From Gluconacetobacter aggeris (GTDB lineage Bacteria; Pseudomonadota; Alphaproteobacteria; Acetobacterales; Acetobacteraceae): a DNA stretch of 64,000 nucleotides. Shown one piece after another: positions 1 through 64,000 of the stretch. Below the pieces are notes generated by a model. That model saw only the letters and a program-made list of their open reading frames with translations. It had not been told where the DNA came from and did no database searches. How positions within the stretch are numbered: the stretch's first letter is position 1; every line of letters starts with the position of its first letter. Both the position numbers and the translations under genes were made by a program. The stretch is taken from NCBI RefSeq assembly GCF_014174395.1, contig NZ_JABEQD010000005.1, positions 124,001 to 188,000 of the forward strand, read 5' to 3'.

Positions 1-786
1 GAGGGGCCGCTGGACCTGCTGCTGGAGCTAGCCCGGGCGCAGAAGGTCGATCTGGCACGGATTTCGATCCTGCAACTGGTCGAGCAATATCTGGCGATCG
101 TCGAATCCGCCCGCCGCATCCGCCTGGAACTGGCGGCCGACTGGCTGGTGATGGCCGCGTGGCTGGCCTGGCTGAAGTCGCGCCTGCTGCTGCCGGCCGA
201 GGACGGCGAGGATGTGGACGCCGAGGAGGCGGCCGAACTGCTCCAGGCGCGGCTGGTCGAACTGGCGCGGATCGGGCAGGCGGCGGCGTGGCTGGGCGCA
301 CGCCCGCAACTGGGCCGCGACGTGTTCGCCCGTGGCGAGCGCGAGGACCTGACGGAAATCGATCGCTCGGGACTGGCGCTGGATCTGTCGCAATTGATGG
401 GCGCCTATATGGCGGCCATGCGGCGGGGGGGGCGCAAGCGCGTCTACCAGCCCCGGCGGATGCATTTCTGGACGGTGCAGGATGCGCTGGCCCGCCTGCA
501 CCGGCTGCTGGGGGCGGACAGCATTCCCGGCGGAGGGGAGTGGTGCGAGCTTGGTGCCTTCCTGCCCGAGGGCGGGCCGGCCATGGAGGGCGAGGATGCG
601 GAAGAGCGCATCCAGCAGCGCCGGGCGGCCATGGCCGGCACGCTGATCGCCGGGTTGGAGCTGGCGCGCAACGGGACGATCGAACTGCGTCAGGACGAAC
701 AATTCGGCCGGATCATGCTGCGCCCCCATGTGGGGGGCGAAGCAGCCAACGATCCGGACATGGACAGGATGGACGCGGCGGAATGA
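1..786 (+). CDS. scpA: Segregation and condensation protein A (5' end outside window)
   Basis: Kleisin subunit of the bacterial condensin complex; with ScpB it bridges the SMC heads and helps compact and segregate the chromosome. The frame is open from base 1 and begins with EGPLDLLLELARAQKVDL, the conserved N-terminal SMC-binding segment of ScpA, so only some 20 to 30 residues are probably missing. The visible 261 residues continue to a C-terminal winged-helix-like region. The stop overlaps the scpB start by four bases (ATGA), indicating translational coupling. Family assignment rests on the N-terminal motif plus the adjacent scpB. Confidence 0.9.
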   Translation, partial: EGPLDLLLELARAQKVDLARISILQLVEQYLAIVESARRIRLELAADWLVMAAWLAWLKSRLLLPAEDGEDVDAEEAAELLQARLVELARIGQAAAWLGARPQLGRDVFARGEREDLTEIDRSGLALDLSQLMGAYMAAMRRGGRKRVYQPRRMHFWTVQDALARLHRLLGADSIPGGGEWCELGAFLPEGGPAMEGEDAEERIQQRRAAMAGTLIAGLELARNGTIELRQDEQFGRIMLRPHVGGEAANDPDMDRMDAAE

Positions 787-1517
787 CCGACGACAGCCAG
801 CAGATTCCGGTTCCGGCCGAGCCGGGTTCCGGTGACGAATCGCATGCCGCGATTGCGGGAACGCATGAGGAGGCGGGCGCGGGGGGCGTGGAACTGGCGG
901 TCCGGCTGGTGGAGGCGATGATCTTCGCCAGCCCCGACCCGGTATCGGAACGCGCGATCGCCGACCTGCTGGAGGCGCAGGGGCTGGTGCCGTCCGAGGC
1001 GGAGGATCTGGCCGCCTATGTGCGCGGGGTGATCGACGGGGTGGTGACGCGATATGCCGGGCGGGGGGTGGCGCCCGTCCTGGTGGCGGGCGGATGGCAG
1101 TTCAGGACGGCGGCCGATCTGGCGCCGCGCCTGACCCGGGTGTTGCAGCGGCCCCGGCGGCTGCCCCGGGCCACGCTGGAGAGCCTGGCGATCATTGCCT
1201 ATCACCAGCCCTGCACCCGTGCGGAAATCGAGGAAATTCGCGGCGTGTCGCTGAGCCAGCAGGTGCTGGACAATTTGCTGGAGGCGTCGCTGATCGTGCC
1301 GCGTGGCCGCAAGGAGGTTCCGGGGCGGCCGATCCTGTGGGGCACGTCGGCCGATTTCCTGCGCCATTTCGGCCTGCGCGACCTGCGCGACCTGCCGCGC
1401 CGCGAGGAGCTGCTGGTGGATGTGCCGGACAATCCGGCGCTGCGGGCCGCCGCGCCGGATGAGGCCAAGACGGATGGGGCGAAGGCGGAAGCGGTTTCCG
1501 GCCCGCCGGGGGCGTGA
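783..1517 (+). CDS. scpB: Segregation and condensation protein B
   Basis: Winged-helix partner of ScpA in the SMC condensin. The 244-residue protein has an acidic, low-complexity N-terminal tail (about residues 1-35), followed by the two winged-helix domains; the segment LESLAIIAYHQPCTRAEIEEIRG (about residues 133-155, only partly quoted by families as the ScpB signature AIIAY-QP) is highly characteristic. The ATG at 783 overlaps the scpA stop, which fixes the start. In many alphaproteobacteria tatA follows directly; here 104 noncoding bases separate it from tatB. Confidence 0.9.
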   Translation: MTDDSQQIPVPAEPGSGDESHAAIAGTHEEAGAGGVELAVRLVEAMIFASPDPVSERAIADLLEAQGLVPSEAEDLAAYVRGVIDGVVTRYAGRGVAPVLVAGGWQFRTAADLAPRLTRVLQRPRRLPRATLESLAIIAYHQPCTRAEIEEIRGVSLSQQVLDNLLEASLIVPRGRKEVPGRPILWGTSADFLRHFGLRDLRDLPRREELLVDVPDNPALRAAAPDEAKTDGAKAEAVSGPPGA

Positions 1518-1621
1518 TAGGTGTCCATCCTTTCCACCTATGTCGGCGTGTGCCGGCGTACGGTTCGCGTCATGCCACGTCTGGGTCCGTTTAATGTCCA
1601 AGTCTGAGCCAGGAATCGGTC

Positions 1622-2221
1622 ATGTTTGATTTCGCATGGTCCGAGATGGCGCTGATCGGTGTCGTCGCCCTGCTGCTGATCGGCCCCAAGGACATGCCGG
1701 TGGCGATCCGCACCATCACCGGCCTGATCAAGAAGGCCCGCAAGATGGCCTCGGAATTCCAGACCCATGTCGACGAGATGGTGCGCGAGGCGGACCTGAC
1801 CGAGGCGCGGGACGCGCTGGGTGGCATAAGGCGCTTCAATGTCCGCAACCAGATCATGCGGGCGATCGACGATGACGGCGTGCTTCAGCGCACCTTCAAC
1901 GAATCGCCGCTGGATGCGCGGCCTTCCGCGCCGCTGGTCCAGCCCCCGGCCGCGACGCCCGGTTTCGATCCGGACGGGCAGCATCGCTATGGCTACGTGC
2001 CGCCGGCGCAGCCCTATGAGGACGCCACGTTTCCGCCGGTCGCGGATGCCGGTCCGGCGCCGGCGCTGCTGCCGCCTTCCGTCGCGCGGCGGCTGGCCGC
2101 CGACCGGGCGCGGCTGCATCCGCCTGCCTTCCTGCCGCCGGTGCGGGTGATCCATGGGGCGCGACGGGTGCCCGTGGACGGGCCGGCGGTGCCGCCCGCG
2201 CCTGCGGGAGGGCCGACATAA
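1622..2221 (+). CDS. tatB: Sec-independent protein translocase TatB
   Basis: Inner-membrane subunit of the twin-arginine translocase; with TatC it forms the receptor for folded proteins carrying RR signal peptides. One N-terminal membrane helix (about residues 8-20) ends in the GPK turn at residues 21-23, followed by an amphipathic helix and a long Pro/Ala-rich cytoplasmic tail to residue 199. That long tail and the position directly before tatC favour TatB over TatA. The stop TAA shares one base with the tatC ATG. No tatA is present between scpB and this gene. Confidence 0.87.
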   Translation: MFDFAWSEMALIGVVALLLIGPKDMPVAIRTITGLIKKARKMASEFQTHVDEMVREADLTEARDALGGIRRFNVRNQIMRAIDDDGVLQRTFNESPLDARPSAPLVQPPAATPGFDPDGQHRYGYVPPAQPYEDATFPPVADAGPAPALLPPSVARRLAADRARLHPPAFLPPVRVIHGARRVPVDGPAVPPAPAGGPT

Positions 2222-3060
2222 TGGACCAAGCCAAGCCGGGAGAGACGATCCTGAACGACGATCCGGGCCATGACGATCCGATCCACGACCAGCCGATGCC
2301 GCTGCTGGAGCATCTGGTCGAACTGCGCCGCCGCCTGATCTGGTCGGCGGTGGCGTTCGGCCTGTGCTTCCTGCTGTGCTACCATTTCTCGGCGCGGATC
2401 TACCTGTTTCTCGCCCAGCCGCTGGGCGACGTGATGCGCGCGCAGGGCGAGCAGCCGCACCTGATCTATACGGCGCTGTACGAGGCATTCTTCACCTACA
2501 TCAAGGTGGCGATCTTCGGGGCGGCGTTCCTGTCTTTTCCGATGGTGGCCATGCAGGCCTGGATGTTCGTGGCGCCGGGCCTGTATCGCAGCGAGAAGCG
2601 GGCCTTCCTGCCGTTTCTGGTCGCGACCCCGATCATGTTCGTGATGGGGGCGGCGCTGGCCTATTATTTCGTCTTTCCCTTTGCCTGGAAGTTCTTCCTT
2701 TCGTTCCAGACCGCCGACGGGCAGGACGGGTTGCAGATCCAGCTCCAGGCCAAGGTGTCGGAATATCTGGCGCTGGTCATGAAGCTGATCATGGCCTTCG
2801 GCGTGGCGTTCGAGCTGCCGGTGGCGCTGACGCTGCTGGCGCGGGTGGGGATCGTGACCGCCGCCACGCTGAAGCGCTTCCGGCGCTATGCCTATGTCGG
2901 TGCCTTCGTGATCGCGGCGATCCTGACGCCGCCGGACATCATCACCCAGACCGGTCTGGCGGTGCCGCTGATCGGGTTGTACGAAATTTCCATCCTCTGC
3001 GCGCGTCTGGTCCAGCCCAAGCGCCCCGAGGAACTGGACCAGGAGAATATTCATGCATGA
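2221..3060 (+). CDS. tatC: Sec-independent protein translocase TatC
   Basis: Polytopic core of the Tat translocase that recognises the twin-arginine motif. The 279-residue protein has the family opening ([20 protein letters not shown] at about residues 26-45), then six predicted membrane segments, with the conserved LTPPDIITQ stretch before the last one. Start overlaps tatB by one base and the end overlaps serS by eight bases, so tatB, tatC and serS are probably co-transcribed. Likely clients in this window are the twin-arginine proteins at 33.2-34.5 kb, 43.2 kb and 51.8 kb. Confidence 0.95.
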
Positions 3061-4327
3061 TCTTCGCGCGCTTCGCGCCGATCCGGAGGCCTTCGACGTC
3101 GCCCTGACGCGCCGGGGGGATGCCCCCGTCGCCGCGCATGTCGTGCGGCTGGACGAGGATCGGCGCGCCGCCGTGACGGCGTTGCAGGACCGTCAGGCCC
3201 GGCGCAAGAGCCTGTCGAAGGAGATCGGGACCCTGCGCCGCACGGGTGCCAATAGCGCGGCGCTGGAGGAAGAGGCTGTCGCGCTGCGCGCGGAGATCGA
3301 GCAGCTTGAGGCGGTGGTCCGGGACCGGGATGCGGAAATCCGCGACCTGCTGGTGACGCTGCCCAACCGGCTGGATGAGGCCGTGCCCGACGGTGCGGAC
3401 GAGGCCGCGAACGTGGTGGTGCATCAGGTGGGCGAGCGGCCGAATTTCGCCTTTGCCCCGCGCGAGCATTTCGCGCTGGGCGAGGCGCTGGGCCAGATGG
3501 ATTTCGAGACCGCGTCCAAGCTGTCGGGCGCGCGCTTCGTGGTGCTGCGCGGGGCGCTGGCGCGGATGGAGCGGGCGCTGGGGCAGTTCATGCTCGACCT
3601 GCATGCGCAGGAGCATGGCTATACCGAGACGGCGGTCCCGGTGCTGGTCAATGAGGCCGCGATGTTCGGCACCGACAAGCTGCCGAAATTCGCCGACCAG
3701 TCCTTTCGCACCGAGGATGGGCGCTGGCTGGTGCCGACGGCCGAAGTGCCGCTGACCGCCAGCGTGGCGGGGGATATTCTGCCGGCTTCCGCGTTGCCGC
3801 GCCGGATGGTGGCGCTGTCTTCCTGTTTTCGCAGCGAGGCCGGGGCTTCGGGGCGCGATACGCGGGGCATGCTGCGCCAGCATCAGTTCCAGAAGGTCGA
3901 GATGGTGTCGGTCACGCGGCCGGAAGACAGCGATGCGGAACTGGAGCGCATGACGCGCTGCGCCGAGACGGTGCTGGAGCGGCTGGGCATTCCCTATCGC
4001 CGCATGCTGCTGTGCGCCGGGGATACCGGCTTTGGGGCGGCGAAGACGTTCGACCTGGAAGCGTGGCTGCCCGGGCAGGATGCATGGCGGGAGATTTCCT
4101 CCTGCTCCACCACGCGCGATTTCCAGGCGCGGCGGATGAATGCGCGCTTCCGCCCCGCCGAGGGCGAGGCACCGGAATTCGTCCACACGCTCAACGGGTC
4201 GGGCCTTGCGGTCGGGCGGACGCTGATCGCGGTGATGGAGAATTACCAGAACGAGGACGGCAGCATCACGGTGCCGGAGGTGCTGCGTCCCTATATGGGC
4301 GGGCTGGCGGTCATCACCGCCGCGTAA
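3053..4327 (+). CDS. serS: Serine--tRNA ligase
   Basis: Class II aminoacyl-tRNA synthetase that charges tRNA-Ser (and tRNA-Sec where present). Residues about 30-105 form the N-terminal coiled-coil arm that contacts the long variable arm of the tRNA; the catalytic domain shows motif 2 (CFRSEAG) and motif 3 ([10 protein letters not shown]). Length 424 is normal for the family. The start lies inside the tatC 3' end. A perfect hairpin follows the stop. Confidence 0.96.
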
Positions 4328-4335
4328 CCCGTTTG

Positions 4336-4359
4336 CCCCCGGACGCGTGCGTCCGGGGG
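4336..4359. terminator. Bidirectional terminator hairpin between serS and the helicase gene
   Basis: Perfect 11-base inverted repeat (CCCCCGGACGC at 4336-4346, GCGTCCGGGGG at 4349-4359) with a two-base centre, sitting in the 35 bases between two convergent genes. No strong T tract on either side, so efficiency is uncertain. Confidence 0.55.
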
Positions 4360-4362
4360 GGG

Positions 4363-6801
4363 TCAGGCGCGGGCAGCCGATCGGGGCCTGCGCCCATTGC
4401 CGCCTGGGCCCTTGCCCGGCTTGTAGGGGCCGGAGCGCTTGTGTGCCGGCTGTTCGGCATTGTCCGCGCGGGCGCGGCTGCTCTGCTGGCGCAGCACGTC
4501 TTCGATCCAGTCGTTCAGGCGGGCGGTGGCGTCCTCGGCGTCCTCGCTCGCGCGGTAGGCGTCGGGGAAGCGGAGGGCCAGCCAGCGCCAGGCGACCAGA
4601 CGCTTGTGGCGTTTTTCCGCGCGTTCCAGTTCGATGCGGTCGGCGCGCTCGGCAGGGGGCAGGCGGCCGGTGCCGGGGGGGATGACCGGACGGCCGGCGG
4701 CGTGGTCGGCGGCCCACTGGACCAGGCGCTGGATGCCGTTGTCGCGGTCGTCCACCGGGCACATCGCATAGACCCAGCGCTGGGCCAGCGTGAGGCCGGT
4801 GACGCCTTCCAGCGCGGTGGCGATGGCGAAGGCCTGTTCCATGTTGGCCAGGCGGTAGTTCGGGTCGTCATGGCGCAGCACGGCGCGGCGGATGCGCGAC
4901 AGCACGCCGAACAGGCTTTCCGACCCGATTTCGGCCGCCACCGCCTGGATGATGTCGGCGTCGGGCTGGACCTGCGGGCGCAGGTCGGTGGGGTCGGCGG
5001 GCGGGGCGGCCAGCATGGCGCGCACGAAGCTGACGCTGCCCGCGCCGGCCAGGACCGCCACCACGCCCTGTTCGTGCTTGCCGTAGCGGCCGGCGCGGCC
5101 GCCGATCTGCTTGACCTCCTGCGCGTTCAGGTCGCGGGTCTGGGTACCGTCGAACTTGCGTAGCGCGGTGAAGATCACGCGCCGGATCGTCAGGTTCAGG
5201 CCCATGCCGATGGCGTCGGTCGCGATCAGGATATCGGCCGCGCCGTCGTTGAAGCGCTGGGCTTCGGCGCGGCGGACTTCGGGGCTGAGGGCGCCGTAGA
5301 CCACGGCGACCTTGCGGCCGCGTGCCAGCAGCAACGCACGCAGGTCCAGCACCTCGCGCCGGGAGAAGGCGATCAAGGCGTCGTGGGGTTTCAGGTCCTT
5401 GATCTGGACGGCTTCGCTGGCGGTGACCAGCGGACCCTTGCGTTCCAGTCGTACCTCGTCCAGCGGGTCGCCGCACAGTTCGGCGATGCGGCGGACCATC
5501 GGCACGCAGTCCGGGGCGCCCAGCACATAGAGATGTCGCGCCGGGGCGCCCATGATCGCCGCCGTCCAGGCCGCGCCGCGATCGGGGTCGGACAGCATCT
5601 GGGCCTCGTCGATGATCGCGACATCGACGGGGTTGTGCAGCGGGCACATCTCGACCGTGGCGGCCAGGTGGCGGCTGCCCGGGACGTCGATCCGCTCTTC
5701 GCCCGTGGCCAGGGATGTGGGCACGCCGCGCGCCGTCAGGGCTTCGCGGAATTCGTGGGCCAGCAGGCGCAGCGGTGCCAGGGCCATGCCGCTTTCGGCG
5801 CGGGCCAGGGCTTCCAGCGCGGTGTGGGACTTGCCGCTGTTGGTGGGGCCGGTGACCAGCGTGATGCGGCGTTTCAAGGCCCGTGCGGTCTTGAAATGCG
5901 CGGCATAGCGATCAAGTGCCGCGACGCGGGCGATGACGGCGTTGCCGACCTTGCGGGTGCCGGCGTCCGGGACCAGGGCAGGGCCGGCGGGGGCGCCGCC
6001 GCGCCATTCCGGCAGGTGCTTGCGCAGGGCCACCAGTTCCCTGGGGTCGAATTCCCAGTGTTCGGTGCCATCCGGCTGCGGCACGCGGCGGGCGACGGGC
6101 AGGCGGTTCTCGGCGATCCAGCGCAGGGCTTCCTTGCCCGAGCAACGCAGCAGGCGCGGAACCTCGGAGAAGCCGACCAGGCTGGTTTCCCACTCCTGCA
6201 GCCGGCGTTCTTCCTCGGTGCGGCGGGTACGGGCGGCCTGTTCGATCGCCTCCTGTTCCTGCCGCCTGATGTCGGCGTCGCGCCGCATGCCTTCGACGAA
6301 GCCCGATCGCGGGTCCAGGGCGAAGGCTTCGGCCACCGCGCGCGACAGGGTTTCGGTCTCGGCGGGGGTCAGGACGCGGCCGGTGCCGTCGAACAGGTCG
6401 GCGCGGACGGTTTCCACCGCCGCCTCGGGCGTGGGGGCGCTGGCGCGCAGGCGCGCGCGGACGACGACGCCGAGCGCGTCGAGCAACTGGGCGTCGGTGG
6501 GTTCGGGCTCGTCGATGGTCGCGGCGGCGGCCTCGGTATCCGCACGGGTCACCCAGACCTGACCCGCGCGGCGGGTGAGGTCCATCAGGCGCGAGCCCCA
6601 TGGCTTGCGGCGGACGGTGCAGAGGGCCGCGCGGAAGGTGGCGTCGTCGACGCGGTCCTGGCCCGGGACGAGGGCGCGGGCGACCGTGCGTTCCAGCTTG
6701 GGCAGTTCGCGGGTTTCGACCGTCAGGCCGGTTTCGGCGATGGCGGCGGCGACGGCGGTGGCGGCGGGAGAGTTGGATGTCATACCCGGTTTGTGCGCCA
6801 T
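4363..6801 (-). CDS. Suv3-type ATP-dependent RNA helicase
   Basis: Superfamily 2 helicase related to mitochondrial Suv3 and the alphaproteobacterial MgpS group; probable role in RNA remodelling or turnover. Of 812 residues the first ~310 are lineage-specific, with a charged helical stretch near residues 170-205; Walker A is GPTNSGKS (about 318-325), then the DEAQ box (IIDEAQML) and motif VI QIGGRAGR in the C-terminal RecA lobe. The C-terminus is basic and Gly/Arg/Lys rich, as in nucleic-acid-binding tails. A second in-frame ATG six codons downstream (6783) is an equally good start. Transcribed alone, convergent with serS. Confidence 0.85.
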   Translation of the reverse strand: MAHKPGMTSNSPAATAVAAAIAETGLTVETRELPKLERTVARALVPGQDRVDDATFRAALCTVRRKPWGSRLMDLTRRAGQVWVTRADTEAAAATIDEPEPTDAQLLDALGVVVRARLRASAPTPEAAVETVRADLFDGTGRVLTPAETETLSRAVAEAFALDPRSGFVEGMRRDADIRRQEQEAIEQAARTRRTEEERRLQEWETSLVGFSEVPRLLRCSGKEALRWIAENRLPVARRVPQPDGTEHWEFDPRELVALRKHLPEWRGGAPAGPALVPDAGTRKVGNAVIARVAALDRYAAHFKTARALKRRITLVTGPTNSGKSHTALEALARAESGMALAPLRLLAHEFREALTARGVPTSLATGEERIDVPGSRHLAATVEMCPLHNPVDVAIIDEAQMLSDPDRGAAWTAAIMGAPARHLYVLGAPDCVPMVRRIAELCGDPLDEVRLERKGPLVTASEAVQIKDLKPHDALIAFSRREVLDLRALLLARGRKVAVVYGALSPEVRRAEAQRFNDGAADILIATDAIGMGLNLTIRRVIFTALRKFDGTQTRDLNAQEVKQIGGRAGRYGKHEQGVVAVLAGAGSVSFVRAMLAAPPADPTDLRPQVQPDADIIQAVAAEIGSESLFGVLSRIRRAVLRHDDPNYRLANMEQAFAIATALEGVTGLTLAQRWVYAMCPVDDRDNGIQRLVQWAADHAAGRPVIPPGTGRLPPAERADRIELERAEKRHKRLVAWRWLALRFPDAYRASEDAEDATARLNDWIEDVLRQQSSRARADNAEQPAHKRSGPYKPGKGPGGNGRRPRSAARA

Positions 6802-6959
6802 CGCGCGTCAAGTCTCAACGGTCGTGCGTGGGCAGGCCTGCCGCTGCCTCAACCCTCCGATCGCGGTTTTGTGCTGGCATCGGGGGCGTTGGGTGCTTAA
6901 ACATCACTCCCTTCTGCACGAACGGGCCCCTGCCGCGGTTCGTGGCGTAGTGAATCCCT

Positions 6960-7874
6960 GTGATGACGGAGAGTTCTGATCTCATGTCCGAGACGTTGAC
7001 CATGCCTGTTGGGACCATGCCTGCCGGGACCGTGCCGAGCGGTCTGGAACCCGTTCCGGGTGAGGCGGGCGTGTATCATCTGGCCGAGCCGACCAAGACC
7101 TATGGCCACCTGAACGCCGAGACGGTGCTGACCGTTCATCACTGGACCGACCGCCTGTTCAGCTTCACCACCACCCGCGATGCGGCGCTGCGGTTCGAGA
7201 ACGGACAGTTCGCGATGATCGGCATCGAGGTCGAGGGCAAGCCGCTGCTGCGTGCCTATTCGATCGCCAGCGCAAATTACGAGGAACAGCTCGAATTCCT
7301 GTCCATCGCCGTGCCGGACGGGCCGCTGACCTCGCGCCTGCGGCACGTCAAGCCGGGTGACAAGGTGCTGATCGGCCGCAAGCCCACGGGCACGCTGCTG
7401 CTGGACAATCTGCGCCCCGGCCGCAACCTGTATTTCCTGTCCACCGGTACCGGGCTGGCGCCGTTCATGAGCCTGATCAAGGACCCGGCGGTCTATGAGC
7501 GGTTCGACAAGGTGATCCTGAGCCATACGGTGCGGATCTCGGGCGAGCTGGCCTATGCCAACCATATCCGCCACGAGCTGCCGCAGCATGAATTCCTGGG
7601 CGAGGACGTGTCGGGCAAGCTGCTGTACTATCCGGCGGTGACGCGCGAGGCGTTCGCCGTGACCGACCGCATCACCAAGCTGATCGAGTCCGGCAAGATC
7701 TTTACCGATCTGAACATTCCGGAGCTGGACCCGGAACATGACCGCGTGATGATCTGCGGTTCGCCCGAGATGCTGGCCGATACCGAGGCGCTGCTGGAAG
7801 CCCGTGGCTTCGACGAGGGCAACAATTCCAATCCCGGCGCCTATGTGGTCGAAAAGGCGTTCGCCGAACGCTGA
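6960..7874 (+). CDS. fpr: Ferredoxin--NADP(+) reductase
   Basis: FAD enzyme that exchanges electrons between NADPH and ferredoxin/flavodoxin. The core has the FAD-binding RAYSIAS motif (about residues 97-103), the STGTGLAPF nucleotide-binding loop, and ends with the VVEKAF/AER-type C-terminus of bacterial plant-type reductases. The first ~40 residues are a poorly conserved extension rich in Met, Thr and Pro; ATG at 6960 is used, but 6984 (MSETLTM) is also possible, so the N-terminus is uncertain. Followed after 12 bases by the glutathione reductase gene, making a two-gene redox operon. Confidence 0.9.
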   Translation: MMTESSDLMSETLTMPVGTMPAGTVPSGLEPVPGEAGVYHLAEPTKTYGHLNAETVLTVHHWTDRLFSFTTTRDAALRFENGQFAMIGIEVEGKPLLRAYSIASANYEEQLEFLSIAVPDGPLTSRLRHVKPGDKVLIGRKPTGTLLLDNLRPGRNLYFLSTGTGLAPFMSLIKDPAVYERFDKVILSHTVRISGELAYANHIRHELPQHEFLGEDVSGKLLYYPAVTREAFAVTDRITKLIESGKIFTDLNIPELDPEHDRVMICGSPEMLADTEALLEARGFDEGNNSNPGAYVVEKAFAER

Positions 7875-7886
7875 GCGGAAACCGAC

Positions 7887-9284
7887 ATGACGTATGATTT
7901 CGACCTGTTCGTCATCGGTGCGGGGTCGGGTGGTGTGCGCTGTGCGCGCATTGCCGCCTCGCACGGTGCCCGCGTTGCCGTCGCCGAGAACCGGCATTGG
8001 GGCGGCACCTGCGTCAATCTGGGATGTGTGCCCAAGAAGCTGATGGTCCAGGCCGCCGAATATGGCGACCTGGCCCGTGACAGCCACGGGTTCGGCTGGG
8101 ATTTCGCCCCCGGTCATCATGACTGGGCGGCCCTGATCGCCGCCAAGGACCATGAGATCGCGCGCCTGAACGGCATCTATGTCTCGATGCTGGAAAAGTC
8201 CGGGGTGACGCTGTTGACCGGCACTGCCCGGTTCGAGGATGCGCATACGATCGTGATCGGTCCGGGCGAGCTGGCGCCGGAGGCACCGGTGCGACGCGTG
8301 ACGGCGGCGCGGATCGTGATCGCGACCGGAACGCGGCCCGATCTGCCCGATATTCCGGGGATCGCGCATGCGATCTCCTCGGACCAGGCGTTTCATCTCG
8401 AGACGCGGCCGAAGCGGGTCTGCATGATCGGCGGCGGTTATATCGGGGTGGAGTTCGCCGGCATCTTCCAGGGGCTGGGGTCGGAGGTCGATCTGGTCTA
8501 TCGGCAGCATCTGCCGTTGCGCGGGTTCGACCATGATCTGCGCACGTCCCTGCATGAGGCCATTGCGGGCAGGGGCATCCGGCAGCATGCGGGGCGGTCG
8601 CCGGTTTCGATCCGGGCCCGTGGCGACGGCTATATGGTCGTGCTCGATGATGGTGCGGAGATCGAGACCGATTGCGTGTTCTTCGCCACCGGGCGCAACC
8701 CGAATGTGGGCGCGCTGGGCCTGAACCATGCGGGCGTGTCGGTGACGGCAGGGGGGCGGATTGTCGTCGATGCCGTGGGCGAGACGAATGTGCCCGGCAT
8801 CTTCGCCATTGGTGACGTGACGAACCGGCTGAACCTGACGCCGGTGGCCATCGCCGAGGGCCACAGCCTGGCCGACCGTCTGTTTGGCCACGGGCATCCG
8901 CGCGAATGGTCGCTGGAGACGACGCCCAAGGCGGTGTTCTTCTCGCCCCCGCTGGCGAGTGTGGGCCTGACCGAGGATGAGGCGGCGCGGGACGGCACGG
9001 TCGATATCTATCTGGCGCGCTTCACGCCGATGCGCCACACGCTCAGCGGCCGGACGCGCAAAACGGTGATGAAGCTGGTGGTCGATCAGGCGAGCCAGAA
9101 AATCGTCGGTGCGCATATGCTGGGCGACGACGCACCGGAGATGATGCAGGGGCTCGCCATCGCCGTGACGGCGGGACTGACCAAGCAGGATTTCGACCGC
9201 ACAGTCGGCATCCATCCGACCTCGGCCGAAGAATTCGTGACCATGCGGGCCCGTACCCGCGTGACGGTACGCACCGCGGACTGA
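7887..9284 (+). CDS. gor: Glutathione-disulfide reductase
   Basis: NADPH-dependent flavoprotein that regenerates reduced glutathione. Features: FAD motif GAGSGG near residue 11, redox-active CVNLGC (about residues 46-51), second dinucleotide motif GGGYIGVEF with downstream arginines typical of NADPH use, and the C-terminal His-Glu pair in GIHPTSAEE. Length 465 is normal. With fpr immediately upstream, the pair would supply and spend NADPH reducing power, relevant to oxidative stress in a strongly aerobic organism. Confidence 0.93.
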   Translation: MTYDFDLFVIGAGSGGVRCARIAASHGARVAVAENRHWGGTCVNLGCVPKKLMVQAAEYGDLARDSHGFGWDFAPGHHDWAALIAAKDHEIARLNGIYVSMLEKSGVTLLTGTARFEDAHTIVIGPGELAPEAPVRRVTAARIVIATGTRPDLPDIPGIAHAISSDQAFHLETRPKRVCMIGGGYIGVEFAGIFQGLGSEVDLVYRQHLPLRGFDHDLRTSLHEAIAGRGIRQHAGRSPVSIRARGDGYMVVLDDGAEIETDCVFFATGRNPNVGALGLNHAGVSVTAGGRIVVDAVGETNVPGIFAIGDVTNRLNLTPVAIAEGHSLADRLFGHGHPREWSLETTPKAVFFSPPLASVGLTEDEAARDGTVDIYLARFTPMRHTLSGRTRKTVMKLVVDQASQKIVGAHMLGDDAPEMMQGLAIAVTAGLTKQDFDRTVGIHPTSAEEFVTMRARTRVTVRTAD

Positions 9285-9616
9285 CGCCACGTGCTGCCCT
9301 GGCAGGCATCCGGTTTTTCGCCAGCCAGGGCGGCAATCAATGTTGCCGCACGCGAACGCTTGCGAAGCGTTCCGGCGTCAGCGTGAATGTTACGACCTTT
9401 CCCGAAGATCCCCCCGTGCTCCGCAGTCATGCGCGTGAGCGGCGCCGATGCCGGCTGCCTATGGCAAAGCAATGCGCATTCGAATTTCCCATAGGAAAAA
9501 CCTAATCAGAAGAAAATATTATTATTATTTCTGATGTTGAATATTTTTATTATGAAATGGAAGAGGACATCACGGTGTCATAACAAAATCCGTAAAATCC
9601 GACAGCGAGGTACACT
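9285..9616. other. 332-base spacer with AT-rich regulatory-looking segment, no gene
   Basis: Left edge of the accessory module. Contains a short hairpin just after gor (CTGCC/GGCAG near 9292-9303 followed by a TTTTT at 9314), an 8-base inverted repeat (GAACGCTT 9354-9361, AAGCGTTC 9365-9372), and from about 9475 a marked drop in GC with a run of ATT repeats. No coding frame with a ribosome site was recognised. Confidence 0.6.
9505..9535. promoter_or_regulatory. Inverted repeat upstream of the monooxygenase gene (possible operator)
   Basis: ATCAGAA (9505-9511) and TTCTGAT (9529-9535) form a 7-base dyad around an AT-only centre, 82 bases before the ATG at 9617. Position and symmetry suit an operator, possibly for the LysR protein encoded next door, but no functional evidence exists. 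Confidence 0.35.
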
Positions 9617-10849
9617 ATGACGGTTGAGAAGGTCGATACGCTTGTCATCGGGGGCGGGCAGGCCGGCCTGGCCATGAGCGAGCATCTGGGCCGCCGGGGC
9701 ATGTCGCACCTCGTCGTCGAACGGAGCCGGATTGCGGAACGCTGGCGTTCGGAGCGCTGGGATTCCCTCGTTGCCAACGGCCCCGCGTGGCACGACAGAT
9801 TTCCCAACATGACGTTTCCCCATACCGATGGGGACGGTTTTGCGCCGCGCGACCAGATCGTCGAATATTTCGAAGCCTATGCCGGACAGATCAAGGCGCC
9901 GATCCGCTGCGGGGTCGAGGTGCTTGCGCTGCGCAAGGCGGATGACGGGCAGGGGTTCCGGGCCGAAACGTCGCGGGGCGTGATCGACGCGACCAATGTC
10001 GTCGTGGCGACCGGTCCGTTCCAGAAACCTGCCGTTCCGCCCATCATCCCGGAAGATGCCGGAGTGATGCAGATCCATTCGAAGGATTATAGGAATCCCT
10101 CCCAATTGCCCGAGGGTGGCGTGCTGGTGATCGGTGCGGGATCTTCCGGCGCGCAGATCGCCGACGAATTGCGGCGCGCCGGCCGTCCGGTCTGGCTGTC
10201 GGTCGGCCCGCACGATCGGCCGCCGCGCCGTTATCGCGGCCGCGACTTCGTGTGGTGGCTGGGCGTGCTGGGCATGTGGAACACCGAAGTGCGTGATCCG
10301 GCGACGGCGCATGTCACGATCGCGGTCAGTGGTGCGCGTGGCGGGCATACCGTCGATTTTCGCGACCTTGCGGCGTCCGGGATTACCCTGCTGGGCATGT
10401 GTGCGTCGTTCCGCAACGGCGTCATGGACATCATGCCCGATCTGGCCAGGAACATCGCCGAGGGCGATGCGAATTACCTGTCGATGCTGGATGCGGCGGA
10501 TGCCTATTGCCTGAGCGAGGGATTGGATCTGCCGGAGGAGCCGGAAGCGCGCAGGATCGGCCCCGATCCCGCCTGCGTCACCGACCCGGTCCCGCAACTC
10601 GACCTGACCGCTTCCGGCATCACCTCGGTCGTCTGGGCAACCGGCTACGCGCTCGATTTCGGGTGGATCAAGTCGGACATTTTCGATGAGCGCGGGGCTC
10701 CGCGCCACCGGCGCGGCGTTTCGGAAGAGGAGGGGCTCTATTTCCTCGGCCTTGCGTGGCTGTCGCGCAGGGCGTCTCCCTTCATCTGGGGCGTGTGGCA
10801 CGATGCGGACTATCTGGCCGGGCAGATAGAGGCCCGGAACGGAGGCTGA
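9617..10849 (+). CDS. Flavin-dependent monooxygenase-like oxidoreductase (CzcO family)
   Basis: Probable FAD/NADPH enzyme of the flavin monooxygenase or Baeyer-Villiger type; substrate unknown. Two Rossmann motifs are visible: GGGQAG at residues 12-17 (FAD) and GAGSSG at about 172-177 (NADPH). Between them lies the VVVATGPFQKP segment, and near the C-terminus VVWATGYALDF; both are diagnostic of this family. Length 410 is typical. It precedes the LysR gene on the same strand by 67 bases and belongs with the hydrolase/permease/receptor module to the right, so it may oxidise an imported compound or its product. Confidence 0.82.
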   Translation: MTVEKVDTLVIGGGQAGLAMSEHLGRRGMSHLVVERSRIAERWRSERWDSLVANGPAWHDRFPNMTFPHTDGDGFAPRDQIVEYFEAYAGQIKAPIRCGVEVLALRKADDGQGFRAETSRGVIDATNVVVATGPFQKPAVPPIIPEDAGVMQIHSKDYRNPSQLPEGGVLVIGAGSSGAQIADELRRAGRPVWLSVGPHDRPPRRYRGRDFVWWLGVLGMWNTEVRDPATAHVTIAVSGARGGHTVDFRDLAASGITLLGMCASFRNGVMDIMPDLARNIAEGDANYLSMLDAADAYCLSEGLDLPEEPEARRIGPDPACVTDPVPQLDLTASGITSVVWATGYALDFGWIKSDIFDERGAPRHRRGVSEEEGLYFLGLAWLSRRASPFIWGVWHDADYLAGQIEARNGG

Positions 10850-10884
10850 CTGTCGCTGGGGTATCCAAGCGGGCTTTCCGCTTG

Positions 10885-10905
10885 ATCATTGCCTGGCGAT
10901 ATGAT
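10885..10905. promoter_or_regulatory. LysR-type box ATCAT-N11-ATGAT
   Basis: ATCAT (10885-10889) and ATGAT (10901-10905) are perfect inverted repeats separated by exactly 11 bases, the geometry of the T-N11-A motif bound by LysR-type regulators. It ends 11 bases before the LysR gene start, which fits negative autoregulation. Only the pattern is seen; binding is inferred. Confidence 0.4.
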
Positions 10906-10916
10906 GCACATGGCGG

Positions 10917-11873
10917 ATGCGGGACGGAATGTGGGGCGCGACGCGCTATACGCTGCGGCAATTGGAATATTTCATCGCCGCGGGTGATCTGGGGTCGATC
11001 ACCCGCGCGTCGGAACGGCTTTCCATCTCGCAGCCATCGATTTCGACCGCGATCAGCCATCTGGAACAGGAGTTGGGCGTTCAGCTCTTCGTTCGCCACC
11101 ATGCCCAGGGATTGTCGCTGACGCCGGCCGGGCACAGGATTCTGGCCGAAGCCCGGCATGTCATCGAACAGGCCGAAGGGCTGTATGCCGCGGCCTCGGA
11201 AGTGTCGGAACAGGTGAGGGGGCAGATTTCCGTCGGGTCGATGGTCACCCTTGCCCCGATGATCATGCCGGAACTGGCGCATCAGTTCACCTCGGCCCAT
11301 CCGGCGACCGAGATCCGCCAGTTCACGGCGGATCAGGGACAATTGCTGGAAAGGCTGAGGCGGGCGGAAATCGATGTCGCCATCACCTACGACCTGCAGA
11401 TTCCCGAGGGTATCCTTTTCTCGCCGCTGGCGCGGCTACCGCCCCATGTGCTGGTCAGCGAGACGCATCCGTTCGCGGGGCGGGCATCGGTCAGCCTGGC
11501 GGAGCTTGTTGCCGAACCGCTGATCCTGCTCGATCTGCCGCTCAGTTCGGAATATTTTCTGGGCCTGTTCTTCGTCGAGTGCCTGCAACCCAAGATCCAT
11601 TTGCGCTCGGCGCATCAGGATGTGGTGCGGACCATGGTCGCGAACGGGTATGGCTACACGCTTGCCAATGTGCGGCCGCGTTCGGATCTCGCCCTGGATG
11701 GCCGGCGGGTCGTTCGCGTTCCCGTCTCCGGGCAGCATCGGCCGATGGTGATCGGAACTGCGACGCTGGCCAATATTCGTCAGTCCCGGTTGCTGGAGAC
11801 GTTCGAGGCCCATTGCCGGGCCTGCATCTCGGACGATTACATCCCCGGCATGGACCCGCCGGCGGCCGAATAG
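10917..11873 (+). CDS. LysR-family transcriptional regulator
   Basis: Winged-helix activator/repressor with ligand-binding domain. N-terminal HTH about residues 12-70 (TLRQLEYFIAA ... ITRASERLSISQPSISTAISHLEQELG), then linker helix and a substrate-binding-protein-like effector domain; length 318 is normal. ATG at 10929 would give a protein four residues shorter and is also plausible. Its 3' end overlaps the 3' end of the convergent amidohydrolase gene by 37 bases. By position it is the likely local regulator of the monooxygenase, the facing hydrolase/permease/RidA operon and perhaps the receptor gene. Confidence 0.9.
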   Translation: MRDGMWGATRYTLRQLEYFIAAGDLGSITRASERLSISQPSISTAISHLEQELGVQLFVRHHAQGLSLTPAGHRILAEARHVIEQAEGLYAAASEVSEQVRGQISVGSMVTLAPMIMPELAHQFTSAHPATEIRQFTADQGQLLERLRRAEIDVAITYDLQIPEGILFSPLARLPPHVLVSETHPFAGRASVSLAELVAEPLILLDLPLSSEYFLGLFFVECLQPKIHLRSAHQDVVRTMVANGYGYTLANVRPRSDLALDGRRVVRVPVSGQHRPMVIGTATLANIRQSRLLETFEAHCRACISDDYIPGMDPPAAE

Positions 11874-13015
11874 CCCGGCCGACACAGCCCGTTCACCAGT
11901 TCGGCCAGGAAGCGGTCGCCTTCGGCAAGTTCGGCGCGGGTGACGTATTCGTCCGCCTTATGGGCCCTGCCGATGTCGCCGGGGCCGCAAATGATGCAGG
12001 GCAGGCCGAGTTCGTTCCGGAACAGCCCGGCTTCCGTGCCGAAATCGATCACACGCGTGGTGTTGCTGCGCGCGTGACGCAGGCCGAGAGACAGGAATTC
12101 GCTTCCGGGGTCATCGGCAAGGCCCGGATAGGCGTTCGTGATGTCGATCTCGATCCGCCCGTGCGATCCGTCACGGGTGAGCCGCTGGCCTGCCTCGTGC
12201 AGCCAGGCGATATAGGGCTGGGGCGAAATGCCGGGTAGCAAGCGGATTTCGGCCATGATTTCGCATCGGTCTGGCACGATGTTCAGCGCGGTGCCGCCAG
12301 AAATCAAGCCGGTCTGGACCGTCGAGAAGGGGACATCGAAGCGCGGATCATGGGGTTCTGTCGACGCGATGTGCTTCTGGAGGGCCTGCAGCGCGTCGAC
12401 CATTCCCGCCGCCAGGACGATGGCATTGATCCCGCGCAGCGGATTGGCCGAATGGGCCGCCCGTCCATGGCAGGTGAGGCGCAGTGCCACCTTGCCCTTA
12501 TGTGCGACGGCGACTTCCATGCCGGTTGGCTCGCCCACCACGCAGCCTTGGGCGCCCATGCCTTCGTGACGCAGGAAATCCAGCAGCGAGCGCACGCCGA
12601 CGCATCCCAGTTCCTCGTCATGGGAAATGGCCAGATGCAGTGGCCGGGTCAGCGGCTGCGTCGCTGCGCGGGCGGCGGCGGTCAGCATGCAGGCGATGAA
12701 GCCCTTCATGTCGCTCGAACCCCGGCCGTATAACCGGCCGTCGCGTTCGGTCAGGGTGAATGGATCGGATGTCCAGGGCTGGCCGGCCACGGGCACCACG
12801 TCGGCATGAGCCGACAGCACGATTCCGCCTTCGATGTCCGGCCCCACGGAGGCGAACAGGCTGGAGCGCCCTTCGTCGTAACCCGGCACCCGGTGGATGT
12901 GGGCGCCCAGCGCCGCAAGACGCTGCTCGATCCAGTCCATGATCGGCGCGTTCGGGGTTCCGCAGATGCTGGGAAAGGCCACGAGCGACGCCAGAGTGGA
13001 AACCGTATCATTCAT
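11837..13015 (-). CDS. M20 family amidohydrolase (acetylornithine deacetylase ArgE-like)
   Basis: Zinc-dependent hydrolase of N-acylated amino acids or related amides. Metal and catalytic residues are all present: His70 and Asp72 in SAHADVVP, bridging Asp102 in GRGSSDMKG, catalytic Glu134 with Glu135 in SHDEELG, and a later Glu in VGEPTGM and His in AHSANP. The 392-residue length fits ArgE. Context argues against arginine biosynthesis: the start overlaps the stop of a nucleobase-type permease gene (ATGA) and a RidA-like gene is first in the operon. A catabolic role on an imported N-acyl or carbamoyl compound is inferred; exact substrate unknown. Confidence 0.85.
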   Translation of the reverse strand: MNDTVSTLASLVAFPSICGTPNAPIMDWIEQRLAALGAHIHRVPGYDEGRSSLFASVGPDIEGGIVLSAHADVVPVAGQPWTSDPFTLTERDGRLYGRGSSDMKGFIACMLTAAARAATQPLTRPLHLAISHDEELGCVGVRSLLDFLRHEGMGAQGCVVGEPTGMEVAVAHKGKVALRLTCHGRAAHSANPLRGINAIVLAAGMVDALQALQKHIASTEPHDPRFDVPFSTVQTGLISGGTALNIVPDRCEIMAEIRLLPGISPQPYIAWLHEAGQRLTRDGSHGRIEIDITNAYPGLADDPGSEFLSLGLRHARSNTTRVIDFGTEAGLFRNELGLPCIICGPGDIGRAHKADEYVTRAELAEGDRFLAELVNGLCRPGYSAAGGSMPGM

Positions 13016-14376
13016 CGGGCGTGCCCCCGCCGTGCCAGCAGCCAGTAGAGCGGTGCCGTGACCAGCAGGCCGACGATCCACGAGATGTCGGCCCCGTGCA
13101 GAATGCGCGCGATGGGGCCGGTGTAGAGATTGCCCGACAGGAAGGGGAACTGCACGAGCAGGCTGAGAAAGAAGCAGCCCATGGCGGCCTTGTTCACCAG
13201 GCCGTAGCGGCCCCCGTCGGGGCGGAAAAAGGCGTCGACGTCGTACACGCCGTGGTGGATGAGGTAATAATCGACGAGATTGATCGCCGTCCATGGCACC
13301 ATGATTGCCATCAGCAGGTCCATGAATTCGAGATAGCTCTGCAGAAAGCCGTCGGCCATGAACAGGGCGGCCCAGACCGCCAGGCCGTACAGCGTCAGCG
13401 TGACCGCGATCCGCCATGATGCGCCGAAATGGCGCCGGGGGACGATGGTTTGCAGCACCGACAGCAGAGAGAGCGTGCCGCAATAGACATTCATGGCGAC
13501 GGGGCCGGCGATGCCCAGGGTGAAGGCGCCGAAAACGGGCCATTTCAGCCAGTCCAGACGCAGGGCCAGCGCCGCGACCGGCGAACTGCCGGCCGTCATT
13601 TCCAGCCCGATGCCGAGTCCGACGAGCATCGGCAGCGCGGCGCCGAGGCAGGAACCAGCATAGGTGGCCAGGAAGGCGCTGCGGGCGCCGTGCGCGGTAT
13701 CGGGCAGATAGCGCGAATAGTCCGAAACATAGGGTGCGAATGCGATCTGCCAGAGTGCGACGATCGAAAACGCGCCCAGAAAGCTGACGAAACCGCCGGA
13801 GGGAGCGGGGGGCACCGCCGGAGGACCCGATGGGATGAGCAGAAACGAAAGGCCGCAGAGAGCGAGGGCCACCGCGCCCAGCACGGTGCCGACCTTGCCG
13901 GCGAGATGCAGCATGCGATAGCCGGCGATCGCGGGAACGAGGCAGAACAGGGCGATGAGAACCACGGCCACCGCACGCGCCCAGGAGGGGAAGAGCAGGT
14001 TCAGTGTCGAACCGCCGAGGACGAGGTTCGAGGCGGTGAAGCCGACATACATCAGGACGACGAGGACGGTGATGAACGCCGCACCCCAGAGGCCGAACTG
14101 GCCGCGGGCCTGAACCATCTGCGGTACGCCCAGCACCGGCCCCTGTGCCGCATGCAGCGCCATCAGCAGGCCGCCCGCGATATTGCCCGTCACAACAGCG
14201 AGAAGGGCGATCGCGGCGGACAGGTGGAAGACGGTGGACGTCAGCGCGCCGGTCATCACCGTCAGGATCATCAGGTTGCCGCCGAACCAGATGGTGAACA
14301 GGTCGCGCGCCGAGCCGTGGCGCCGGTTCCGCGCGATGGGGTAGATAGTTCCCGTTTCGATAAGTTCAGCGGGCAT
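13012..14376 (-). CDS. NCS1-family nucleobase/allantoin-type permease
   Basis: Inner-membrane cation symporter of the purine-cytosine permease family (454 residues, about 12 membrane segments). The early segment ARDLFTIWFGGNLMILTV and the later FAPYVSDYSRYLP motif are characteristic of NCS1 members such as CodB and PucI. ATG at 14376 is chosen because upstream codons do not resemble the family and the conserved region begins right after it. Second gene of a three-gene operon, it shares four bases with the amidohydrolase start and lies 49 bases after the RidA-like gene, so it probably imports the hydrolase substrate. Confidence 0.87.
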   Translation of the reverse strand: MPAELIETGTIYPIARNRRHGSARDLFTIWFGGNLMILTVMTGALTSTVFHLSAAIALLAVVTGNIAGGLLMALHAAQGPVLGVPQMVQARGQFGLWGAAFITVLVVLMYVGFTASNLVLGGSTLNLLFPSWARAVAVVLIALFCLVPAIAGYRMLHLAGKVGTVLGAVALALCGLSFLLIPSGPPAVPPAPSGGFVSFLGAFSIVALWQIAFAPYVSDYSRYLPDTAHGARSAFLATYAGSCLGAALPMLVGLGIGLEMTAGSSPVAALALRLDWLKWPVFGAFTLGIAGPVAMNVYCGTLSLLSVLQTIVPRRHFGASWRIAVTLTLYGLAVWAALFMADGFLQSYLEFMDLLMAIMVPWTAINLVDYYLIHHGVYDVDAFFRPDGGRYGLVNKAAMGCFFLSLLVQFPFLSGNLYTGPIARILHGADISWIVGLLVTAPLYWLLARRGHAR

Positions 14377-14425
14377 GCCGCGATCATTCCCTCTGGCCGG
14401 TGTGTCGTGATGCTGGCGGGGCGAT

Positions 14426-14866
14426 TCAGTCGAGCTGCGCGATGATATCGACTTCGACCAGCCACTCCGGCCGTGCGAGGGCCACGACAACGAGGCCGGT
14501 AAAGACCGGGAAAACGCCACGCAGATGCCGGCCGAGCACGCGATAGACGGATTCGCGATGGCGGATATCCGTCAGATAGACGGTCACCTTGCAGATATGG
14601 CGCGGTTCGGCCCCGGCTTCGGCCAGCAGAAGCAGGATGTTCCGCGCCACTTGCTCGGCCTGTCCCTCCGGGTCGCCGACGGCGATGTTCTCGCGGGTGT
14701 CGAGGTCCTGGGGGACCTGCCCCCGGAGATAGACCATCTTGCCTGCCACGACTGCCTGGCACAGATCGTTGTCGAGATTCTGCTCGGGGTAGGTGTCCTT
14801 CGTGTTGAAGGGCCGTATCCGGCGGTGCGTCATGTTCATGGGAAGATCAGCCATATCCAGTTTCAT
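14426..14866 (-). CDS. RidA/YjgF-family protein lacking the deaminase arginine
   Basis: Small trimeric-fold protein of the YjgF/YER057c/UK114 superfamily. The 146-residue product contains the typical core (VYLRGQVPQD, ILLLLAEAGAE, VTVYLTDIRHR, WLVEVDIIAQLD). In archetypal RidA the C-terminal motif reads RSCVEV-like, with an Arg that binds the substrate carboxylate; here the aligned position is Glu (EWLVEV), so enamine/imine deaminase activity on amino-acid intermediates is doubtful and a pathway-specific Rid subtype is more likely. ATGs at 14854 and 14833 are alternative starts. First gene of the permease/amidohydrolase operon. Confidence 0.83.
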   Translation of the reverse strand: MKLDMADLPMNMTHRRIRPFNTKDTYPEQNLDNDLCQAVVAGKMVYLRGQVPQDLDTRENIAVGDPEGQAEQVARNILLLLAEAGAEPRHICKVTVYLTDIRHRESVYRVLGRHLRGVFPVFTGLVVVALARPEWLVEVDIIAQLD

Positions 14867-15238
14867 GTCCGAAGCACGATCGTCCGGCCAGCCGGATGCC
14901 AGCCTCGGTGGGTTATCCGGAACGATCCTTTTTCGGAATGAAGACAGATACCATCGCGCGTGCCGGGCAAAGAATTAAAAACCGAAGGGGAGCTTCGCGG
15001 ATTCGGATGCAGCGCGGACGGTGCCGCGCATTGGATCGAAAATTCCGTATCAGTTCCTCCAAATCCAATTATTGCGTGCCGGGTATGATCCGATACGATA
15101 ACGACATCAGTATCAATATTTCCAGGCTGGCTGGATTAGTATTCAGTTTCCTGTAGATGTATTTTGACATTGTCGCAGAAAATAATTCGCCGGAGTGTAA
15201 TATCCGTGTCCAGGTCTTCTGATTTTTGTGGCGCAGAC
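14867..15238. other. Divergent intergenic region between the RidA operon and the TonB receptor
   Basis: 372 bases without a gene, falling to low GC between about 15055 and 15200. It must carry the promoters of both divergent transcripts. A short dyad, GATAC (15092-15096) and GTATC (15110-15114), is the only symmetrical element noticed. No cobalamin box or other known riboswitch consensus was recognised. Confidence 0.55.
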
Positions 15239-17689
15239 ATGAAGTGTCGGATCGGTGTTCGCAAGACGATCCGTAGCCGGCGACGGGGTGATCGTCGTGG
15301 TCATATCGGTGCCGTCGCTGCGGCCCTGCTCCTGACGTCGGCGCTGACCGGAGTGGCAGCCGCCGCGCCCGTTCCGACCGAACGACCTGCGGCAAAAACG
15401 CAGGAAAGGCCGCATGCTGCCGAACGGGTCGCGGCAAGGCATGCCCGGCCGCTTCCGTCCGTCGTAGCGCCGGAGGTGGAGAACATGACCGTTTCCGCCC
15501 GCCGTCGCGCCCATGGCACCATGATCACCTTGGGCAGCGCGGACATCCAGCGCGCCGTTGCCGGCACCAATCCGCTGAAGGTACTCGGTGCCCAGCCCGG
15601 CATCATGTTCCAGTCCGCCGATCCGCAGGGTGTGGATACGTGGTCGAGCCAGATCTACATGCATGGGTTCATGCAGAACCAGATCAGTACCACGTTGGAC
15701 GACGTGCCGCTCGGTGAACTCGTCTATCGCAATTACAACGGCCTTAACCCGATCGAGGCGATTTCGTCGGAGAATGTCGGTCGTCTCGACGTCTCGACGG
15801 GGGCCGGTGCGGAATCTGTTGCCAGTACCAATAACCTGGGCGGCTCGATCGAATATGTCTCGTCCGATCCGAAGACGAAGGCCGGCGGCCAGGTCAACCA
15901 GACCTTCGGCAGCAACAGCATGTTCCATACCTTCGCCCGCGTGGACAGCGGCGCGCTGAACGATACCGGCACGCGTTTCTACGTGTCCTATTCGCGCAAT
16001 GACATGCATAAATGGAAGGGGGGCGGAAACGACTTCACCCAGCAGGTCAACGCGAAGCTCGTCCAGCCCGTGGGGGCAGACAGCAGCGTGAGCGCGTATT
16101 TCGACTGGAGCGACCTGCACGAATATCTCTATCAGGACTATTCGCTGGATATCCTGCATAATGGCGGGTATTTCGTCGATAATTATTACAATGGCCGGTA
16201 TTCGGGGTATGCGAATGCCTATAACGCGGCGCTTGGAAACTATCCTTCTTCCCTCGACAGGATATCGGACAAGGCCGATGCGGCCTATTATGACGGTGCG
16301 TCGAACATCAACGACTATTTCGGCTATCTGAAGGGCGATTTCGCGCTGACCGATCGCCTGCGCTGGAAGACGACAGCCTATGGCCACGGCCAGGACAGCA
16401 TCCTGACATGGAGCAATCCGTTCTACCCGTCGCCGAATGGTGCGCCGATGTTCGAGCAGGTCAAGCAGCCGAGCATCCAGCGGTTCGGCATTCTGTCGGC
16501 GCTGCATTACGACATCGCCCGCAATCATATCGAAACGGGTGTCTGGTACGAAAATAACCGTTTTGTATCGAGCATGTTCGGCTACGAGCAGCCTCTGCCC
16601 GGCCAGGGAAGCCCGATCAACTCGGTGGGCGGTTTTGCGAACCTGACGCCGTTCATGCAGCTTTACGGGCAGACGATCAATACCAATACCTTTACCACCT
16701 ATGCCCAGGATACCTGGAACGTCCTGCCGAACCTGGCCCTGCATTTCGGTTTCAAGTCGCTTCTCAACGTCTCGCGCGCCGGGAATGCCTATTACAACAC
16801 CGGTTATTATGGAAACGATGCGTCGGTCGGCGGTGTCGGGCTGACGACGTTCCGTGCTTTCCTGCCGCATATCAGCGGGGATTGGCATTTTCTCAAACAT
16901 CATGAGCTTTATTTCGATATCGCGGAGAACGTGCATGCCTATCCGCAGGCGCAGTTCAAGACGGCAGCGTCGCCTTTCGCCGTGACCCAGTCCGCCTATG
17001 ACATGGCACGGCCGGGGCTGAAGCCCGAGAGCGACTGGGCCTATGCGGTGGGCTATCGGTACAGCGACAGGCTGATGGATGCGACGATCCATGCCTATCG
17101 GGTAAATTTCTTCAACCGGCTACAGATGATTTCGTCGGGTGCGATCATCAACCCGCAGACGATCATCGCCAATGTGGGCGGGATCACGATGAATGGCGTG
17201 GATGCCGGCCTGACGCTGCGGCCGCTTCGCGGCCTCTCTTTTACGAACAGCGTCAGCTATAATCACGCGACCTATGACCAGAACATGGAAAGCGGGGGGG
17301 TGGTGTACCATACGCGCGGCGTGCAGGTGGTGGCCTATCCGCGTGTGATGTACAAGACGGCGCTGAGCTATCGCTGGCGTGACCTGGAGGCGCATGTCGA
17401 TGCGGCCTACACCACGCGGCGCAACCTCAGCTATGTCGGTGATGCCAAGGTGCCGGCCTACTGGATCGCGAATTTCGGCATGAATTACCGCCTGACGAAT
17501 CTGGTGGCCTCGACCGCCGGAGGGCGGTTCCTGAAGGGGCTCGAACTGGGGTTCAACATCTATAACCTGTCCAACGCGCGCTATGTCTCGACGATGGGCG
17601 AGAACGGGTTCTCGCTGTCCGGTGATTACCAATCGTTCCTGGTCGGGGCGCCGCGACAGTATTTCGGCTCGATCAAGGCCGAGTTCTGA
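15239..17689 (+). CDS. TonB-dependent outer-membrane receptor
   Basis: Energised outer-membrane importer (816 residues). It has an Arg-rich n-region and hydrophobic signal peptide (about residues 1-45, ending AAAA), a TonB-box-like ENMTVSARRR segment near residue 84, plug domain (PGIMFQSADPQG ... LDDVPLGELVY), a 22-strand-type barrel rich in Tyr/Asn, and a terminal Phe. ATG at 15239 is preferred; an in-frame TTG at 15164 would put 25 non-signal residues first. Divergent from the RidA/permease operon and 29 bases before the DUF1028 gene, so it probably brings the module's substrate across the outer membrane. Ligand unknown. Confidence 0.9.
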   Translation: MKCRIGVRKTIRSRRRGDRRGHIGAVAAALLLTSALTGVAAAAPVPTERPAAKTQERPHAAERVAARHARPLPSVVAPEVENMTVSARRRAHGTMITLGSADIQRAVAGTNPLKVLGAQPGIMFQSADPQGVDTWSSQIYMHGFMQNQISTTLDDVPLGELVYRNYNGLNPIEAISSENVGRLDVSTGAGAESVASTNNLGGSIEYVSSDPKTKAGGQVNQTFGSNSMFHTFARVDSGALNDTGTRFYVSYSRNDMHKWKGGGNDFTQQVNAKLVQPVGADSSVSAYFDWSDLHEYLYQDYSLDILHNGGYFVDNYYNGRYSGYANAYNAALGNYPSSLDRISDKADAAYYDGASNINDYFGYLKGDFALTDRLRWKTTAYGHGQDSILTWSNPFYPSPNGAPMFEQVKQPSIQRFGILSALHYDIARNHIETGVWYENNRFVSSMFGYEQPLPGQGSPINSVGGFANLTPFMQLYGQTINTNTFTTYAQDTWNVLPNLALHFGFKSLLNVSRAGNAYYNTGYYGNDASVGGVGLTTFRAFLPHISGDWHFLKHHELYFDIAENVHAYPQAQFKTAASPFAVTQSAYDMARPGLKPESDWAYAVGYRYSDRLMDATIHAYRVNFFNRLQMISSGAIINPQTIIANVGGITMNGVDAGLTLRPLRGLSFTNSVSYNHATYDQNMESGGVVYHTRGVQVVAYPRVMYKTALSYRWRDLEAHVDAAYTTRRNLSYVGDAKVPAYWIANFGMNYRLTNLVASTAGGRFLKGLELGFNIYNLSNARYVSTMGENGFSLSGDYQSFLVGAPRQYFGSIKAEF

Positions 17690-17718
17690 GGCAGGTCCAC
17701 CGGACAGGAATTGTACGC

Positions 17719-18393
17719 ATGACGTTTTCCATCGTTGCCCGCTGCGCGCGGACCGGTCAGTTCGGTCTGGCTGTCGCATCGTCATCCCCCGCCGTCGCCA
17801 GCCGGTGCGCCTTTGCCCGGGCGGGGGTCGGCGCCGTCGCCACGCAGAACATCACCGACCCCACGCTGGGGCCGCGTGGCCTGGATCTTCTGGAGCGTGG
17901 CGCGTCGGCCGGGGAATGTGTGGCGATTCTCACCCGGAGCCGCCTTGCCGCATACCGTCAGCTTTCGGTCATCGACGTGACGGGCGATACGGACGTGTGG
18001 TCCGGCGCGCAGACCCTGGGCATCCACGGATCGGCGAAAGGGCACAATGTCGCGTGCGCGGGCAATCTGCTGGCGGTAGCGGATGTACCCGTGGCGATGC
18101 GTGAGGCCTTTGCCGGCGGTGACGCCGGGCAGGAACTGGGGCAGCGCCTGCTGGAAGCGATGCAGGCCGGGCTGGCGGCTGGCGGGGAGGCAGGACCGAT
18201 CCGGTCCGCGGGTCTGCTGGTCGTGGATGCCCATGCCTGGCCGCTGACGGACCTGCGGGTGGATTGGGACGAGCGGCCGATCGACCGCCTACAGGCGCTC
18301 TGGTCGCTTTGGGTGCCTCAGGCACGCGATTATACGTTGCGGGCGATCGATCCTGCCACCTCGCCATCCTATGGCGTGCCAGGTGATGAATAG
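17719..18393 (+). CDS. DUF1028 family protein (Ntn-hydrolase-like fold)
   Basis: The 224-residue protein has the DUF1028 signature: TFSIVARCARTGQFGLAVASSSPAV at the N-terminus, AGVGAVATQNITDP, then GNLLA and the DLRVDWDE(R)P region before the C-terminus. Members resemble N-terminal-nucleophile hydrolases and are annotated as putative peptidases or amidases, but no substrate is settled. It follows the TonB receptor by 29 bases in the same direction and is the last gene of the module, so an amide-cleaving step on the imported compound is a reasonable inference. No signal peptide, hence cytoplasmic. Confidence 0.85.
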   Translation: MTFSIVARCARTGQFGLAVASSSPAVASRCAFARAGVGAVATQNITDPTLGPRGLDLLERGASAGECVAILTRSRLAAYRQLSVIDVTGDTDVWSGAQTLGIHGSAKGHNVACAGNLLAVADVPVAMREAFAGGDAGQELGQRLLEAMQAGLAAGGEAGPIRSAGLLVVDAHAWPLTDLRVDWDERPIDRLQALWSLWVPQARDYTLRAIDPATSPSYGVPGDE

Positions 18394-18412
18394 CCTGTAG
18401 CGGCAGCAGGTC

Positions 18413-18438
18413 GCGGGTGAGGGCAAGCCCTCACCCGC
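18413..18438. terminator. Bidirectional terminator hairpin after the DUF1028 gene
   Basis: Perfect 12-base inverted repeat, GCGGGTGAGGGC (18413-18424) and GCCCTCACCCGC (18427-18438), between convergent genes. No T tract follows. Confidence 0.6.
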
Positions 18439-18466
18439 CGGAAGAATCCGCGTGTAACCGGGCAGC

Positions 18467-18835
18467 TCAGCGCGGCGTGACCCAGCCGTTGCCGGTGGCG
18501 TCGCCAAGCTGGCCCTGGCCGTAGGGGCTGCTGCTCTGATAGGCGCTGCCGAAGCGCGAGAGGTCGGTGCCGGTGACGGAGTCGCGATGGACGTTGGCCT
18601 CGTGGTCCGGGTCGGGCCCGTGGGTCATGTCCATCGACGGGGCGTCCTGATATCCGGGCGGCAGGCTGCGGCGGCCCTGGACGGTCATATCTTCGCCATG
18701 CTGGGCTTCGACACCCTCTTCCTGCGCGGGCTGGCGCTTGTTCGGGGCGTCTCCGGGGGCGGCGAGTGCGGGGGCGGCAAGCAGGCAGAAGCCGGCCAGG
18801 AGCGGAAGCAGGCGGGTGCGGAACGTGGCCGGCAT
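18467..18835 (-). CDS. Small secreted protein with a TonB-box-like segment
   Basis: Not assigned to a named family. The 122-residue product has a clear Sec signal peptide (basic start, then LLPLLAGFCLLAAPALAA) and a mature part without hydrophobic stretches. Mature residues include GEDMTVQGRRSLPPGYQ, which resembles the ENMTVSARRR stretch of the nearby receptor, and a Met/His/Asp-rich patch (MDMTHGPDPDHEANVHRD) that could bind metal. ATG at 18835 gives a standard signal peptide; 18850 would add five residues. Single gene, convergent with DUF1028. Periplasmic location is inferred from the signal. Confidence 0.65.
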   Translation of the reverse strand: MPATFRTRLLPLLAGFCLLAAPALAAPGDAPNKRQPAQEEGVEAQHGEDMTVQGRRSLPPGYQDAPSMDMTHGPDPDHEANVHRDSVTGTDLSRFGSAYQSSSPYGQGQLGDATGNGWVTPR

Positions 18836-18984
18836 GGGAAATCCTTCCATCTATATGGAACGCAACATGTCATGTGTGCCGTGGCCCGTTAAGGCCCCCG
18901 TACCGCTATCGTGTCGAAGCGTCCCTGTGTCGGCCGGGTCTAGCCGATTGCGATGTATCGTTGCACGCCTGAAAAACATGGCAG

Positions 18985-19008
18985 GCAGGCATGAAAAGCG
19001 ATGCCTGC
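18985..19008. promoter_or_regulatory. Hairpin in the region upstream of the DAHP synthase gene
   Basis: GCAGGCAT (18985-18992) and ATGCCTGC (19001-19008) are perfect 8-base arms with an 8-base loop. It lies upstream of the candidate promoter, so operator or leftover terminator are both possible. Confidence 0.3.
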
Positions 19009-19062
19009 GTGGGATCTGGCGCACGAATATGTCGCGCGACGCCCATGGCAAGACGATCCTCT

Positions 19063-19091
19063 TTGCGTTGGGGGAGGATTTTCGACATAAA
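19063..19091 (+). promoter_or_regulatory. Candidate sigma-70 promoter for the DAHP synthase gene
   Basis: TTGCGT (19063-19068), 17-base spacer, CATAAA (19086-19091). Would give a leader of about 100 bases. Matches are partial, so this is tentative. Confidence 0.25.
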
Positions 19092-19198
19092 GGCTGCCCC
19101 TTGCAAGGCCGGCCATCGGGGCGCGGGCTGGGGAAGATGGCGGCGCGCATCGCTGGGATGTCGCGACCGGACGATCAGAGGAATTTTAGGAAGCGACC

Positions 19199-20614
19199 AT
19201 GAGTGCGACGCACAGCCACGACAAATCTTCCCGGCAGGCCTGGACGCCGGAAAGCTGGCGGTCGTTTCCCATCCGTCAGGTTCCGTCCTATCCCGACGCG
19301 GCCGCCCTTGGGGCGGTCGAAGAACGGTTGCGCCGATATCCGCCGCTGGTCTTTGCGGGCGAGGCGAGGCGGCTGAAGGCCAGCCTGGCCGCCGCGTCGC
19401 AGGGCAAGGCCTTCGTGCTGCAGGGCGGCGCGTGTGCCGAGAGTTTCAGCGAATTCACCGCCGACATCGTCCGCGACACGTTCCGCGTGCTGTTGCAGAT
19501 GTCGGTGGTGCTGACCTTCGGCGCCAAGGTGCCGGTGGTGAAGATCGGCCGCATGGCCGGCCAGTACGCCAAGCCCCGTTCGTCGGACAGCGAGACGATC
19601 GGTGGCGTCAGCCTGCCGTCCTATCGCGGCGACATCATCAACGGTGCGGCGTTCACGCCCGAGGCGCGCATTCCCGACCCGGTGCGCATGGAAACCGGCT
19701 ATTTCCAGTCGGCCGGCGTGATGAACCTGCTGCGGGCCTTCGCCGGCGGCGGCTATGCCAACCTGCATCAGGTGCATCGCTGGAACCTGGGCTTTGTCGA
19801 GCGTTCGCCCCTGGCCCAGCGCTATGGCGTGCTGGCCGAGCGGATCGACGAGACGCTGGCCTTCATGGCGGCGTGCGGCGTGAATGGTGCGACCACCCGC
19901 CAACTGGACGAGACCGAGTTCTATACCTCGCACGAGGCGCTGCTGCTGCCCTATGAGCAGGCACTGACGCGCGTCGATTCCACGACGGGCGAGTGGTACG
20001 ACTGCTCGGCACATTTCGTCTGGATCGGTGATCGCACCCGCCAGCCGGATGGCGCGCATGTCGAGTTCCTGCGCGGGGTGCGCAACCCGATCGGCATCAA
20101 GGTGGGGCCGACGACGACGATCGAGGATCTGGAGCGGCTGCTGGAGATCCTGAACCCAACGGACGAGCCGGGCCGGATCTCGCTGATCTCGCGCATGGGG
20201 GCCGAGGGCGTGGGGCGGCACCTGCCGGCGCTGCTGCGCAAGGTCGTGGCCTCGGGGCGGACGGTCACGTGGTTGTGTGATCCGATGCATGGCAACACGA
20301 TCTCGACCGTCAACAAGATCAAGACCCGTTCGTTCGAAGCGATTTTGACTGAGATTCGCGGCTTTTTTGACGTGTTCCAGGCCGAAAATGCCCACCCTGG
20401 CGGGGTGCATGTCGAGATGACCGGGCAGAATGTGACGGAGTGCGTCGGTGGTGCCCACCGCTTGACGGAGGCCGATCTTGGTGAACGGTATGAGACCTTC
20501 TGCGACCCGAGGCTGAATGCCGAGCAGTCGCTGGAGATGGCATTCCTGCTGGCCGAGGAACTGACGGCACGCCTGCGCGGCGGGTCCGGGACGAAAGGCA
20601 CGGAGGCCGCGTAA
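19199..20614 (+). CDS. Class II 3-deoxy-7-phosphoheptulonate (DAHP) synthase
   Basis: First enzyme of the shikimate pathway, joining phosphoenolpyruvate and erythrose-4-phosphate. The 471-residue sequence matches the plant/microbial class II type (AroA-II), not E. coli Aro[11 protein letters not shown] at the start, [12 protein letters not shown] (Cys metal ligand), [35 protein letters not shown], and [10 protein letters not shown] with the metal-binding His. A good ribosome site (AGGAA) precedes the ATG. Followed after 22 bases by the nicotinate phosphoribosyltransferase gene. Confidence 0.95.
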
Positions 20615-20636
20615 CGGAAAGATCCTCGGAGGAACG

Positions 20637-21818
20637 ATGTCGGCAGCCCAGTCCCCTACGGCATTCGGTCCGCACCAGGCGCTGGATGACGCGAGCATCC
20701 GCGCCCGGACCGATGCCTATTTCAACCGGACGCGCGACATCGTCACCCGCTTCGGCGACCAGCAGGTGACATATGCCCTGTTCGTCCGCCGCCCGGTCCT
20801 GTCCGCGACGCGGCTGATGACCGAGTGGCTGGACAATGTGGCGCGCGCGCGCGGGATAACGCTGACGCACGAGGTGATGTTTCCCGAGGGGGCCTGGGTC
20901 GGGGCGGGGGAGCCGCTGGTCTATATCACCGGCTCGTTCGCCGCGCTGGCCGACCTGGAGACGCTGCTGCTGCAGAAGCTGGGGCCGCCCTGCGTGGCGG
21001 CGCTGAATGCCTACCAGATGGCGATGGCGTTGCCGAAGGCACGTTTTCTGGCCATGGAGGCCCGGCACTGCGCGGGCTTCGAGATGCAGGAACAGATGGC
21101 CTATGCCGCCTCGATCGGCAGCCTGGCGGCCCGGAACGAGGGAGCCCTGGGGTTTGTCGGCGGGGCCAACGATGCCACGGCGGGCTTTTTCGGCCAGTCG
21201 GCCGGACTGGGCACCATGCCCCATGCCCTGATCGGCTATGCGGGATCGACCCTGCGTGCGGCCGAGATGTTCCACGAGGCATTTCCCGAATCCGACCTTG
21301 TGGTCCTGACGGACTATTTCGGGCGGGAGATCACGGATGGGTTGGCGGTGTGCCGCGCCTTTCCGGAACTGGCGGCGGCGGGACGGCTGGCGGTGCGGCT
21401 GGATACCCATGGCGGGCGGTTTCTGGAGGGGCTGGACCCGCAATTGTCCTACGCCGCGCTGGAGCGCAACACGCCCGGCACCATCCGGCGCTACCGGTCC
21501 GAGACCGAATTGCGCAATCTGGTGGGCACCGGCGTTTCGGCCGCCGCGATCTGGCGCATGCGCGAGGCGTTGGACGAGGCCGGCTTTCCCCGGGTGCGGA
21601 TCATCGTCTCGTCGGGCTTCAATGTCGAGAAATGCCTGGCGATGGCCGATGCGCATGCGCCGATCGACGTTGTGGGTACCGGTTCCTTCATTCCCGATCG
21701 CTGGTCGGAAACCTATGCCACCGCCGACATCGTGTCGTATGACGGCGAACCGCGCGTGAAGATCGGCCGTGAGTTCCTGCTGCGCCGCGCGGGTGCCCGG
21801 GCTGCCGCCGGCACTTGA
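20637..21818 (+). CDS. pncB: Nicotinate phosphoribosyltransferase
   Basis: Salvage enzyme that makes nicotinate mononucleotide for NAD synthesis. The 393-residue protein shows the family core: YFNRTRDIV near residue 27, FPEGAWVGAGEPL, ARHCAGFEMQEQMAYAAS, FVGGANDATAG, the phosphate-binding TDYFGREITDGLAV region, RLDTHGGRF and IVSSGFNVEK with the GTGSFIP turn. Ribosome site GGAGGA lies seven bases before the ATG. Likely in one transcript with the DAHP synthase gene. Confidence 0.9.
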   Translation: MSAAQSPTAFGPHQALDDASIRARTDAYFNRTRDIVTRFGDQQVTYALFVRRPVLSATRLMTEWLDNVARARGITLTHEVMFPEGAWVGAGEPLVYITGSFAALADLETLLLQKLGPPCVAALNAYQMAMALPKARFLAMEARHCAGFEMQEQMAYAASIGSLAARNEGALGFVGGANDATAGFFGQSAGLGTMPHALIGYAGSTLRAAEMFHEAFPESDLVVLTDYFGREITDGLAVCRAFPELAAAGRLAVRLDTHGGRFLEGLDPQLSYAALERNTPGTIRRYRSETELRNLVGTGVSAAAIWRMREALDEAGFPRVRIIVSSGFNVEKCLAMADAHAPIDVVGTGSFIPDRWSETYATADIVSYDGEPRVKIGREFLLRRAGARAAAGT

Positions 21819-21874
21819 TCCCACTCTCCCGCCGGGCCATGCCCGTGCGGGCATCATCACAGGGAATTCCGCAT

Positions 21875-22267
21875 TTGACTGATACTCCCCCCATTTCCGA
21901 TTCCACGGCGGACGAGTCGGGCTGGCGCGTCCGGATTCTGGATCTGTCGGGCGGCGCCGAGGATGGAATCGTCGAGGATGTCGGCGGCTTCGTCGATCTG
22001 TCCCATGCCAATGCCTTCGCGCGGGCCTATGTCCGCGACAGTATCGAGCGTTGCCGCGTGCCCGGTGCCTCGCCGCGCGAGGTGCTGCAATCCTGGCTGT
22101 CGTTCGGCGAGGATGCCGAGATCCTGGACGTGGGCGACGAAGGCTGGCGTTCGGCGAACGAACTGGACGATTTTACCGCCAATCCGGCCACGCCGATGGA
22201 GCGGGACTGGCGGGCGCTCGATCCGCGCCGGCTGGTCGAGGATGATGAAGACGTCGACGACGAATAA
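21875..22267 (+). CDS. Conserved acidic protein of unknown function
   Basis: Not recognised as any named family. About 130 residues, strongly acidic, with a compact central part (WRVRILDLSGGAEDG ... GFVDLSHANAFARAYVRDSIERCR) and an Asp/Glu-rich tail ending EDDEDVDDE. No signal peptide or membrane segment, so cytoplasmic. Start is uncertain: TTG at 21875 has AGGGA nine bases upstream, whereas ATG at 21839 and TTG at 21815 would add 12 or 20 unconvincing residues. It lies 56 bases after pncB and 61 before gltX in the same direction. Confidence 0.7.
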   Translation: MTDTPPISDSTADESGWRVRILDLSGGAEDGIVEDVGGFVDLSHANAFARAYVRDSIERCRVPGASPREVLQSWLSFGEDAEILDVGDEGWRSANELDDFTANPATPMERDWRALDPRRLVEDDEDVDDE

Positions 22268-22328
22268 GGGATAGGGGGCGGCGGCGTTCCGGCTGGTCTT
22301 TCCGGCGCGCCCGACGCATATAGGCGGC

Positions 22329-23660
22329 ATGAAACTCCGCTTCGCGCCCAGCCCGACGGGCCTGATCCATGTCGGCAACGCCCGTCAGGCGATTGCCAAC
22401 GCCCTGTATGCGCGCCGCCATGGCGCCACGTTCCAGTTGCGCATCGACGATACCGACCGCGAGCGTTCGCGCGAGGAGTATGCCGATGCGCTGCGCACCG
22501 ACCTGGCATGGTTGGGCATCAACTGGGATGAGACGTTTCGCCAGTCGGACCGGCTGGACCGCTATGCGGCGGCGATCGAGACGCTGAAGGATAGCGGCCG
22601 CCTGTATCCGTGCTTCGAGAGCGAGCAGGAGCTGGCCGCCAAGCGCGAGGCACGCATTCGCATGCGCAAGCCGCCGGTCTATGACCGTGCGATGCTGCGC
22701 ATGACGGCCGAGCAGCGTGCCCAGGCCGAGGCGAACGGCAAGGTGCCGTACTGGCGTTTCCGCCTGTCCGACGGGATGGTGGCGTGGGACGATCTGGTCA
22801 TGGGCCGGTCGCAGGTCAAGCTGCCATCCATTTCCGACCCGGTGCTGGTCCGGGCCGATGGCACGGTGCTGTATACGCTGGCATCGGTGGTGGACGATCT
22901 GGAAACCGGCGTGACGCATATCCTGCGCGGCGAGGACCATCTGACCAATACCGGCGTGCAGATCGACATTGCCGAGGCGCTGGGCGCGCGGCCGGGCCGC
23001 TTTACGTTCGCCCATCTGCCGCTGCTGCTGGACGAGGCGGGGGGGAAGCTGTCCAAGCGCTTCGACGGGCTGTCGCTGCGTGCCCTGCGGCAGGATGGGA
23101 TCGATCCCGGCGCCGTCGTGTCCTATCTGGCGCGGCTGGGCAGTTCGGACGATCCGGCGCCGCTGTCCTTCGAGGAACTCGCGGCCAGCTATGACGTGCG
23201 GCGCGTCTCGCGCTCGGCCGCGCGGTTCGACATGCGGCAGTTGCTGGCGCTGAACCGCAAGGTCATGCATCAGAAGCCGTTTGCCGACATGCGCGACCTG
23301 CTGCCCGAGGGGGCCACCGAGGCCTTCTGGCTGGCCGTGCGTGGCAATGTCGATCTGCTGTCGGAACTGCGCCACTGGTGGGATGTGGTCGCCGGGACGA
23401 TCGTCCCGCCGGTGCAGGATGGGGAGGGCGACTATCTGCTTCAGGCCCTGTCGCTGCTGCCCGGCGACCCGTGGGATTCCGAGACCTGGAAGACATGGAC
23501 AGGTGCGATCCGGGCTGCGAGCGGCCGTAGCGGCAAGGCGCTGTTCCATCCGCTGCGTATTGCCCTGACCGGTGAAGAGAAGGGGCCGGAGATGCGCGAC
23601 CTGTTGCCGCTGATGGGGCATGAACGTGTGGCGGAGCGGCTGCGGATCGCGGCGCGGTAA
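22329..23660 (+). CDS. gltX: Glutamate--tRNA ligase
   Basis: Class I synthetase charging tRNA-Glu (and often tRNA-Gln in bacteria that amidate Glu-tRNA-Gln). The 443-residue protein starts directly with RFAPSPTGLIHVGNARQA, where HVGN is the HIGH motif, and has KLSKR as the KMSKS motif near residue 240. It is slightly shorter than the usual ~470 residues. Many alphaproteobacteria carry two gltX copies; whether this is the Glu- or Gln-biased one cannot be told from sequence alone. Confidence 0.93.
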   Translation: MKLRFAPSPTGLIHVGNARQAIANALYARRHGATFQLRIDDTDRERSREEYADALRTDLAWLGINWDETFRQSDRLDRYAAAIETLKDSGRLYPCFESEQELAAKREARIRMRKPPVYDRAMLRMTAEQRAQAEANGKVPYWRFRLSDGMVAWDDLVMGRSQVKLPSISDPVLVRADGTVLYTLASVVDDLETGVTHILRGEDHLTNTGVQIDIAEALGARPGRFTFAHLPLLLDEAGGKLSKRFDGLSLRALRQDGIDPGAVVSYLARLGSSDDPAPLSFEELAASYDVRRVSRSAARFDMRQLLALNRKVMHQKPFADMRDLLPEGATEAFWLAVRGNVDLLSELRHWWDVVAGTIVPPVQDGEGDYLLQALSLLPGDPWDSETWKTWTGAIRAASGRSGKALFHPLRIALTGEEKGPEMRDLLPLMGHERVAERLRIAAR

Positions 23661-23693
23661 TGGCACTCGGGGGACTGGCGCCGATCCGTTCAA

Positions 23694-25034
23694 TTACGGA
23701 ATTCTCGGCGCCCCTCGGGGCCGGAACGCGCGACGCAGCGACAGCAGGCTTATCAATGCCTGGATAATGATCGAGACGTTCGAGAGCCGCCACAGGTCGT
23801 GGAGCGTTGCCTGCGGCCAACGAGCGAACAGGAGAGTGGGCAGGACGAAGGTGGCGAGGCGACTGGCGCTGGCGGCGAATGCTGGGCCGGTGTTGCCGAA
23901 ACCCTGAAATATCGCCGAGCAGCTATAGACCAGCCCCATTGCGACGAAATTCCAGGACACGATACGAAGATATTCTGAAGCCACGGCGACGACGGCCGAT
24001 TTGCGCGTGAAGACCAGAACCGGCAACTCCGGATTGAGCTGGCATAACAGCGTCAGCGCCAGCATGATCCCGCTGCTGATCAGCACAGCGGTGTGGAATG
24101 TTGCGCGAACGCGATCCGCTCGGCCCGCACCGTGATTTTGTCCGGCGATCGGAGCTGCGGCGAAAGCCACGGCCATCGCCGGCAGGAAGATCGACTGCAT
24201 TATGCGCGAACCGATGCCGAATCCCGCTTGCGCGTCGGGTCCGAAGCGACGTAGCGCCCAATAGATCACGCCCGAGATCACGAACATCAGCAGGAACTCA
24301 CCGGATGAGGGCAGGCCGATCGCCGCAATCCGCCACCATGCCGCGAACCGAGGCGCCGCCACTTTCATCCGAAGCGTCATCTCAAGCCTGCCGAAAAGGA
24401 CGATCAGGATTATCGTGCCGATGATCGTTGCAATTGAAGTCGCCAAGCCAGCGCCCGCGGTGCCGAGCGGATGATTCGTGCCCCATCCCGCGATCAGGAC
24501 GGGAGCGAGTGCGATGTTGAGGAATACGGTTGCGGACTGAAGCAGCATCGGTGCCGCGACGATGCCGCTCGCCCTCAACACCGAGCCGAGTGCGGCAGTG
24601 GGGAACATCAACGCCAACGAGGGTAGGGAAGCGAGCAGATACGCGTGTGCCGCCATTCTAGTGGCATCGTCGGCCGACAGCACGGCCATGAACCGACCAC
24701 CCGCAAGATAGCCGATCAGAAGCGTTGCGACGGCGGCGGTAAGCGCCATGCTCATGGCCTGCTCGAACACGGTCTGAGCCTCGGCTGCGTCCTTGCCGCC
24801 GATCGCGCGCGAGATCAGAGACAGTGCGCCCACCGACACGGCCTGGCTCAGGGCCATGACGAAGAGCAGCACGCTCCCACCCGTCGCCACTCCCGCAACT
24901 GCCTGCCCTCCGAGTTGTGCCACGAAGTAGAGATCCACAACCAGATACATGGTCTGGACGACCAGACCGAAACCGATGAAGCCCGCCATGCCGGCAAGAA
25001 GCCGAGGAATGGAGCCTTGTGTCAGATCGCGCAT
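23694..25034 (-). CDS. MATE family multidrug/metabolite efflux protein
   Basis: Inner-membrane exporter of the multidrug and toxic compound extrusion family, 446 residues with about 12 membrane segments in two homologous halves. Start MRDLTQGSIPRLL at 25034 is preferred because this opening (LT-GSI---LL--A-P) is conserved in the family; 25082 would add 16 residues. Bases here look less GC-rich than in flanking housekeeping genes, and with the next two genes it forms a patch inserted between gltX and trmJ, suggesting horizontal gain. Substrate unknown. Confidence 0.87.
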   Translation of the reverse strand: MRDLTQGSIPRLLAGMAGFIGFGLVVQTMYLVVDLYFVAQLGGQAVAGVATGGSVLLFVMALSQAVSVGALSLISRAIGGKDAAEAQTVFEQAMSMALTAAVATLLIGYLAGGRFMAVLSADDATRMAAHAYLLASLPSLALMFPTAALGSVLRASGIVAAPMLLQSATVFLNIALAPVLIAGWGTNHPLGTAGAGLATSIATIIGTIILIVLFGRLEMTLRMKVAAPRFAAWWRIAAIGLPSSGEFLLMFVISGVIYWALRRFGPDAQAGFGIGSRIMQSIFLPAMAVAFAAAPIAGQNHGAGRADRVRATFHTAVLISSGIMLALTLLCQLNPELPVLVFTRKSAVVAVASEYLRIVSWNFVAMGLVYSCSAIFQGFGNTGPAFAASASRLATFVLPTLLFARWPQATLHDLWRLSNVSIIIQALISLLSLRRAFRPRGAPRIP

Positions 25035-25178
25035 GTCGACAAACCTGCGTCCTGCAAGGCCCATCCCCGTGCCGACAGCCAATTGTCAGCCTGGGGATGA
25101 AAGAGGGGGGCGAGACGCATCGGATGAACGTCCATCGGGAAAGGTTCGCTGCGCAGATTGCCGTTTGATCTGCCAAAC

Positions 25179-25514
25179 TCATATGCGCATAGCCTGGAGC
25201 TGGTCCCGCCATCGTTCTTGACGTTTCTTGAGCGCGACATTTCGGACATAGCCGGGATCGTCATCCTCAAGTCGTTCGACGATCTCGAAGGTAAAGGCGT
25301 CACCGCCGTGGATGGTCCACGCCTCCTGAAGCGTTCGATGCGTGTTGCACCCCTGCCTGAGAGTGAACCAGAGCCGGTTCTGAATAGTGGAAAGATCGGG
25401 CGCGCTGCCCACCCACACCTGATCGGTCACAGTGCAGCGGACGGCGTAGATGCCAGCCTCGACCTTTCGTTCCTTGTACGCGGCTATTGCCGCCTTTCGC
25501 TCTTTTCCCTTCAT
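25179..25514 (-). CDS. GIY-YIG nuclease-superfamily protein
   Basis: Small 111-residue protein with a single GIY-YIG domain: GIYAVRC at about residues 21-27, a WVG in place of YIG, conserved Arg in IQNRLWFTLRQG, and a Glu in FTFEIVERLED. These match the YhbQ/Slx1-like nuclease fold, but the Tyr of YIG is replaced by Trp, so activity is uncertain. A basic, Lys-rich N-terminus (MKGKERKAAIAAYKERK) precedes the domain; ATG at 25514 is chosen over 25574. Its stop lies 144 bases from the MATE start on the same strand, and it diverges from DUF2239. Confidence 0.75.
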   Translation of the reverse strand: MKGKERKAAIAAYKERKVEAGIYAVRCTVTDQVWVGSAPDLSTIQNRLWFTLRQGCNTHRTLQEAWTIHGGDAFTFEIVERLEDDDPGYVRNVALKKRQERWRDQLQAMRI

Positions 25515-25618
25515 CCGCGCCAACCTCGCTTTCAAAGAGCTGTTAGCGCGGCGTGAAGATGGAAACAATATCACCCGGGCATATTGACTTATTTTTACCC
25601 ATTATTAAAAAGCAGGAT

Positions 25619-26263
25619 ATGTCTGAATATCTCTCAATCCCCTGTACCGCCTTCGATGGTACCCGGCAGCTCGCCAGTGGAGCGCTGATCGACGTGGCAC
25701 TTGCGGTCAGGGTCGCCGCTATGGCCGGGACGCATGGTCCCATCCTGACGTTTGACGATGCATCGGGAGCGGTCATCGATTTTGATCTTCGGGGGAGCAC
25801 TGCGGAGATTGTCGCACGGCTGACCCGCCGGGGCGGAGGTGGATCGCCTGAATCCGGAACGCACGATCTGCCTGACGGCGCGACGTCCACGAGGTCGCGC
25901 GGGCGCCCGAAATTGGGCGTGGTCGCCCGCGAGGTGACGCTTCTTCCGCGCCATTGGGAATGGCTTGGAACACAGGCCGGAGGGGCCTCTCAGGCGCTGC
26001 GCCGTCTCATCGATGATGCGCGCCGCGCCGATGGCGGACGAAGCCGGGCTAGGCTTGCCCGCGAACGGGCGTATCGTTTCTTGTCGGCGTTGGCCGGCGA
26101 CCTTCCCGGATTCGAAGACGTGATACGCGCCTTGTTTTCAGGAGACGGCGATATCTTCGCCGACCGTATGGGCGCATGGCCAGCCGACGTGAGGGCTTAT
26201 GCCTTGAAGCTCGCGCAGGCGAGCCTCGGCGGAACCGATCTTCCGGAAGAGGACAAAACATAA
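25619..26263 (+). CDS. DUF2239 family protein
   Basis: Family of unknown function recognised by its start (CTAFDGTRQLASG) and the later GRPKLGVVAREVTLLPRHWEWL block, which looks like a ribbon-helix-helix or small DNA-binding segment followed by SQALRRLIDDAR. 214 residues, no signal or membrane helix. ATG at 25619 has AGCAGGA just upstream; an earlier start at 25553 would add 22 atypical residues. Upstream sequence is distinctly AT-rich. DUF2239 and GIY-YIG genes are divergent neighbours here; a shared role is only a guess. Confidence 0.8.
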   Translation: MSEYLSIPCTAFDGTRQLASGALIDVALAVRVAAMAGTHGPILTFDDASGAVIDFDLRGSTAEIVARLTRRGGGGSPESGTHDLPDGATSTRSRGRPKLGVVAREVTLLPRHWEWLGTQAGGASQALRRLIDDARRADGGRSRARLARERAYRFLSALAGDLPGFEDVIRALFSGDGDIFADRMGAWPADVRAYALKLAQASLGGTDLPEEDKT

Positions 26264-26314
26264 GCAGGGAGGCAGGAGGCGTCGAAGCCGGCCCTTGTCC
26301 CGCCCCATCCTGTC

Positions 26315-27100
26315 CTATCCCCCGCCGGCCGTCCGGGCCCGGCGGCCCCGGGACAATTCCGTCACCACGCCGTGCAGGGTGCGGAGTTCCTGCTCCGTGA
26401 CTTCGCCGCGGGTGAAGAAATGGCGCAGGTTGCGGACCATGCCGGGGCGTTTCTGCTCGTTGCGCAGGAAGCCGCATTCGTCCAGTTGGCCGACCAGGTT
26501 GCGCATGAAATTGTCCAGTTCGCCCTTGGTGGCGACGTGGGTTTCATTGGTCATCAGCGTGCGCGGCGGGGTGGCGTCTTCGGCCATCCACCATTCATAG
26601 GCCATGATCATGACCGCCTGCGCCAGGTTCAGCGACATGAAGGCGGGGTTCAGCGGGTAGCGGATCAGGGCGTCGGCGCGGGCCATGTCCTCGTTGTCCA
26701 GCCCCGCGCGTTCGGGGCCGAACATCAGGCCGGTGCGCAGGCCGCGGCTGGTCATCTGCCGCAGTTCGGCAGCGCCGCCACGGGCGGTCAGGACCGTCTT
26801 GACGATATGGCGCGGGCGGGGGCAGGTGGCGAAGACATGGTGCAGGTCGGCCACCGCATCATCGACGGTTTCATGCACCGTCGCGGCTTCCAGAATCCGG
26901 TCGGCGCCGGAGGCGGCGCGCCAAGCGCGTTCCAGTGGCCAGCCGTCGCGCGGGGCGACCAGGCGCAGGTGGAACAGGCCGCCATTGGCCATGGCGCGCG
27001 CCGTGGTGCCGATATTCTCGGCCATCTGCGGGCGCACCAGGATCACGACCGGGCTGTTGCCGATCGGGCCGATATCGGCCCCGCCGTCACGGCCGGTCAT
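26315..27100 (-). CDS. trmJ: tRNA (cytidine/uridine-2'-O-)-methyltransferase TrmJ
   Basis: SPOUT-class methyltransferase that methylates the ribose at position 32 of tRNAs. 261 residues with the TrmH-family trefoil knot: VVILVRPQMAENIGTTARAM near residue 18, GLMFGPERAGLDNEDM, and YPLNPAFMSLNLAQAVMIMAYE carrying the SAM-binding knot. The C-terminal helical extension distinguishes TrmJ from TrmL. The start overlaps the cysS stop by four bases, so both are translated from one message. Confidence 0.9.
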   Translation of the reverse strand: MTGRDGGADIGPIGNSPVVILVRPQMAENIGTTARAMANGGLFHLRLVAPRDGWPLERAWRAASGADRILEAATVHETVDDAVADLHHVFATCPRPRHIVKTVLTARGGAAELRQMTSRGLRTGLMFGPERAGLDNEDMARADALIRYPLNPAFMSLNLAQAVMIMAYEWWMAEDATPPRTLMTNETHVATKGELDNFMRNLVGQLDECGFLRNEQKRPGMVRNLRHFFTRGEVTEQELRTLHGVVTELSRGRRARTAGGG

Positions 27101-28458
27101 GCGCGCCTCCAGATGGTGCCGGTAGGGCCGTCTTCCAGCAGGATGCCGCGTGCCGCGAGATCGTCGCGGATGGCGTCGGCGCGGGCGAAATCGCGGGATT
27201 TGCGGGCGGCGAGACGTTCGGCAATCAGCGTGTCGATCTCGGCCTCGTCGACGCCGGCGCCGGCGCGGAACCAGTCATCGGACGACTGGCCCAGCAGGCC
27301 CAGAAGGCGGCCGGCCGCGCGCAGGCCGCGTGCGGCGGCGTGGTCGCCGGCCAGGGCGCGGTCGGCCAGGGCATGCATCTCGGCCAGGGCGCGCGGCGTG
27401 TTGAGGTCGTCGCACATTGCGGCCAGAATCTCGGCCGGAACCGGATCGGCTGCGTCGGGCGGCAGGTCGCCGATGGCGCGGTAGAAGCGGTTCAGCGTCT
27501 GTTTCGCCTCGTCCAGGCCGGTGCGGGTGAAGTTCAGCACCGACCGGTATTGGGCGTGCAGCAGCAGCAGGCGCAGGGCTTCGGCGGGGGTGTCGGACAG
27601 CACGTCGCGGATGGTCAGGAAGTTGCCCAGGGACTTGGACATCTTCTCGCTATTCACCAGCAGCATCGCGTTATGCACCCAGTGGTTGGCGAAGCGGCTG
27701 TGGGGGAAGCAGCACTGGCTCTGTGCTCGCTCGTTCTCATGGTGGGGGAACAGCAGGTCGCTGCCGCCGCCATGGATGTCGAAGCTCTCGCCCAGATAAC
27801 GGTGCGACATGGCCGAGCATTCGATATGCCAGCCCGGCCGGCCCCGGCCCCAGGGGCTTTCCCAGCCCGGCAGGCCGGGCTCCGACGGCTTCCAGAGCAC
27901 GAAATCGCCGGCGTCGCGCTTGTAGGGCGCGACCTCGACCCGGGCGCCGGCCAGCAGATCGTCGGGCGAGCGGCCGGACAGCTTGCCGTAATCCGGGAAG
28001 TGCGCGACGGCGAACAGGACGTGGCCCTGGGCCTCGTAGGCGTGGCCGCTGGCGATCAGGCGCTCGATCAGCGTGATCATTTCGCCGATATGATGGGTGG
28101 CGCGCGGCTCGACATCCGGCGGCAGGACGCCGACGGCGGCGAGATCGTCGTGGAAATCGCGGATCGTGCGCGTGGTCAGGCTGTCGATCGTCTCGCCGTT
28201 CGCGTGGGCGCGGGCGTTGATCTTGTCGTCGACGTCCGTGATGTTGCGGACATAGGTGACGCGCGGATACAGGTGCCGCAGCAGCCGCACCAGGATGTCG
28301 GCCGTGATCATGGCCCGCAGATTGCCGATATGCGCCAGGTCATAGACCGTGGGGCCACAGTAATAGACCCGTACATTTCCCGGATCGAGGGGCGCGAAGG
28401 GAACCGTCGTGCGGCGGCTGCTGTCGTGCAGGGTCAGTTGCGGCATGGAATCGGGCAT
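27097..28458 (-). CDS. cysS: Cysteine--tRNA ligase
   Basis: Class I monomeric synthetase with zinc site. 453 residues: YYCGPTVYDLAHIGNLR (about 29-45; Cys zinc ligand and HIGN), GWHIECSAM and FPHHENE completing the zinc site, and KMSKSLGN. ATG at 28458 is used because everything further upstream overlaps the MATE gene on the other strand and does not resemble the family. Divergent from that MATE gene, operonic with trmJ. Confidence 0.95.
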   Translation of the reverse strand: MPDSMPQLTLHDSSRRTTVPFAPLDPGNVRVYYCGPTVYDLAHIGNLRAMITADILVRLLRHLYPRVTYVRNITDVDDKINARAHANGETIDSLTTRTIRDFHDDLAAVGVLPPDVEPRATHHIGEMITLIERLIASGHAYEAQGHVLFAVAHFPDYGKLSGRSPDDLLAGARVEVAPYKRDAGDFVLWKPSEPGLPGWESPWGRGRPGWHIECSAMSHRYLGESFDIHGGGSDLLFPHHENERAQSQCCFPHSRFANHWVHNAMLLVNSEKMSKSLGNFLTIRDVLSDTPAEALRLLLLHAQYRSVLNFTRTGLDEAKQTLNRFYRAIGDLPPDAADPVPAEILAAMCDDLNTPRALAEMHALADRALAGDHAAARGLRAAGRLLGLLGQSSDDWFRAGAGVDEAEIDTLIAERLAARKSRDFARADAIRDDLAARGILLEDGPTGTIWRRA

Positions 28459-28581
28459 GATGGCGCCTAGATGCGACAGGGACGGGGCAGACGCAACACC
28501 CTTATGTGTGGCGCCGGTCGAATAGAGGGATGCGCGTGTGGCATCTGGCCTTTCCGGAGCCGATCTGCTCTGGATGCGGCC

Positions 28582-29985
28582 ATGTCGGACCCAGCCCTGC
28601 CCCAATCGGAACTTCGTCTCCTGCTGCGTGTCGCGGCCCCCATTGCCCTGGCGCAGATCGCACAGATGGCCATGGGCGTGACCGACAGCGTGCTGCTGGG
28701 CGGGCTGGGGGCGGATGCGCTGGCGATCGGCGGCCTGTCCACGACGCTGTTCTTTACCGTCCTTGCGGTGTTGCAGGCGCTGCTGGGGGCGGGCGGGGTG
28801 CTGATTGCCCAGGCACGCGGACGGAAGGAACCGGAACGCATTGCCCCGATCCATGCCATGCTGCTGGTGATGGCGCTGCTGCTGTGCCTGCCATGCCTGG
28901 CGATCCTGGATCAGGCGGGGGCCCTGCTGCGGCTGATGCACCAGCCCGAAGCCTTTGTCGGGCCGGTTTCGTCCTTTACCCATATCCTGATGTGGGGCGT
29001 TCCGCCGGCATTGATCGGGACCGGGGTCGTGGAAGTCGTGCTGCCGGCGCTGGATGCGCAGATCATCCTGCTGCGGGTGATGCCGGTGGTGGCGGTGGTG
29101 AACGGCGTGCTGAACGCGGCGCTGATCCATGGATGGTTCGGCCTGCCGGCAATGGGGCTGCGCGGCTCGGCGCTGGCGACCGCGCTGACCATGTGGGGCA
29201 GTGCGCTGGTGCTGCTGGCGATGGTGCATTCCCGGCCGCATCTGCGCCTGCTGCTGTGGCCGTTGCTGCCGCGCGTGGCCGACATGGCGGCGCTGTTGCG
29301 CCTGGGGTTGCCGATGTTCGCGGCGGCGGGGGCCGAAATCATGCTGTTCGAGGTCACGGGATTGCAGGCGGCGACGCTGGGGCCGCATGCGCTGGCGGCG
29401 TTCCAGATCGTGCTGAGCGTGACCGCGACCACCTATATGGTGACCATGGCGCTGGGGCAGGCCGCCAACGTGCGGGTGGCCTACTGGACCGGGGCTGGAC
29501 GGCCCGAGCGGGTGCGCCGCGCGGCGCGGGTGGCGGTGGGGACCGCGATCACCGGCATGGGGGTGGTGGGTTGCCTGATCTATCTGTTCCGTGGGCGGAT
29601 CGTGGGCTTCTATCTGGACCCGTCGGTGCCGGGCAATGCGGACAGTGCGGGGATCGCGACAGCGGCGCTGCTGCTGGCGGCGATCTTTCAGGTGGCCGAT
29701 GGGGCGCAGGCGGTGCTGGTGGGTGTGCTGCGCGGGCGGGGGGATGCCATGGTGCCGATGATGCTGGCGATCGCCGGCTATTGGGGTGTCGGCTTCCCGC
29801 TGGCCAACTGGCTGGCCTTCCGCTGCGGGTTTGGCGTGATGGGGCTATGGGGCGGCATTGCGACGGCACTGGTGGTCGTGGCACTGCTGCTGGCGGCGCG
29901 GGTCGTCTACGCGTTGGGGAAGGGCCGGGCGGCAGGGGTGCCGCCCAAGAGCGGGATCAGCGGGATTCCACACCGATCTGCTTGA
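28582..29985 (+). CDS. MATE family efflux protein (NorM type)
   Basis: Second MATE exporter of the window, 467 residues and about 12 membrane segments. The first helix region IALAQIAQMAMGVTDSVLLGGLGADALAIGGLS and the FQ(V/I)ADGAQAV(L)VG block in the second half match NorM-like multidrug/Na+ antiporters. It is much more GC-rich than the MATE gene at 23.7 kb and sequence-wise distinct from it, so they are not a recent duplication. ATG at 28582 fits the family start. Its 3' end overlaps the prfC 3' end by 29 bases. Confidence 0.88.
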   Translation: MSDPALPQSELRLLLRVAAPIALAQIAQMAMGVTDSVLLGGLGADALAIGGLSTTLFFTVLAVLQALLGAGGVLIAQARGRKEPERIAPIHAMLLVMALLLCLPCLAILDQAGALLRLMHQPEAFVGPVSSFTHILMWGVPPALIGTGVVEVVLPALDAQIILLRVMPVVAVVNGVLNAALIHGWFGLPAMGLRGSALATALTMWGSALVLLAMVHSRPHLRLLLWPLLPRVADMAALLRLGLPMFAAAGAEIMLFEVTGLQAATLGPHALAAFQIVLSVTATTYMVTMALGQAANVRVAYWTGAGRPERVRRAARVAVGTAITGMGVVGCLIYLFRGRIVGFYLDPSVPGNADSAGIATAALLLAAIFQVADGAQAVLVGVLRGRGDAMVPMMLAIAGYWGVGFPLANWLAFRCGFGVMGLWGGIATALVVVALLLAARVVYALGKGRAAGVPPKSGISGIPHRSA

Positions 29986-31528
29986 TGTCGTGGAAGGTCA
30001 GGTCCGGGTTCATCTCGGCTGTGCGGCGCATCATGAAGGCCGAGCCGGCGAGGAAGACCGGGTCGCCGTCCAGATCGTCCGCCATTGCGGAGCGGTTGGC
30101 CATGGAGAACAGTTCCAGCTTCGCCTTGTCGCCCACCACCCAGCGCGCGAGATTGTAGGGGGTGGATTCGAAGCCGATGCTCACCCCGTATTCCCCGGCC
30201 AGACGCGCCTGCAGCACGTCGAGCTGGAGCGTGCCGACCACGCCGACGATGGGCGGGGCACCGTCCTGCGGGCGGAAGAGCTGGACCACGCCTTCCTCGG
30301 CCAGTTCGGTCAGGGCCTGACGCAGTTTCTTGGCCTTCATCGCGTCGTCCAGTCGGACGCGGCGCAGGATTTCCGGCGCGAAATGGGGCACGCCGGTGAA
30401 GCGCAGGTCCTCGCCCTCGGTCAGTGTGTCGCCGATGCGCAGCGTGCCGTGATTGGGGATACCGACCACGTCGCCGGCGAAGGCTTCCTCGGCCAGTTGG
30501 CGGTCGCGGGCGAAAAAGAATTGCGGCGTGTGCAGGGCGAACTGCTTGCCGGTGCGGGTGTGCTTGAGCCGCATGCCGCGTTCCAGCCGGCCGGAGCAGA
30601 TCCGCGCGAAGGCCATGCGGTCGCGATGGTTGGGGTCCATGTTGGCCTGGATCTTGAAGACCAGGGCGGTCAGGCCGGTCTCGTCAGCGCGGACCGTGCG
30701 GTTTTCGGTCGCCTGGTCGCGCGGTGGCGGGCCGAAGGCGACCAGCGCGTCCAGCAGGTCGGTCACGCCGATTTCCTTCATCGCGCTGCCGAAGAAGACG
30801 GGCGTGAGGTGCCCGGCATTGAAGCTCTCGCGGTCGAAAATCGGCAGGGCGGCCTCGGCCAGTTCCAGCTCTTCGGCCAGTTGCACCATGCGCGGGTCCG
30901 ACTGCTCCAGCGGGGGCGACACATGAAGCTGGCGCGTGCGCAGATCGTAGGTGCCGGCGAACTGCGCGGCGCGGCCGACGGGCCAGGTGGCCGGTGCGGT
31001 GTCGAGCGCCAGCGCGGACGAGATTTCGTCGAGCAGCGTGAACGGGTCCTGCGCCTCGCGGTCCATCTTGTTGATGAAGGTGACGATCGGGATATCGCGC
31101 AGGCGGCAGATCTCGAACAGCTTGCGGGTCCGGTCCTCGATGCCCTTGGCGGCGTCGATCACCATCACCGCCGAGTCCACCGCCGTCAGCGTGCGGTAGG
31201 TGTCTTCAGAGAAATCCTCGTGGCCCGGCGTGTCGAGCAGGTTGAAGATGCAGCCGCCATATTCGAACGTCATGACCGAGGTGACGACCGAGATGCCGCG
31301 ATCGCGCTCGATGCCCATCCAGTCCGACCGGGTGCGGCGGCGTTCGCCCTTGGCCCGCACATTGCCCGCCATCTGGATCGCGCCGCCCGCCCGCAGGATG
31401 CGTTCGGTCAGCGTGGTCTTGCCCGCGTCGGGATGCGAGATGATGGCGAAGGTGCGCCGCCGGGCGATTTCGCGGGCGATGGTCGGGGCGAGGTCGGTGG
31501 AGGGCTCGGCGTTCACGGCAGAATCCAT
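29957..31528 (-). CDS. prfC: Peptide chain release factor 3
   Basis: GTPase that recycles RF1/RF2 from the ribosome after termination. 523 residues; G1 SHPDAGKTTLTE (about 31-42), G3 DTPGHEDFSEDT, G4 NKMDRE, followed by the EF-Tu-like domain II and the RF3-specific C-terminal domain. The conserved ARRRTFAIISHPDAGK opening identifies RF3 rather than EF-G or LepA. Convergent with the MATE gene, overlapping it by 29 bases. prfA and prmC lie at the other end of the window. Confidence 0.95.
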   Translation of the reverse strand: MDSAVNAEPSTDLAPTIAREIARRRTFAIISHPDAGKTTLTERILRAGGAIQMAGNVRAKGERRRTRSDWMGIERDRGISVVTSVMTFEYGGCIFNLLDTPGHEDFSEDTYRTLTAVDSAVMVIDAAKGIEDRTRKLFEICRLRDIPIVTFINKMDREAQDPFTLLDEISSALALDTAPATWPVGRAAQFAGTYDLRTRQLHVSPPLEQSDPRMVQLAEELELAEAALPIFDRESFNAGHLTPVFFGSAMKEIGVTDLLDALVAFGPPPRDQATENRTVRADETGLTALVFKIQANMDPNHRDRMAFARICSGRLERGMRLKHTRTGKQFALHTPQFFFARDRQLAEEAFAGDVVGIPNHGTLRIGDTLTEGEDLRFTGVPHFAPEILRRVRLDDAMKAKKLRQALTELAEEGVVQLFRPQDGAPPIVGVVGTLQLDVLQARLAGEYGVSIGFESTPYNLARWVVGDKAKLELFSMANRSAMADDLDGDPVFLAGSAFMMRRTAEMNPDLTFHDIKQIGVESR

Positions 31529-31569
31529 GCGGGCTTATGGTTCGGGCGGCAGGTCCCAAAAGCACAGAC

Positions 31570-31600
31570 GCCGGGCGTAGGGGATGTCCCCACGCCCGGC
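31570..31600 (-). terminator. Intrinsic terminator of rpsD
   Basis: GCCGGGCGT (31570-31578) pairs with ACGCCCGGC (31592-31600), with a further GGGG/CCCC inner stem. Read on the minus strand the hairpin is followed by CTTTTGGG, a modest T tract. It lies 29 bases beyond the rpsD stop. Confidence 0.7.
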
Positions 31601-31628
31601 GCCGCGGTCGTTGGTCTGGAAGACCGGA

Positions 31629-32246
31629 TCAGCGCGAGTAGAACTCGATGACCAGGTTCGGTTCCATCTGCACCGGGTAGGGAACGTCCGACAGCTTCGG
31701 CGCGCGCACGAAGCGGCCCTTCATCTGGCGGTGATCGACTTCCACATATTCCGGCACGTCACGCTCGCCGCTCTGCGCCGCGTCGAGGACGATGGCGAGT
31801 TGCTTGGACTTCTCGCGGACCTCGATCACGTCGCCATCGCGCACCAGGAAGGACGGGATGTTGACCTTGCGGCCGTTGACCGTGATGTGGCCATGGCTGA
31901 CGAACTGGCGGGCGGCGAACGGCGTCATCGCGAACTTCAGGCGATAGACGACCGCATCCAGCCGGCGCTCCAGCAGGTCGATCAGGTTCTCGGAGGTGTC
32001 GCCCTTGCGGCGCACGGCCTCGTCGTAATACTTGCGGAACTGCTTCTCGCTGATGTTGCCGTAATAGCCCTTCAGCTTCTGCTTCGCCATCAGCTGGACC
32101 GAGAAGTCCGACGGCTTCTGCTTGCGGCGCTGGCCATGCTGGCCGGGGCCGTATTCCCGCTTGTTGACCGGCGACTTCGCGCGGCCCCACAGGTTGACGC
32201 CAAGGCGGCGGTTGATTTTGTACTTGCTCTCAAGGCGCTTGCTCAT
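31629..32246 (-). CDS. rpsD: 30S ribosomal protein S4
   Basis: 16S rRNA-binding primary assembly protein. 205 residues: [39 protein letters not shown] at the N-terminus, central S4 RNA-binding domain ([39 protein letters not shown] seen in part at about 94-132) and C-terminal VIEFYSR. The ATG at 32246 is fixed by homology. It stands alone, outside the alpha operon where E. coli has it. A strong candidate promoter lies 185-215 bases upstream, implying a leader of about 175 bases. Confidence 0.97.
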
Positions 32247-32585
32247 CGCGCGCGGTCTTTCATAGTCGGTGGGCGGCATCATGGCCCGAAGGCCGGCCAC
32301 CGCCCTGTATTGCACCGGTAGGTCCTGTTCCGCATGAACAGGGCGGGCGCGAACCGCATTACCGGCGCCGGGGAGCAATCACCCGATCAGGCACCGGCCG
32401 GTCCGTCCACGTTCCCGGCAGTGGGGCTGGCCTATAGGCGGTCCGGCCCCGGCCTGTCAACCGGACGGGCGGCGGCGCGGATGCCGGCCATGCGCGGACC
32501 GGGCGGGCGAAAAAAAGCCGGTGCCGCGGGGCGGGAAATCCGTATACTCCGGAATATCTTCTGTTTCTGGCATCGAGGAGAGGTC
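32247..32585. other. Divergent leader region between rpsD and the HdeD-like gene
   Basis: 339 bases without a gene. It carries the rpsD promoter on the minus strand, a GC-rich likely structured rpsD leader (for example the GGCC-rich repeats around 32283-32303), and a TATACT at 32543-32548 that could be the minus-10 of the HdeD-like gene, although no good minus-35 is placed before it. Confidence 0.55.
32431..32460 (-). promoter_or_regulatory. Sigma-70 promoter of rpsD
   Basis: On the minus strand TTGACA (32460-32455) and TATAGG (32436-32431) are spaced by 18 bases, a near-consensus housekeeping promoter. Start of transcription would fall near 32424, about 178 bases before the rpsD ATG. Confidence 0.6.
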
Positions 32586-33131
32586 ATGGCCACCCCGTTC
32601 ACGCAGCGCTGGGGACTGTTTGTCCTGCTGGGTCTGCTGTCCATCGCGCTGGGCATCGTCGCCTGGATCGATGCGATTTCCGTCACCCTGGCCAGCACCG
32701 TCATTATCGGCATCGTGCTGGTGATCGCGGGTGGGGCGCAACTGTTCCATGCCTTCGCGGTGCGCGACTGGGGCGGCTTCATCCTGTCGCTGCTGGGCGG
32801 CGCGCTCTATGTCCTCGGCGGCTTTGCGCTGATGTACGAACCCGTCACCGGTTCGATCGTGCTGACCCTGTTCATCGCCGCCTGCCTGATCGTGTCGGGG
32901 ACGATGCGCATGCTGATCGCGGCGCGTCATCGCGAGCTGAATGGCTGGTGGATCATCCTGGGCGCCGGGCTGATCAGCCTGCTGGTCGGCGTGTGCCTGT
33001 ATCTGACGCTGCCCTGGTCTGGATTGTGGCTGATCGGCACCTTCATTGCGGTGGAGTTGATCGCCGCCGGCGTGGGCTGGATCCAGTTCGGCCTCGGGCT
33101 GCGTCAGGCGAACGCGCTGACCGGTCCCTGA
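32586..33131 (+). CDS. HdeD-like membrane protein (DUF308)
   Basis: Six-helix inner-membrane protein, 181 residues, made of three tandem two-helix DUF308 units (LGLLSIALGIVAW..., GGALYVLGGFALMY..., GAGLISLLVGVCLY...). E. coli HdeD contributes to acid resistance at high cell density; a related stress role would make sense in an acid-producing organism but is inferred. GAGGAG-type ribosome site just before the ATG. Single-gene unit ended by a strong bidirectional terminator. Confidence 0.85.
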   Translation: MATPFTQRWGLFVLLGLLSIALGIVAWIDAISVTLASTVIIGIVLVIAGGAQLFHAFAVRDWGGFILSLLGGALYVLGGFALMYEPVTGSIVLTLFIAACLIVSGTMRMLIAARHRELNGWWIILGAGLISLLVGVCLYLTLPWSGLWLIGTFIAVELIAAGVGWIQFGLGLRQANALTGP

Positions 33132-33153
33132 AAGGAACCGGTCCACAAGACGG

Positions 33154-33179
33154 AAACGGGGGGCCTGGCCCCCCGTTTT
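33154..33179. terminator. Bidirectional intrinsic terminator after the HdeD-like gene
   Basis: AAACGGGGGGCC (33154-33165) and GGCCCCCCGTTT (33167-33178) are perfect 12-base arms; TTTT follows on the plus strand and the complementary A run gives T on the minus strand. It directly abuts the stop of the convergent reductase gene. Confidence 0.85.
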
Positions 33180-33892
33180 CATGTACGGGGCAGGCCGAGG
33201 CGGGCGCGCAGTTCCGGTGCCGTCAGATCGGCCTCGAACCCTGATGAGCCGGGCTGGAACAGGCGCGCGGTGGCCAGCGGGCCGACCGCGACCGGGTCGA
33301 ACCCGGCCTCGGCGATCAGGCCGCCCACGGTGCGCATGGCAGCCGGATCGTCACCGGCATAGGGAATGGCGAGCAGCGGCGGCCTGCGATGGGCCTCGGC
33401 CTGGATGGTCGACATGTCCTCGGAATTGAAGGCGCGGACGATGTGGGCGCCGGGAAAGAGGGATTGGGTGAGGATACCCGCGCCCTGCTGCCTTGCGGTG
33501 CGGGCGATGTCGCCGTCGCGCCAGGGATAGGGGTTGCAGGCGTCGATCACGATCTTGCCCGCCAGTAATCCATGCAGGCTGGCCCCGAGACCGGGCAGGG
33601 CGCCGTAGGGGACGGCCAGCAGGACGACATCGCCGAACCGGGCGGCATCCTGCGGCGTGCCGGCCTGGGCGTTTGTGCCCAGCGCCTCGGCCGCCGAGCG
33701 GGCCGAGCCGATATCGCTGGCCGAGAGCATGACGGGGTGGCCGGCGCGCAGCCACAGGCCGGCCAGGGTGCTGCCGACATGGCCGGCGCCGATGGTGCCG
33801 ATCCGCAAGGATTGCGCCGCCACGGCAAGGCGGGCGGGGAGCAGGGCGCAGAGGCCGGCGAGGAGCGTGCGGCGGTGCATGGGGCGATTCAT
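33179..33892 (-). CDS. Exported NAD(P)-binding reductase (F420-dependent NADP reductase-like)
   Basis: 237 residues. After a signal peptide (MNRPMHRRTLLAGLCALLPARLAVAA) comes a Rossmann fold: IGTIGAGHVGSTLAGLW with GxGxxG at about residues 36-41, then VVLLAVPYGALPG and IDACNPY, all typical of the NADP oxidoreductase/F420-reductase family. The HRRTLLA stretch resembles a twin-arginine signal, as expected for a protein that binds a cofactor before export. A dinucleotide enzyme outside the cytoplasm is unusual. The start overlaps the stop of the exported cupin by four bases, so the two are translated together. Confidence 0.75.
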   Translation of the reverse strand: MNRPMHRRTLLAGLCALLPARLAVAAQSLRIGTIGAGHVGSTLAGLWLRAGHPVMLSASDIGSARSAAEALGTNAQAGTPQDAARFGDVVLLAVPYGALPGLGASLHGLLAGKIVIDACNPYPWRDGDIARTARQQGAGILTQSLFPGAHIVRAFNSEDMSTIQAEAHRRPPLLAIPYAGDDPAAMRTVGGLIAEAGFDPVAVGPLATARLFQPGSSGFEADLTAPELRARLGLPRT

Positions 33893-34485
33893 GCCTGGTG
33901 CCACAGGGCGGTCAGTGGGCCGCCGGCGCCTTTTGCCGGGTCGCTGGCGGGGAAGGGGACGTGGTTCATCCGTGCAAGCTCCTCGGCTGACAGGGCACTG
34001 CGACGCAGGTCGAAATGCTGGTCGGGCGGATAGGCGCCGACCACCAGGAAATCGTCATCCGACCCCAGGTTGCGATGGCCGGTGCCGGCCGGCAGCAGCA
34101 CGACGTCACCGGCCCGGACATCGACGACCCGGCCGCCGGGGCCGCCCAGCATCAGGCGCGCGGAGCCCGAGGCGATGCCCAGCACCTCGTGCGCCGTGGA
34201 ATGGAAATGGTGGAAATCATAGACGCCCCAGCGCCATTGGGGTGGCCAGCCATTGGCCGTGAACAGGTCCTCGAACGCCGAAGCCGGGTCGTGGGCCGGC
34301 AGTGCCAGCGCGTTGCGGTAATAGAGTACCGGCAGATGGTCGTTGTTGGGCACCCAGTCGTTGGGCTGCAGCATGAAGGACTCGACGTCATGATCTGCGG
34401 CGCCGGCGGCGCACATGTCGGTCCCGGCCAGCGACAGGCCGATTCCGGCGAGGAAGGTCTGGAAAGCGCGTCGCGAGACGGTCAT
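33889..34485 (-). CDS. Exported cupin-domain protein (YjlB-like) with twin-arginine signal
   Basis: 198 residues: signal with SRRAFQTFLAGIG (Tat consensus S-R-R-x-F) and cleavage region around CAAGAA, then a single cupin barrel with metal-binding pattern HHFHSTAHEVLGIASG (His and Glu ligands) and the second motif LPAGTGHRNLG. YjlB-type cupins often are sugar- or small-molecule-related but have no fixed reaction. Paired with the exported reductase behind it by an ATGA overlap; the two probably act together in the periplasm on an unknown substrate. Confidence 0.78.
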   Translation of the reverse strand: MTVSRRAFQTFLAGIGLSLAGTDMCAAGAADHDVESFMLQPNDWVPNNDHLPVLYYRNALALPAHDPASAFEDLFTANGWPPQWRWGVYDFHHFHSTAHEVLGIASGSARLMLGGPGGRVVDVRAGDVVLLPAGTGHRNLGSDDDFLVVGAYPPDQHFDLRRSALSAEELARMNHVPFPASDPAKGAGGPLTALWHQA

Positions 34486-34603
34486 GTCCGGTATCCTCCA
34501 GCGGCGGTTGGAGGCACCAATATGTCCCGTCCGCGAAACGGGCGAACAGTGAAAAGCAGTTTATGAACCGCTCGCGGCCGGTTTCGCCGTGTTCAGCCCG
34601 TGT

Positions 34604-35539
34604 TCAGCGCAGGGGCAGCGGGATGTGGTTGACGGTCAGGATGCCGCCCGCCCATTCGACGTCCCACGACGTATCGGCGGCATCGGCATGGTGCCCGACC
34701 AGATTGGCCATGATCAGGGCGGCGGCCGGGCGGGTCTGGCCGGCGGCGCGCAGGGTTTCGATCAGTTCGGGCAGGTTGCGCATGCTCATGTGCCCGCTGG
34801 CCGAAGCCGCGTCGGGGCTGCCGGTCAGTTCCGCCGAACCGCTGCCTTCGAGCTGCATGTCGCCACGGCGGGCGCGCAATGTCCGGATTGTGACCGGTAC
34901 CGCCACGCTGCGGGCCGGCCGGCCGGCGGTGGCGGCCAGCAGGGGACCGAGCGCCTGTGCCGGGATGGAGAAATCCGACCGTGCGTCCTGGGGCAGCAGC
35001 GATGCCAGCACGGTGTCGCCGGTCATGCCGGCGCCGCCCAGGTCCAGCGAAACCATGATGGGCTGGGCCCCGCTGCCGCCCGCCAGGTGCAGGTGCAGGA
35101 CGCCGAAGCGGATCTGTTTCGCACCGGTCTGGGCGACCGGCGACGACCAGGAAATATCGTAAGTTTGCCCGGTTTGCAGGCCCGCCAGGATCGGCTGGAG
35201 CGTTGCGAGGAAATAATCCGCCGTGCAACCGGCGCCATGGTGATTGACCAATGCGCCCAGCAGCACCACCGATGCCGCGTCGAGAATGTCGCGCATGTCG
35301 CGCGCACTGCCGCCGGCCCCGCTGACCGTGACCGATGCGGCATGCAGCGACGGGGTGCCCGCGCCGGGCGCGAAACGCAGGACATAATTGCGGGCCGTGG
35401 CCTCGGTCGGTGAGGCCGACAGGCTGCCGGCCCCGCCGACGGCACAGGCCGGCGGCAGGGGGGCGGCATGAGCGCCGGAACAGTTCATGGCCAGAACGGC
35501 GCCGAAGAGAGCCGGCAGAACGGGAATACGCATGGTCAT
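34604..35539 (-). CDS. Secreted protein of unknown function
   Basis: Not assigned to a family. 311 residues with a signal peptide (MRIPVLPALFGAVLAMNCSGAHAAP) and a beta-rich mature region containing repeated hydrophobic alternations, for example QPIMVSLDLGGAGMTGD, MQLEGSGSAELTG and ILTVNHIPLPLR at the C-terminus. The pattern recalls large periplasmic lipid- or AsmA-like beta proteins and DUF2125-type products, but the match is weak. Upstream of, and on the same strand as, the exported cupin/reductase pair (118 bases away), so it might belong with them. Confidence 0.65.
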   Translation of the reverse strand: MTMRIPVLPALFGAVLAMNCSGAHAAPLPPACAVGGAGSLSASPTEATARNYVLRFAPGAGTPSLHAASVTVSGAGGSARDMRDILDAASVVLLGALVNHHGAGCTADYFLATLQPILAGLQTGQTYDISWSSPVAQTGAKQIRFGVLHLHLAGGSGAQPIMVSLDLGGAGMTGDTVLASLLPQDARSDFSIPAQALGPLLAATAGRPARSVAVPVTIRTLRARRGDMQLEGSGSAELTGSPDAASASGHMSMRNLPELIETLRAAGQTRPAAALIMANLVGHHADAADTSWDVEWAGGILTVNHIPLPLR

Positions 35540-35682
35540 CGACTTGCCCCGGGAATTGCGATCTTATACCGCCCTTCCTTGGCACGGGATCGTGACCGAG
35601 GCGAGGCAGGCTGCGATGTTTCGGCAGACATCGCGCCGGTTCATGGTGCGCGCCAGTGCGTCTTCACTCCACCGCCAGCGGA

Positions 35683-36681
35683 ATGTTTCCGATGCTCAAG
35701 CCCGATCCGTTTCTGATCAGCCTTATCTGTACCGTCATCATCGCCACCATCCTGCCCTGTCACGGCGCCGCCGTGCCGGTCTTCCAGGATCTGGCGATCG
35801 CGGTCATTGCCGTGATGTTCTTCATGCAGGGTGCGCGCCTGTCGCGCCAGGCCGTGATGGGCGGCATCGTGAACTGGCGGCTGCACCTGGCCATCCTGCT
35901 GTGCACCTTCGCGCTGTTTCCGCTGCTGGGCCTGGGCCTGCATGCGCTGTTTCCCGGCCTGCTGCATCCGTCGGTCTGGCTGGGCATCCTGTTCCTGTGC
36001 TGCCTGCCCTCGACCGTGCAGTCCTCGATCGCCTTTACCTCGATCGCGCGCGGCAATGTGCCGGCTGCCGTCTGTGCGGCGACCACGTCCAATATCCTGG
36101 GCATCTTCATCACGCCGATCCTGACCGGGCTGGTGCTGGAGCGCCATGGCACGGCATCGGGCTCGGGCGGTGTCGTGGCCATCATGCTGCAATTGCTGCT
36201 GCCCTTCGTGCTGGGGCAGGTGCTGCAGCCATGGTTGGGCAAATGGGCGCATCGCAACAAGCGCCTGCTGTCCATGACCGACCGGGGGTCGATCCTGATC
36301 GTGGTCTATACCGCCTTCAGCGAGGCCGTGGTCCAGGGGCTGTGGCACAAGATGCCGCTATCGCAGATCGGGTTGATCCTGCTGGCGGACAGTATCCTGC
36401 TGGCCAGCGTGCTGCTGATCACCACGCTGGGCAGCCGCGTCCTGGGCTTTCCGCGGGAAGATGAGATTGCGATCGTGTTCTGCGGTTCGAAGAAGACGCT
36501 GGCCTCCGGCGTGCCGATGGCGAACGTGCTGTTTCCGCCCGCCACCGTCGGGCTGGTGGTACTGCCGCTGATGATCTTCCACCAGGTCCAGCTCTTCGTC
36601 TGCGCGGTGCTGGCCCGGCGCTATGCCGCCGCGTGGAACCGCCGGCAAGACGAGCCCGAGGCGCTGCCGAAGGCGTCCTGA
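35683..36681 (+). CDS. Bile acid:sodium symporter-family (BASS/YfeH-like) transporter
   Basis: Inner-membrane transporter of about 332 residues with 10 membrane segments. LPSTVQSSIAFTSIARGNVPAAVCAATTSN (about residues 115-144) and FCGSKKTLASGVPMANVLFP near residue 275 are the two crossing-helix signatures of the SBF-like family (DUF4137 branch). Real substrate in bacteria is unknown; pantoate or organic acids are possible. Start uncertain: GTG 35656, ATG 35683 and ATG 35692 are all in frame; 35683 has GCGGA immediately upstream. Confidence 0.85.
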   Translation: MFPMLKPDPFLISLICTVIIATILPCHGAAVPVFQDLAIAVIAVMFFMQGARLSRQAVMGGIVNWRLHLAILLCTFALFPLLGLGLHALFPGLLHPSVWLGILFLCCLPSTVQSSIAFTSIARGNVPAAVCAATTSNILGIFITPILTGLVLERHGTASGSGGVVAIMLQLLLPFVLGQVLQPWLGKWAHRNKRLLSMTDRGSILIVVYTAFSEAVVQGLWHKMPLSQIGLILLADSILLASVLLITTLGSRVLGFPREDEIAIVFCGSKKTLASGVPMANVLFPPATVGLVVLPLMIFHQVQLFVCAVLARRYAAAWNRRQDEPEALPKAS

Positions 36682-36695
36682 CGCGTCAGGACGCC
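36672..36695. terminator. 24-base perfect palindrome spanning two convergent stop codons
   Basis: GGCGTCCTGACG (36672-36683) is followed directly by its inverted copy (36684-36695). The transporter stop TGA (36679-36681) and the hydrolase-like gene stop (36688-36686 on the minus strand) are both inside the palindrome. It probably folds as a shared terminator in both transcripts. Confidence 0.6.
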
Positions 36696-37483
36696 AGAAA
36701 CGCGGTCAGCGCGTCCAGAAGCGCCTGGGGCTGTTCCTCGGGGATATAATAGCCGCACGCGATTTCGGCCTGGTTGAGCGGGCCGGTCGCGTAGGGGCGC
36801 CACAGATCGGCGGGGTTGTACCAGCCGCCCAGCCGCCCGTCGCGCGACCACACCACCAGCAGCGGGCAGGCAATGCGCAAATCCCCGGGATAGGGGGGGA
36901 TGCGATGATGGCCGTTCGCCCCCGGGGTCTCGCCCGCCGGCATGGTTTCCAGATAGTCGGCCACCGCCGAGCGGCTGAACGGTGCCACGGAATGCGGTGC
37001 TGGGCGGGTCCATTCCTCGGGCATCGCCATCGTGGCCGATTCGGGCTTGGGATGAAGCTGGGCGAACCAGCAGCTGCTGTAGCGCGACAGTTCGAAGGCC
37101 AGATCGGCGCGCCCCTGATGGCCCGGCGAGGGGATGCATTCGATCTCGGCCAGATGGGTCACCCGCTCCGGCGCCAGCCAGGCGGCATAGGCGGCGATGT
37201 GGCCGCCGGTGCCATGCCCCGCCACGGCCAGGTGCTCGTACCCCAGATCCGATGCCAGGCGCAGCAGTTCCTCTGCCTGGCGCCGGAAATCCAGGTCGCG
37301 CGGGAGGTCCGGACACAACACGGTGTGGGTGCGGGCCAGGTCGGGCGCGATGGCATGCCAGGCCACGTGGCTTTGCATCTGGCCGTGCAGCAGGACCAGC
37401 AGCTTGCCTTGTCCCCCAAGCCTGGCCCGGCGCGGGCTGTCGCCCCACGCCACTTCCGTCAATTCGAGTTTGCCGAAGAACAT
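36686..37483 (-). CDS. Alpha/beta-hydrolase-fold protein without catalytic nucleophile or histidine
   Basis: 265 residues resembling haloacetate dehalogenase/epoxide hydrolases: LLVLLHGQMQSHVAWHAIAPDL with the oxyanion HG at 33-34, nucleophile elbow AGHGTGGHIA, and C-terminal GYYIPEEQPQALLDALTAFL. In active members the elbow reads GHDRGG and the C-terminal motif GHFIPEE. Here the nucleophile Asp is Gly91 and the catalytic His is Tyr245. The gene is otherwise intact, so a binding or non-catalytic role is more likely than decay. ATG at 37483 is preferred; 37522 would add 13 residues. Confidence 0.75.
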   Translation of the reverse strand: MFFGKLELTEVAWGDSPRRARLGGQGKLLVLLHGQMQSHVAWHAIAPDLARTHTVLCPDLPRDLDFRRQAEELLRLASDLGYEHLAVAGHGTGGHIAAYAAWLAPERVTHLAEIECIPSPGHQGRADLAFELSRYSSCWFAQLHPKPESATMAMPEEWTRPAPHSVAPFSRSAVADYLETMPAGETPGANGHHRIPPYPGDLRIACPLLVVWSRDGRLGGWYNPADLWRPYATGPLNQAEIACGYYIPEEQPQALLDALTAFLAS

Positions 37484-37604
37484 ACAGGTTCCATTGAAGA
37501 CTTGATGCGCCCGATGGCACACATATAGGCACGCATCAAATTATTGGACAGAACCGTGCGACTGGCCAGCCTGCCGATCGCCGATAAAGGAAACGGACGC
37601 GCCC

Positions 37605-39044
37605 ATGACCGGTCTGGACCCCGACAATTGGGACGATCTGCGTCGTCTCGGCCACCGGATGATCGACGACATGGTCGACCGGCTGGCGACCCTGCGGGAT
37701 GGACCGGTCTGGCGCCCGATGCCCGATGGGGTGCGCACGGCGTTGCATGATGCCCTGCCGTCGGGCCCGACGTCGCCTGATATTCTCTACGAGCGGTTTC
37801 GCGCGCTGATCGCGCCCTATGCCACCGGCAATACGCATCCGGGCTTCATGGGCTGGGTCCATGGGGGTGGTACCGGGGTCGGCATGCTGGCCGAATTGCT
37901 GGCCGGCGGCCTGAATGCCAATTGCGGCGGCCGCGACCACGCGCCGGTCGAGATCGAGCGCGCGGTGATCGGCTGGGCGGCGCGGATCATGGGCTTTCCC
38001 GACGATGCCACCGGGCTGCTGGTCACCGGATCGTCGATGGCGAACATGATCGCGGTCGTGACCGCCAGCCGGGCGGCGCCCGACGGGCTGGCGCTGCGCC
38101 GGCAGGGTGTGGGGGGACGAAAGCTGGTCGGTTATGCCGCGGCGACCGCCCATGGCTGTATTGCCCGCGCGTTCGACCTGACGGGACTGGGGACGGATGC
38201 GTTGCGCGTGCTGCCGGTGGATTCGGAACATCGCATGGATCTGGCGGCGTTGCGGGCGGCCATTGCGGCCGACCGCGCGGCGGGGCTGGAGCCGTTTATC
38301 GTCATCGGCACCGCCGGTACCGTCGATACGGGCGCGATCGACGACCTGGGCACGATCGCGGAGATCGCGGCGGCAGACGGGCTCTGGTTCCATGTCGATG
38401 GGGCGTTCGGCGCGTTGGCCATGCTGTCGCCGACGCGCCGTGTGGCCCTGCGGGGGCTGGAGCGGGCGGACAGTGTGGCGTTCGATTTCCATAAATGGGC
38501 GCAGGTTCCCTATGATGCCGGATGCATCCTGGTCCGCACGCCGGGGCGGCAGGCGGCGGCATTCGCGCAGTCCCTGGCCTATCTGTCGCGCGAGGATCGG
38601 GGGCTGGCCGGCAATGCGCCCTGGTTCTGCGATCTGGGGCCGGACCTCTCACGCGGTTTTCGCGCGCTCAAGGTGTGGATGACGCTGGGCACCTACGGCA
38701 CCGACCGGATGGGCCTGATGGTCGATGAATGCTGTACCGTGGCGCAGCATCTGGCGCGGCGGGTGGATGCCGAGCCGCTGCTGGAACGTCTGGCGCCGGT
38801 GGGGCTGAACATCGTCTGTTTCCGCGTCCGCGTGCCGGGCGTGGATCTGGACTGGCTGAACGGCGAACTGGTGAAGGACCTGCACGAATCGGGTGTCGCC
38901 GCGCCGTCGACGACCATGGTGGACGGCGTGCGCGCGATTCGGGCCGCTATCGTCAACCACCGCACGGTGGCGGCGGATGTCGATGCAATGGTTGACGCGC
39001 TGCTGCGGCTGCTGGCGGAGCGGCTGGAAATCGTGGCGGATTGA
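37605..39044 (+). CDS. Group II pyridoxal-phosphate decarboxylase (aromatic amino-acid type)
   Basis: 479 residues. PLP-binding Lys297 lies in FDFHKWAQ, with His263/Asp265 in FHVDGAFG and the stacking His183 in TAHGC. NTHPGFMGWVHGGGT near residue 76 and GTAGTVDTGAIDDL complete the aromatic-L-amino-acid/glutamate decarboxylase fold. Which amino acid is used cannot be decided; bacterial relatives include tyrosine, tryptophan and DOPA decarboxylases. AAGGAAA ribosome site precedes the ATG. Single gene between the divergent hydrolase-like gene and convergent cobT. Confidence 0.87.
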   Translation: MTGLDPDNWDDLRRLGHRMIDDMVDRLATLRDGPVWRPMPDGVRTALHDALPSGPTSPDILYERFRALIAPYATGNTHPGFMGWVHGGGTGVGMLAELLAGGLNANCGGRDHAPVEIERAVIGWAARIMGFPDDATGLLVTGSSMANMIAVVTASRAAPDGLALRRQGVGGRKLVGYAAATAHGCIARAFDLTGLGTDALRVLPVDSEHRMDLAALRAAIAADRAAGLEPFIVIGTAGTVDTGAIDDLGTIAEIAAADGLWFHVDGAFGALAMLSPTRRVALRGLERADSVAFDFHKWAQVPYDAGCILVRTPGRQAAAFAQSLAYLSREDRGLAGNAPWFCDLGPDLSRGFRALKVWMTLGTYGTDRMGLMVDECCTVAQHLARRVDAEPLLERLAPVGLNIVCFRVRVPGVDLDWLNGELVKDLHESGVAAPSTTMVDGVRAIRAAIVNHRTVAADVDAMVDALLRLLAERLEIVAD

Positions 39045-39050
39045 CGGGAG

Positions 39051-39078
39051 GCCGCCGCGCCCATTTAGGCGCGGCGGC
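39051..39078. terminator. Bidirectional terminator between the decarboxylase gene and cobT
   Basis: GCCGCCGCGCC (39051-39061) and GGCGCGGCGGC (39068-39078) are perfect 11-base arms around a 6-base loop, overlapping the cobT stop codon. Confidence 0.65.
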
Positions 39079-40966
39079 GGATGGGGGTGGCGGCCCGTTC
39101 GTCGAACAGGTCGGAGAGTTCCTGCATCATCGTGCCGCCCAGTTCCTCGGCGTCCGAGATCGTGACCGCGCGGCGGTAATAGCGCGTGACGTCATGGCCG
39201 ATGCCGATGGCCACCAGTTCGACGCCGCTGCGACTTTCGATCTGGCCGATGACCTGGCGCAGATGCGTTTCCAGGTACGAGCCGGGATTGACCGAGAGGG
39301 TGCTGTCATCGACCGGGGCGCCGTCGGAAATCACCATCAGGATCTTCCGGCTTTCGTGGCGGCCCCGAAGGCGGCGCCATGCCCAGAGCAGGGCCTCACC
39401 GTCGATATTTTCCTTCAGCAGGCCTTCGCGCAGCATCAGGCCCAGATTCTTGCGCGCCCGGCGCCACGGCATGTCGGCCGATTTGTAGATGATATGCCGC
39501 AAATCGTTCAGGCGGCCGGGATTGGGAGGCTTGCCCTGCGCGACCCAGCGCTCGCGGCTCTGTCCGCCTTTCCAGGCCCGGGTGGTGAAGCCCAGCACCT
39601 CGACCTTCACCGCGCAGCGCTCCAGCGTGCGGGCCAGGATGTCGCCGCACATCGCGGCTACCGAGATGGGACGGCCGCGCATCGAGCCCGAATTGTCGAT
39701 CAGCAGCGTCACCACCGTATCGCGGAAATCCGTGTCGCGTTCGTGCTTGTAGGACAAAGAGAGGGTGGGATTGACCACGATCCGCGACAGGCGGCCGGCA
39801 TCGAGGATGCCTTCCTCCAGGTCGAATTCCCAGGCGCGGGTCTGCTGGGCCAGCAGGCGGCGCTGCATGCGGTTGGCCAGGCGCGACACCACGCCCTGGA
39901 GGCTGAGCAATTGCTGGTCGAGCTGCTGGCGCAGCCGGCTCAGTTCCTCGGGGTCGCACAGATCTTCGGCCGCGATCTCTTCGTCGAACTGCGTCGTAAA
40001 GGCGTGGTAGACGTTCGCGGGATCTTCTGCCGTCTGGTTGTCGGCGCCACGCGGGCCGCCGGCTTCCTCCGACCCGGCGGCCTCGCCGGGCTCGGCATCG
40101 TCGGCATCCTCGTCGCCCATGCCGGTGCCTTGCGCCAACTGGGGCTGCAGGCCGGATTCGTCCTCTTGCAGTCCGGACGCGTCTTCCTGCTTCTGCGGCT
40201 GCTGGTCTTCGGGCGATTCGGAGGGCTGGTCTTCGGATTCGTCGGACGAGGCGCTGTCGCTGCCCTCCGCGTCTTCCTCGATTTCGGCTTCGCCCTCGAT
40301 CAGTTCGCAGGCCACCAGCAGGCGGCGCGCCGCCCGGGCGAAGGCCCGCTGGTCCTCCTGGGTCGCGGCCATGTCCTTCAATGCGCGCTGGGCAGCGGGG
40401 CCAAGATGGTCGCGCCATTTGTCGGCGATCGCGCGCATGGAATCGGGTACCGGTTCGCCGGTCAGCGTCTCGCGCGCCAGCAGCGACAGGGCGACGGGCA
40501 GCGGGATCTGCTCGCGCCGTTCGGCACGGTCATAGCCGGAATCGTGATATTCGCGCTCGATCTTATGTTTCAGGTTGGCGGCGACGCCGGACATATAGCG
40601 GGCGCCCACGCTTTCCACGCGGGCCTGTTCCAGCGCTTCGTAGGCTGCGCGGGCATCGGCCGGTTCGGGCCGGGTGGCGGCGTGCAGCGCGGCATCGTGA
40701 TGGCGCAGCCGCAGGGCCGCCGCGTCGGCGGCGCCACGGACGCGATCGATATCGGCTTCCTGCAGGTTCGCGCCCGGCTGGGGCAGGCGTACATGCTCGC
40801 CGCTGACGGCGGCGGCGGCGGGAATCGGGCCGCTCTGGAAGATCACGTCGGCGTTCGCGCGGCCGCCCAGCGCGCGCAGCACGCCGACGGTCGCGCGCTT
40901 GAACGCGTCCGCCCGTTCGGCGGCGGCCTGGCGGGCGGACAGGATGTCGTTCTTACGTTCGCGCAT
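39065..40966 (-). CDS. cobT: Cobaltochelatase subunit CobT
   Basis: Large AAA-associated subunit of the aerobic cobalt chelatase that inserts Co into hydrogenobyrinate diamide during B12 synthesis. 633 residues: helical N-terminal part, a strongly acidic, Ser/Glu/Gln-rich linker (about 223-315), and a C-terminal von Willebrand A-type domain with MIDAS motif DNSGSMRG (Asp424, Ser426, Ser428) and [10 protein letters not shown]. It follows cobS by 15 bases. CobN and the rest of the B12 pathway are not in this window. Confidence 0.93.
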
Positions 40967-40981
40967 GGCGGCGCCGGCCGA

Positions 40982-42016
40982 TCAGCGCGCGCGCGGCGCG
41001 GTGCCGGTGGGGTCGACGTTGAAGCAGCGCTGGTAATATTCCGCCACCGTCTGCCGCTCCGCCTCGTCGCACTTGTTGAGGAAGGTGACCCGGAACGCGA
41101 ATTCCAGGTCCTGGAAGATCCGATAATTCTCCGCCCAGCTGATCACCGTGCGCGGTGACATGACGGTGGAGATATCTCCGGCGATGAAGCCCGCGCGCGT
41201 CAGGTCGGCCAGGGCCACCATGCTCTCGATCCGCTTGCGGGCCGGCGCGTCGCTGGGATCGACGCCCATCTTGGCCATCACGATGGCCGTTTCCTGGGCG
41301 TGGGGCAGGTAGTTGAGGGTGGTTACGATATTCCAGCGATCCATCTGGCCCTGATTGATCTGCTGGGTGCCGTGATACAGGCCCGTCGTATCGCCCAGCC
41401 CGACCGTGTTGGCGGTGGCGAACAGGCGGAAGAACGGATGGGGGCGGATGACGCGGTTCTGGTCCAGCAGCGTCAGGTGGCCTTCGACTTCCAGCACGCG
41501 CTGGATGACGAACATCACGTCGGGGCGGCCGGCATCATATTCGTCGAACACCAGGGCGCACGGGCGTTGCAGCGCCCACGGCAGCAGGCCCTCGCGGAAT
41601 TCCGTCACCTGCTTGCCGTCGCGCAGCACGATCGCATCCTTGCCGATCAGGTCGATGCGCGAGATGTGGCTGTCGAGATTGATGCGGATGCAGGGCCAGT
41701 TGAGGCGCGAGGCCACCTGTTCGACATGCGACGACTTGCCGGTGCCGTGATAGCCCTGGATCATGACCCGGCGGTTGAACGCGAAGCCCGCCAGGATCGC
41801 CAGCGTGGTATCGTGGTCGAAACGGTAGGTCGGGTCGGCATCGGGCACATGATCGGTGCGGATCGAGAAGGCGGGAACCTGCAGATCGCTGTCGATGCCG
41901 AAGATTTCGCGGGCCGAAACCGTCAGGTCGGGCGCGCCGGACAGGGCCGAGATCGGCGGCAGGGCCTCTCCGTTCTCGTCTACGGCTCCGGCTGTCAGGG
42001 TGGCGAGGTCATTCAT
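40982..42016 (-). CDS. cobS: Cobaltochelatase subunit CobS
   Basis: AAA+ ATPase that powers the CobN-CobS-CobT chelatase, and related to MoxR-type ATPases. 344 residues from ATG at 42016: Walker A GYHGTGKS (88-95), Walker B ALVFDEYD (about 152), sensor 1 FATANTVG. Upstream ATG at 42058 would add 14 residues and is less likely. On the minus strand a TATAGT (42159-42154) stands 138 bases upstream in the gap after the J-domain gene and may be a minus-10, though no good minus-35 accompanies it. Confidence 0.94.
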
Positions 42017-42184
42017 AGGGGTTGCATCCGTCACGGCTGGTAGGTCCGGACACGCCATGATGTGGCGTTGTCCCGCATCCTGTTCTGGTCTCTGGCTTCC
42101 TGTCTTCGGCGCCCGGTTGGTGCCTGCGGCGTTCTCTCGACGTTTCCGGTGTCACTATAGACGCTATCGCCGGCAAGGCCATGC

Positions 42185-42787
42185 CTACGCGGTACGTTCC
42201 AGGTCGGCTTCCCGCGCCGAGGCAAGGTGGGCGCGCAGCGTGGTGTAGGCGACGTTGATGCTCTTCAGCAGTTCCTCCGACTGGCGGTCGCCGCCATTGG
42301 CGTCGGGATGATGCCGCCGTGCCAGGTCCTTGTAGCGCATTTTCAGCTCGTCCATCGACAGCGGCCAGTCCAGGCCGAGCATGTCCAGCGGCTGGCGCAG
42401 CGCCTCGGGCATGTCGGGGCGGGCCGGGGTGCCGGCGCGTGGCCCGGTGCGGCGCGCGCCGTCCATCAAATCCATCGGGTCGATGAAATCGTCCGGCCCG
42501 AGGCGGGCGGCGCGCTGGCCCAGCCGCCAGGAGGGGCGGTTCCAGGACACGTCATCGCGGATATGTGCCTCGATCTGGCCGGGGGACATGCCTTTATAAT
42601 AATCCCACCGTGCATTGTACTCGCGCACATGGGGCAGACAGAACCAGAAATACTCGTTCAGCGCATCGCGTGACTTCGGTGCGCGGTAGCCGGCATTCTC
42701 GTCGCATCCGGCCATGTCGCAGCACCGGGCCGGCGCATCCGGATCGGGGTCGAAAGCCCGGTGACGTGTGTTCTTTCGGGTCATCAT
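42185..42787 (-). CDS. J-domain (DnaJ-like) protein upstream of cobS
   Basis: 200 residues. A Cys-containing N-terminal part (RCCDMAGCDENAGYRAPKS ... FCLPHVREYN), similar to a small zinc-binding motif, precedes a C-terminal J domain (LGLDWPLSMDELKMRYKDLARRHHPDANGG) with intact HPD. This architecture and its position before cobS-cobT are conserved in alphaproteobacteria. It probably recruits DnaK to a specific client; the cobaltochelatase is a candidate by location only. Divergent from bolA, whose start is 73 bases away. Confidence 0.88.
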   Translation of the reverse strand: MMTRKNTRHRAFDPDPDAPARCCDMAGCDENAGYRAPKSRDALNEYFWFCLPHVREYNARWDYYKGMSPGQIEAHIRDDVSWNRPSWRLGQRAARLGPDDFIDPMDLMDGARRTGPRAGTPARPDMPEALRQPLDMLGLDWPLSMDELKMRYKDLARRHHPDANGGDRQSEELLKSINVAYTTLRAHLASAREADLERTA

Positions 42788-42859
42788 CTGGCGTTATGTG
42801 CGTTCGAACCGTATTCGTGCAAGAGCCAAGAGAGACAGTCAGTAGAGGGAACGGGAACA

Positions 42860-43201
42860 GTGAACAGCACGGAACATGCGCATGCGGCACCGCCTCTGGC
42901 CGAGGACAGGAGAGTGGGCCGGATCGGCCGGGCGCTCCGCGCGCAACTGGCTCCGAGCCTGATCGAAATCGAGGATGACAGCGGCCGTCATGCCGGGCAT
43001 GCGGGGATGCGCGGGGCCCCCGCAGGGGGCGAGACCCATTTCAATGTGCTGGTGGTCAGCGCCGCGTTCGACGGGTTGGCGCGCGTGCAGCGGTCGCGGC
43101 TGGTGCATGAGCTGCTGGCGCCGGAATTTGCCTCCGGCCTGCATGCGCTGTCGCTGACATTGCGCACGCCTGCCGAGCAGGCCCGGATCGCGGGCGCATG
43201 A
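42860..43201 (+). CDS. bolA: BolA family protein
   Basis: Small KH-like-fold protein of the BolA/IbaG family, often a partner of monothiol glutaredoxins in iron-sulfur cluster handling. 113 residues from GTG at 42860, which has AGAGGGAACGGG upstream; the core ETHFNVLVVSAAFDGLARVQRSRLVHELLAPEF is diagnostic. A Gly/Ala-rich insert before it is lineage-specific. Stop overlaps the LolA-like gene start (ATGA). Confidence 0.87.
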   Translation: MNSTEHAHAAPPLAEDRRVGRIGRALRAQLAPSLIEIEDDSGRHAGHAGMRGAPAGGETHFNVLVVSAAFDGLARVQRSRLVHELLAPEFASGLHALSLTLRTPAEQARIAGA

Positions 43202-43806
43202 GCCGTCGCGTCATCCTGTCGCGCCGGCTTTTCCTGGCCGCGCCCCTGGCCGTGGCGGCCTGCCAGGCATCGCCCGGCGCGGTGGACGTGCATGACGTCG
43301 CGCGGGTCGAACGCTACCTGAACACCACGCACGGTCTGACCGCCCAGGTTGTTCAGACCTGGCCCGATGGCGGGGTCGGAGAGGGGACGCTGTCCTACGA
43401 ACCGGGCAATCTGCGTCTGGATTACCGGACGCCGCACCCGATGCGGCTGGTGGCGGCGGGCGGGCACCTGGTGTTTCGTGACGCGCAGCGCCAGTCGGTG
43501 ACGCGGATGAACCTGTCGCACCAGCCGCTGGGGCTGTTGCTGGCCACGCCCGTGCATCTGGGGGGCGCGGTGGTCGTTACCGCGATCCGGCACGGTGCCA
43601 ATGTGCTGCAGATCTCGATGGCGCGCAGCGACAATCCGTCGCAGGGCCTGTTGACGCTGGGATTCTCCGATTTCGCCGGGCAATTGTCGCTGGTCGCGAT
43701 CGACCTGATGGATGCGCGGCGCAACAGCACGCGCCTGCATCTGACCGGTGTGCGGACCGGGACGGACTTCCCGCCCGATTTCTTTTCACTGAGCGCGCCG
43801 CTGTAA
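43198..43806 (+). CDS. LolA-like outer-membrane lipoprotein carrier family protein with Tat/lipoprotein signal
   Basis: 202 residues with LolA-fold features: GEGTLSYEPGNLRLDYRTPHPMRLVAAGGHLVFRD and LGLLLATPVHL. LolA normally is a soluble periplasmic chaperone, but this signal reads SRRLFLAAPLAVAACQ, combining a twin-arginine motif with a lipobox (VAAC, Cys at about residue 22). It may therefore be anchored as a lipoprotein and exported folded, or be a LolA relative with another job. Coupled to bolA by ATGA and followed by a strong terminator. Confidence 0.83.
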   Translation: MSRRVILSRRLFLAAPLAVAACQASPGAVDVHDVARVERYLNTTHGLTAQVVQTWPDGGVGEGTLSYEPGNLRLDYRTPHPMRLVAAGGHLVFRDAQRQSVTRMNLSHQPLGLLLATPVHLGGAVVVTAIRHGANVLQISMARSDNPSQGLLTLGFSDFAGQLSLVAIDLMDARRNSTRLHLTGVRTGTDFPPDFFSLSAPL

Positions 43807-43821
43807 CCCGGCGCGCTTTTT
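43792..43821 (+). terminator. Intrinsic terminator of the bolA-lolA-like operon
   Basis: AGCGCGCCG (43792-43800) and CGGCGCGCT (43809-43817), then a run of five T (43817-43821). The first arm lies in the last codons of the gene and the stop is in the loop. Confidence 0.8.
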
Positions 43822-43825
43822 GCCG

Positions 43826-44506
43826 TCAGGCATCCCCGATCGGCGTCGGGGTGCTGCCGAACAGATCCTGCCAGTTGGCGCGCAGCGCCTCGTCCACGGT
43901 GGCCATGTCCACGTTGCGGCCCAGCTCGTGCAGGCTGGTCACGCCGTGCTCGCGGATGCCGCAGGGCACGATGCCCTCGAAATGGGCCAGATTCGGCGCC
44001 ACGTTCAGCGCCACGCCATGCCAGCAGGTCCAGCGCGTAACCCGGACGCCCAGGGCCGCGACCTTGCTTTCGCGCCCGGTGAGGGGATCGACGACCCAGA
44101 CGCCGATTCTGTCCGCGCGCCGTTCGCCCGTCACGTCGAACCGGCGCAATGTCCGGATCAGCCATTCTTCCAGCGCATGGACATAGGCGCGCAGGTCGCG
44201 TGCCGGCACCGTGCCCTGCTGGCTGGTGAGGTCCAGCATTACATAGGCCACCCGCTGGCCCGGACCGTGATAGGTCCATTGCCCGCCCCGGCCGGCGGCA
44301 TGGGTGGGGAATCCGGAGGGATTGAACAGATCTTCCTGCCGGGCCGATGTGCCGGCCGTGTAGGTGGGGGGATGTTCCAGCAGCCAGACCCGTTCGGGCA
44401 GGCTGCCGTCGCGGATTCCCGCCACCTGTCGCTCCATCCCGGCGATCGCGTCGGGGTAGGGAACCGGTACCCGGCTTGAATTCCACAGAATTGTCTTTTC
44501 GGTCAT
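43826..44506 (-). CDS. lipB: Octanoyl-[acyl-carrier-protein]:protein octanoyltransferase
   Basis: Transfers octanoate from acyl carrier protein to the lipoyl domains of 2-oxoacid dehydrogenases and the glycine cleavage H protein, the first step of lipoate synthesis. 226 residues from ATG at 44506 (44524 adds six). [17 protein letters not shown] is the acyl-binding motif; the catalytic Lys148 (RESKVAALG) and Cys182 ([14 protein letters not shown]) are both present. LipA is not in the window. Confidence 0.94.
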
Positions 44507-44580
44507 TGCCCCTCGAACCTGCATCGTCTATACGGCCTTCCGTCACACGGTATCGCTCAGGCGGTAACCGATGTCACGGT

Positions 44581-44666
44581 GCGGTCGTGGCGGAATGGTA
44601 GACGCGCAAGCTTGAGGTGCTTGTGGGGGCAACCCCGTGGAAGTTCGAGTCTTCTCGACCGCACCA
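44581..44666 (+). tRNA. tRNA-Leu (anticodon GAG)
   Basis: 86 bases with encoded CCA. Acceptor arms GCGGTCG (44581-44587) and CGACCGC (44656-44662); discriminator A; anticodon stem CAAGC/GCTTG around loop TTGAGGT, so anticodon GAG (44614-44616) reading CTC and CTT. Long variable arm (GGGG-CAA-CCCC) and TTCGAGT T-loop are typical of tRNA-Leu. Confidence 0.95.
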
Positions 44667-44699
44667 ATCGACAGGCCGGCATGGCCGGCAACGATTGGT
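44663..44699 (+). terminator. Hairpin overlapping the tRNA-Leu 3' end (probable terminator)
   Basis: ACCAATCG (44663-44670, including the CCA) and CGATTGGT (44692-44699) enclose an inner GCCGGC/GCCGGC stem. Only a short T-rich stretch follows. Confidence 0.5.
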
Positions 44700-44982
44700 T
44701 CTCAGCTGAAATCAGAGCGAAATGCGACCTCCACCATCTCGGTGGCAGCCCGTCGGCGCGTGCTGTTTTATGGCGCTCTCATGTGGCATGATGGCCGGCC
44801 GAAGAGGCCTGGGAGGGGCAGCCTTCTGGCCCATCGTCTTATTTTGCCTCACTTAAGTCATTTTTTTTTACCATTTATCAGTTAGAACGAAATGCGGGCA
44901 CGGTCGTTGTTTTCATACGCCGCGACCGTTCGTGATGCGTGCGTGTGCTCTGAATTTCAACGATGGATCGAAGGTAACGCTT
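44700..44982. other. AT-richer spacer upstream of galU, no gene
   Basis: Holds a run of nine T (44861-44869) inside a low-GC stretch, 110 bases before galU. It probably contains the galU promoter, but no hexamer pair with proper spacing stands out. Confidence 0.5.
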
Positions 44983-45858
44983 GTGATCAAACCCTTGCGA
45001 AAAGCCGTGCTTCCGGTCGCCGGCCTCGGCACCCGTTTCCTCCCGGCGACCAAGGCCATGCCCAAGGAAATGCTGACGGTCGTCGACAAGCCGCTGATCC
45101 AGTATGCCATCGACGAGGCCCGTGCCGCCGGTATCGAGGAATTCTGCCTGATTACCGGCCGGGGCAAGGATTCGCTGATCGATTACTTCGACGTCGCCTT
45201 CGAGCTGGAAACGACGCTGCGCGAACGCAACAAGCAGGAAGCGCTGGACGCGCTGGCGCCCAGCAGCATCGCCGCCGGCGCGCTGATTGCCGTTCGCCAG
45301 CAGGAGCCGCTTGGCCTGGGTCATGCGATCTGGTGCGCGCGCAGCTTTATCGGTGACGACCCGTTCGCGATTCTGCTGCCCGACGATCTGGTCAAGAGCA
45401 GCGTGCCGTGCCTGAAGCAACTGGTGGATGCCTATAACCGGACCGGCGGCAATGTCGTCGCGGTGAGCGAAGTCCCGCGCGAGCATACCAGCCGCTATGG
45501 CATCCTGAAGACGGGCAAGGACGATGGCCGTATCGTCGAGGTGACGGGACTGGTCGAGAAGCCCAAGCCCGAGGAAGCGCCGTCCAACCTCTCGATCATC
45601 GGGCGCTATGTCCTGACGGCCGACGTCATGAAGCATCTGGCCAAGCTGGAGCGCGGTGCGGGCGGCGAAGTGCAGTTGACGGATGCGATGGCCAAGGTGA
45701 TCGGGCATGTTCCCTTCCATGGCCTGCGCTATGAGGGTCAGCGTTTCGACTGCGGCAACAAGCTGGGCTATCTGGAGGCGCAGATCGCCATGTCGATCGA
45801 TCGGCCGGATCTGGGCGATTCGGTGCGTGCGTTCCTGAAGAACTATATCGACGCGTGA
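44983..45858 (+). CDS. galU: UTP--glucose-1-phosphate uridylyltransferase
   Basis: Makes UDP-glucose, the donor for exopolysaccharide, cellulose and LPS sugars. 291 residues from GTG at 44983 (ribosome site GAAGG upstream): nucleotide loop AVLPVAGLGTRFLPATKAMPKEML (about 7-30), VDKPLIQYAIDEA, PLGLGHA and the EKPKPEEAPSNL and GxRFDCGNKLGYL blocks. An ATG at 44932 is in frame but would add atypical residues. The stop TGA shares one base with the start of the phosphohexomutase gene. Confidence 0.95.
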   Translation: MIKPLRKAVLPVAGLGTRFLPATKAMPKEMLTVVDKPLIQYAIDEARAAGIEEFCLITGRGKDSLIDYFDVAFELETTLRERNKQEALDALAPSSIAAGALIAVRQQEPLGLGHAIWCARSFIGDDPFAILLPDDLVKSSVPCLKQLVDAYNRTGGNVVAVSEVPREHTSRYGILKTGKDDGRIVEVTGLVEKPKPEEAPSNLSIIGRYVLTADVMKHLAKLERGAGGEVQLTDAMAKVIGHVPFHGLRYEGQRFDCGNKLGYLEAQIAMSIDRPDLGDSVRAFLKNYIDA

Positions 45859-47264
45859 TGGTGGCGTTCGCGCACGGCTTCGATTCCACGAGCCTGCGCG
45901 AATACGATATCAGGGGAATCGTCGGAAAGACCCTGCATCCGCGTGATGCCTATGCGATCGGACGGACGTTCGGCAGCATGGTGGCACGAGCGGGCGGTCG
46001 GACGATCGCGGTCGGCTATGATGGCCGGCTATCCTCTCCCGAATTGGAGGCCGCCCTGGTCAGCGGGGCTGTCGCCTCGGGTGTTGAAGTGCTGCGCGTC
46101 GGTCTCGGGCCGACGCCGATGCTGTATTTCGCGTCCACCGTCATGGACGCTGACGGCGCGGTCATGGTGACCGGCAGCCATAATCCGCCCGATCATAACG
46201 GGTTCAAGATGATATTGGCGGGCCAGCCTTTCTTCGGTTCGCGCATCAGGGAGCTGGGGGATCTCGCGGCATGTGGTGACGTGGTGCCCGAACGTGCCGG
46301 CAGCGTGCGGGATGTCGATATCCGGCAGGCCTATGCCGCGCGTCTGGCGCGCGACTGGGATGGTGGCGCGCGCCGGCTGAAGATCGTCTGGGACAATGGC
46401 AATGGCGCCGCCGGCGAGGTCCTGGCGGAACTGGTGCGGCAGATCCCCGGTGAGCATACGATCCTGAACGGAGCGATCGACGGCCGCTTTCCGGCCCATC
46501 ATCCGGACCCGACCATTCCGCGGAACCTTGCCCAATTGACCGCCGCCGTGCGCGACACGGGTGCCGATATCGGCATTGCCTTCGATGGCGATGCCGACCG
46601 GATCGGGGTGGTGGACGACAGGGGCGAGATCCTGTGGAGTGACCAGCTTCTGGTGCTTCTGGCGCGCGATGTGCTGCGTGCCCGGCCGGGCAGCACGGTC
46701 ATTGCCGATGTAAAGGCCAGTCAGGTTCTGTTCGACGAGGTGGGCAGGGCGGGTGGACTGCCGCTGATGTGGCGCAGCGGCCATTCGCCCATCAAGGCCA
46801 GGATGGTGGAAACCGGCGCGCCTCTGGCCGGCGAGATGTCGGGCCATATTTTCTTTGCCGACAGATGGTTCGGGTTTGACGACGCGCTGTATGCGGCGGT
46901 TCGCGTGCTGGGAATGGTGGCCCGGATGGAAACGACGCTGTCTGCGGCGCGCGAGACTCTGCCCAGGATGGTCAGCACGCCTGAACTGCGTTTCGACTGT
47001 CCCGATGCGCGCAAATTCCTGGTGATCGAGGATGTGGCGGCGCGGTTGGCTGAAGAAGGCGCCGACATGTCGACGATTGACGGCGTGCGGGTGAACAGCG
47101 CGGATGGATGGTGGCTGCTGCGGGCCTCCAACACCCAGGCCATGCTGGTGGCGCGAGCGGAAAGCGCAACCCAGGAGGGGCTGGAACGACTGAAGGCGGC
47201 CCTGACCGCGCAACTGGAACGCGCAGGCGTGGCGGCGCCCGATTTCGCTGGCGAAGGACACTGA
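45858..47264 (+). CDS. Phosphomannomutase/phosphoglucomutase
   Basis: Alpha-D-phosphohexomutase of 468 residues that moves phosphate between C6 and C1 of glucose or mannose. Phosphoserine Ser107 is in VMVTGSHNPP, the magnesium loop is DGDADR (243-248), the sugar-binding GEMSGHIFF and C-terminal RASNTQAMLVARAES phosphate loop are complete. This is the AlgC-like bifunctional group. Operonic with galU, so glucose-6-phosphate to glucose-1-phosphate to UDP-glucose is encoded as one unit. Confidence 0.92.
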   Translation: MVAFAHGFDSTSLREYDIRGIVGKTLHPRDAYAIGRTFGSMVARAGGRTIAVGYDGRLSSPELEAALVSGAVASGVEVLRVGLGPTPMLYFASTVMDADGAVMVTGSHNPPDHNGFKMILAGQPFFGSRIRELGDLAACGDVVPERAGSVRDVDIRQAYAARLARDWDGGARRLKIVWDNGNGAAGEVLAELVRQIPGEHTILNGAIDGRFPAHHPDPTIPRNLAQLTAAVRDTGADIGIAFDGDADRIGVVDDRGEILWSDQLLVLLARDVLRARPGSTVIADVKASQVLFDEVGRAGGLPLMWRSGHSPIKARMVETGAPLAGEMSGHIFFADRWFGFDDALYAAVRVLGMVARMETTLSAARETLPRMVSTPELRFDCPDARKFLVIEDVAARLAEEGADMSTIDGVRVNSADGWWLLRASNTQAMLVARAESATQEGLERLKAALTAQLERAGVAAPDFAGEGH

Positions 47265-47346
47265 GTGGGACGGGTCTCCGGCCTTTGAATATCTCGGCGC
47301 AGGCTGGTAACCTGTCTGGCAGCCGGTTTCCGGAGGCTTATGTCGC

Positions 47347-47532
47347 GTGACCGATGTGCTGCCTTTTCGTTCGTTCCTGGAGCCGGGGCAGTTCGTCCGC
47401 CATCCGGATCATCCGGAATGGGGAGTGGGCCAGGTGCAGTCGGCCATTGCCCATCGGGTTACGGTCAATTTCGAGGATCAGGGCAAGGTGCTGATCGATG
47501 CGTCGGTCGTCATGCTGACGGTCATTTCCTGA
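47347..47532 (+). CDS. DUF3553 family protein
   Basis: 61 residues: FLEPGQFVRHPDHPEWGVGQVQSAIAHRVTVNFEDQGK (only part quoted by the family model) is the DUF3553 signature, a small SH3-like/CarD-type beta barrel. Similar short modules occur at the C-terminus of UvrD-type helicases and in RNA-polymerase-interacting proteins; as a free protein the role is unknown. GTG start at 47347 after CCGGAGG. It ends nine bases before moaA. Confidence 0.83.
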   Translation: MTDVLPFRSFLEPGQFVRHPDHPEWGVGQVQSAIAHRVTVNFEDQGKVLIDASVVMLTVIS

Positions 47533-47541
47533 AGGGTAGGC

Positions 47542-48558
47542 ATGGGTACGCCGTTCCTCGATTCTCTCGGCCGGACCGTTACTTACCTGCGGGTTTCCGT
47601 CACCGACCGGTGCGACATGCGCTGCGTGTACTGCATGGCGGAAACCATGTCGTTTCTGCCCAAGGCCGAAATCCTGACCTATGCGGAACTGGAGCGGCTC
47701 TGCGCCGCTTTCATCCGCAGTGGCGTGACACGGCTGCGCGTCACCGGGGGCGAGCCGCTGGTGCGGCGGGATATCGGCAGTTTTTTCCAGACGATGGGGC
47801 AATGGCTGAACCGGACGGGCGGGGACGGCCATCTGGACGAACTGACCGTAACGACCAACGGGTCGCGGCTGGCGGAGCATGCCGACATGCTGGCCCGGTC
47901 GGGGGTACGGCGTGTCAATATCAGCCTGGATTCGCTTGATTCTGAAAAATTTCATCGCATCACCCGGCGCGGCAATCTCGATCAGACGCTGGCGGGTGTC
48001 CGCGCGGCGCGTGCGGCCGGGCTGGCGATCCGCATCAATACGGTGGCGATGGCCGGGGTGAATGACGACGAGTTCGATACGCTGCTGGCATGGTGCGGCG
48101 AAATCGGCGCCGATCTGTGCCTGATCGAGACCATGCCGATGGGCGAGACGGGCGAAGACCGGTCCGATCGGTATCTGCCATTGTCGAGCGTGCGCGCCGA
48201 CCTTTCGCGGCGCTGGACGCTGGAGCCGCTGGCTGAGCGTACAGGAGGGCCGGCGCGCTACCTGCGGGTGCAGGAGACCGGGCGCAGGTTGGGGCTGATC
48301 ACCCCGATGACCCATAATTTCTGTGAAAGCTGTAACCGCGTGCGGCTGTCCTGCACCGGGCAACTTTATCCGTGCCTGGGGAACGAAGGGGCAACGGACC
48401 TGCGGCAGCCCCTGCGGGACGGGGCCAGTGATGCCGACCTGCTGCGCCTGGTGCAGTCGGCCATCCTGCGCAAGCCGAAGGGGCATGATTTCGTCATCGG
48501 ACGGCGGGTGGACGACCCTGCCGCCATACGCCGGCATATGAGTGTGACCGGCGGTTAA
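47542..48558 (+). CDS. moaA: GTP 3',8-cyclase (molybdenum cofactor biosynthesis protein A)
   Basis: Radical SAM enzyme that converts GTP to the precursor of cyclic pyranopterin monophosphate. 338 residues: N-terminal cluster Cys24, Cys28, Cys31 ([10 protein letters not shown]), [10 protein letters not shown]-terminal cluster in [14 protein letters not shown] ... YPCLG, and the essential C-terminal Gly-Gly. Molybdopterin enzymes such as periplasmic aldehyde dehydrogenases are important in acetic acid bacteria, which fits. Confidence 0.95.
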
Positions 48559-48560
48559 TC

Positions 48561-48600
48561 CGATTGGGGACATGCCTCCAATCGATCAGAATTATTTTTT
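48561..48600 (+). terminator. Intrinsic terminator of moaA
   Basis: CGATTGGGG (48561-48569) and CCTCCAATCG (48575-48584) pair with one bulged T; an AT-rich tail ending in a run of six T (48595-48600) follows. Confidence 0.7.
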
Positions 48601-48612
48601 ATATTCAGTAGA

Positions 48613-49476
48613 TTATTCCATTTTCTTTATCGCATCCTCAAGCGATATCGAAAAGGCGCCGGGCTGCAGGGGCTGGGGTTGGCTGTCTGCCGGGGCCCAG
48701 CCGGTCATGATCGCCACGCGTAGCGGGACGGACAGATGCGCATCGTCGGCCTCCGGCGTCAGGCTGGCGAGGGCGGCGGGAAACAGTTCGGGGCGCGGAC
48801 TCTGCCGGCTGCGCAATCTCAGGGCATTGGTCTCGCCGGCCGCGCGCAAATCGCATAGCAGGGCCATGGATGAGCGATAGGCCAGGGTCAGCGTCTCCAC
48901 ATCCGCGACCGGCAGGGCGAAGCCCGCGCGCTGCAGCAGGGATGCGCAGTCCCTGAGGTCCGGGAAGGGCGATACTCTTGGTGCGGCGCCCCCGGTCAGC
49001 GCGCATTCGGCCTCGGTCAGGGCTCGGCGCAGTTCTCCCAGGGTCGGCAGGACGGGGATGCTGGCCAGGAACAGCCCGTCGGGCTTCAGCGCGTGGCGGA
49101 TCTGCGCCAGCGCGCCGGGCAGGTCGTTGACCCAATGCAGGGACAGGTTGGCGACGACCAGGTCGAAGGTACCGGGGCCGAAGGGCAGCCATTCCTCGTC
49201 CGCGCACAGGACCGTTCCGCCGTTCACCTGTGCCATCTTCGGGGAGAGGTCGCACGACACGACGCTGTCGATCCCGCGTGCGCGCAACTGGGCCCCCACC
49301 ACGCCACGGCCACCGATATCCAGCGCCGCGCTGAAGCGGTAGGTCGTGTCGTCCAGCCGGTCCAGGAGCCTGTCCGCGACTTCCTGCAGGACGGGGGCCA
49401 CCCTGTGCACCAGCGGGGCGGCGCGATCGCGGTGACGGCGCACGGCGGCACGGTCGAAAATCACGGGATCGTTCAT
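48613..49476 (-). CDS. SAM-dependent methyltransferase (BioC/NDUFAF5-like)
   Basis: 287 residues. Class I methyltransferase fold with the SAM site ALDIGGRGVVGAQL (the usual GxGxG is GGRGVVG), acidic end VVSCDLSPKM, and FDLVVANLSLHWVNDLPGAL, which is typical of BioC- and NDUFAF5-type enzymes. In alphaproteobacteria this gene sits next to comF and grxC and groups with NDUFAF5, a complex I assembly hydroxylase; methyltransferase activity is unproven. ATG at 49476 is chosen; 49485 also possible. Divergent from comF. Confidence 0.82.
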   Translation of the reverse strand: MNDPVIFDRAAVRRHRDRAAPLVHRVAPVLQEVADRLLDRLDDTTYRFSAALDIGGRGVVGAQLRARGIDSVVSCDLSPKMAQVNGGTVLCADEEWLPFGPGTFDLVVANLSLHWVNDLPGALAQIRHALKPDGLFLASIPVLPTLGELRRALTEAECALTGGAAPRVSPFPDLRDCASLLQRAGFALPVADVETLTLAYRSSMALLCDLRAAGETNALRLRSRQSPRPELFPAALASLTPEADDAHLSVPLRVAIMTGWAPADSQPQPLQPGAFSISLEDAIKKME

Positions 49477-49526
49477 GGGGTGCATGTGCCCTTCCGGATC
49501 GGCGATGCCAATGGCACCTTTGCGTG

Positions 49527-50357
49527 ATGGTTGGCACGACAGGCGATGCGGGGGAAACCCGATCAGGACGGGGCGGGGCAGGCGGCCTGCCGCGACGCAT
49601 GGCCGGGCGTGTGCTCGATATGCTTCTGCCACCCGACTGCCCAGCCTGTCACCAGCCGGTCGACCGCGCCGGCCTGTTGTGCCCGGACTGTTTCCGCTCG
49701 ATGCGCTTCATTGCCGACCCGTGCTGCGCGCGGTGTGGCCAGCCCTTCGCGGCATCGGCCCCCGGTGGCGCGGGCCGCGTCTGTGCCCCGTGCCTGGATG
49801 CGCCGCCGCCGTGGCGATCGGGCCGGGCGGCACTGAGCTATGACGAGTGGTCGCGCCCCCTGATCCTGCGCCTGAAATACGCCGATCGCACCGATCTGGC
49901 CCCCCTGCTGGCGCGGCATATGGTGCGTGCCGGTCGCGACCTGCTGGGTGAGGCCGATCTGCTGGTGCCGGTGCCGCTGCACAGGGGCCGCCTGTTCCGC
50001 CGCCGCTACAACCAGGCCGGGCTGCTGGCGGGGGCGATCGGCCGGATCGCGCACCTGCCGGTGCTGCCGGATGCGCTGGTTCGCGTGCGGAAGACGCCGG
50101 CGCTGGCGCGGCTGGGAGCGGGCGCGCGCCAGGAGGTATTGCGGGGGGCGATCGCCGTGCGGCCGTCGCGCCGGGAGCGTCTTGTCGGCCGGCGGATCGT
50201 CCTGATCGATGACGTGATGACGACGGGGGCGACATTGGGCGCCTGTGCGCGGGCTGTGCTGGCGGCCGGCGCGGCATCGGCGGACGTGCTGGTCGCCGCC
50301 CGCGCTCCGGACCCGGCGCGGGCCGACGCGAACGGTTGGAGGGCATCTGTCGGGTAA
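49527..50357 (+). CDS. comF: ComF family phosphoribosyltransferase-like protein
   Basis: 276 residues. N-terminal zinc-ribbon-like cysteines (CPAC ... CPDCF ... CCARCGQPF ... CAPC at about residues 39-90) precede a PRPP-binding domain with IVLIDDVMTTGATLGAC. ComF proteins take part in DNA uptake or related DNA handling; in non-competent bacteria the role is open. Start is uncertain: ATG 49527 or 49599 (MAGRVLDMLLPP), the latter closer to usual lengths. Followed by glutaredoxin. Confidence 0.87.
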   Translation: MVGTTGDAGETRSGRGGAGGLPRRMAGRVLDMLLPPDCPACHQPVDRAGLLCPDCFRSMRFIADPCCARCGQPFAASAPGGAGRVCAPCLDAPPPWRSGRAALSYDEWSRPLILRLKYADRTDLAPLLARHMVRAGRDLLGEADLLVPVPLHRGRLFRRRYNQAGLLAGAIGRIAHLPVLPDALVRVRKTPALARLGAGARQEVLRGAIAVRPSRRERLVGRRIVLIDDVMTTGATLGACARAVLAAGAASADVLVAARAPDPARADANGWRASVG

Positions 50358-50426
50358 CGGTATAGTGCCGGGGCACAAATGCGCTATGTCTTCAAAATCG
50401 GTTACTTTCCTTGTTCGAGGATCGGA

Positions 50427-50687
50427 ATGCCCAGCATCGAAGTCTATACCCAGCCAGGCTGCCCCTATTGCGTTCGTGCCGTGCGCCTGCTGCAGCAGAA
50501 GGGCGCGCATTTCACCGAAATCCGGGCCCTGCACGGCACGGCCGAGCGGCAGGAGGCCAGGGAGCGGTCTGGCGGCCGGACAACCGTGCCGCAGATCTTC
50601 ATCAACGGGCAGCATATCGGCGGCTGCGACGACCTGATGGCGCTGGAACAGCGGGGCGAACTCGATCCGCTGCTGCGGGCGGCCTGA
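50427..50687 (+). CDS. grxC: Glutaredoxin 3
   Basis: Dithiol glutaredoxin of 86 residues that reduces disulfides with glutathione. Active site CPYC (Cys12, Cys15) and the GSH-binding TVPQIFINGQHIGGCDDL are complete. ATG at 50427 is chosen because IEVYTQPGCPYC normally starts within three residues of the N-terminus; 50379 would add 16. Electron supply would come from glutathione reductase at 7.9 kb. Confidence 0.94.
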   Translation: MPSIEVYTQPGCPYCVRAVRLLQQKGAHFTEIRALHGTAERQEARERSGGRTTVPQIFINGQHIGGCDDLMALEQRGELDPLLRAA

Positions 50688-50706
50688 CGGGGCATCGGGG
50701 GGTAGC

Positions 50707-51147
50707 GTGATCTGCTATCAGCTGCGGTGCGGCGCGGGGCATGAATTCGAAGGCTGGTTTCCCGGCAGTGCCGCGTTCGACGATCAGGCGTGCCGGAACC
50801 TTCTGTCCTGTCCGCAATGCGGCACGTCCGATGTCGCGCGTGCCCTGATGGCACCGGCCGTGCGGACCGCGCCGGCCCGCGTGCCGGAGGGGGAGCGGCC
50901 GCGCCCCGAGGCAGGGGCGGCCGTTCCCGCCGCGATGATGGCCGCGATGCAGCGCCTGAGACAGTATGTCGAGGAACGATGCGAGAATGTCGGCGCTAAA
51001 TTCGCCGATGAAGCGTTGAAGATCCATCGCGGGGATGCCGAACAGCGCGGCATCTACGGGCAGGCATCGGAAGAAGAGTGCGATCGCCTGGCCGATGAGG
51101 GAGTCGAGATCATGGCCATACCATGGGTTCCGCGTGCCGACGGCTGA
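50707..51147 (+). CDS. DUF1178 family protein
   Basis: 146 residues, function unknown. Typical signature: MICYQLRCGAGHEFEGWFPGSAAFDDQ, followed by a single CPQCG zinc knuckle and a C-terminal EIMAIPWVPRAD. Position after grxC and 19 bases from it is conserved in alphaproteobacteria, which suggests a redox- or ribosome-linked housekeeping role but proves none. Confidence 0.88.
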   Translation: MICYQLRCGAGHEFEGWFPGSAAFDDQACRNLLSCPQCGTSDVARALMAPAVRTAPARVPEGERPRPEAGAAVPAAMMAAMQRLRQYVEERCENVGAKFADEALKIHRGDAEQRGIYGQASEEECDRLADEGVEIMAIPWVPRADG

Positions 51148-51190
51148 TCGCACGCAGGGACGGGGACCGGAGCCGGGGGCCGGAAGCAAG

Positions 51191-51724
51191 ATGGAACGCA
51201 TGCACGACAGAACAAGCCGATGGGCTGGCATGATCCCATTCCCGCAAGGGCGGCGTCATGGATTGCGGCTGTTGGCAGCCCTGGGAGGGCTGGCCCTTCT
51301 GGCGTCGAATCCGTGGCCGGCGGGCGCGGCGGAGGTTACCGCGGCGCGGGACGCATCGCCCGTGCTCGGGCAATGGGAAACGCGGGAGCATGACGGCGTC
51401 TTCGAGATCAAGCCCTGTGGTGGCGAACTGTGCGGCCGGCTGGTTGGCATGCGCTATACGGGCGAGATTCCGAAGGCCAAGGACGGGACATCGGAATGCG
51501 GCCTGCTGATGCTGACCGGATTCGTTCCTGATTCGGACGATGCCGGGCGCTGGAACGGACATATCCTCGATCCCGATAGCGGGAAGGTCTACCAGGCGCA
51601 GATCTGGTCGCCCCGCGATGGTGTGCTGAAACTCAGGGGCTATGTGGGCATTCCTCTGTTTGGCGAAACCCACACCTGGGCACGCTATGGCGGCACGATC
51701 GGAGCGCGCTGCCAGATGCCGTGA
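51191..51724 (+). CDS. DUF2147 family exported protein
   Basis: 177 residues with a signal peptide (Arg-rich n-region, LRLLAALGGLALLASNPW, cleavage near AGAAEV) and a DUF2147 beta-barrel domain: VLGQWETREHDGVFEIKPCGGELCGRLVGM and GYVGIPLFGETHTWAR. Function unknown, periplasmic by inference. ATG 51230 is an alternative start that gives a more standard signal. Two Cys flanking GGEL could form a disulfide. Confidence 0.83.
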   Translation: MERMHDRTSRWAGMIPFPQGRRHGLRLLAALGGLALLASNPWPAGAAEVTAARDASPVLGQWETREHDGVFEIKPCGGELCGRLVGMRYTGEIPKAKDGTSECGLLMLTGFVPDSDDAGRWNGHILDPDSGKVYQAQIWSPRDGVLKLRGYVGIPLFGETHTWARYGGTIGARCQMP

Positions 51725-51757
51725 GCCGCCTCTTTCTCAACGGAATTCGTGAGCGAC

Positions 51758-52987
51758 ATGAACCCATTCATTTCACGACGCGCCCTGCTGGCCGGGCTGG
51801 CCGCGTCGGGCATTCCCCTTGCCGCATCGTGGCCTGCCCGGGCCGCGATCCCGGCCAGGGCGCGGACATTGTGCTATATTGGCGGCTACAACAAACATGC
51901 GCCGCCCGGAGGGGCGGGGAATGGGCAGGGTATCGCGCTCTTCGAGATGAACCCGACGACCGGCGCGCTGGCGCCGGTTTCGACCTTCACGGATATTGCC
52001 AGCCCGTCCTTCATTACCCTGTCCGCCGACCATCGCTTCCTGTACGCGCTGAGCGAGATCGACGATTTCAACGGCAAGCATGACGGCAGCGTCACCGCGT
52101 TTGCGGTCGACCGGCTGTCGGGCGAGCTGACTCGGCTGAATGTCGTGTCGTCGGGCGGGGCGGTGCCGTGCCATCTCAGCGTCCATCATTCCGGGCAGTA
52201 CGTCCTGGTGGCCAATTATGTCGGTGGCAGCGTGGGCGTCCTGCCCATCCGTCCGGATGGCAGCTTGGGCGAACCGACGGACATCGTACGGAATTCCGGC
52301 CCGCGCATGCCGGAACGGGCACAGGACAATCCACCGGGTAATTTCGCGGTCAGCGACCATTCCGGGCCGCATGTGCATATGGTGGCCAGTGACCAGTCGG
52401 GGAATTTCGTCCTGGCCTGCGACGCCGGGCTGGACCGGGTCTATGTCTGGACGCTGGATCTGGCGACGGGCAAGCTCAAACCCGCCGCGAAGCCCTTCCT
52501 CTCGCTGATGCCCGGATCGGCCCCGCGCCATTTCTCCTTCAGCCACGATGGGCGGACGCTGTACATCCTGTGCGAACAGGATTCCAAGATTGTCGTCGCC
52601 GCGTTCGATCCCGCGACCGGCACGATCACCCCGCAGCAGCGGGTCAGCACCGTCACCTCCTATTTCCAGGGCAGCACGCTGGCGGCGGGAATCCTGCTGT
52701 CACCCAACGGCCGGTATATCTATGCATCGAACAGGCTGGGGGATTCCCTGGCCGTCTTCCGTGCCGGCCCCGATGGATTGCTGACCCTGGTCGACGAAGT
52801 CTGGATGCATGCCGATTACGGGCGGGCCATGATGTTCGACCCGTCCGGCACGTTTCTGTTCTGCGCCAACCAGCGCAGCGATTCCGTCACGTCGTTCCGT
52901 GTCGACCCCGAAACCGGCGCGCTGGATTTCACCTGGCACTTCACCGCCGTCGGCAGCCCCACCACCTTCGCGTTCTTCCAGCTTTAA
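51758..52987 (+). CDS. Exported lactonase-family beta-propeller protein (6-phosphogluconolactonase-like)
   Basis: 409 residues, seven-bladed beta-propeller of the YbhE/Pgl lactonase family: CYIGGYNKH at the first blade, ALSEIDDFNGKHDGSV, GAVPCHLSVHHSGQYVLVANYVGGSVGVLP, SDHSGPHVHMVASDQSG and ILLSPNGRYIYASNRLGDSLAVF. It carries a twin-arginine signal (SRRALLAGLAASG), so it works outside the cytoplasm. Acetic acid bacteria oxidise sugars to lactones in the periplasm, and hydrolysis of such lactones is a plausible job; 6-phosphogluconolactone is unlikely there. ATG 51749 is a second possible start. Confidence 0.83.
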   Translation: MNPFISRRALLAGLAASGIPLAASWPARAAIPARARTLCYIGGYNKHAPPGGAGNGQGIALFEMNPTTGALAPVSTFTDIASPSFITLSADHRFLYALSEIDDFNGKHDGSVTAFAVDRLSGELTRLNVVSSGGAVPCHLSVHHSGQYVLVANYVGGSVGVLPIRPDGSLGEPTDIVRNSGPRMPERAQDNPPGNFAVSDHSGPHVHMVASDQSGNFVLACDAGLDRVYVWTLDLATGKLKPAAKPFLSLMPGSAPRHFSFSHDGRTLYILCEQDSKIVVAAFDPATGTITPQQRVSTVTSYFQGSTLAAGILLSPNGRYIYASNRLGDSLAVFRAGPDGLLTLVDEVWMHADYGRAMMFDPSGTFLFCANQRSDSVTSFRVDPETGALDFTWHFTAVGSPTTFAFFQL

Positions 52988-53001
52988 CCGGACGCGCCGG
53001 A

Positions 53002-53020
53002 GCCGGGATATTATCCCGGC
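53002..53020. terminator. Bidirectional terminator between the lactonase gene and ubiG
   Basis: GCCGGGATA (53002-53010) and TATCCCGGC (53012-53020) are perfect arms around one base, covering the ubiG stop codon. Confidence 0.6.
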
Positions 53021-53766
53021 ACGGCCAGGCTGGCGATATAGTTGACGCCGAGGTCGCGGCTTTCGCGCCAGCCGGTCAGGCCGGGTGTCATGCCAGCGAT
53101 GTCCGATACCCGCAAGCCTGCCTGGCCGGCGAAGGTGCCGAGTTCGGCCGGCGTGATGAATTTCCGCCATTCATGGGTGCCGACGGGTAACAGGCGCAGG
53201 ATGTATTCCGCGCCGATCTTTGCCGTCGCCAGCGAGCGCAGCGTGCGGTTCAGGGTCGAGACGATGATGATGCCGCCCGGTTCCACCATGTCGGCCAGCA
53301 GGCGCAGGAAGGCAGCGGGATCGGCGACATGCTCGATCACTTCCAGCGCCGAGACCGCGTCGAAGCGCGCCCCTTCGGCCCGCAGATCCTCGGCACTGCC
53401 GGCGCGATAGGCGAGGCGGCCCGCGCCGGACGGCAGCGGGTGGGCCTGCGCATGGGCGCGCGCGGCCTCGATCGCGGCCTCGGATGCGTCCAGGCCCAGC
53501 ACGTCATAGCCCATACGGGCCAGCCCCTCGCTGGCCAGGCCGGCGCCGCAGCCGATATCCAGCAGGCGGGTCACGGGCGCGGATTCCCCGGCGCGCGGTG
53601 CCGGCAGGTGGCGCCTCGCCCAGTCCAGGCGCAGGCCGTTCATGGCATGCAGGGGCCGCATCGGGCCGGACGGGTCCCACCAGCGATCGGCCAGGGCGCT
53701 GAAGCGGGCGATTTCGTCCGGAACGACGGACGGGCCGCCCGAATGGACCGAATCGTTGACCTGCAT
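53011..53766 (-). CDS. ubiG: Ubiquinone biosynthesis O-methyltransferase
   Basis: SAM-dependent enzyme for both O-methylations of the ubiquinone ring. 251 residues: FSALADRWWDPSGPMRPLHAMNGLRLDW at the N-terminus is specific for UbiG, the SAM site is LLDIGCGAGLASEGLA, and VSALEVIEHVADP plus STLNRT follow. Single gene, divergent from lysC with 157 noncoding bases between. Confidence 0.95.
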   Translation of the reverse strand: MQVNDSVHSGGPSVVPDEIARFSALADRWWDPSGPMRPLHAMNGLRLDWARRHLPAPRAGESAPVTRLLDIGCGAGLASEGLARMGYDVLGLDASEAAIEAARAHAQAHPLPSGAGRLAYRAGSAEDLRAEGARFDAVSALEVIEHVADPAAFLRLLADMVEPGGIIIVSTLNRTLRSLATAKIGAEYILRLLPVGTHEWRKFITPAELGTFAGQAGLRVSDIAGMTPGLTGWRESRDLGVNYIASLAVPG

Positions 53767-53923
53767 GGCGTCAGCACCTCCACATCTGGCTTCTCCCGCT
53801 GGACGGCGCAGCGGGGGAAGGGTATGTGACGCGCCTTGCAGATAACCGCAATGCCCCGTCCGCTGCCCCAGCGGCCCCAGACGGGCTGGAACGGCCCCCG
53901 CGCCGAACTGGAGAGCCCTTTCG

Positions 53924-55177
53924 ATGTCCCGTCATACTCCGCGGATCGTCATGAAATTCGGTGGCACCTCTGTGGCCGACCTCGACCGAATTCGCGCGGT
54001 GGCGGAAAAAGTACGCAAGCAGGTCGAGGCGGGATGCGAGGTCGCGGTGGTGGTCTCGGCCATGTCCGGCGTCACCAACCAGTTGGTCGGCTATTGCCAG
54101 TCGCTGTCGCCGCTGCACGATGCCCGGGAATATGACGCGGTCGTCGCCACCGGCGAGCAGGTCACCAGCGGCCTGCTGGCCATTGCGCTGCAGACGATCG
54201 GGGTCGAGGCCCGGTCCTGGCTGGGGTGGCAGATCCCGCTGCGCACCGATGCGGCGCATGGCAAGGCGCGTATCGGCTCGATCGACGGCGATGCGCTGGT
54301 GGAACGCATGCAGGCCGGCCAGGTGCCGATCATCGCCGGCTTCCAGGGCGTGGCCCCCGACGGGCGCATCACGACGCTGGGGCGCGGCGGGTCCGATACC
54401 TCGGCCGTCGCCATTGCGGCCGCCATCGGGGCCGACCGGTGTGATATCTATACCGATGTCGACGGGATCTACACGACTGACCCGCGCATTGTTGCGAGGG
54501 CACGGAAGCTGGATAAGATCACGTATGAGGAAATGTTGGAGCTGGCGTCGGTCGGGGCGAAAGTCCTGCAGACCCGCAGCGTCGAGCTGGCAATGAAGGA
54601 ACGGGTGCGCGTGCAGGTGCTGTCGAGCTTCGTCGATGGCCCGGCCCCGTCGGAAGGCAACCTGCCCGGATCATTAGTGGTGGATGAGGACGAGATCGTG
54701 GAAAAGGAACTGGTCGCCGGCATAGCCTATTCGCGCGACGAAGCGAAGCTGTCGGTCCGGCGCATTCCGGACCGTCCCGGGATCGCGGCCGCGATCTTCG
54801 GCCCGCTGACGGCGGCGAACGTGAATGTCGACATGATCGTGCAGAGTACCGGCGCCGACGGCCTGACGAACATGACCTTCACCACCTCCAGGACCGATCT
54901 GGCCCGTGCCATCCAGTCGCTGGAAGCGTCGCGGGATGTCATTCAGTACGGCGAGCTGGTGACGGATGACGACGTGGTGAAGATCAGCGTCGTCGGCATC
55001 GGCATGCGTTCGCATGCCGGGGTGGCGAACCTGATGTTCCGTACCCTGTCGGACCGCAACATCAATATTCAGGTCATTTCGACCAGCGAAATCAAGGTCT
55101 CGGTGCTGATCGCCGCGGAATATGCCGAACTGGCCGTGCGGGCGCTGCATACGGCCTACGGCCTCGACGCGGCCTGA
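53924..55177 (+). CDS. lysC: Aspartate kinase
   Basis: First step of the lysine/threonine/methionine pathway. 417 residues: kinase motif VMKFGGTSVAD at 9-19, GRGGSDTSAVAIAA, YTDVDGIYTTDPR, and two C-terminal ACT domains (about 265-417) that normally give feedback control by lysine and threonine. AGAGCC ribosome site precedes the ATG. The stop TGA shares one base with the ATG of the next gene. Confidence 0.95.
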   Translation: MSRHTPRIVMKFGGTSVADLDRIRAVAEKVRKQVEAGCEVAVVVSAMSGVTNQLVGYCQSLSPLHDAREYDAVVATGEQVTSGLLAIALQTIGVEARSWLGWQIPLRTDAAHGKARIGSIDGDALVERMQAGQVPIIAGFQGVAPDGRITTLGRGGSDTSAVAIAAAIGADRCDIYTDVDGIYTTDPRIVARARKLDKITYEEMLELASVGAKVLQTRSVELAMKERVRVQVLSSFVDGPAPSEGNLPGSLVVDEDEIVEKELVAGIAYSRDEAKLSVRRIPDRPGIAAAIFGPLTAANVNVDMIVQSTGADGLTNMTFTTSRTDLARAIQSLEASRDVIQYGELVTDDDVVKISVVGIGMRSHAGVANLMFRTLSDRNINIQVISTSEIKVSVLIAAEYAELAVRALHTAYGLDAA

Positions 55178-56256
55178 TGGCGATGGAGATACGCGTGACG
55201 CAGCCGGTGGGCGACGCGAGGCAGCGGGAAGCGGCCCGCGCCCGCCTGGACCGCCTGTGGGCGCCCGGCACGCAGTTCCTGGGGAGCGAGGTCGCGATCC
55301 TGGGTGGCGCCATGTCGTGGGTCAGCGAACGGAACCTGGTCTCGGCCATTTCCAATGCAGGCGGTTTCGGCGTGCTGGCCTGCGGGGCGATGGAGCCCGA
55401 CCGCCTGGCCGAGGAAATCGCCGCGACCCAGGCGCTGACCAGCCGCCCCTTTGGCGTCAACCTGATCACGATGCATCCGCGCCTGGACGATCTGGTCCAG
55501 GTCTGCCTTGCGGCCGGTGTGTCGCATGTCGTGCTGGCCGGCGGGATTCCGCCCGGCCCGGCGATCCGGGCGCTGAAGGATGGCGGGGCGAAGGTCATCG
55601 CCTTTACCCCGGCGCTGGTCCTGGCCAAGCGGCTGGTGCGCATGGGCGTCGATGCGCTGGTGATCGAGGGGGCGGAGGCCGGCGGGCATATCGGGCCGGT
55701 GTCGCTGACCGTGCTGGCGCAGGAAGTGCTGCCCCATATCCGCTCGGTTCCCGTATTCGTCGCGGGCGGGCTGGGGCGGGGTGAGGCCATCCTGTCCTAT
55801 CTGGAACAGGGTGCGGCCGGTGCGCAGCTCGGCACGCGTTTTGCCGCCTCGACGGAAAGCATCGCCCATGAGCGTTTCAAGGCGGCCTTCGTGCGGGCCA
55901 ATGCGCGTGACGCGGTGACGTCGGTCCAGCTTGACGAGCGTTTCCCGGTCATTCCGGTGCGCGGCCTGTCGAACGAGGGTGGGCGGGCGTTCCTGCGCCA
56001 TCAGGCCGAGACGATTCGCCGCTATCTGGACGGGGAACTGACCAAGGAAGCGGCCCAGCTCGATATCGAACATTTCTGGGCGGGTTCGCTGCGCCGGGCG
56101 GTGATCGAGGGCGACGTGGAAAACGGCTCGGTCATGGCTGGCCAGTCGGTCGGCATGATCACGTCGGTTCAGCCTGTGGCCGCCATCATCGCCGAGCTGG
56201 TCGAGCAGGCCGTCGATGCCCTGGTGCGACGCGATGAGGCCGCGGGTGAGCCGTGA
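55177..56256 (+). CDS. Nitronate monooxygenase/2-nitropropane dioxygenase-like flavoprotein
   Basis: FMN TIM barrel of 359 residues. VAILGGAMSWVSERNLVSAISNAGGFGVLACGAM at the N-terminus, VIEGAEAGGHIGPV (FMN phosphate), VFVAGGLGRGEAILSYLEQGAAGAQLGTRF are family hallmarks; an enoyl-reductase FabK-like role is the main alternative. Overlaps lysC by one base and the rodZ-like gene by four (GTGA), so it is in the middle of a tight operon although its link to aspartate metabolism or cell shape is unclear. Confidence 0.87.
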   Translation: MAMEIRVTQPVGDARQREAARARLDRLWAPGTQFLGSEVAILGGAMSWVSERNLVSAISNAGGFGVLACGAMEPDRLAEEIAATQALTSRPFGVNLITMHPRLDDLVQVCLAAGVSHVVLAGGIPPGPAIRALKDGGAKVIAFTPALVLAKRLVRMGVDALVIEGAEAGGHIGPVSLTVLAQEVLPHIRSVPVFVAGGLGRGEAILSYLEQGAAGAQLGTRFAASTESIAHERFKAAFVRANARDAVTSVQLDERFPVIPVRGLSNEGGRAFLRHQAETIRRYLDGELTKEAAQLDIEHFWAGSLRRAVIEGDVENGSVMAGQSVGMITSVQPVAAIIAELVEQAVDALVRRDEAAGEP

Positions 56257-57404
56257 GTGACGAGGACGCCCGGACGACGCTGAACGATTCCGGTGCCAGG
56301 GCCCCCACGGGGGCGGCTGGCGTTGGACCGGCCCTGCGGGCGCGGCGCGAGCAGCTTGGCTGGGCGCTGCCCGACGTCGCGACCTGGCTGCGGATACGCC
56401 TGTCGTTTCTCGAGGCGATGGAAGAGGGGCGGGTCAAGGACCTGCCGGGAAATGTCTATACGCTCGGCTTCCTGCGCACCTATGCGCAGGCGCTGGGCCT
56501 GGATGCCGACGCGGTGGTCACGCGCTTCAAGGCCGATGCGCGGGACAGCATCGACTGCAAGCCCGAACTTTCCTTTCCGGCCCCGGCATCCACTGGTGCG
56601 ATACCGGTCGGCGTCATGGTGCTTCTGGGGGGGGTGATCATCGTGCTGGCCTATGTCGGCTGGTACCGGATGACCGACGGGCAATCCGCGCCGCCGCAAC
56701 CCGTTCCCTCGGTTTTCTCCGCCATTCCGGGCATGACGCGCCAGGCGCCGACCTCGCCGCAGGTCGCCTCGGTTCTGCCGCCGGAACGTGCGCCCATTCC
56801 GCCGCGACCGCTGCCGGAGCCGGAGAAATCGGCGATCACCGATGGGGATATTCCCGCGGAGCCCACGCCGGTGCCGGGCAGCCAGGTCGAGCAGGGCGCG
56901 TCTCCGGCCGCGCCTGTTGCCGTACCGTCCATGACCCAACCTGCCGCGCCGGGCACGGCGCCGGCCGCCGTGATGCCGGCTCCGGCGCAGGCCCCAGTTC
57001 AGGCCCCGGCGGCTGCCGCGCCTGCCGGGCAGATCGTCCTGACCGCCTCGGCCCAGACCTGGGTGCAGGTCAGGGTTGCTGGTGGGCCGGTGATTTACGA
57101 CCATGTCCTGCAGGCCGGCGAGAGCTGGTCCGCGCCGCGGGACAAGACGGATCTTCTGCTGACGGTCGGCAATGCCGGCGGGCTGGTGGTCAGCGCCGAT
57201 GGCGTGACGACCCAGCCTCTGGGCAGGAACGGCGCGGTGCGCCGCAATCTGCCGCTGACGCGCGATGCCGTTCGCAGCGGCAGCATCGTGGCTGCGCTGC
57301 CTGCGCCGGCGGTGCGCCCGGCCCAGGCGGCGCCCCCGGAGCGGGTGGACGGCGCGGGGCATCCTGCGGCGCCGCTGCCCGCGCCTGCGAAAAGCGGGGA
57401 GTAA
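56253..57404 (+). CDS. rodZ: RodZ-like cell-shape protein (HTH and DUF4115 domains)
   Basis: 383 residues: N-terminal helix-turn-helix (about 27-95, LRARREQLGWALPDVATWLRI ... YTLGFLRTYAQALGLD), one membrane helix (about 112-132), a long Pro/Ala-rich periplasmic linker (about 140-255) and a C-terminal DUF4115 beta domain (QIVLTASAQTWVQVRV ... LPLTRDAV). In other bacteria RodZ links MreB to the elongation machinery. GTG start at 56253. Directly upstream of ispG, a conserved order in proteobacteria. Confidence 0.88.
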   Translation: MSDEDARTTLNDSGARAPTGAAGVGPALRARREQLGWALPDVATWLRIRLSFLEAMEEGRVKDLPGNVYTLGFLRTYAQALGLDADAVVTRFKADARDSIDCKPELSFPAPASTGAIPVGVMVLLGGVIIVLAYVGWYRMTDGQSAPPQPVPSVFSAIPGMTRQAPTSPQVASVLPPERAPIPPRPLPEPEKSAITDGDIPAEPTPVPGSQVEQGASPAAPVAVPSMTQPAAPGTAPAAVMPAPAQAPVQAPAAAAPAGQIVLTASAQTWVQVRVAGGPVIYDHVLQAGESWSAPRDKTDLLLTVGNAGGLVVSADGVTTQPLGRNGAVRRNLPLTRDAVRSGSIVAALPAPAVRPAQAAPPERVDGAGHPAAPLPAPAKSGE

Positions 57405-57433
57405 AAGGGCTGGGACCGGCTGCGGCCGGTCTG

Positions 57434-57455
57434 GCCAAACCGAACGGTTTTTGGC
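57434..57455 (+). terminator. Possible terminator after the rodZ gene
   Basis: GCCAAACCG (57434-57442) and CGGTTTTTGGC (57445-57455) pair imperfectly around AA, preceded by another GACCGGC/GCCGGTC stem at about 57413-57431. May only reduce readthrough to ispG. Confidence 0.4.
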
Positions 57456-57537
57456 AGGAAGCATGCACGGAAAGGCGGCGCGCCGTCATGCCGGCGGATA
57501 GAACAATGTTATCATCGCCTCATCCGGAGGGCAGACA

Positions 57538-58680
57538 ATGAGCAGCTATCGTCCCTATCAGTATATCGAACGGCGCAAGTCGCGGCAGATCCATGTCGGC
57601 AAGGTGGCGGTGGGCGGCGACGCGCCGATTTCCGTCCAGACCATGACCAACACGCTGACGACCGATGCCGAGGCGACGATCGCGCAGATCCGGCGGGCAG
57701 AGCTGGCAGGCGTCGATATCGTGCGCGTGTCGTGCCCCGACGAGGAGAGCACCGCCGCGCTGGCGGAGATCGTGCGCGAGGTCAATGTGCCGATCGTTGC
57801 CGACATCCATTTCCACTACAAGCGCGCGATCGAGGCCGCACAGGCCGGCGCGGCCTGCCTGCGCATCAATCCGGGCAATATCGGCAGCGCGGAGCGCGTG
57901 CGCGAGGTGGTGAAGGCGGCCAAGGATTATGGCTGCTCGATCCGCATCGGCGTGAATGCCGGATCGCTGGAAAAGCATCTTCTGGAAAAATACGGTGAGC
58001 CCAACCCGGACGCGCTGGTCGAAAGCGCGCTGGAGCATGCCAAGATCCTGGAAGACCATGATTTCCATGAATTCAAGATCAGCGTGAAGGCATCGGATGT
58101 CTTCCTGGCCGTTGCCGCCTATCAGCAACTGGCCGAGGTCTGCGACCATCCGCTGCATATCGGCATCACCGAGGCGGGCAGCAAGCGGGCCGGCACCGTC
58201 AAATCCTCGATCGGGCTGGGCAACCTGCTGTGGGCCGGCGTGGGCGACACGATGCGCGTGTCGCTGTCGGCCGAACCCGAGGAGGAAGTGCTGGTCGGCT
58301 GGGATATCCTGAAGTCGCTGGGCCTGCGCCATCGCGGCGTGAAGATCATTTCCTGCCCGTCCTGCGCGCGGCAGGGCTTCAACGTGATCCAGACCGTGCA
58401 GACGCTGGAAGATCGTCTGGCGCATATCCAGACGCCGCTGACGCTGTCGATCATCGGCTGCGTGGTCAACGGGCCCGGTGAGGCGCTGATGACCGATATC
58501 GGCGTGACCGGCGGTGGCTCGGGCCGCCACATGGTCTATGCCGCCGGCCGGCAGGACCATACGATCGCGGCGGATTCGATGATCGACCACATCGTCGACA
58601 TGGTCGAGAAGAAGGCCGAGATCCTTCGTGCCGAGGAAGAGGCCGCGAAGGCGGCGGAGGCGGTCGTCGCCGCCCAGTAA
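57538..58680 (+). CDS. ispG: 4-hydroxy-3-methylbut-2-en-1-yl diphosphate synthase (flavodoxin)
   Basis: Iron-sulfur enzyme of the MEP isoprenoid pathway. 380 residues: [24 protein letters not shown] near the start, [26 protein letters not shown], and the cluster region [12 protein letters not shown] with CVVNGPGEA supplying three Cys and a Glu. Electron donor is probably flavodoxin/ferredoxin via reductase (fpr at 7 kb). GGAGGG ribosome site before the ATG. Confidence 0.96.
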
Positions 58681-58730
58681 GGACGCGTCCGGCCGGCAGG
58701 GCCGGGCCTGCAAAACCTGCCGTCCTTTAC

Positions 58731-58760
58731 TGTGTTCCGTCCCGTTCGGGACGGAACACA
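58731..58760. terminator. Perfect 14-base hairpin between ispG and hisS
   Basis: TGTGTTCCGTCCCG (58731-58744) and CGGGACGGAACACA (58747-58760) with a two-base loop. No T tract follows. Terminator of ispG, attenuator for hisS, or an RNA-processing site are all possible. Confidence 0.55.
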
Positions 58761-58790
58761 TATGAGATCTAGAAACAGGAACATCGATCC

Positions 58791-60041
58791 GTGAGCAGCC
58801 TGCAACCCGTCCGTGGTACCCATGACCTGATCGGCGAGGGGCAGCGGCGCCATGCCCATGTGGTCGATACCGCGCGGCGCATCGCGGGCCTGTATGGTTT
58901 CGATGAATGGTCCACCCCGATCTTCGAGGATACGCGGGTCTTTGCGCGCTCGCTGGGCGATACGTCCGACGTGGTGTCGAAGGAGATGTATTCCTTCGAG
59001 GACCGGGGCGGCGAATCCCTGACCCTGCGGCCCGAGGGCACGGCGGGCGTGTGCCGCGCCCTGGTGACCAATGGCCTGACCCAGTCCCTGCCGCAGAAAG
59101 TGTTCTATGCCGGGCCGATGTTCCGCTACGAGCGCCCGCAGAAGGGACGGTATCGCCAGTTTCACCAGATCGGTGCCGAACTGATCGGCGCGGCCGAACC
59201 GCTGGCCGATGCCGAAGTGATCGCGATGGGGCGCGATATCCTGAAGGCGCTGGGCATTGCCGACGATACGGTGGTGGAACTGAACACGCTGGGCGATACG
59301 GAGAGCCGCGCCGCGTGGCGTGCCGCGCTGATTGCCTATTTCACCGAATACAAGGACCAGTTGTCCGACGACAGCCGCGCCCGTCTGGAGCGCAATCCGT
59401 TGCGCATCCTCGACAGCAAGGCGCCGCAGGACCGGGCGCTGGTGGCCGATGCGCCGCTGATCGGTGCCTTCCTGACCGACGAAGCTCGGACCTTCTGGGA
59501 CGATCTGCGCTCGGCGCTGGATCTGCTGGGCGTGCCGTTCCGCGAGAATCCGGGCATCGTGCGCGGTCTGGATTATTACGGACACACGACCTTCGAATTC
59601 GTGACCGAGAAGCTGGGCACCCAGGGCACGGTGCTGGCCGGCGGCCGCTATGACGGGCTGGTGGCCGAAATGGGCGGCCCGCGCACGCCGGCCATCGGCT
59701 GGGCCGGCGGGATCGAACGGCTGGCCCTGCTGCTGGATAGTGCGCCGGCGGCGCCGCGCCCGGTGGCCGTGGTGCCGATGGGCGAAGGTGCTGGCGGCGC
59801 GGCGGTGATGCTGTTGCAGGCCCTGCGCGCCCATGGCGTGCGGGCGGAAATCGCCTATCGCGGCAATGCCAAGCGCCGGATGGAGCGGGCGAACCGGATC
59901 GGCGCCACCCATGCGGTGCTGATCGGCGATGACGAGGTGGCGCGCGGCGTGGCGCAGGTGAAGGCGCTGGATGAAGGGTCGCAGAACGAGCTGGCGCTGG
60001 ACGCGGTCGCACCCTATCTGGCCGGGGCGGCTGGCCGCTAA
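58791..60041 (+). CDS. hisS: Histidine--tRNA ligase
   Basis: Class II synthetase of 416 residues. [21 protein letters not shown] at the start, motif 2 [17 protein letters not shown], the HisA signature [12 protein letters not shown] and motif 3 [14 protein letters not shown]. Starts at GTG 58791 with CAGGA ten bases upstream. Follows a strong hairpin and is three bases before prfA, so the two are co-transcribed. Confidence 0.95.
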
Positions 60042-60044
60042 GCC

Positions 60045-61103
60045 ATGAGTCTCGACGACAGGCTGGACCGGATTGTTGGCCGGGCGGAAGAGTTGCAGGA
60101 CATGCTTGCCCAGGGGCTGGTAGGCGAGGCGTTCAGCAAGGCATCGCGCGAATATGCCGAGCTGGAGCCCATCGTCAGCCGCATCGGTGCGCTGCGCCAG
60201 GCGGAGCGGGAGGCGCTTCAGTCCGAATCGCTGCTGGCCGATCCGGAAATGCGCGAACTGGCCGAGGCTGAACTGGGCGAATTGCGCGGCCGGATCGTGG
60301 AACTGCGCCAGGATATCCGCATTGCCATGCTGCCGCGCGATGAAGCTGACGAGCGCAGTGCCATCCTGGAAATCCGTCCCGCCGCCGGCGGGGACGAGGC
60401 GGCCCTGTTCGCCCGGGAACTGTTCGACGCCTATCGCCGCTATGCCGCCCTGCGCGGCTGGCGTTTCGAGGTGATGGAGTTCGACGAATCGGAACTGGGC
60501 GGCCTGCGCGAAGGGATCGCCACCATCGCCGGGCGGGGCGTGTTCGCTCGCCTGAAATACGAATCGGGCGTGCATCGGGTGCAGCGCGTGCCTGCCACCG
60601 AGAACCAGGGGCGCATCCATACCTCGACCGTGACGGTCGCCATGCTGCCCGAGGCGGGCGAGGTCGACGTCCAGATCAACGACAGCGACCTGCGCATCGA
60701 TGTCTACCGGGCTTCGGGCGCCGGTGGGCAGCATGTCAACAAGACCGAGAGCGCGGTGCGCATCACTCATCTGCCGACCGGCGTGGTGGTGGCGATGCAG
60801 GAAGAAAAGAGCCAGCACAAGAACCGTGCCAAGGCGATGAAGATCCTGATGTCGCGCCTGTACGAGCGCGAGCGCGCCACCGCCCATGCCAGCCGCGCCG
60901 CCGACCGCAAGTCACAGGTCGGCACCGGGGACCGGTCGGAGCGCATCCGGACCTATAATTTCCCGCAGGGGCGGGTGACCGACCACCGGATCAACCTCAC
61001 GGCCTACAAGATCGACCGGGTGATGCTGGGTGAGCTCGACGAATTCATCGATGCCCTGATCCAGGACGAGCAGGCCAGCCTGCTGGCCGCCGAGGGCCTG
61101 TAA
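60045..61103 (+). CDS. prfA: Peptide chain release factor 1
   Basis: Reads UAA and UAG and triggers peptide release. 352 residues: stop-codon PxT loop appears as PATENQGR, followed by the GGQ motif in [25 protein letters not shown]. The GGQ glutamine is the target of PrmC, encoded 527 bases downstream. The stop codon lies in the first arm of a strong bidirectional terminator. Confidence 0.96.
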
Positions 61104-61137
61104 ACGCGCGCCGGATCGTCACCTGCGCGCGTTTACA
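61099..61137. terminator. Bidirectional terminator after prfA
   Basis: TGTAAACGCGCGC (61099-61111) and GCGCGCGTTTACA (61125-61137) are perfect 13-base arms around a 13-base loop. The outer end carries the prfA stop. It separates prfA from the convergent secreted-protein gene. Confidence 0.7.
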
Positions 61138-61146
61138 GTCAGCTTC

Positions 61147-61611
61147 TCAAGACGTGGGAACGGAGCAGATCGAGGACCGGCCGGGCTGGCGTTCGACCAC
61201 CGTTGGGTCGTCCGGGTCGGCGAGGTAGAATTCGGTGAAGTTGCGGGTGCCCAGCGCGTTCAGCGTGCGCCCGTCCGGATGATGCAGCATGCCGCCGCCA
61301 TTGACCTCGTGCGTTTCCGTCCGCCCGTCGGGCGTGCGTATGGTAATTTCGCCGCACAACGCATAGGTGTGGTTGACGCGCCCGGCCGCGGTCTCGACCT
61401 GGACGGCGCGTTGCGGCACCGTTGCATCGAGGCGGATCGTGGCGGCAAGCTGTTCGTCGACATATAGGCGGGAGATCTCGGAAATCTCGTTATCCGCGCG
61501 GCCGTCGACGACGGTGAAGGTGCCCGCCCGGGCAGAGCGGGCCGCCGAGGCCAGGACCGCGCCTGCCCCCAGAAATACAAGGATTTTCCATGAACGAGAC
61601 TGCGGCATCAT
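61147..61611 (-). CDS. Small secreted protein of unknown function between prfA and prmC
   Basis: 154 residues, no known family. A signal peptide (MMPQSRSWKILVFLGAGAVLASAARSARA) is followed by a beta-rich mature part (FTVVDGRADNEISEISRLYVDEQLAATIRLD ... VNHTYALCGEITIRTPDGRTETHEVNGGGMLHHPDGR, seen in pieces). Two mature Cys could form a disulfide. ATG 61611 or 61608. Starts are 18 bases from the prmC start on the other strand, so promoters must overlap the genes. Periplasmic location inferred. Confidence 0.65.
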   Translation of the reverse strand: MMPQSRSWKILVFLGAGAVLASAARSARAGTFTVVDGRADNEISEISRLYVDEQLAATIRLDATVPQRAVQVETAAGRVNHTYALCGEITIRTPDGRTETHEVNGGGMLHHPDGRTLNALGTRNFTEFYLADPDDPTVVERQPGRSSICSVPTS

Positions 61612-61629
61612 GGTGCCAGAGTAGGACGG

Positions 61630-62526
61630 ATGTCGCCTGAAATGAAAGAGGACGTGCTGGCCGTGCCGGGAGAGGGTGCCGATCTGCGGACATGCCTCGG
61701 CTGGGGCGGGGCGCAATTGCGTGACGCCGGCGTGGACGATCCGCGTCGTGAGGCGCGGCTGCTGATGGCCCATGTCCTCAGGACCGATCTGGCCGGCTTG
61801 CTGGCCCGCGAGCGGATCGGCGATTCCGAGCGGATTGCTTTCCTGTCGGCAGTGCGGCGCCGTGCGGCGCGCGAGCCGATGGCGCATATTACCGGCCGGG
61901 CCGGATTCTGGTCGCTGGAACTGGAAACCTCGCCCGCGACGCTGATCCCTCGTGCCGACAGCGAAACGCTGATCGAGGCCCTGCTGGATTATCGTCCCGC
62001 GCGCGAACAGGTCGGCAGCGTGCTCGACCTGGGAACCGGGACCGGGTGCCTGCTGCTGGCGGCGCTGAGCGAGTATCGCGGGGCATGGGGCGTGGGCGTG
62101 GATATCGCGCCCGATGCCGCGCGCCTGGCCGCGCGTAATGCCCGGCAGGCGGGGCTGGATGGACGGTGCGTCATGCTGGCGGCCGACTGGGCATCGTCGA
62201 TTCGGGGGACGTTCGATGTGGTGTTCAGCAATCCGCCCTATATCCCGCGTGGCGATCTGGCTGGCCTGATGCCCGATGTGCGGGAGTACGAGCCCGCCCG
62301 CGCGCTGGATGGCGGCAGGGATGGGCTGGATGCCTACAGGGCACTGACGGAGGCCTTACCCTTGCTTCTGGCGCATGATGGGGTTGCTATTTTCGAGATC
62401 GGGATCGGGCAGGAGCATAGCATGCCGTCCCTGGCGCGGCAGTCCGGGCTGGAAATCGTGGATATCCGCGCCGATCTGGGCGGCATTCCGCGTGCTGTAC
62501 TGATGCGGCATCGGCGAGATGCGTGA
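61630..62526 (+). CDS. prmC: Peptide chain release factor N(5)-glutamine methyltransferase
   Basis: Methylates the GGQ glutamine of RF1/RF2. 298 residues: helical N-terminal domain, PMAHITGRAGFWSLEL, the SAM loop VLDLGTGTGCLLLAAL and the glutamine-binding NPPYIP motif. Usually prmC directly follows prfA; here a convergently oriented secreted-protein gene is inserted. ATG 61630 is used; 61642 is another option. Confidence 0.93.
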   Translation: MSPEMKEDVLAVPGEGADLRTCLGWGGAQLRDAGVDDPRREARLLMAHVLRTDLAGLLARERIGDSERIAFLSAVRRRAAREPMAHITGRAGFWSLELETSPATLIPRADSETLIEALLDYRPAREQVGSVLDLGTGTGCLLLAALSEYRGAWGVGVDIAPDAARLAARNARQAGLDGRCVMLAADWASSIRGTFDVVFSNPPYIPRGDLAGLMPDVREYEPARALDGGRDGLDAYRALTEALPLLLAHDGVAIFEIGIGQEHSMPSLARQSGLEIVDIRADLGGIPRAVLMRHRRDA

Positions 62527-62534
62527 AAAACCAT

Positions 62535-62563
62535 TTGGCAGACCGGATATAAGGGCATAGATT
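62535..62563 (+). promoter_or_regulatory. Candidate sigma-70 promoter upstream of the DUF4167 gene
   Basis: TTGGCA (62535-62540), 17-base spacer, TAGATT (62558-62563), about 228 bases before the DUF4167 start. The rest of the 271-base gap shows a G-run followed by five T at about 62580-62590, which may be a prmC terminator remnant. Confidence 0.35.
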
Positions 62564-62797
62564 GGCGATGGAATGCGGGCGGGGGTTTTTACCTTTCCGA
62601 GATGCCGCGTACCGATCCTGAATGCATGAAAACGGAAATGACCGCACGGATGCGTGCAGGGGCCCGGGTCGTTGTATCATGCCGCAGGGTCAGATGCCGG
62701 GCTGCATGCCAGGCGCTCAGAATGACAATAGGGGATGGTTGGCCCCGGCGGTCGCAGGCAAATGGCGGCCGTTAACAGGAAAGTGCTGCGACAGCTT

Positions 62798-63232
62798 ATG
62801 AACATGAAACGCATGCGGGGCCGGCACCATCGTTCGGGCGGCAGCAATGGCGGAAGTGTACGCCAGCAGAACGGCCAGATCCCCCTCAATCGTAACCATG
62901 TGTTCGACAGTAATGGGCCGGATCTGCGGATTCGCGGCACCGCCCAGCAATTGTTTGAAAAATACCTGCAGCTTGGGCGCGATGCCAGCGGCGCGGGCGA
63001 CCGCGTGATGGCCGAGGCCTATTTCCAGCATGCCGAACATTATTTCCGCATCCTGAACGCCATGACCCAGGCGGCGCAGCAGAACCAGCAGGAACGCCAG
63101 GAGCGGCATGCCCGCCAGCGCCCCATGGCGGTGAGCGAAGGGGATGACGCGGCCGAGGAAGGTGCCGAGGAAACGGCTTCTGAAAAAGCCCGTCCGGGAT
63201 CGGACACGGAACTGGCGCCGGTCGAAGCCTGA
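62798..63232 (+). CDS. DUF4167 family protein
   Basis: 144 residues. The conserved domain is MKRMRGRHHR at the N-terminus followed by NHVFDSNGPDLRIRGTAQQLFEKYLQLGRDASGAGDRVMAEAYFQHAEHYFR (seen in pieces), characteristic of this alphaproteobacterial family located after prmC. Basic at the N-terminus, Gln/Arg-rich in the middle and acidic at the C-terminus, it looks like an RNA-binding protein, but no function is known. ATG 62798 or 62804. Confidence 0.87.
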   Translation: MNMKRMRGRHHRSGGSNGGSVRQQNGQIPLNRNHVFDSNGPDLRIRGTAQQLFEKYLQLGRDASGAGDRVMAEAYFQHAEHYFRILNAMTQAAQQNQQERQERHARQRPMAVSEGDDAAEEGAEETASEKARPGSDTELAPVEA

Positions 63233-63241
63233 TTTGTCGCG

Positions 63242-63265
63242 GGACCGGCGGTCGGCCGCCGGTCC
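63242..63265. terminator. Bidirectional terminator between the DUF4167 gene and bioA
   Basis: GGACCGGCGG (63242-63251) and CCGCCGGTCC (63256-63265) with loop TCGG. Confidence 0.65.
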
Positions 63266-63279
63266 AAGCGCCTATCGTG

Positions 63280-64000
63280 TCACGGGGCGTCGGCCAGGAC
63301 GGTGCGAATGGCGCCTGTCAGCCGTGCGAGTTCCGGCTTTGTCACCGTGAAGGCCGGCGTCAGATAGACGATCGAACGGAAGGGGCGCACCCAGACGCCC
63401 TGTTCGACCAGCCTGGCCTTCAGGCGGTTCATGTCGTTGATGCGGTCCAGTTCGACCACGCCGATCGCGCCCATGACCCGAACGTCACGCACGGCGGGCA
63501 GGTGACGGCAGGGCTCCAGTTCGTCGCGCATCTGGGCCCCGATCGCCGCGACCTGTTCCAGGCGCGGTTCGCGCTCGAACAGGTCCAGCGACGCATTGGC
63601 GCAGGCGCAGGCCAGCGGATTGGCCATGAAGGTCGGGCCGTGCATCAGCGCATGCATCGGGTTATCCGACAGGAAGGCCGCGAAGACGTGGCGCCGCGCC
63701 ACGGTGGCGGCCAGCGGAACCGTCCCGCCCGACAATGCCTTTGAGAGTGTGAGGATGTCCGGTACGATATCGGCCTGCTGGCAGGCGAACATCGTGCCGG
63801 TACGACCGAAGCCGGTAAAGATCTCGTCCAGGATCAGCAGGACGCCATGCCGGTCGGCGATGTCGCGCAGGCGCCGCAGGGTTGCGGCGTCATGGAACAG
63901 CATGCCGCCCGCGCCCTGGACCAGCGGTTCGACCAGGATCGCGGCCACGCGCCGGCCTTCGGTTTCCATCAATTGTTCCAGCGCGGCGGTGGACTGATCG
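63280..64000 (-). CDS. bioA: Adenosylmethionine-8-amino-7-oxononanoate aminotransferase (5' end outside window)
   Basis: Biotin-pathway class III aminotransferase. The frame is open to the window edge, so the N-terminal half is missing; about 240 residues are visible. Recognisable are VEPLVQGAGGM, LLILDEIFTGFGRTGTMFACQ with the PLP-contacting Asp, LSKALSGGTVPLAAT with the PLP Lys, HGPTFMANPLACA and the C-terminal VWVRPFRSIVYLTPAF motif found in BioA. Convergent with DUF4167; no other bio gene is in the window. Confidence 0.93.
   Translation of the reverse strand, partial: DQSTAALEQLMETEGRRVAAILVEPLVQGAGGMLFHDAATLRRLRDIADRHGVLLILDEIFTGFGRTGTMFACQQADIVPDILTLSKALSGGTVPLAATVARRHVFAAFLSDNPMHALMHGPTFMANPLACACANASLDLFEREPRLEQVAAIGAQMRDELEPCRHLPAVRDVRVMGAIGVVELDRINDMNRLKARLVEQGVWVRPFRSIVYLTPAFTVTKPELARLTGAIRTVLADAP

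Follow-up and report, generated by a model that had tools for sequence, protein, structure and literature searches.

A conserved gene pair for a Rossmann-fold reductase and a cupin, both probably exported, in acetic acid bacteria and its possible relation to periplasmic pyridine-nucleotide chemistry

Introduction

In textbooks, NAD(P)(H) is a cytoplasmic currency, and redox chemistry in the periplasm proceeds via quinones, haems, PQQ or cofactors bound beforehand. The bound cofactor of glucose-fructose oxidoreductase (GFOR) is NADP. According to one article, Zymomonas GFOR and the aldose-aldose oxidoreductase (AAOR) of Caulobacter have Tat signals, and GFOR with its signal sequence still attached is a folded, active enzyme (PMC4628093). 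The reductase described here resembles these Gfo/Idh/MocA proteins as a Rossmann-type oxidoreductase with a Tat signal, but it differs in its family (PF03807), its length of 237 amino acids, its cupin partner and the lack of the arginine typical of NADP enzymes. By sequence and structure, it shares its Rossmann fold and family with F420H2:NADP oxidoreductase (FNO) and the N-domain of STEAP metalloreductases, from which it is set apart by its export signal and by a score of 29 bits against npdG (TIGR01915, NADPH-dependent F420 reductase), under the equivalog cut-off of 149.8. FNO and the STEAP N-domain are cytoplasmic or cytosol-facing.

Among cupins, the manganese protein MncA (Sll1358) of Synechocystis is a Tat substrate that is exported folded, and its structure entry (2vqa) is entitled 'Protein-folding location can regulate Mn versus Cu- or Zn-binding'. 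We know of no reductase partner of MncA. The cupin described here has a His/Glu metal motif in common with MncA and a weak sequence match to it (E 0.0064); MncA has a longer chain (361 residues) and belongs to a different family.

Nucleotide carriers of the NTT type enter the comparison through relatives of the reductase. NTT proteins carry ATP/ADP. According to PMC5381601, characterised NTTs come from parasites, endosymbionts or plastids, there is a wide, uncharacterised occurrence in free-living bacteria, NTT4 of Protochlamydia transports NAD, and NAD transport is suggested for NTT4-like proteins. A search of the open-access literature, with partly narrow queries, gave no title or abstract on an exported F420_oxidored protein, on this cupin or on an NTT-like carrier by exported reductases. 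An Asaia secretome study includes a cupin and several NAD(P)-binding proteins, none of which we could match to the pair (PMC12502724).

Here we analyse two overlapping genes in a stretch of 64,000 nucleotides of Gluconacetobacter aggeris (contig NZ_JABEQD010000005.1, positions 124,001 to 188,000; hereafter the window). The initial annotation read them as a reductase and a cupin with RR signal peptides that possibly form a two-protein periplasmic redox or sugar-modifying system.

Results

On the minus strand, the cupin gene is placed 5' and the reductase gene 3' (Table 1), and the four-base overlap described in the initial annotation is present as an ATGA common to the cupin stop and the reductase start. 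The N terminus of the cupin reads MTVSRRAFQTFLAGIGLSLAGTDMCAAGA and that of the reductase MNRPMHRRTLLAGLCALLPARLAVA. Both have the sequence features of a Tat substrate, an RR motif, a hydrophobic stretch and an A-x-A-like site, in agreement with the RR signal peptides that had been proposed. A possible alternative start of the reductase, GTG at 33904, lies further upstream, and the RR signal is retained from there too.

Signals were called by a crude, home-made rule (RR, hydrophobic stretch and A-x-A) supplemented by N termini read by eye. The rule was positive in 4 of the 56 ORFs called in the window at a length of at least 120 aa, and two of these four are the cupin and the reductase, which is beyond a chance occurrence. 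The other two lie at 43198-43806 (+), which is lipoprotein-like, and at 51749-52987 (+). All 24 aligned sequences share both arginines of the cupin signal. A TatB-like gene and a TatC gene, assigned from position and profile match respectively, lie in the same window and would represent the export machinery that the pair would need.

Table 1. Features of the gene pair and of the Tat genes, in window coordinates
Feature	Position	Strand	Remarks
TatB-like gene	1622..2221	+	TatB named from position only
TatC gene	2221..3060	+	PF00902, 241 bits at window 2308-2967 (contig 126308-126967)
Rossmann reductase gene	33179..33892	-	237 aa, ATG start, Tat-type signal peptide; ORF call
Ser59 of reductase	33716..33718	-	aligns with Arg of the 'SR' loop of FNO (5n2i) and STEAP3 (pairwise alignments)
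Dinucleotide-binding motif G35-AGHV-G40	33773..33790	-	GxGxxG
Reductase signal peptide, residues 1-25 (HRRTLL ... AVA)	33818..33892	-	cleavage site inferred
ATGA overlap, cupin stop TGA / reductase start ATG	33889..33892	-	4 bases
Cupin gene	33889..34485	-	198 aa, ATG start, Tat-type signal peptide; ORF call
Cupin motif 2 residue H137	34075..34077	-	invariant in 18/18 and 24/24 (two alignments)
Cupin motif 1 residues H93, H95, E100	34186..34209	-	invariant in 18/18 and 24/24 (two alignments)
Cupin signal peptide, residues 1-29 (SRRAFQ + hydrophobic stretch + AxA)	34399..34485	-	Tat rule; cleavage site approximate

Compared with five relatives within the genus, the mature parts of both genes have dN/dS values of 0.05-0.28, and cupin and reductase are under purifying selection within the genus as judged from these alignments. 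The closest named relatives, among the best 80 of 407 reductase-profile relatives, are those of G. tumulicola (reductase 95%), G. asukensis and G. takamatsuzukensis. A sigma-70-like promoter scan of 32900-35700 returned 0 sites and is uninformative as to promoters. A third operon member in acetic acid bacteria was considered among the genes next door (a secreted ORF at 34604-35539, an SBF transporter and a hydrolase) and was rejected; these are mere neighbours because they are present in 5 of 80 loci, all from Gluconacetobacter. The product of 34604-35539 (-) looks secreted, is without a Pfam match and adjoins the pair in the five Gluconacetobacter loci only.

The distribution of the pair was examined in two samples. 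In a family draw of 150 genomes, a reductase (E <= 1e-25) was found in 23, comprising 22 exported-group members, among them G093, whose N terminus is masked, and one cytoplasmic form (G143). A relative of the cupin was found in 51 of the 150; with all N termini read, 15 of the 51 have an exported-type cupin and 36 have one that starts directly before the domain, without an RR-type N terminus. Both exported proteins occur in 13 genomes of the draw and are adjacent in 10 (Fisher 2.5e-11, descent ignored), and two genomes (G071, G011) have an exported-type cupin without the reductase. The second sample, of named genomes, consists of the best 80 of 407 reductase-profile relatives and contains 46 loci of acetic acid bacteria and 34 others. 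Here a cupin lies upstream of the reductase on the same strand in 35 of the 80 loci, namely 29 of the 46 acetic and 6 of the 34 other ones. The six non-acetic pairs belong to Paraburkholderia, Azomonas, Rouxiella, Serratia sp. and two Tatumella, and pair loci span alpha-, beta- and gammaproteobacteria. Spacing between the two genes in relatives is about -16 to +97 bases, as measured from script-chosen starts (the start in L061 was not usable); in Paraburkholderia it is 445, and a small cytochrome-like ORF lies between cupin and reductase.

Among the 46 acetic loci, a cupin beside the reductase is absent from 13 Komagataeibacter and 2 Novacetimonas-type loci. Both Novacetimonas-type genomes (L089, L132; G073, G142) have a cupin elsewhere in the genome, and two family-draw genomes that are Komagataeibacter-like by their reductase (G060, G135) gave no cupin match anywhere. 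The cupin is therefore dispensable, given the 13 Komagataeibacter loci without an adjacent cupin and these two genomes without any match. In Ameyamaea chiangmaiensis (L110, about 5414-5813), the cupin beside the reductase is apparently broken into two frames, and one acetic locus (L102) is truncated. Outside acetic acid bacteria, the cupin is absent from beside the reductase in 28 of the 34 loci among the best 80 of 407. Since the surroundings differ between genera, the conserved thing is the pair and not its neighbourhood. We conclude from these comparisons that the pair is real and conserved, and that its products are probably exported.

N termini of the reductase were readable in 79 of the 80 named loci (best 80 of 407), and they divide into 74 of RR type and 5 RR-less ones of Sec type. 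Three (L061, L115, L125) were read by eye, the script having picked a far-upstream start, and that of L100 is ambiguous between Tat and Sec. All 45 readable signals of acetic acid bacteria in this set are of RR type. The five Sec-type reductases are those of Yersinia frederiksenii (L103), Rouxiella (L106), two Tatumella (L108, L109) and Serratia sp. (L121), and two more were met beyond the 80, on a Pantoea plasmid (L146) and in genome G515 (L138). With seven RR-less signals among relatives, the initial annotation's premise that the cofactor must be carried across by Tat does not hold generally. In Rouxiella, Serratia and Tatumella, where the reductases are of Sec type, the partner cupin retains RR. 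RR occurs in the 35 cupins that pair with a reductase, 33 of them scored by script and two (L068, L109) by eye. Cytoplasmic homologues of the reductase start straight at the domain (L002, L024, L142, L144, L145, L149); L002 is the host's own cytoplasmic paralogue, 31% identical to the reductase.

The reductase matches PF03807 (F420_oxidored) with 66 bits, above the cut-off of 21.6, and a GFO_IDH_MocA domain is absent from its Pfam and NCBIfam matches. Several plasmid relatives carry the annotation 'NADPH-dependent F420 reductase' and others 'NAD(P)-binding'. An AlphaFold-type model has a pLDDT of 92.9, with 96-98 in the core and residues 1-20 as the low-confidence part, and in a structure search its nearest folds were 4huj, STEAP2/3 and FNO 5n2i with NADP. 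The designation as an NAD(P)-binding Rossmann protein stands with respect to the dinucleotide fold and the GxGxxG motif, in which G35 and G37 do not vary across the 50 aligned rows and G40 hardly does. NADP use is uncertain because Ser59 aligns with the 'SR'-loop arginine; the window reductase lacks the arginine after the second strand that marks the binding loop of NADP-type FNO/STEAP proteins. In FNO and STEAP, this arginine has a role toward the 2'-phosphate, and other Rossmann proteins bind NAD without it. The ligand of the window reductase may be NAD, something else or no nucleotide. Of 34 non-acetic reductases 33 have the arginine, against 22 of 45 acetic ones (Fisher 1.4e-6, descent ignored); in the remaining 23 acetic reductases, the position is occupied by S, N, G, I, L, V, W or K. 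Within Gluconacetobacter, some species have the arginine, and the group of the window has Ser, Asn or Gly.

A tree of the reductases was computed in quick mode with five cytoplasmic rows named as outgroup and with L143 and L144 dropped; several long branches were flagged. In this tree, 88 exported rows cluster (support 93), apart from the cytoplasmic homologues, and the acetic rows form one clade of 46 that includes the window (support 97). Seven beta- and gammaproteobacterial rows join the acetic clade at a node with support 80 in this quick tree with flagged long branches; in six of them a cupin adjoins the reductase, and in one it lies elsewhere on the plasmid. L137, a homologue without a signal, has a very long branch and falls immediately outside these 88 exported rows, apart from the five outgroup rows.

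The cupin misses the Pfam cut-offs of Cupin_2 (26.4 vs 27.2 bits), Cupin_1 (20.1 vs 22) and Cupin_6 (19.5 vs 26.7). The cupin superfamily is defined by the motifs G(X)5HXH(X)3-4E(X)6G and G(X)5PXG(X)2H, and H93, H95, E100, G107, G126, P132, G134 and H137 of the window cupin are invariant at the corresponding positions. H93, H95, E100 and H137 are presumably the metal ligands by their role in the family, and their invariance agrees with the metal-binding cupin of the initial annotation. The AlphaFold model of the cupin has a pLDDT of 87.2. A function was sought from structure and rejected: Foldseek matches were weak (best E 1.7e-4), and the best VIA-align match reached a Z of 9.2 over 122 residues within a mix of sugar ketoisomerases, acireductone dioxygenases and epimerases. 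We assign no function to the cupin, nor a sugar-modifying role to the pair, because its best matches, sugar 3,4-ketoisomerases and acireductone dioxygenases, have a Z of only 8-9, which is too low. In the cupin tree, exported and cytoplasmic forms are intermixed near the base (4 changes), and one origin of the exported cupin is therefore not supported; L040, labelled cytoplasmic in this tree, has an RR-type N terminus when read by eye.

Outside acetic acid bacteria, an MFS-type transporter usually adjoins the reductase. It is reminiscent of Chlamydia Npt1 and Protochlamydia NTT4, as a profile of 9 sequences matches 9j3n (ADP,ATP carrier protein 1) with E 1e-15 and two of five transporters tested pass the PF03219 (TLC) cut-off of 21, but unlike characterised NTTs it adjoins exported reductases in free-living bacteria. 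The TIGR00769 (NTP/NDP exchange) cut-off of 387.2 bits was reached by none of six; four gave matches of 18-42 bits (max 41.6) and two gave none. At scores so far below the curated NTT cut-off, nucleotides are only a candidate substrate of the transporter.

Among the best 80 of 407, 28 of the 34 non-acetic loci contain the transporter, the genomes of the remaining 6 have it at another place, and none of the 46 acetic loci has it. It was found in none of 25 distinct whole acetic genomes reached through the loci (7 + 18, the latter searched with two positive controls, both detected) and in none of the 15 family-draw genomes of acetic type, the window's own included, a set that overlaps the 25 by species. 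By comparison, 7 of 7 non-acetic-type reductase genomes of the family draw have it (Fisher 2.4e-9 vs 0 of 15). In the class draw, it is present in G288, which has an exported reductase, and absent from G296, which has a signal-less homologue; in the phylum draw, 4 of 4 genomes with an exported reductase have it. All seven RR-less reductase signals (L103, L106, L108, L109, L121, L138, L146) come from transporter-bearing genomes or records. As the transporter is absent from the window's own lineage, it bears on the window pair by descent only. The proposed two-protein system holds insofar as the pair is kept over long distances, but not strictly: the reductase is without an adjacent cupin in Komagataeibacter and in 28 non-acetic loci, and in the latter it is accompanied by the NTT-related transporter, frequently together with further exported oxidoreductases.

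These other neighbours with export signals are aldo-keto reductases (AKRs) and short-chain dehydrogenases (SDRs). Both kinds adjoin the transporter in Pseudomonas gingeri (L100) and Yersinia frederiksenii (L103), and further proteins with export signals beside it are a flavodoxin (L103) and an NmrA-like protein (L217). Frames of AKRs and SDRs are of Tat type in 41 of 49 cases within 1.5 kb of a transporter vs 0 of 11 farther off or in transporter-less loci (Fisher 2e-7), a count whose rows are related and in several cases chosen through the reductase, and from which L136-L208 were excluded as duplicates or short flanks. By script, 60 of 69 transporter genes have an exported oxidoreductase at a distance of at most 1.5 kb, and reading by eye added L153, L154 and L220; this table is biased because its rows were partly selected through the reductase. 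None was seen by the transporter, by script and eye, in L219, L228, L232, L233, L236 and L237, of which L232 and L237 have a signal-less aldo-keto reductase there. In genomes chosen by the transporter alone, an exported oxidoreductase adjoins it in 11 of 11 of the family draw and in 7 of 7 of the class draw (G156, G227 and G331 being signal-like but RR-less). The phylum draw by transporter comprises 36 genomes: 13 with long flanks, 17 with short flanks and 6 without a locus. An exported oxidoreductase was found in 11 of the 13 with long flanks (one RR-less; not in G526 and G467), and none was flagged in the 17 viewed with 1.5-kb flanks, which mostly hold distant transporter relatives.

Discussion

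We favour, at about even chances, the reading that cupin and reductase are one exported unit derived from a periplasmic pyridine-nucleotide redox system, now without a carrier, and that Tat exports the two proteins pre-loaded. Both products would be exported folded and would then act in the periplasm, the cupin metal and the reductase nucleotide having been loaded in the cytoplasm. The ancestor of the reductase group would have been part of a periplasmic pyridine-nucleotide system in which aldo-keto or short-chain reductases, likewise exported, were accompanied by an NTT-related membrane transporter. Where the transporter is present, exported reductases keep the NADP-type loop; some may be Sec substrates, and these would have to be loaded beyond the cytoplasm. 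In acetic acid bacteria, which are without the transporter, the reductase would therefore exit the cytoplasm with its nucleotide already bound, as GFOR does, and it would perform redox-neutral work or seldom exchange the bound cofactor. The single-domain cupin might be a metal-dependent isomerase or oxygenase that acts on the same small carbonyl or sugar compound as the reductase. Loss of the arginine in about half of the acetic reductases fits a relaxed dependence on free NADP.

A wider proposal is tentative, and we would sooner doubt than accept it. In many free-living proteobacteria, an NTT-related MFS carrier may pass NAD(P)(H) to exported enzymes (an FNO-like reductase, an aldo-keto reductase, an SDR, a flavodoxin in a single instance and the cupin in certain bacteria) that are sent by Tat or, unfolded and loaded in the periplasm, by Sec; acetic acid bacteria would have kept the reductase-cupin arm, lost the carrier and become Tat-only with drifting NADP specificity.

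That the two proteins are instead ordinary Tat-exported holoenzymes with a tightly bound cofactor or metal, and that the relatives' transporter serves a substrate rather than nucleotides, we consider unlikely. There is precedent in the Tat signals of Zymomonas GFOR and Caulobacter AAOR, as described in PMC4628093, and the scores of the transporter are far under the NTT cut-off (18-42 bits in four of six and none in two, vs 387). However, this leaves unexplained the Sec-type signals on relatives, as well as an NTT relation of the transporter that lies beside several unrelated exported NAD(P)-enzyme families. The replaced arginine in 23 of 45 acetic reductases and the absence of the transporter from the acetic genomes searched could also mean that the acetic reductase no longer uses a pyridine nucleotide and partners the cupin as a cofactor-free or otherwise-liganded periplasmic binding protein. 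We regard this as quite improbable, given that all 50 aligned rows have G35 and G37, that the model core has a pLDDT of 96-98, that 22 of the 45 retain the arginine and that NAD binding without it occurs in other Rossmann proteins.

The export of the pair itself could be questioned, since the crude Tat rule also matches two other ORFs of the window; the RR stretches would then be non-functional as signals and both proteins cytoplasmic. This is very improbable in our view, as the RR extension is kept in 74 of 79 reductases and in 35 paired cupins but is absent from cytoplasmic homologues of both families, and in the other five readable reductases it is not lost but substituted by a Sec-type signal.

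Our favoured reading of an exported, carrier-less unit would make the reductases a conserved class of exported dinucleotide-fold enzymes, the plasmid members of which are annotated merely as 'NAD(P)-binding' or 'NADPH-dependent F420 reductase', and their relatives predict a nucleotide carrier that feeds exported dehydrogenases. The pair could be a variant of Tat-exported dinucleotide enzymes and a pointer to transporter-fed periplasmic NAD(P) chemistry. If true, this would be a new place to look for NADPH-dependent reactions in Gram-negative bacteria and would allow whole-cell biocatalysis without inner-membrane crossing. A periplasmic reductase-cupin pair is of practical note because acetic acid bacteria are used industrially for periplasmic oxidations.

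The transporter together with Tat-signal aldo-keto reductases or SDRs is a candidate periplasmic NAD(P) system of its own, as far as gene neighbourhoods can indicate. Such arrangements were seen in L100, L103, L111, L115, L209-L214, L221, L223, L229, L230, L234, L235 and others, and also in genomes without a window-type reductase. Distant relatives of the transporter (E about 1e-50) occur in many species of genus g337, family f164, of the phylum draw (L196-L203, L205-L208 and others), with no exported reductase flagged within 1.5 kb. Azomonas macrocytogenes has three copies of the transporter (L229-L231), which adjoin two aldo-keto reductases of Tat type and an SDR whose N terminus is signal-like. 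On the Azotobacter chroococcum plasmid pAcX50f (L148, 264861-281565), several SDRs in a row lie together with an alpha/beta hydrolase and a reductase, both of Tat type, as well as an SMP-30 lactonase, an MBL hydrolase and the transporter; this assembly is possibly a pathway cluster.
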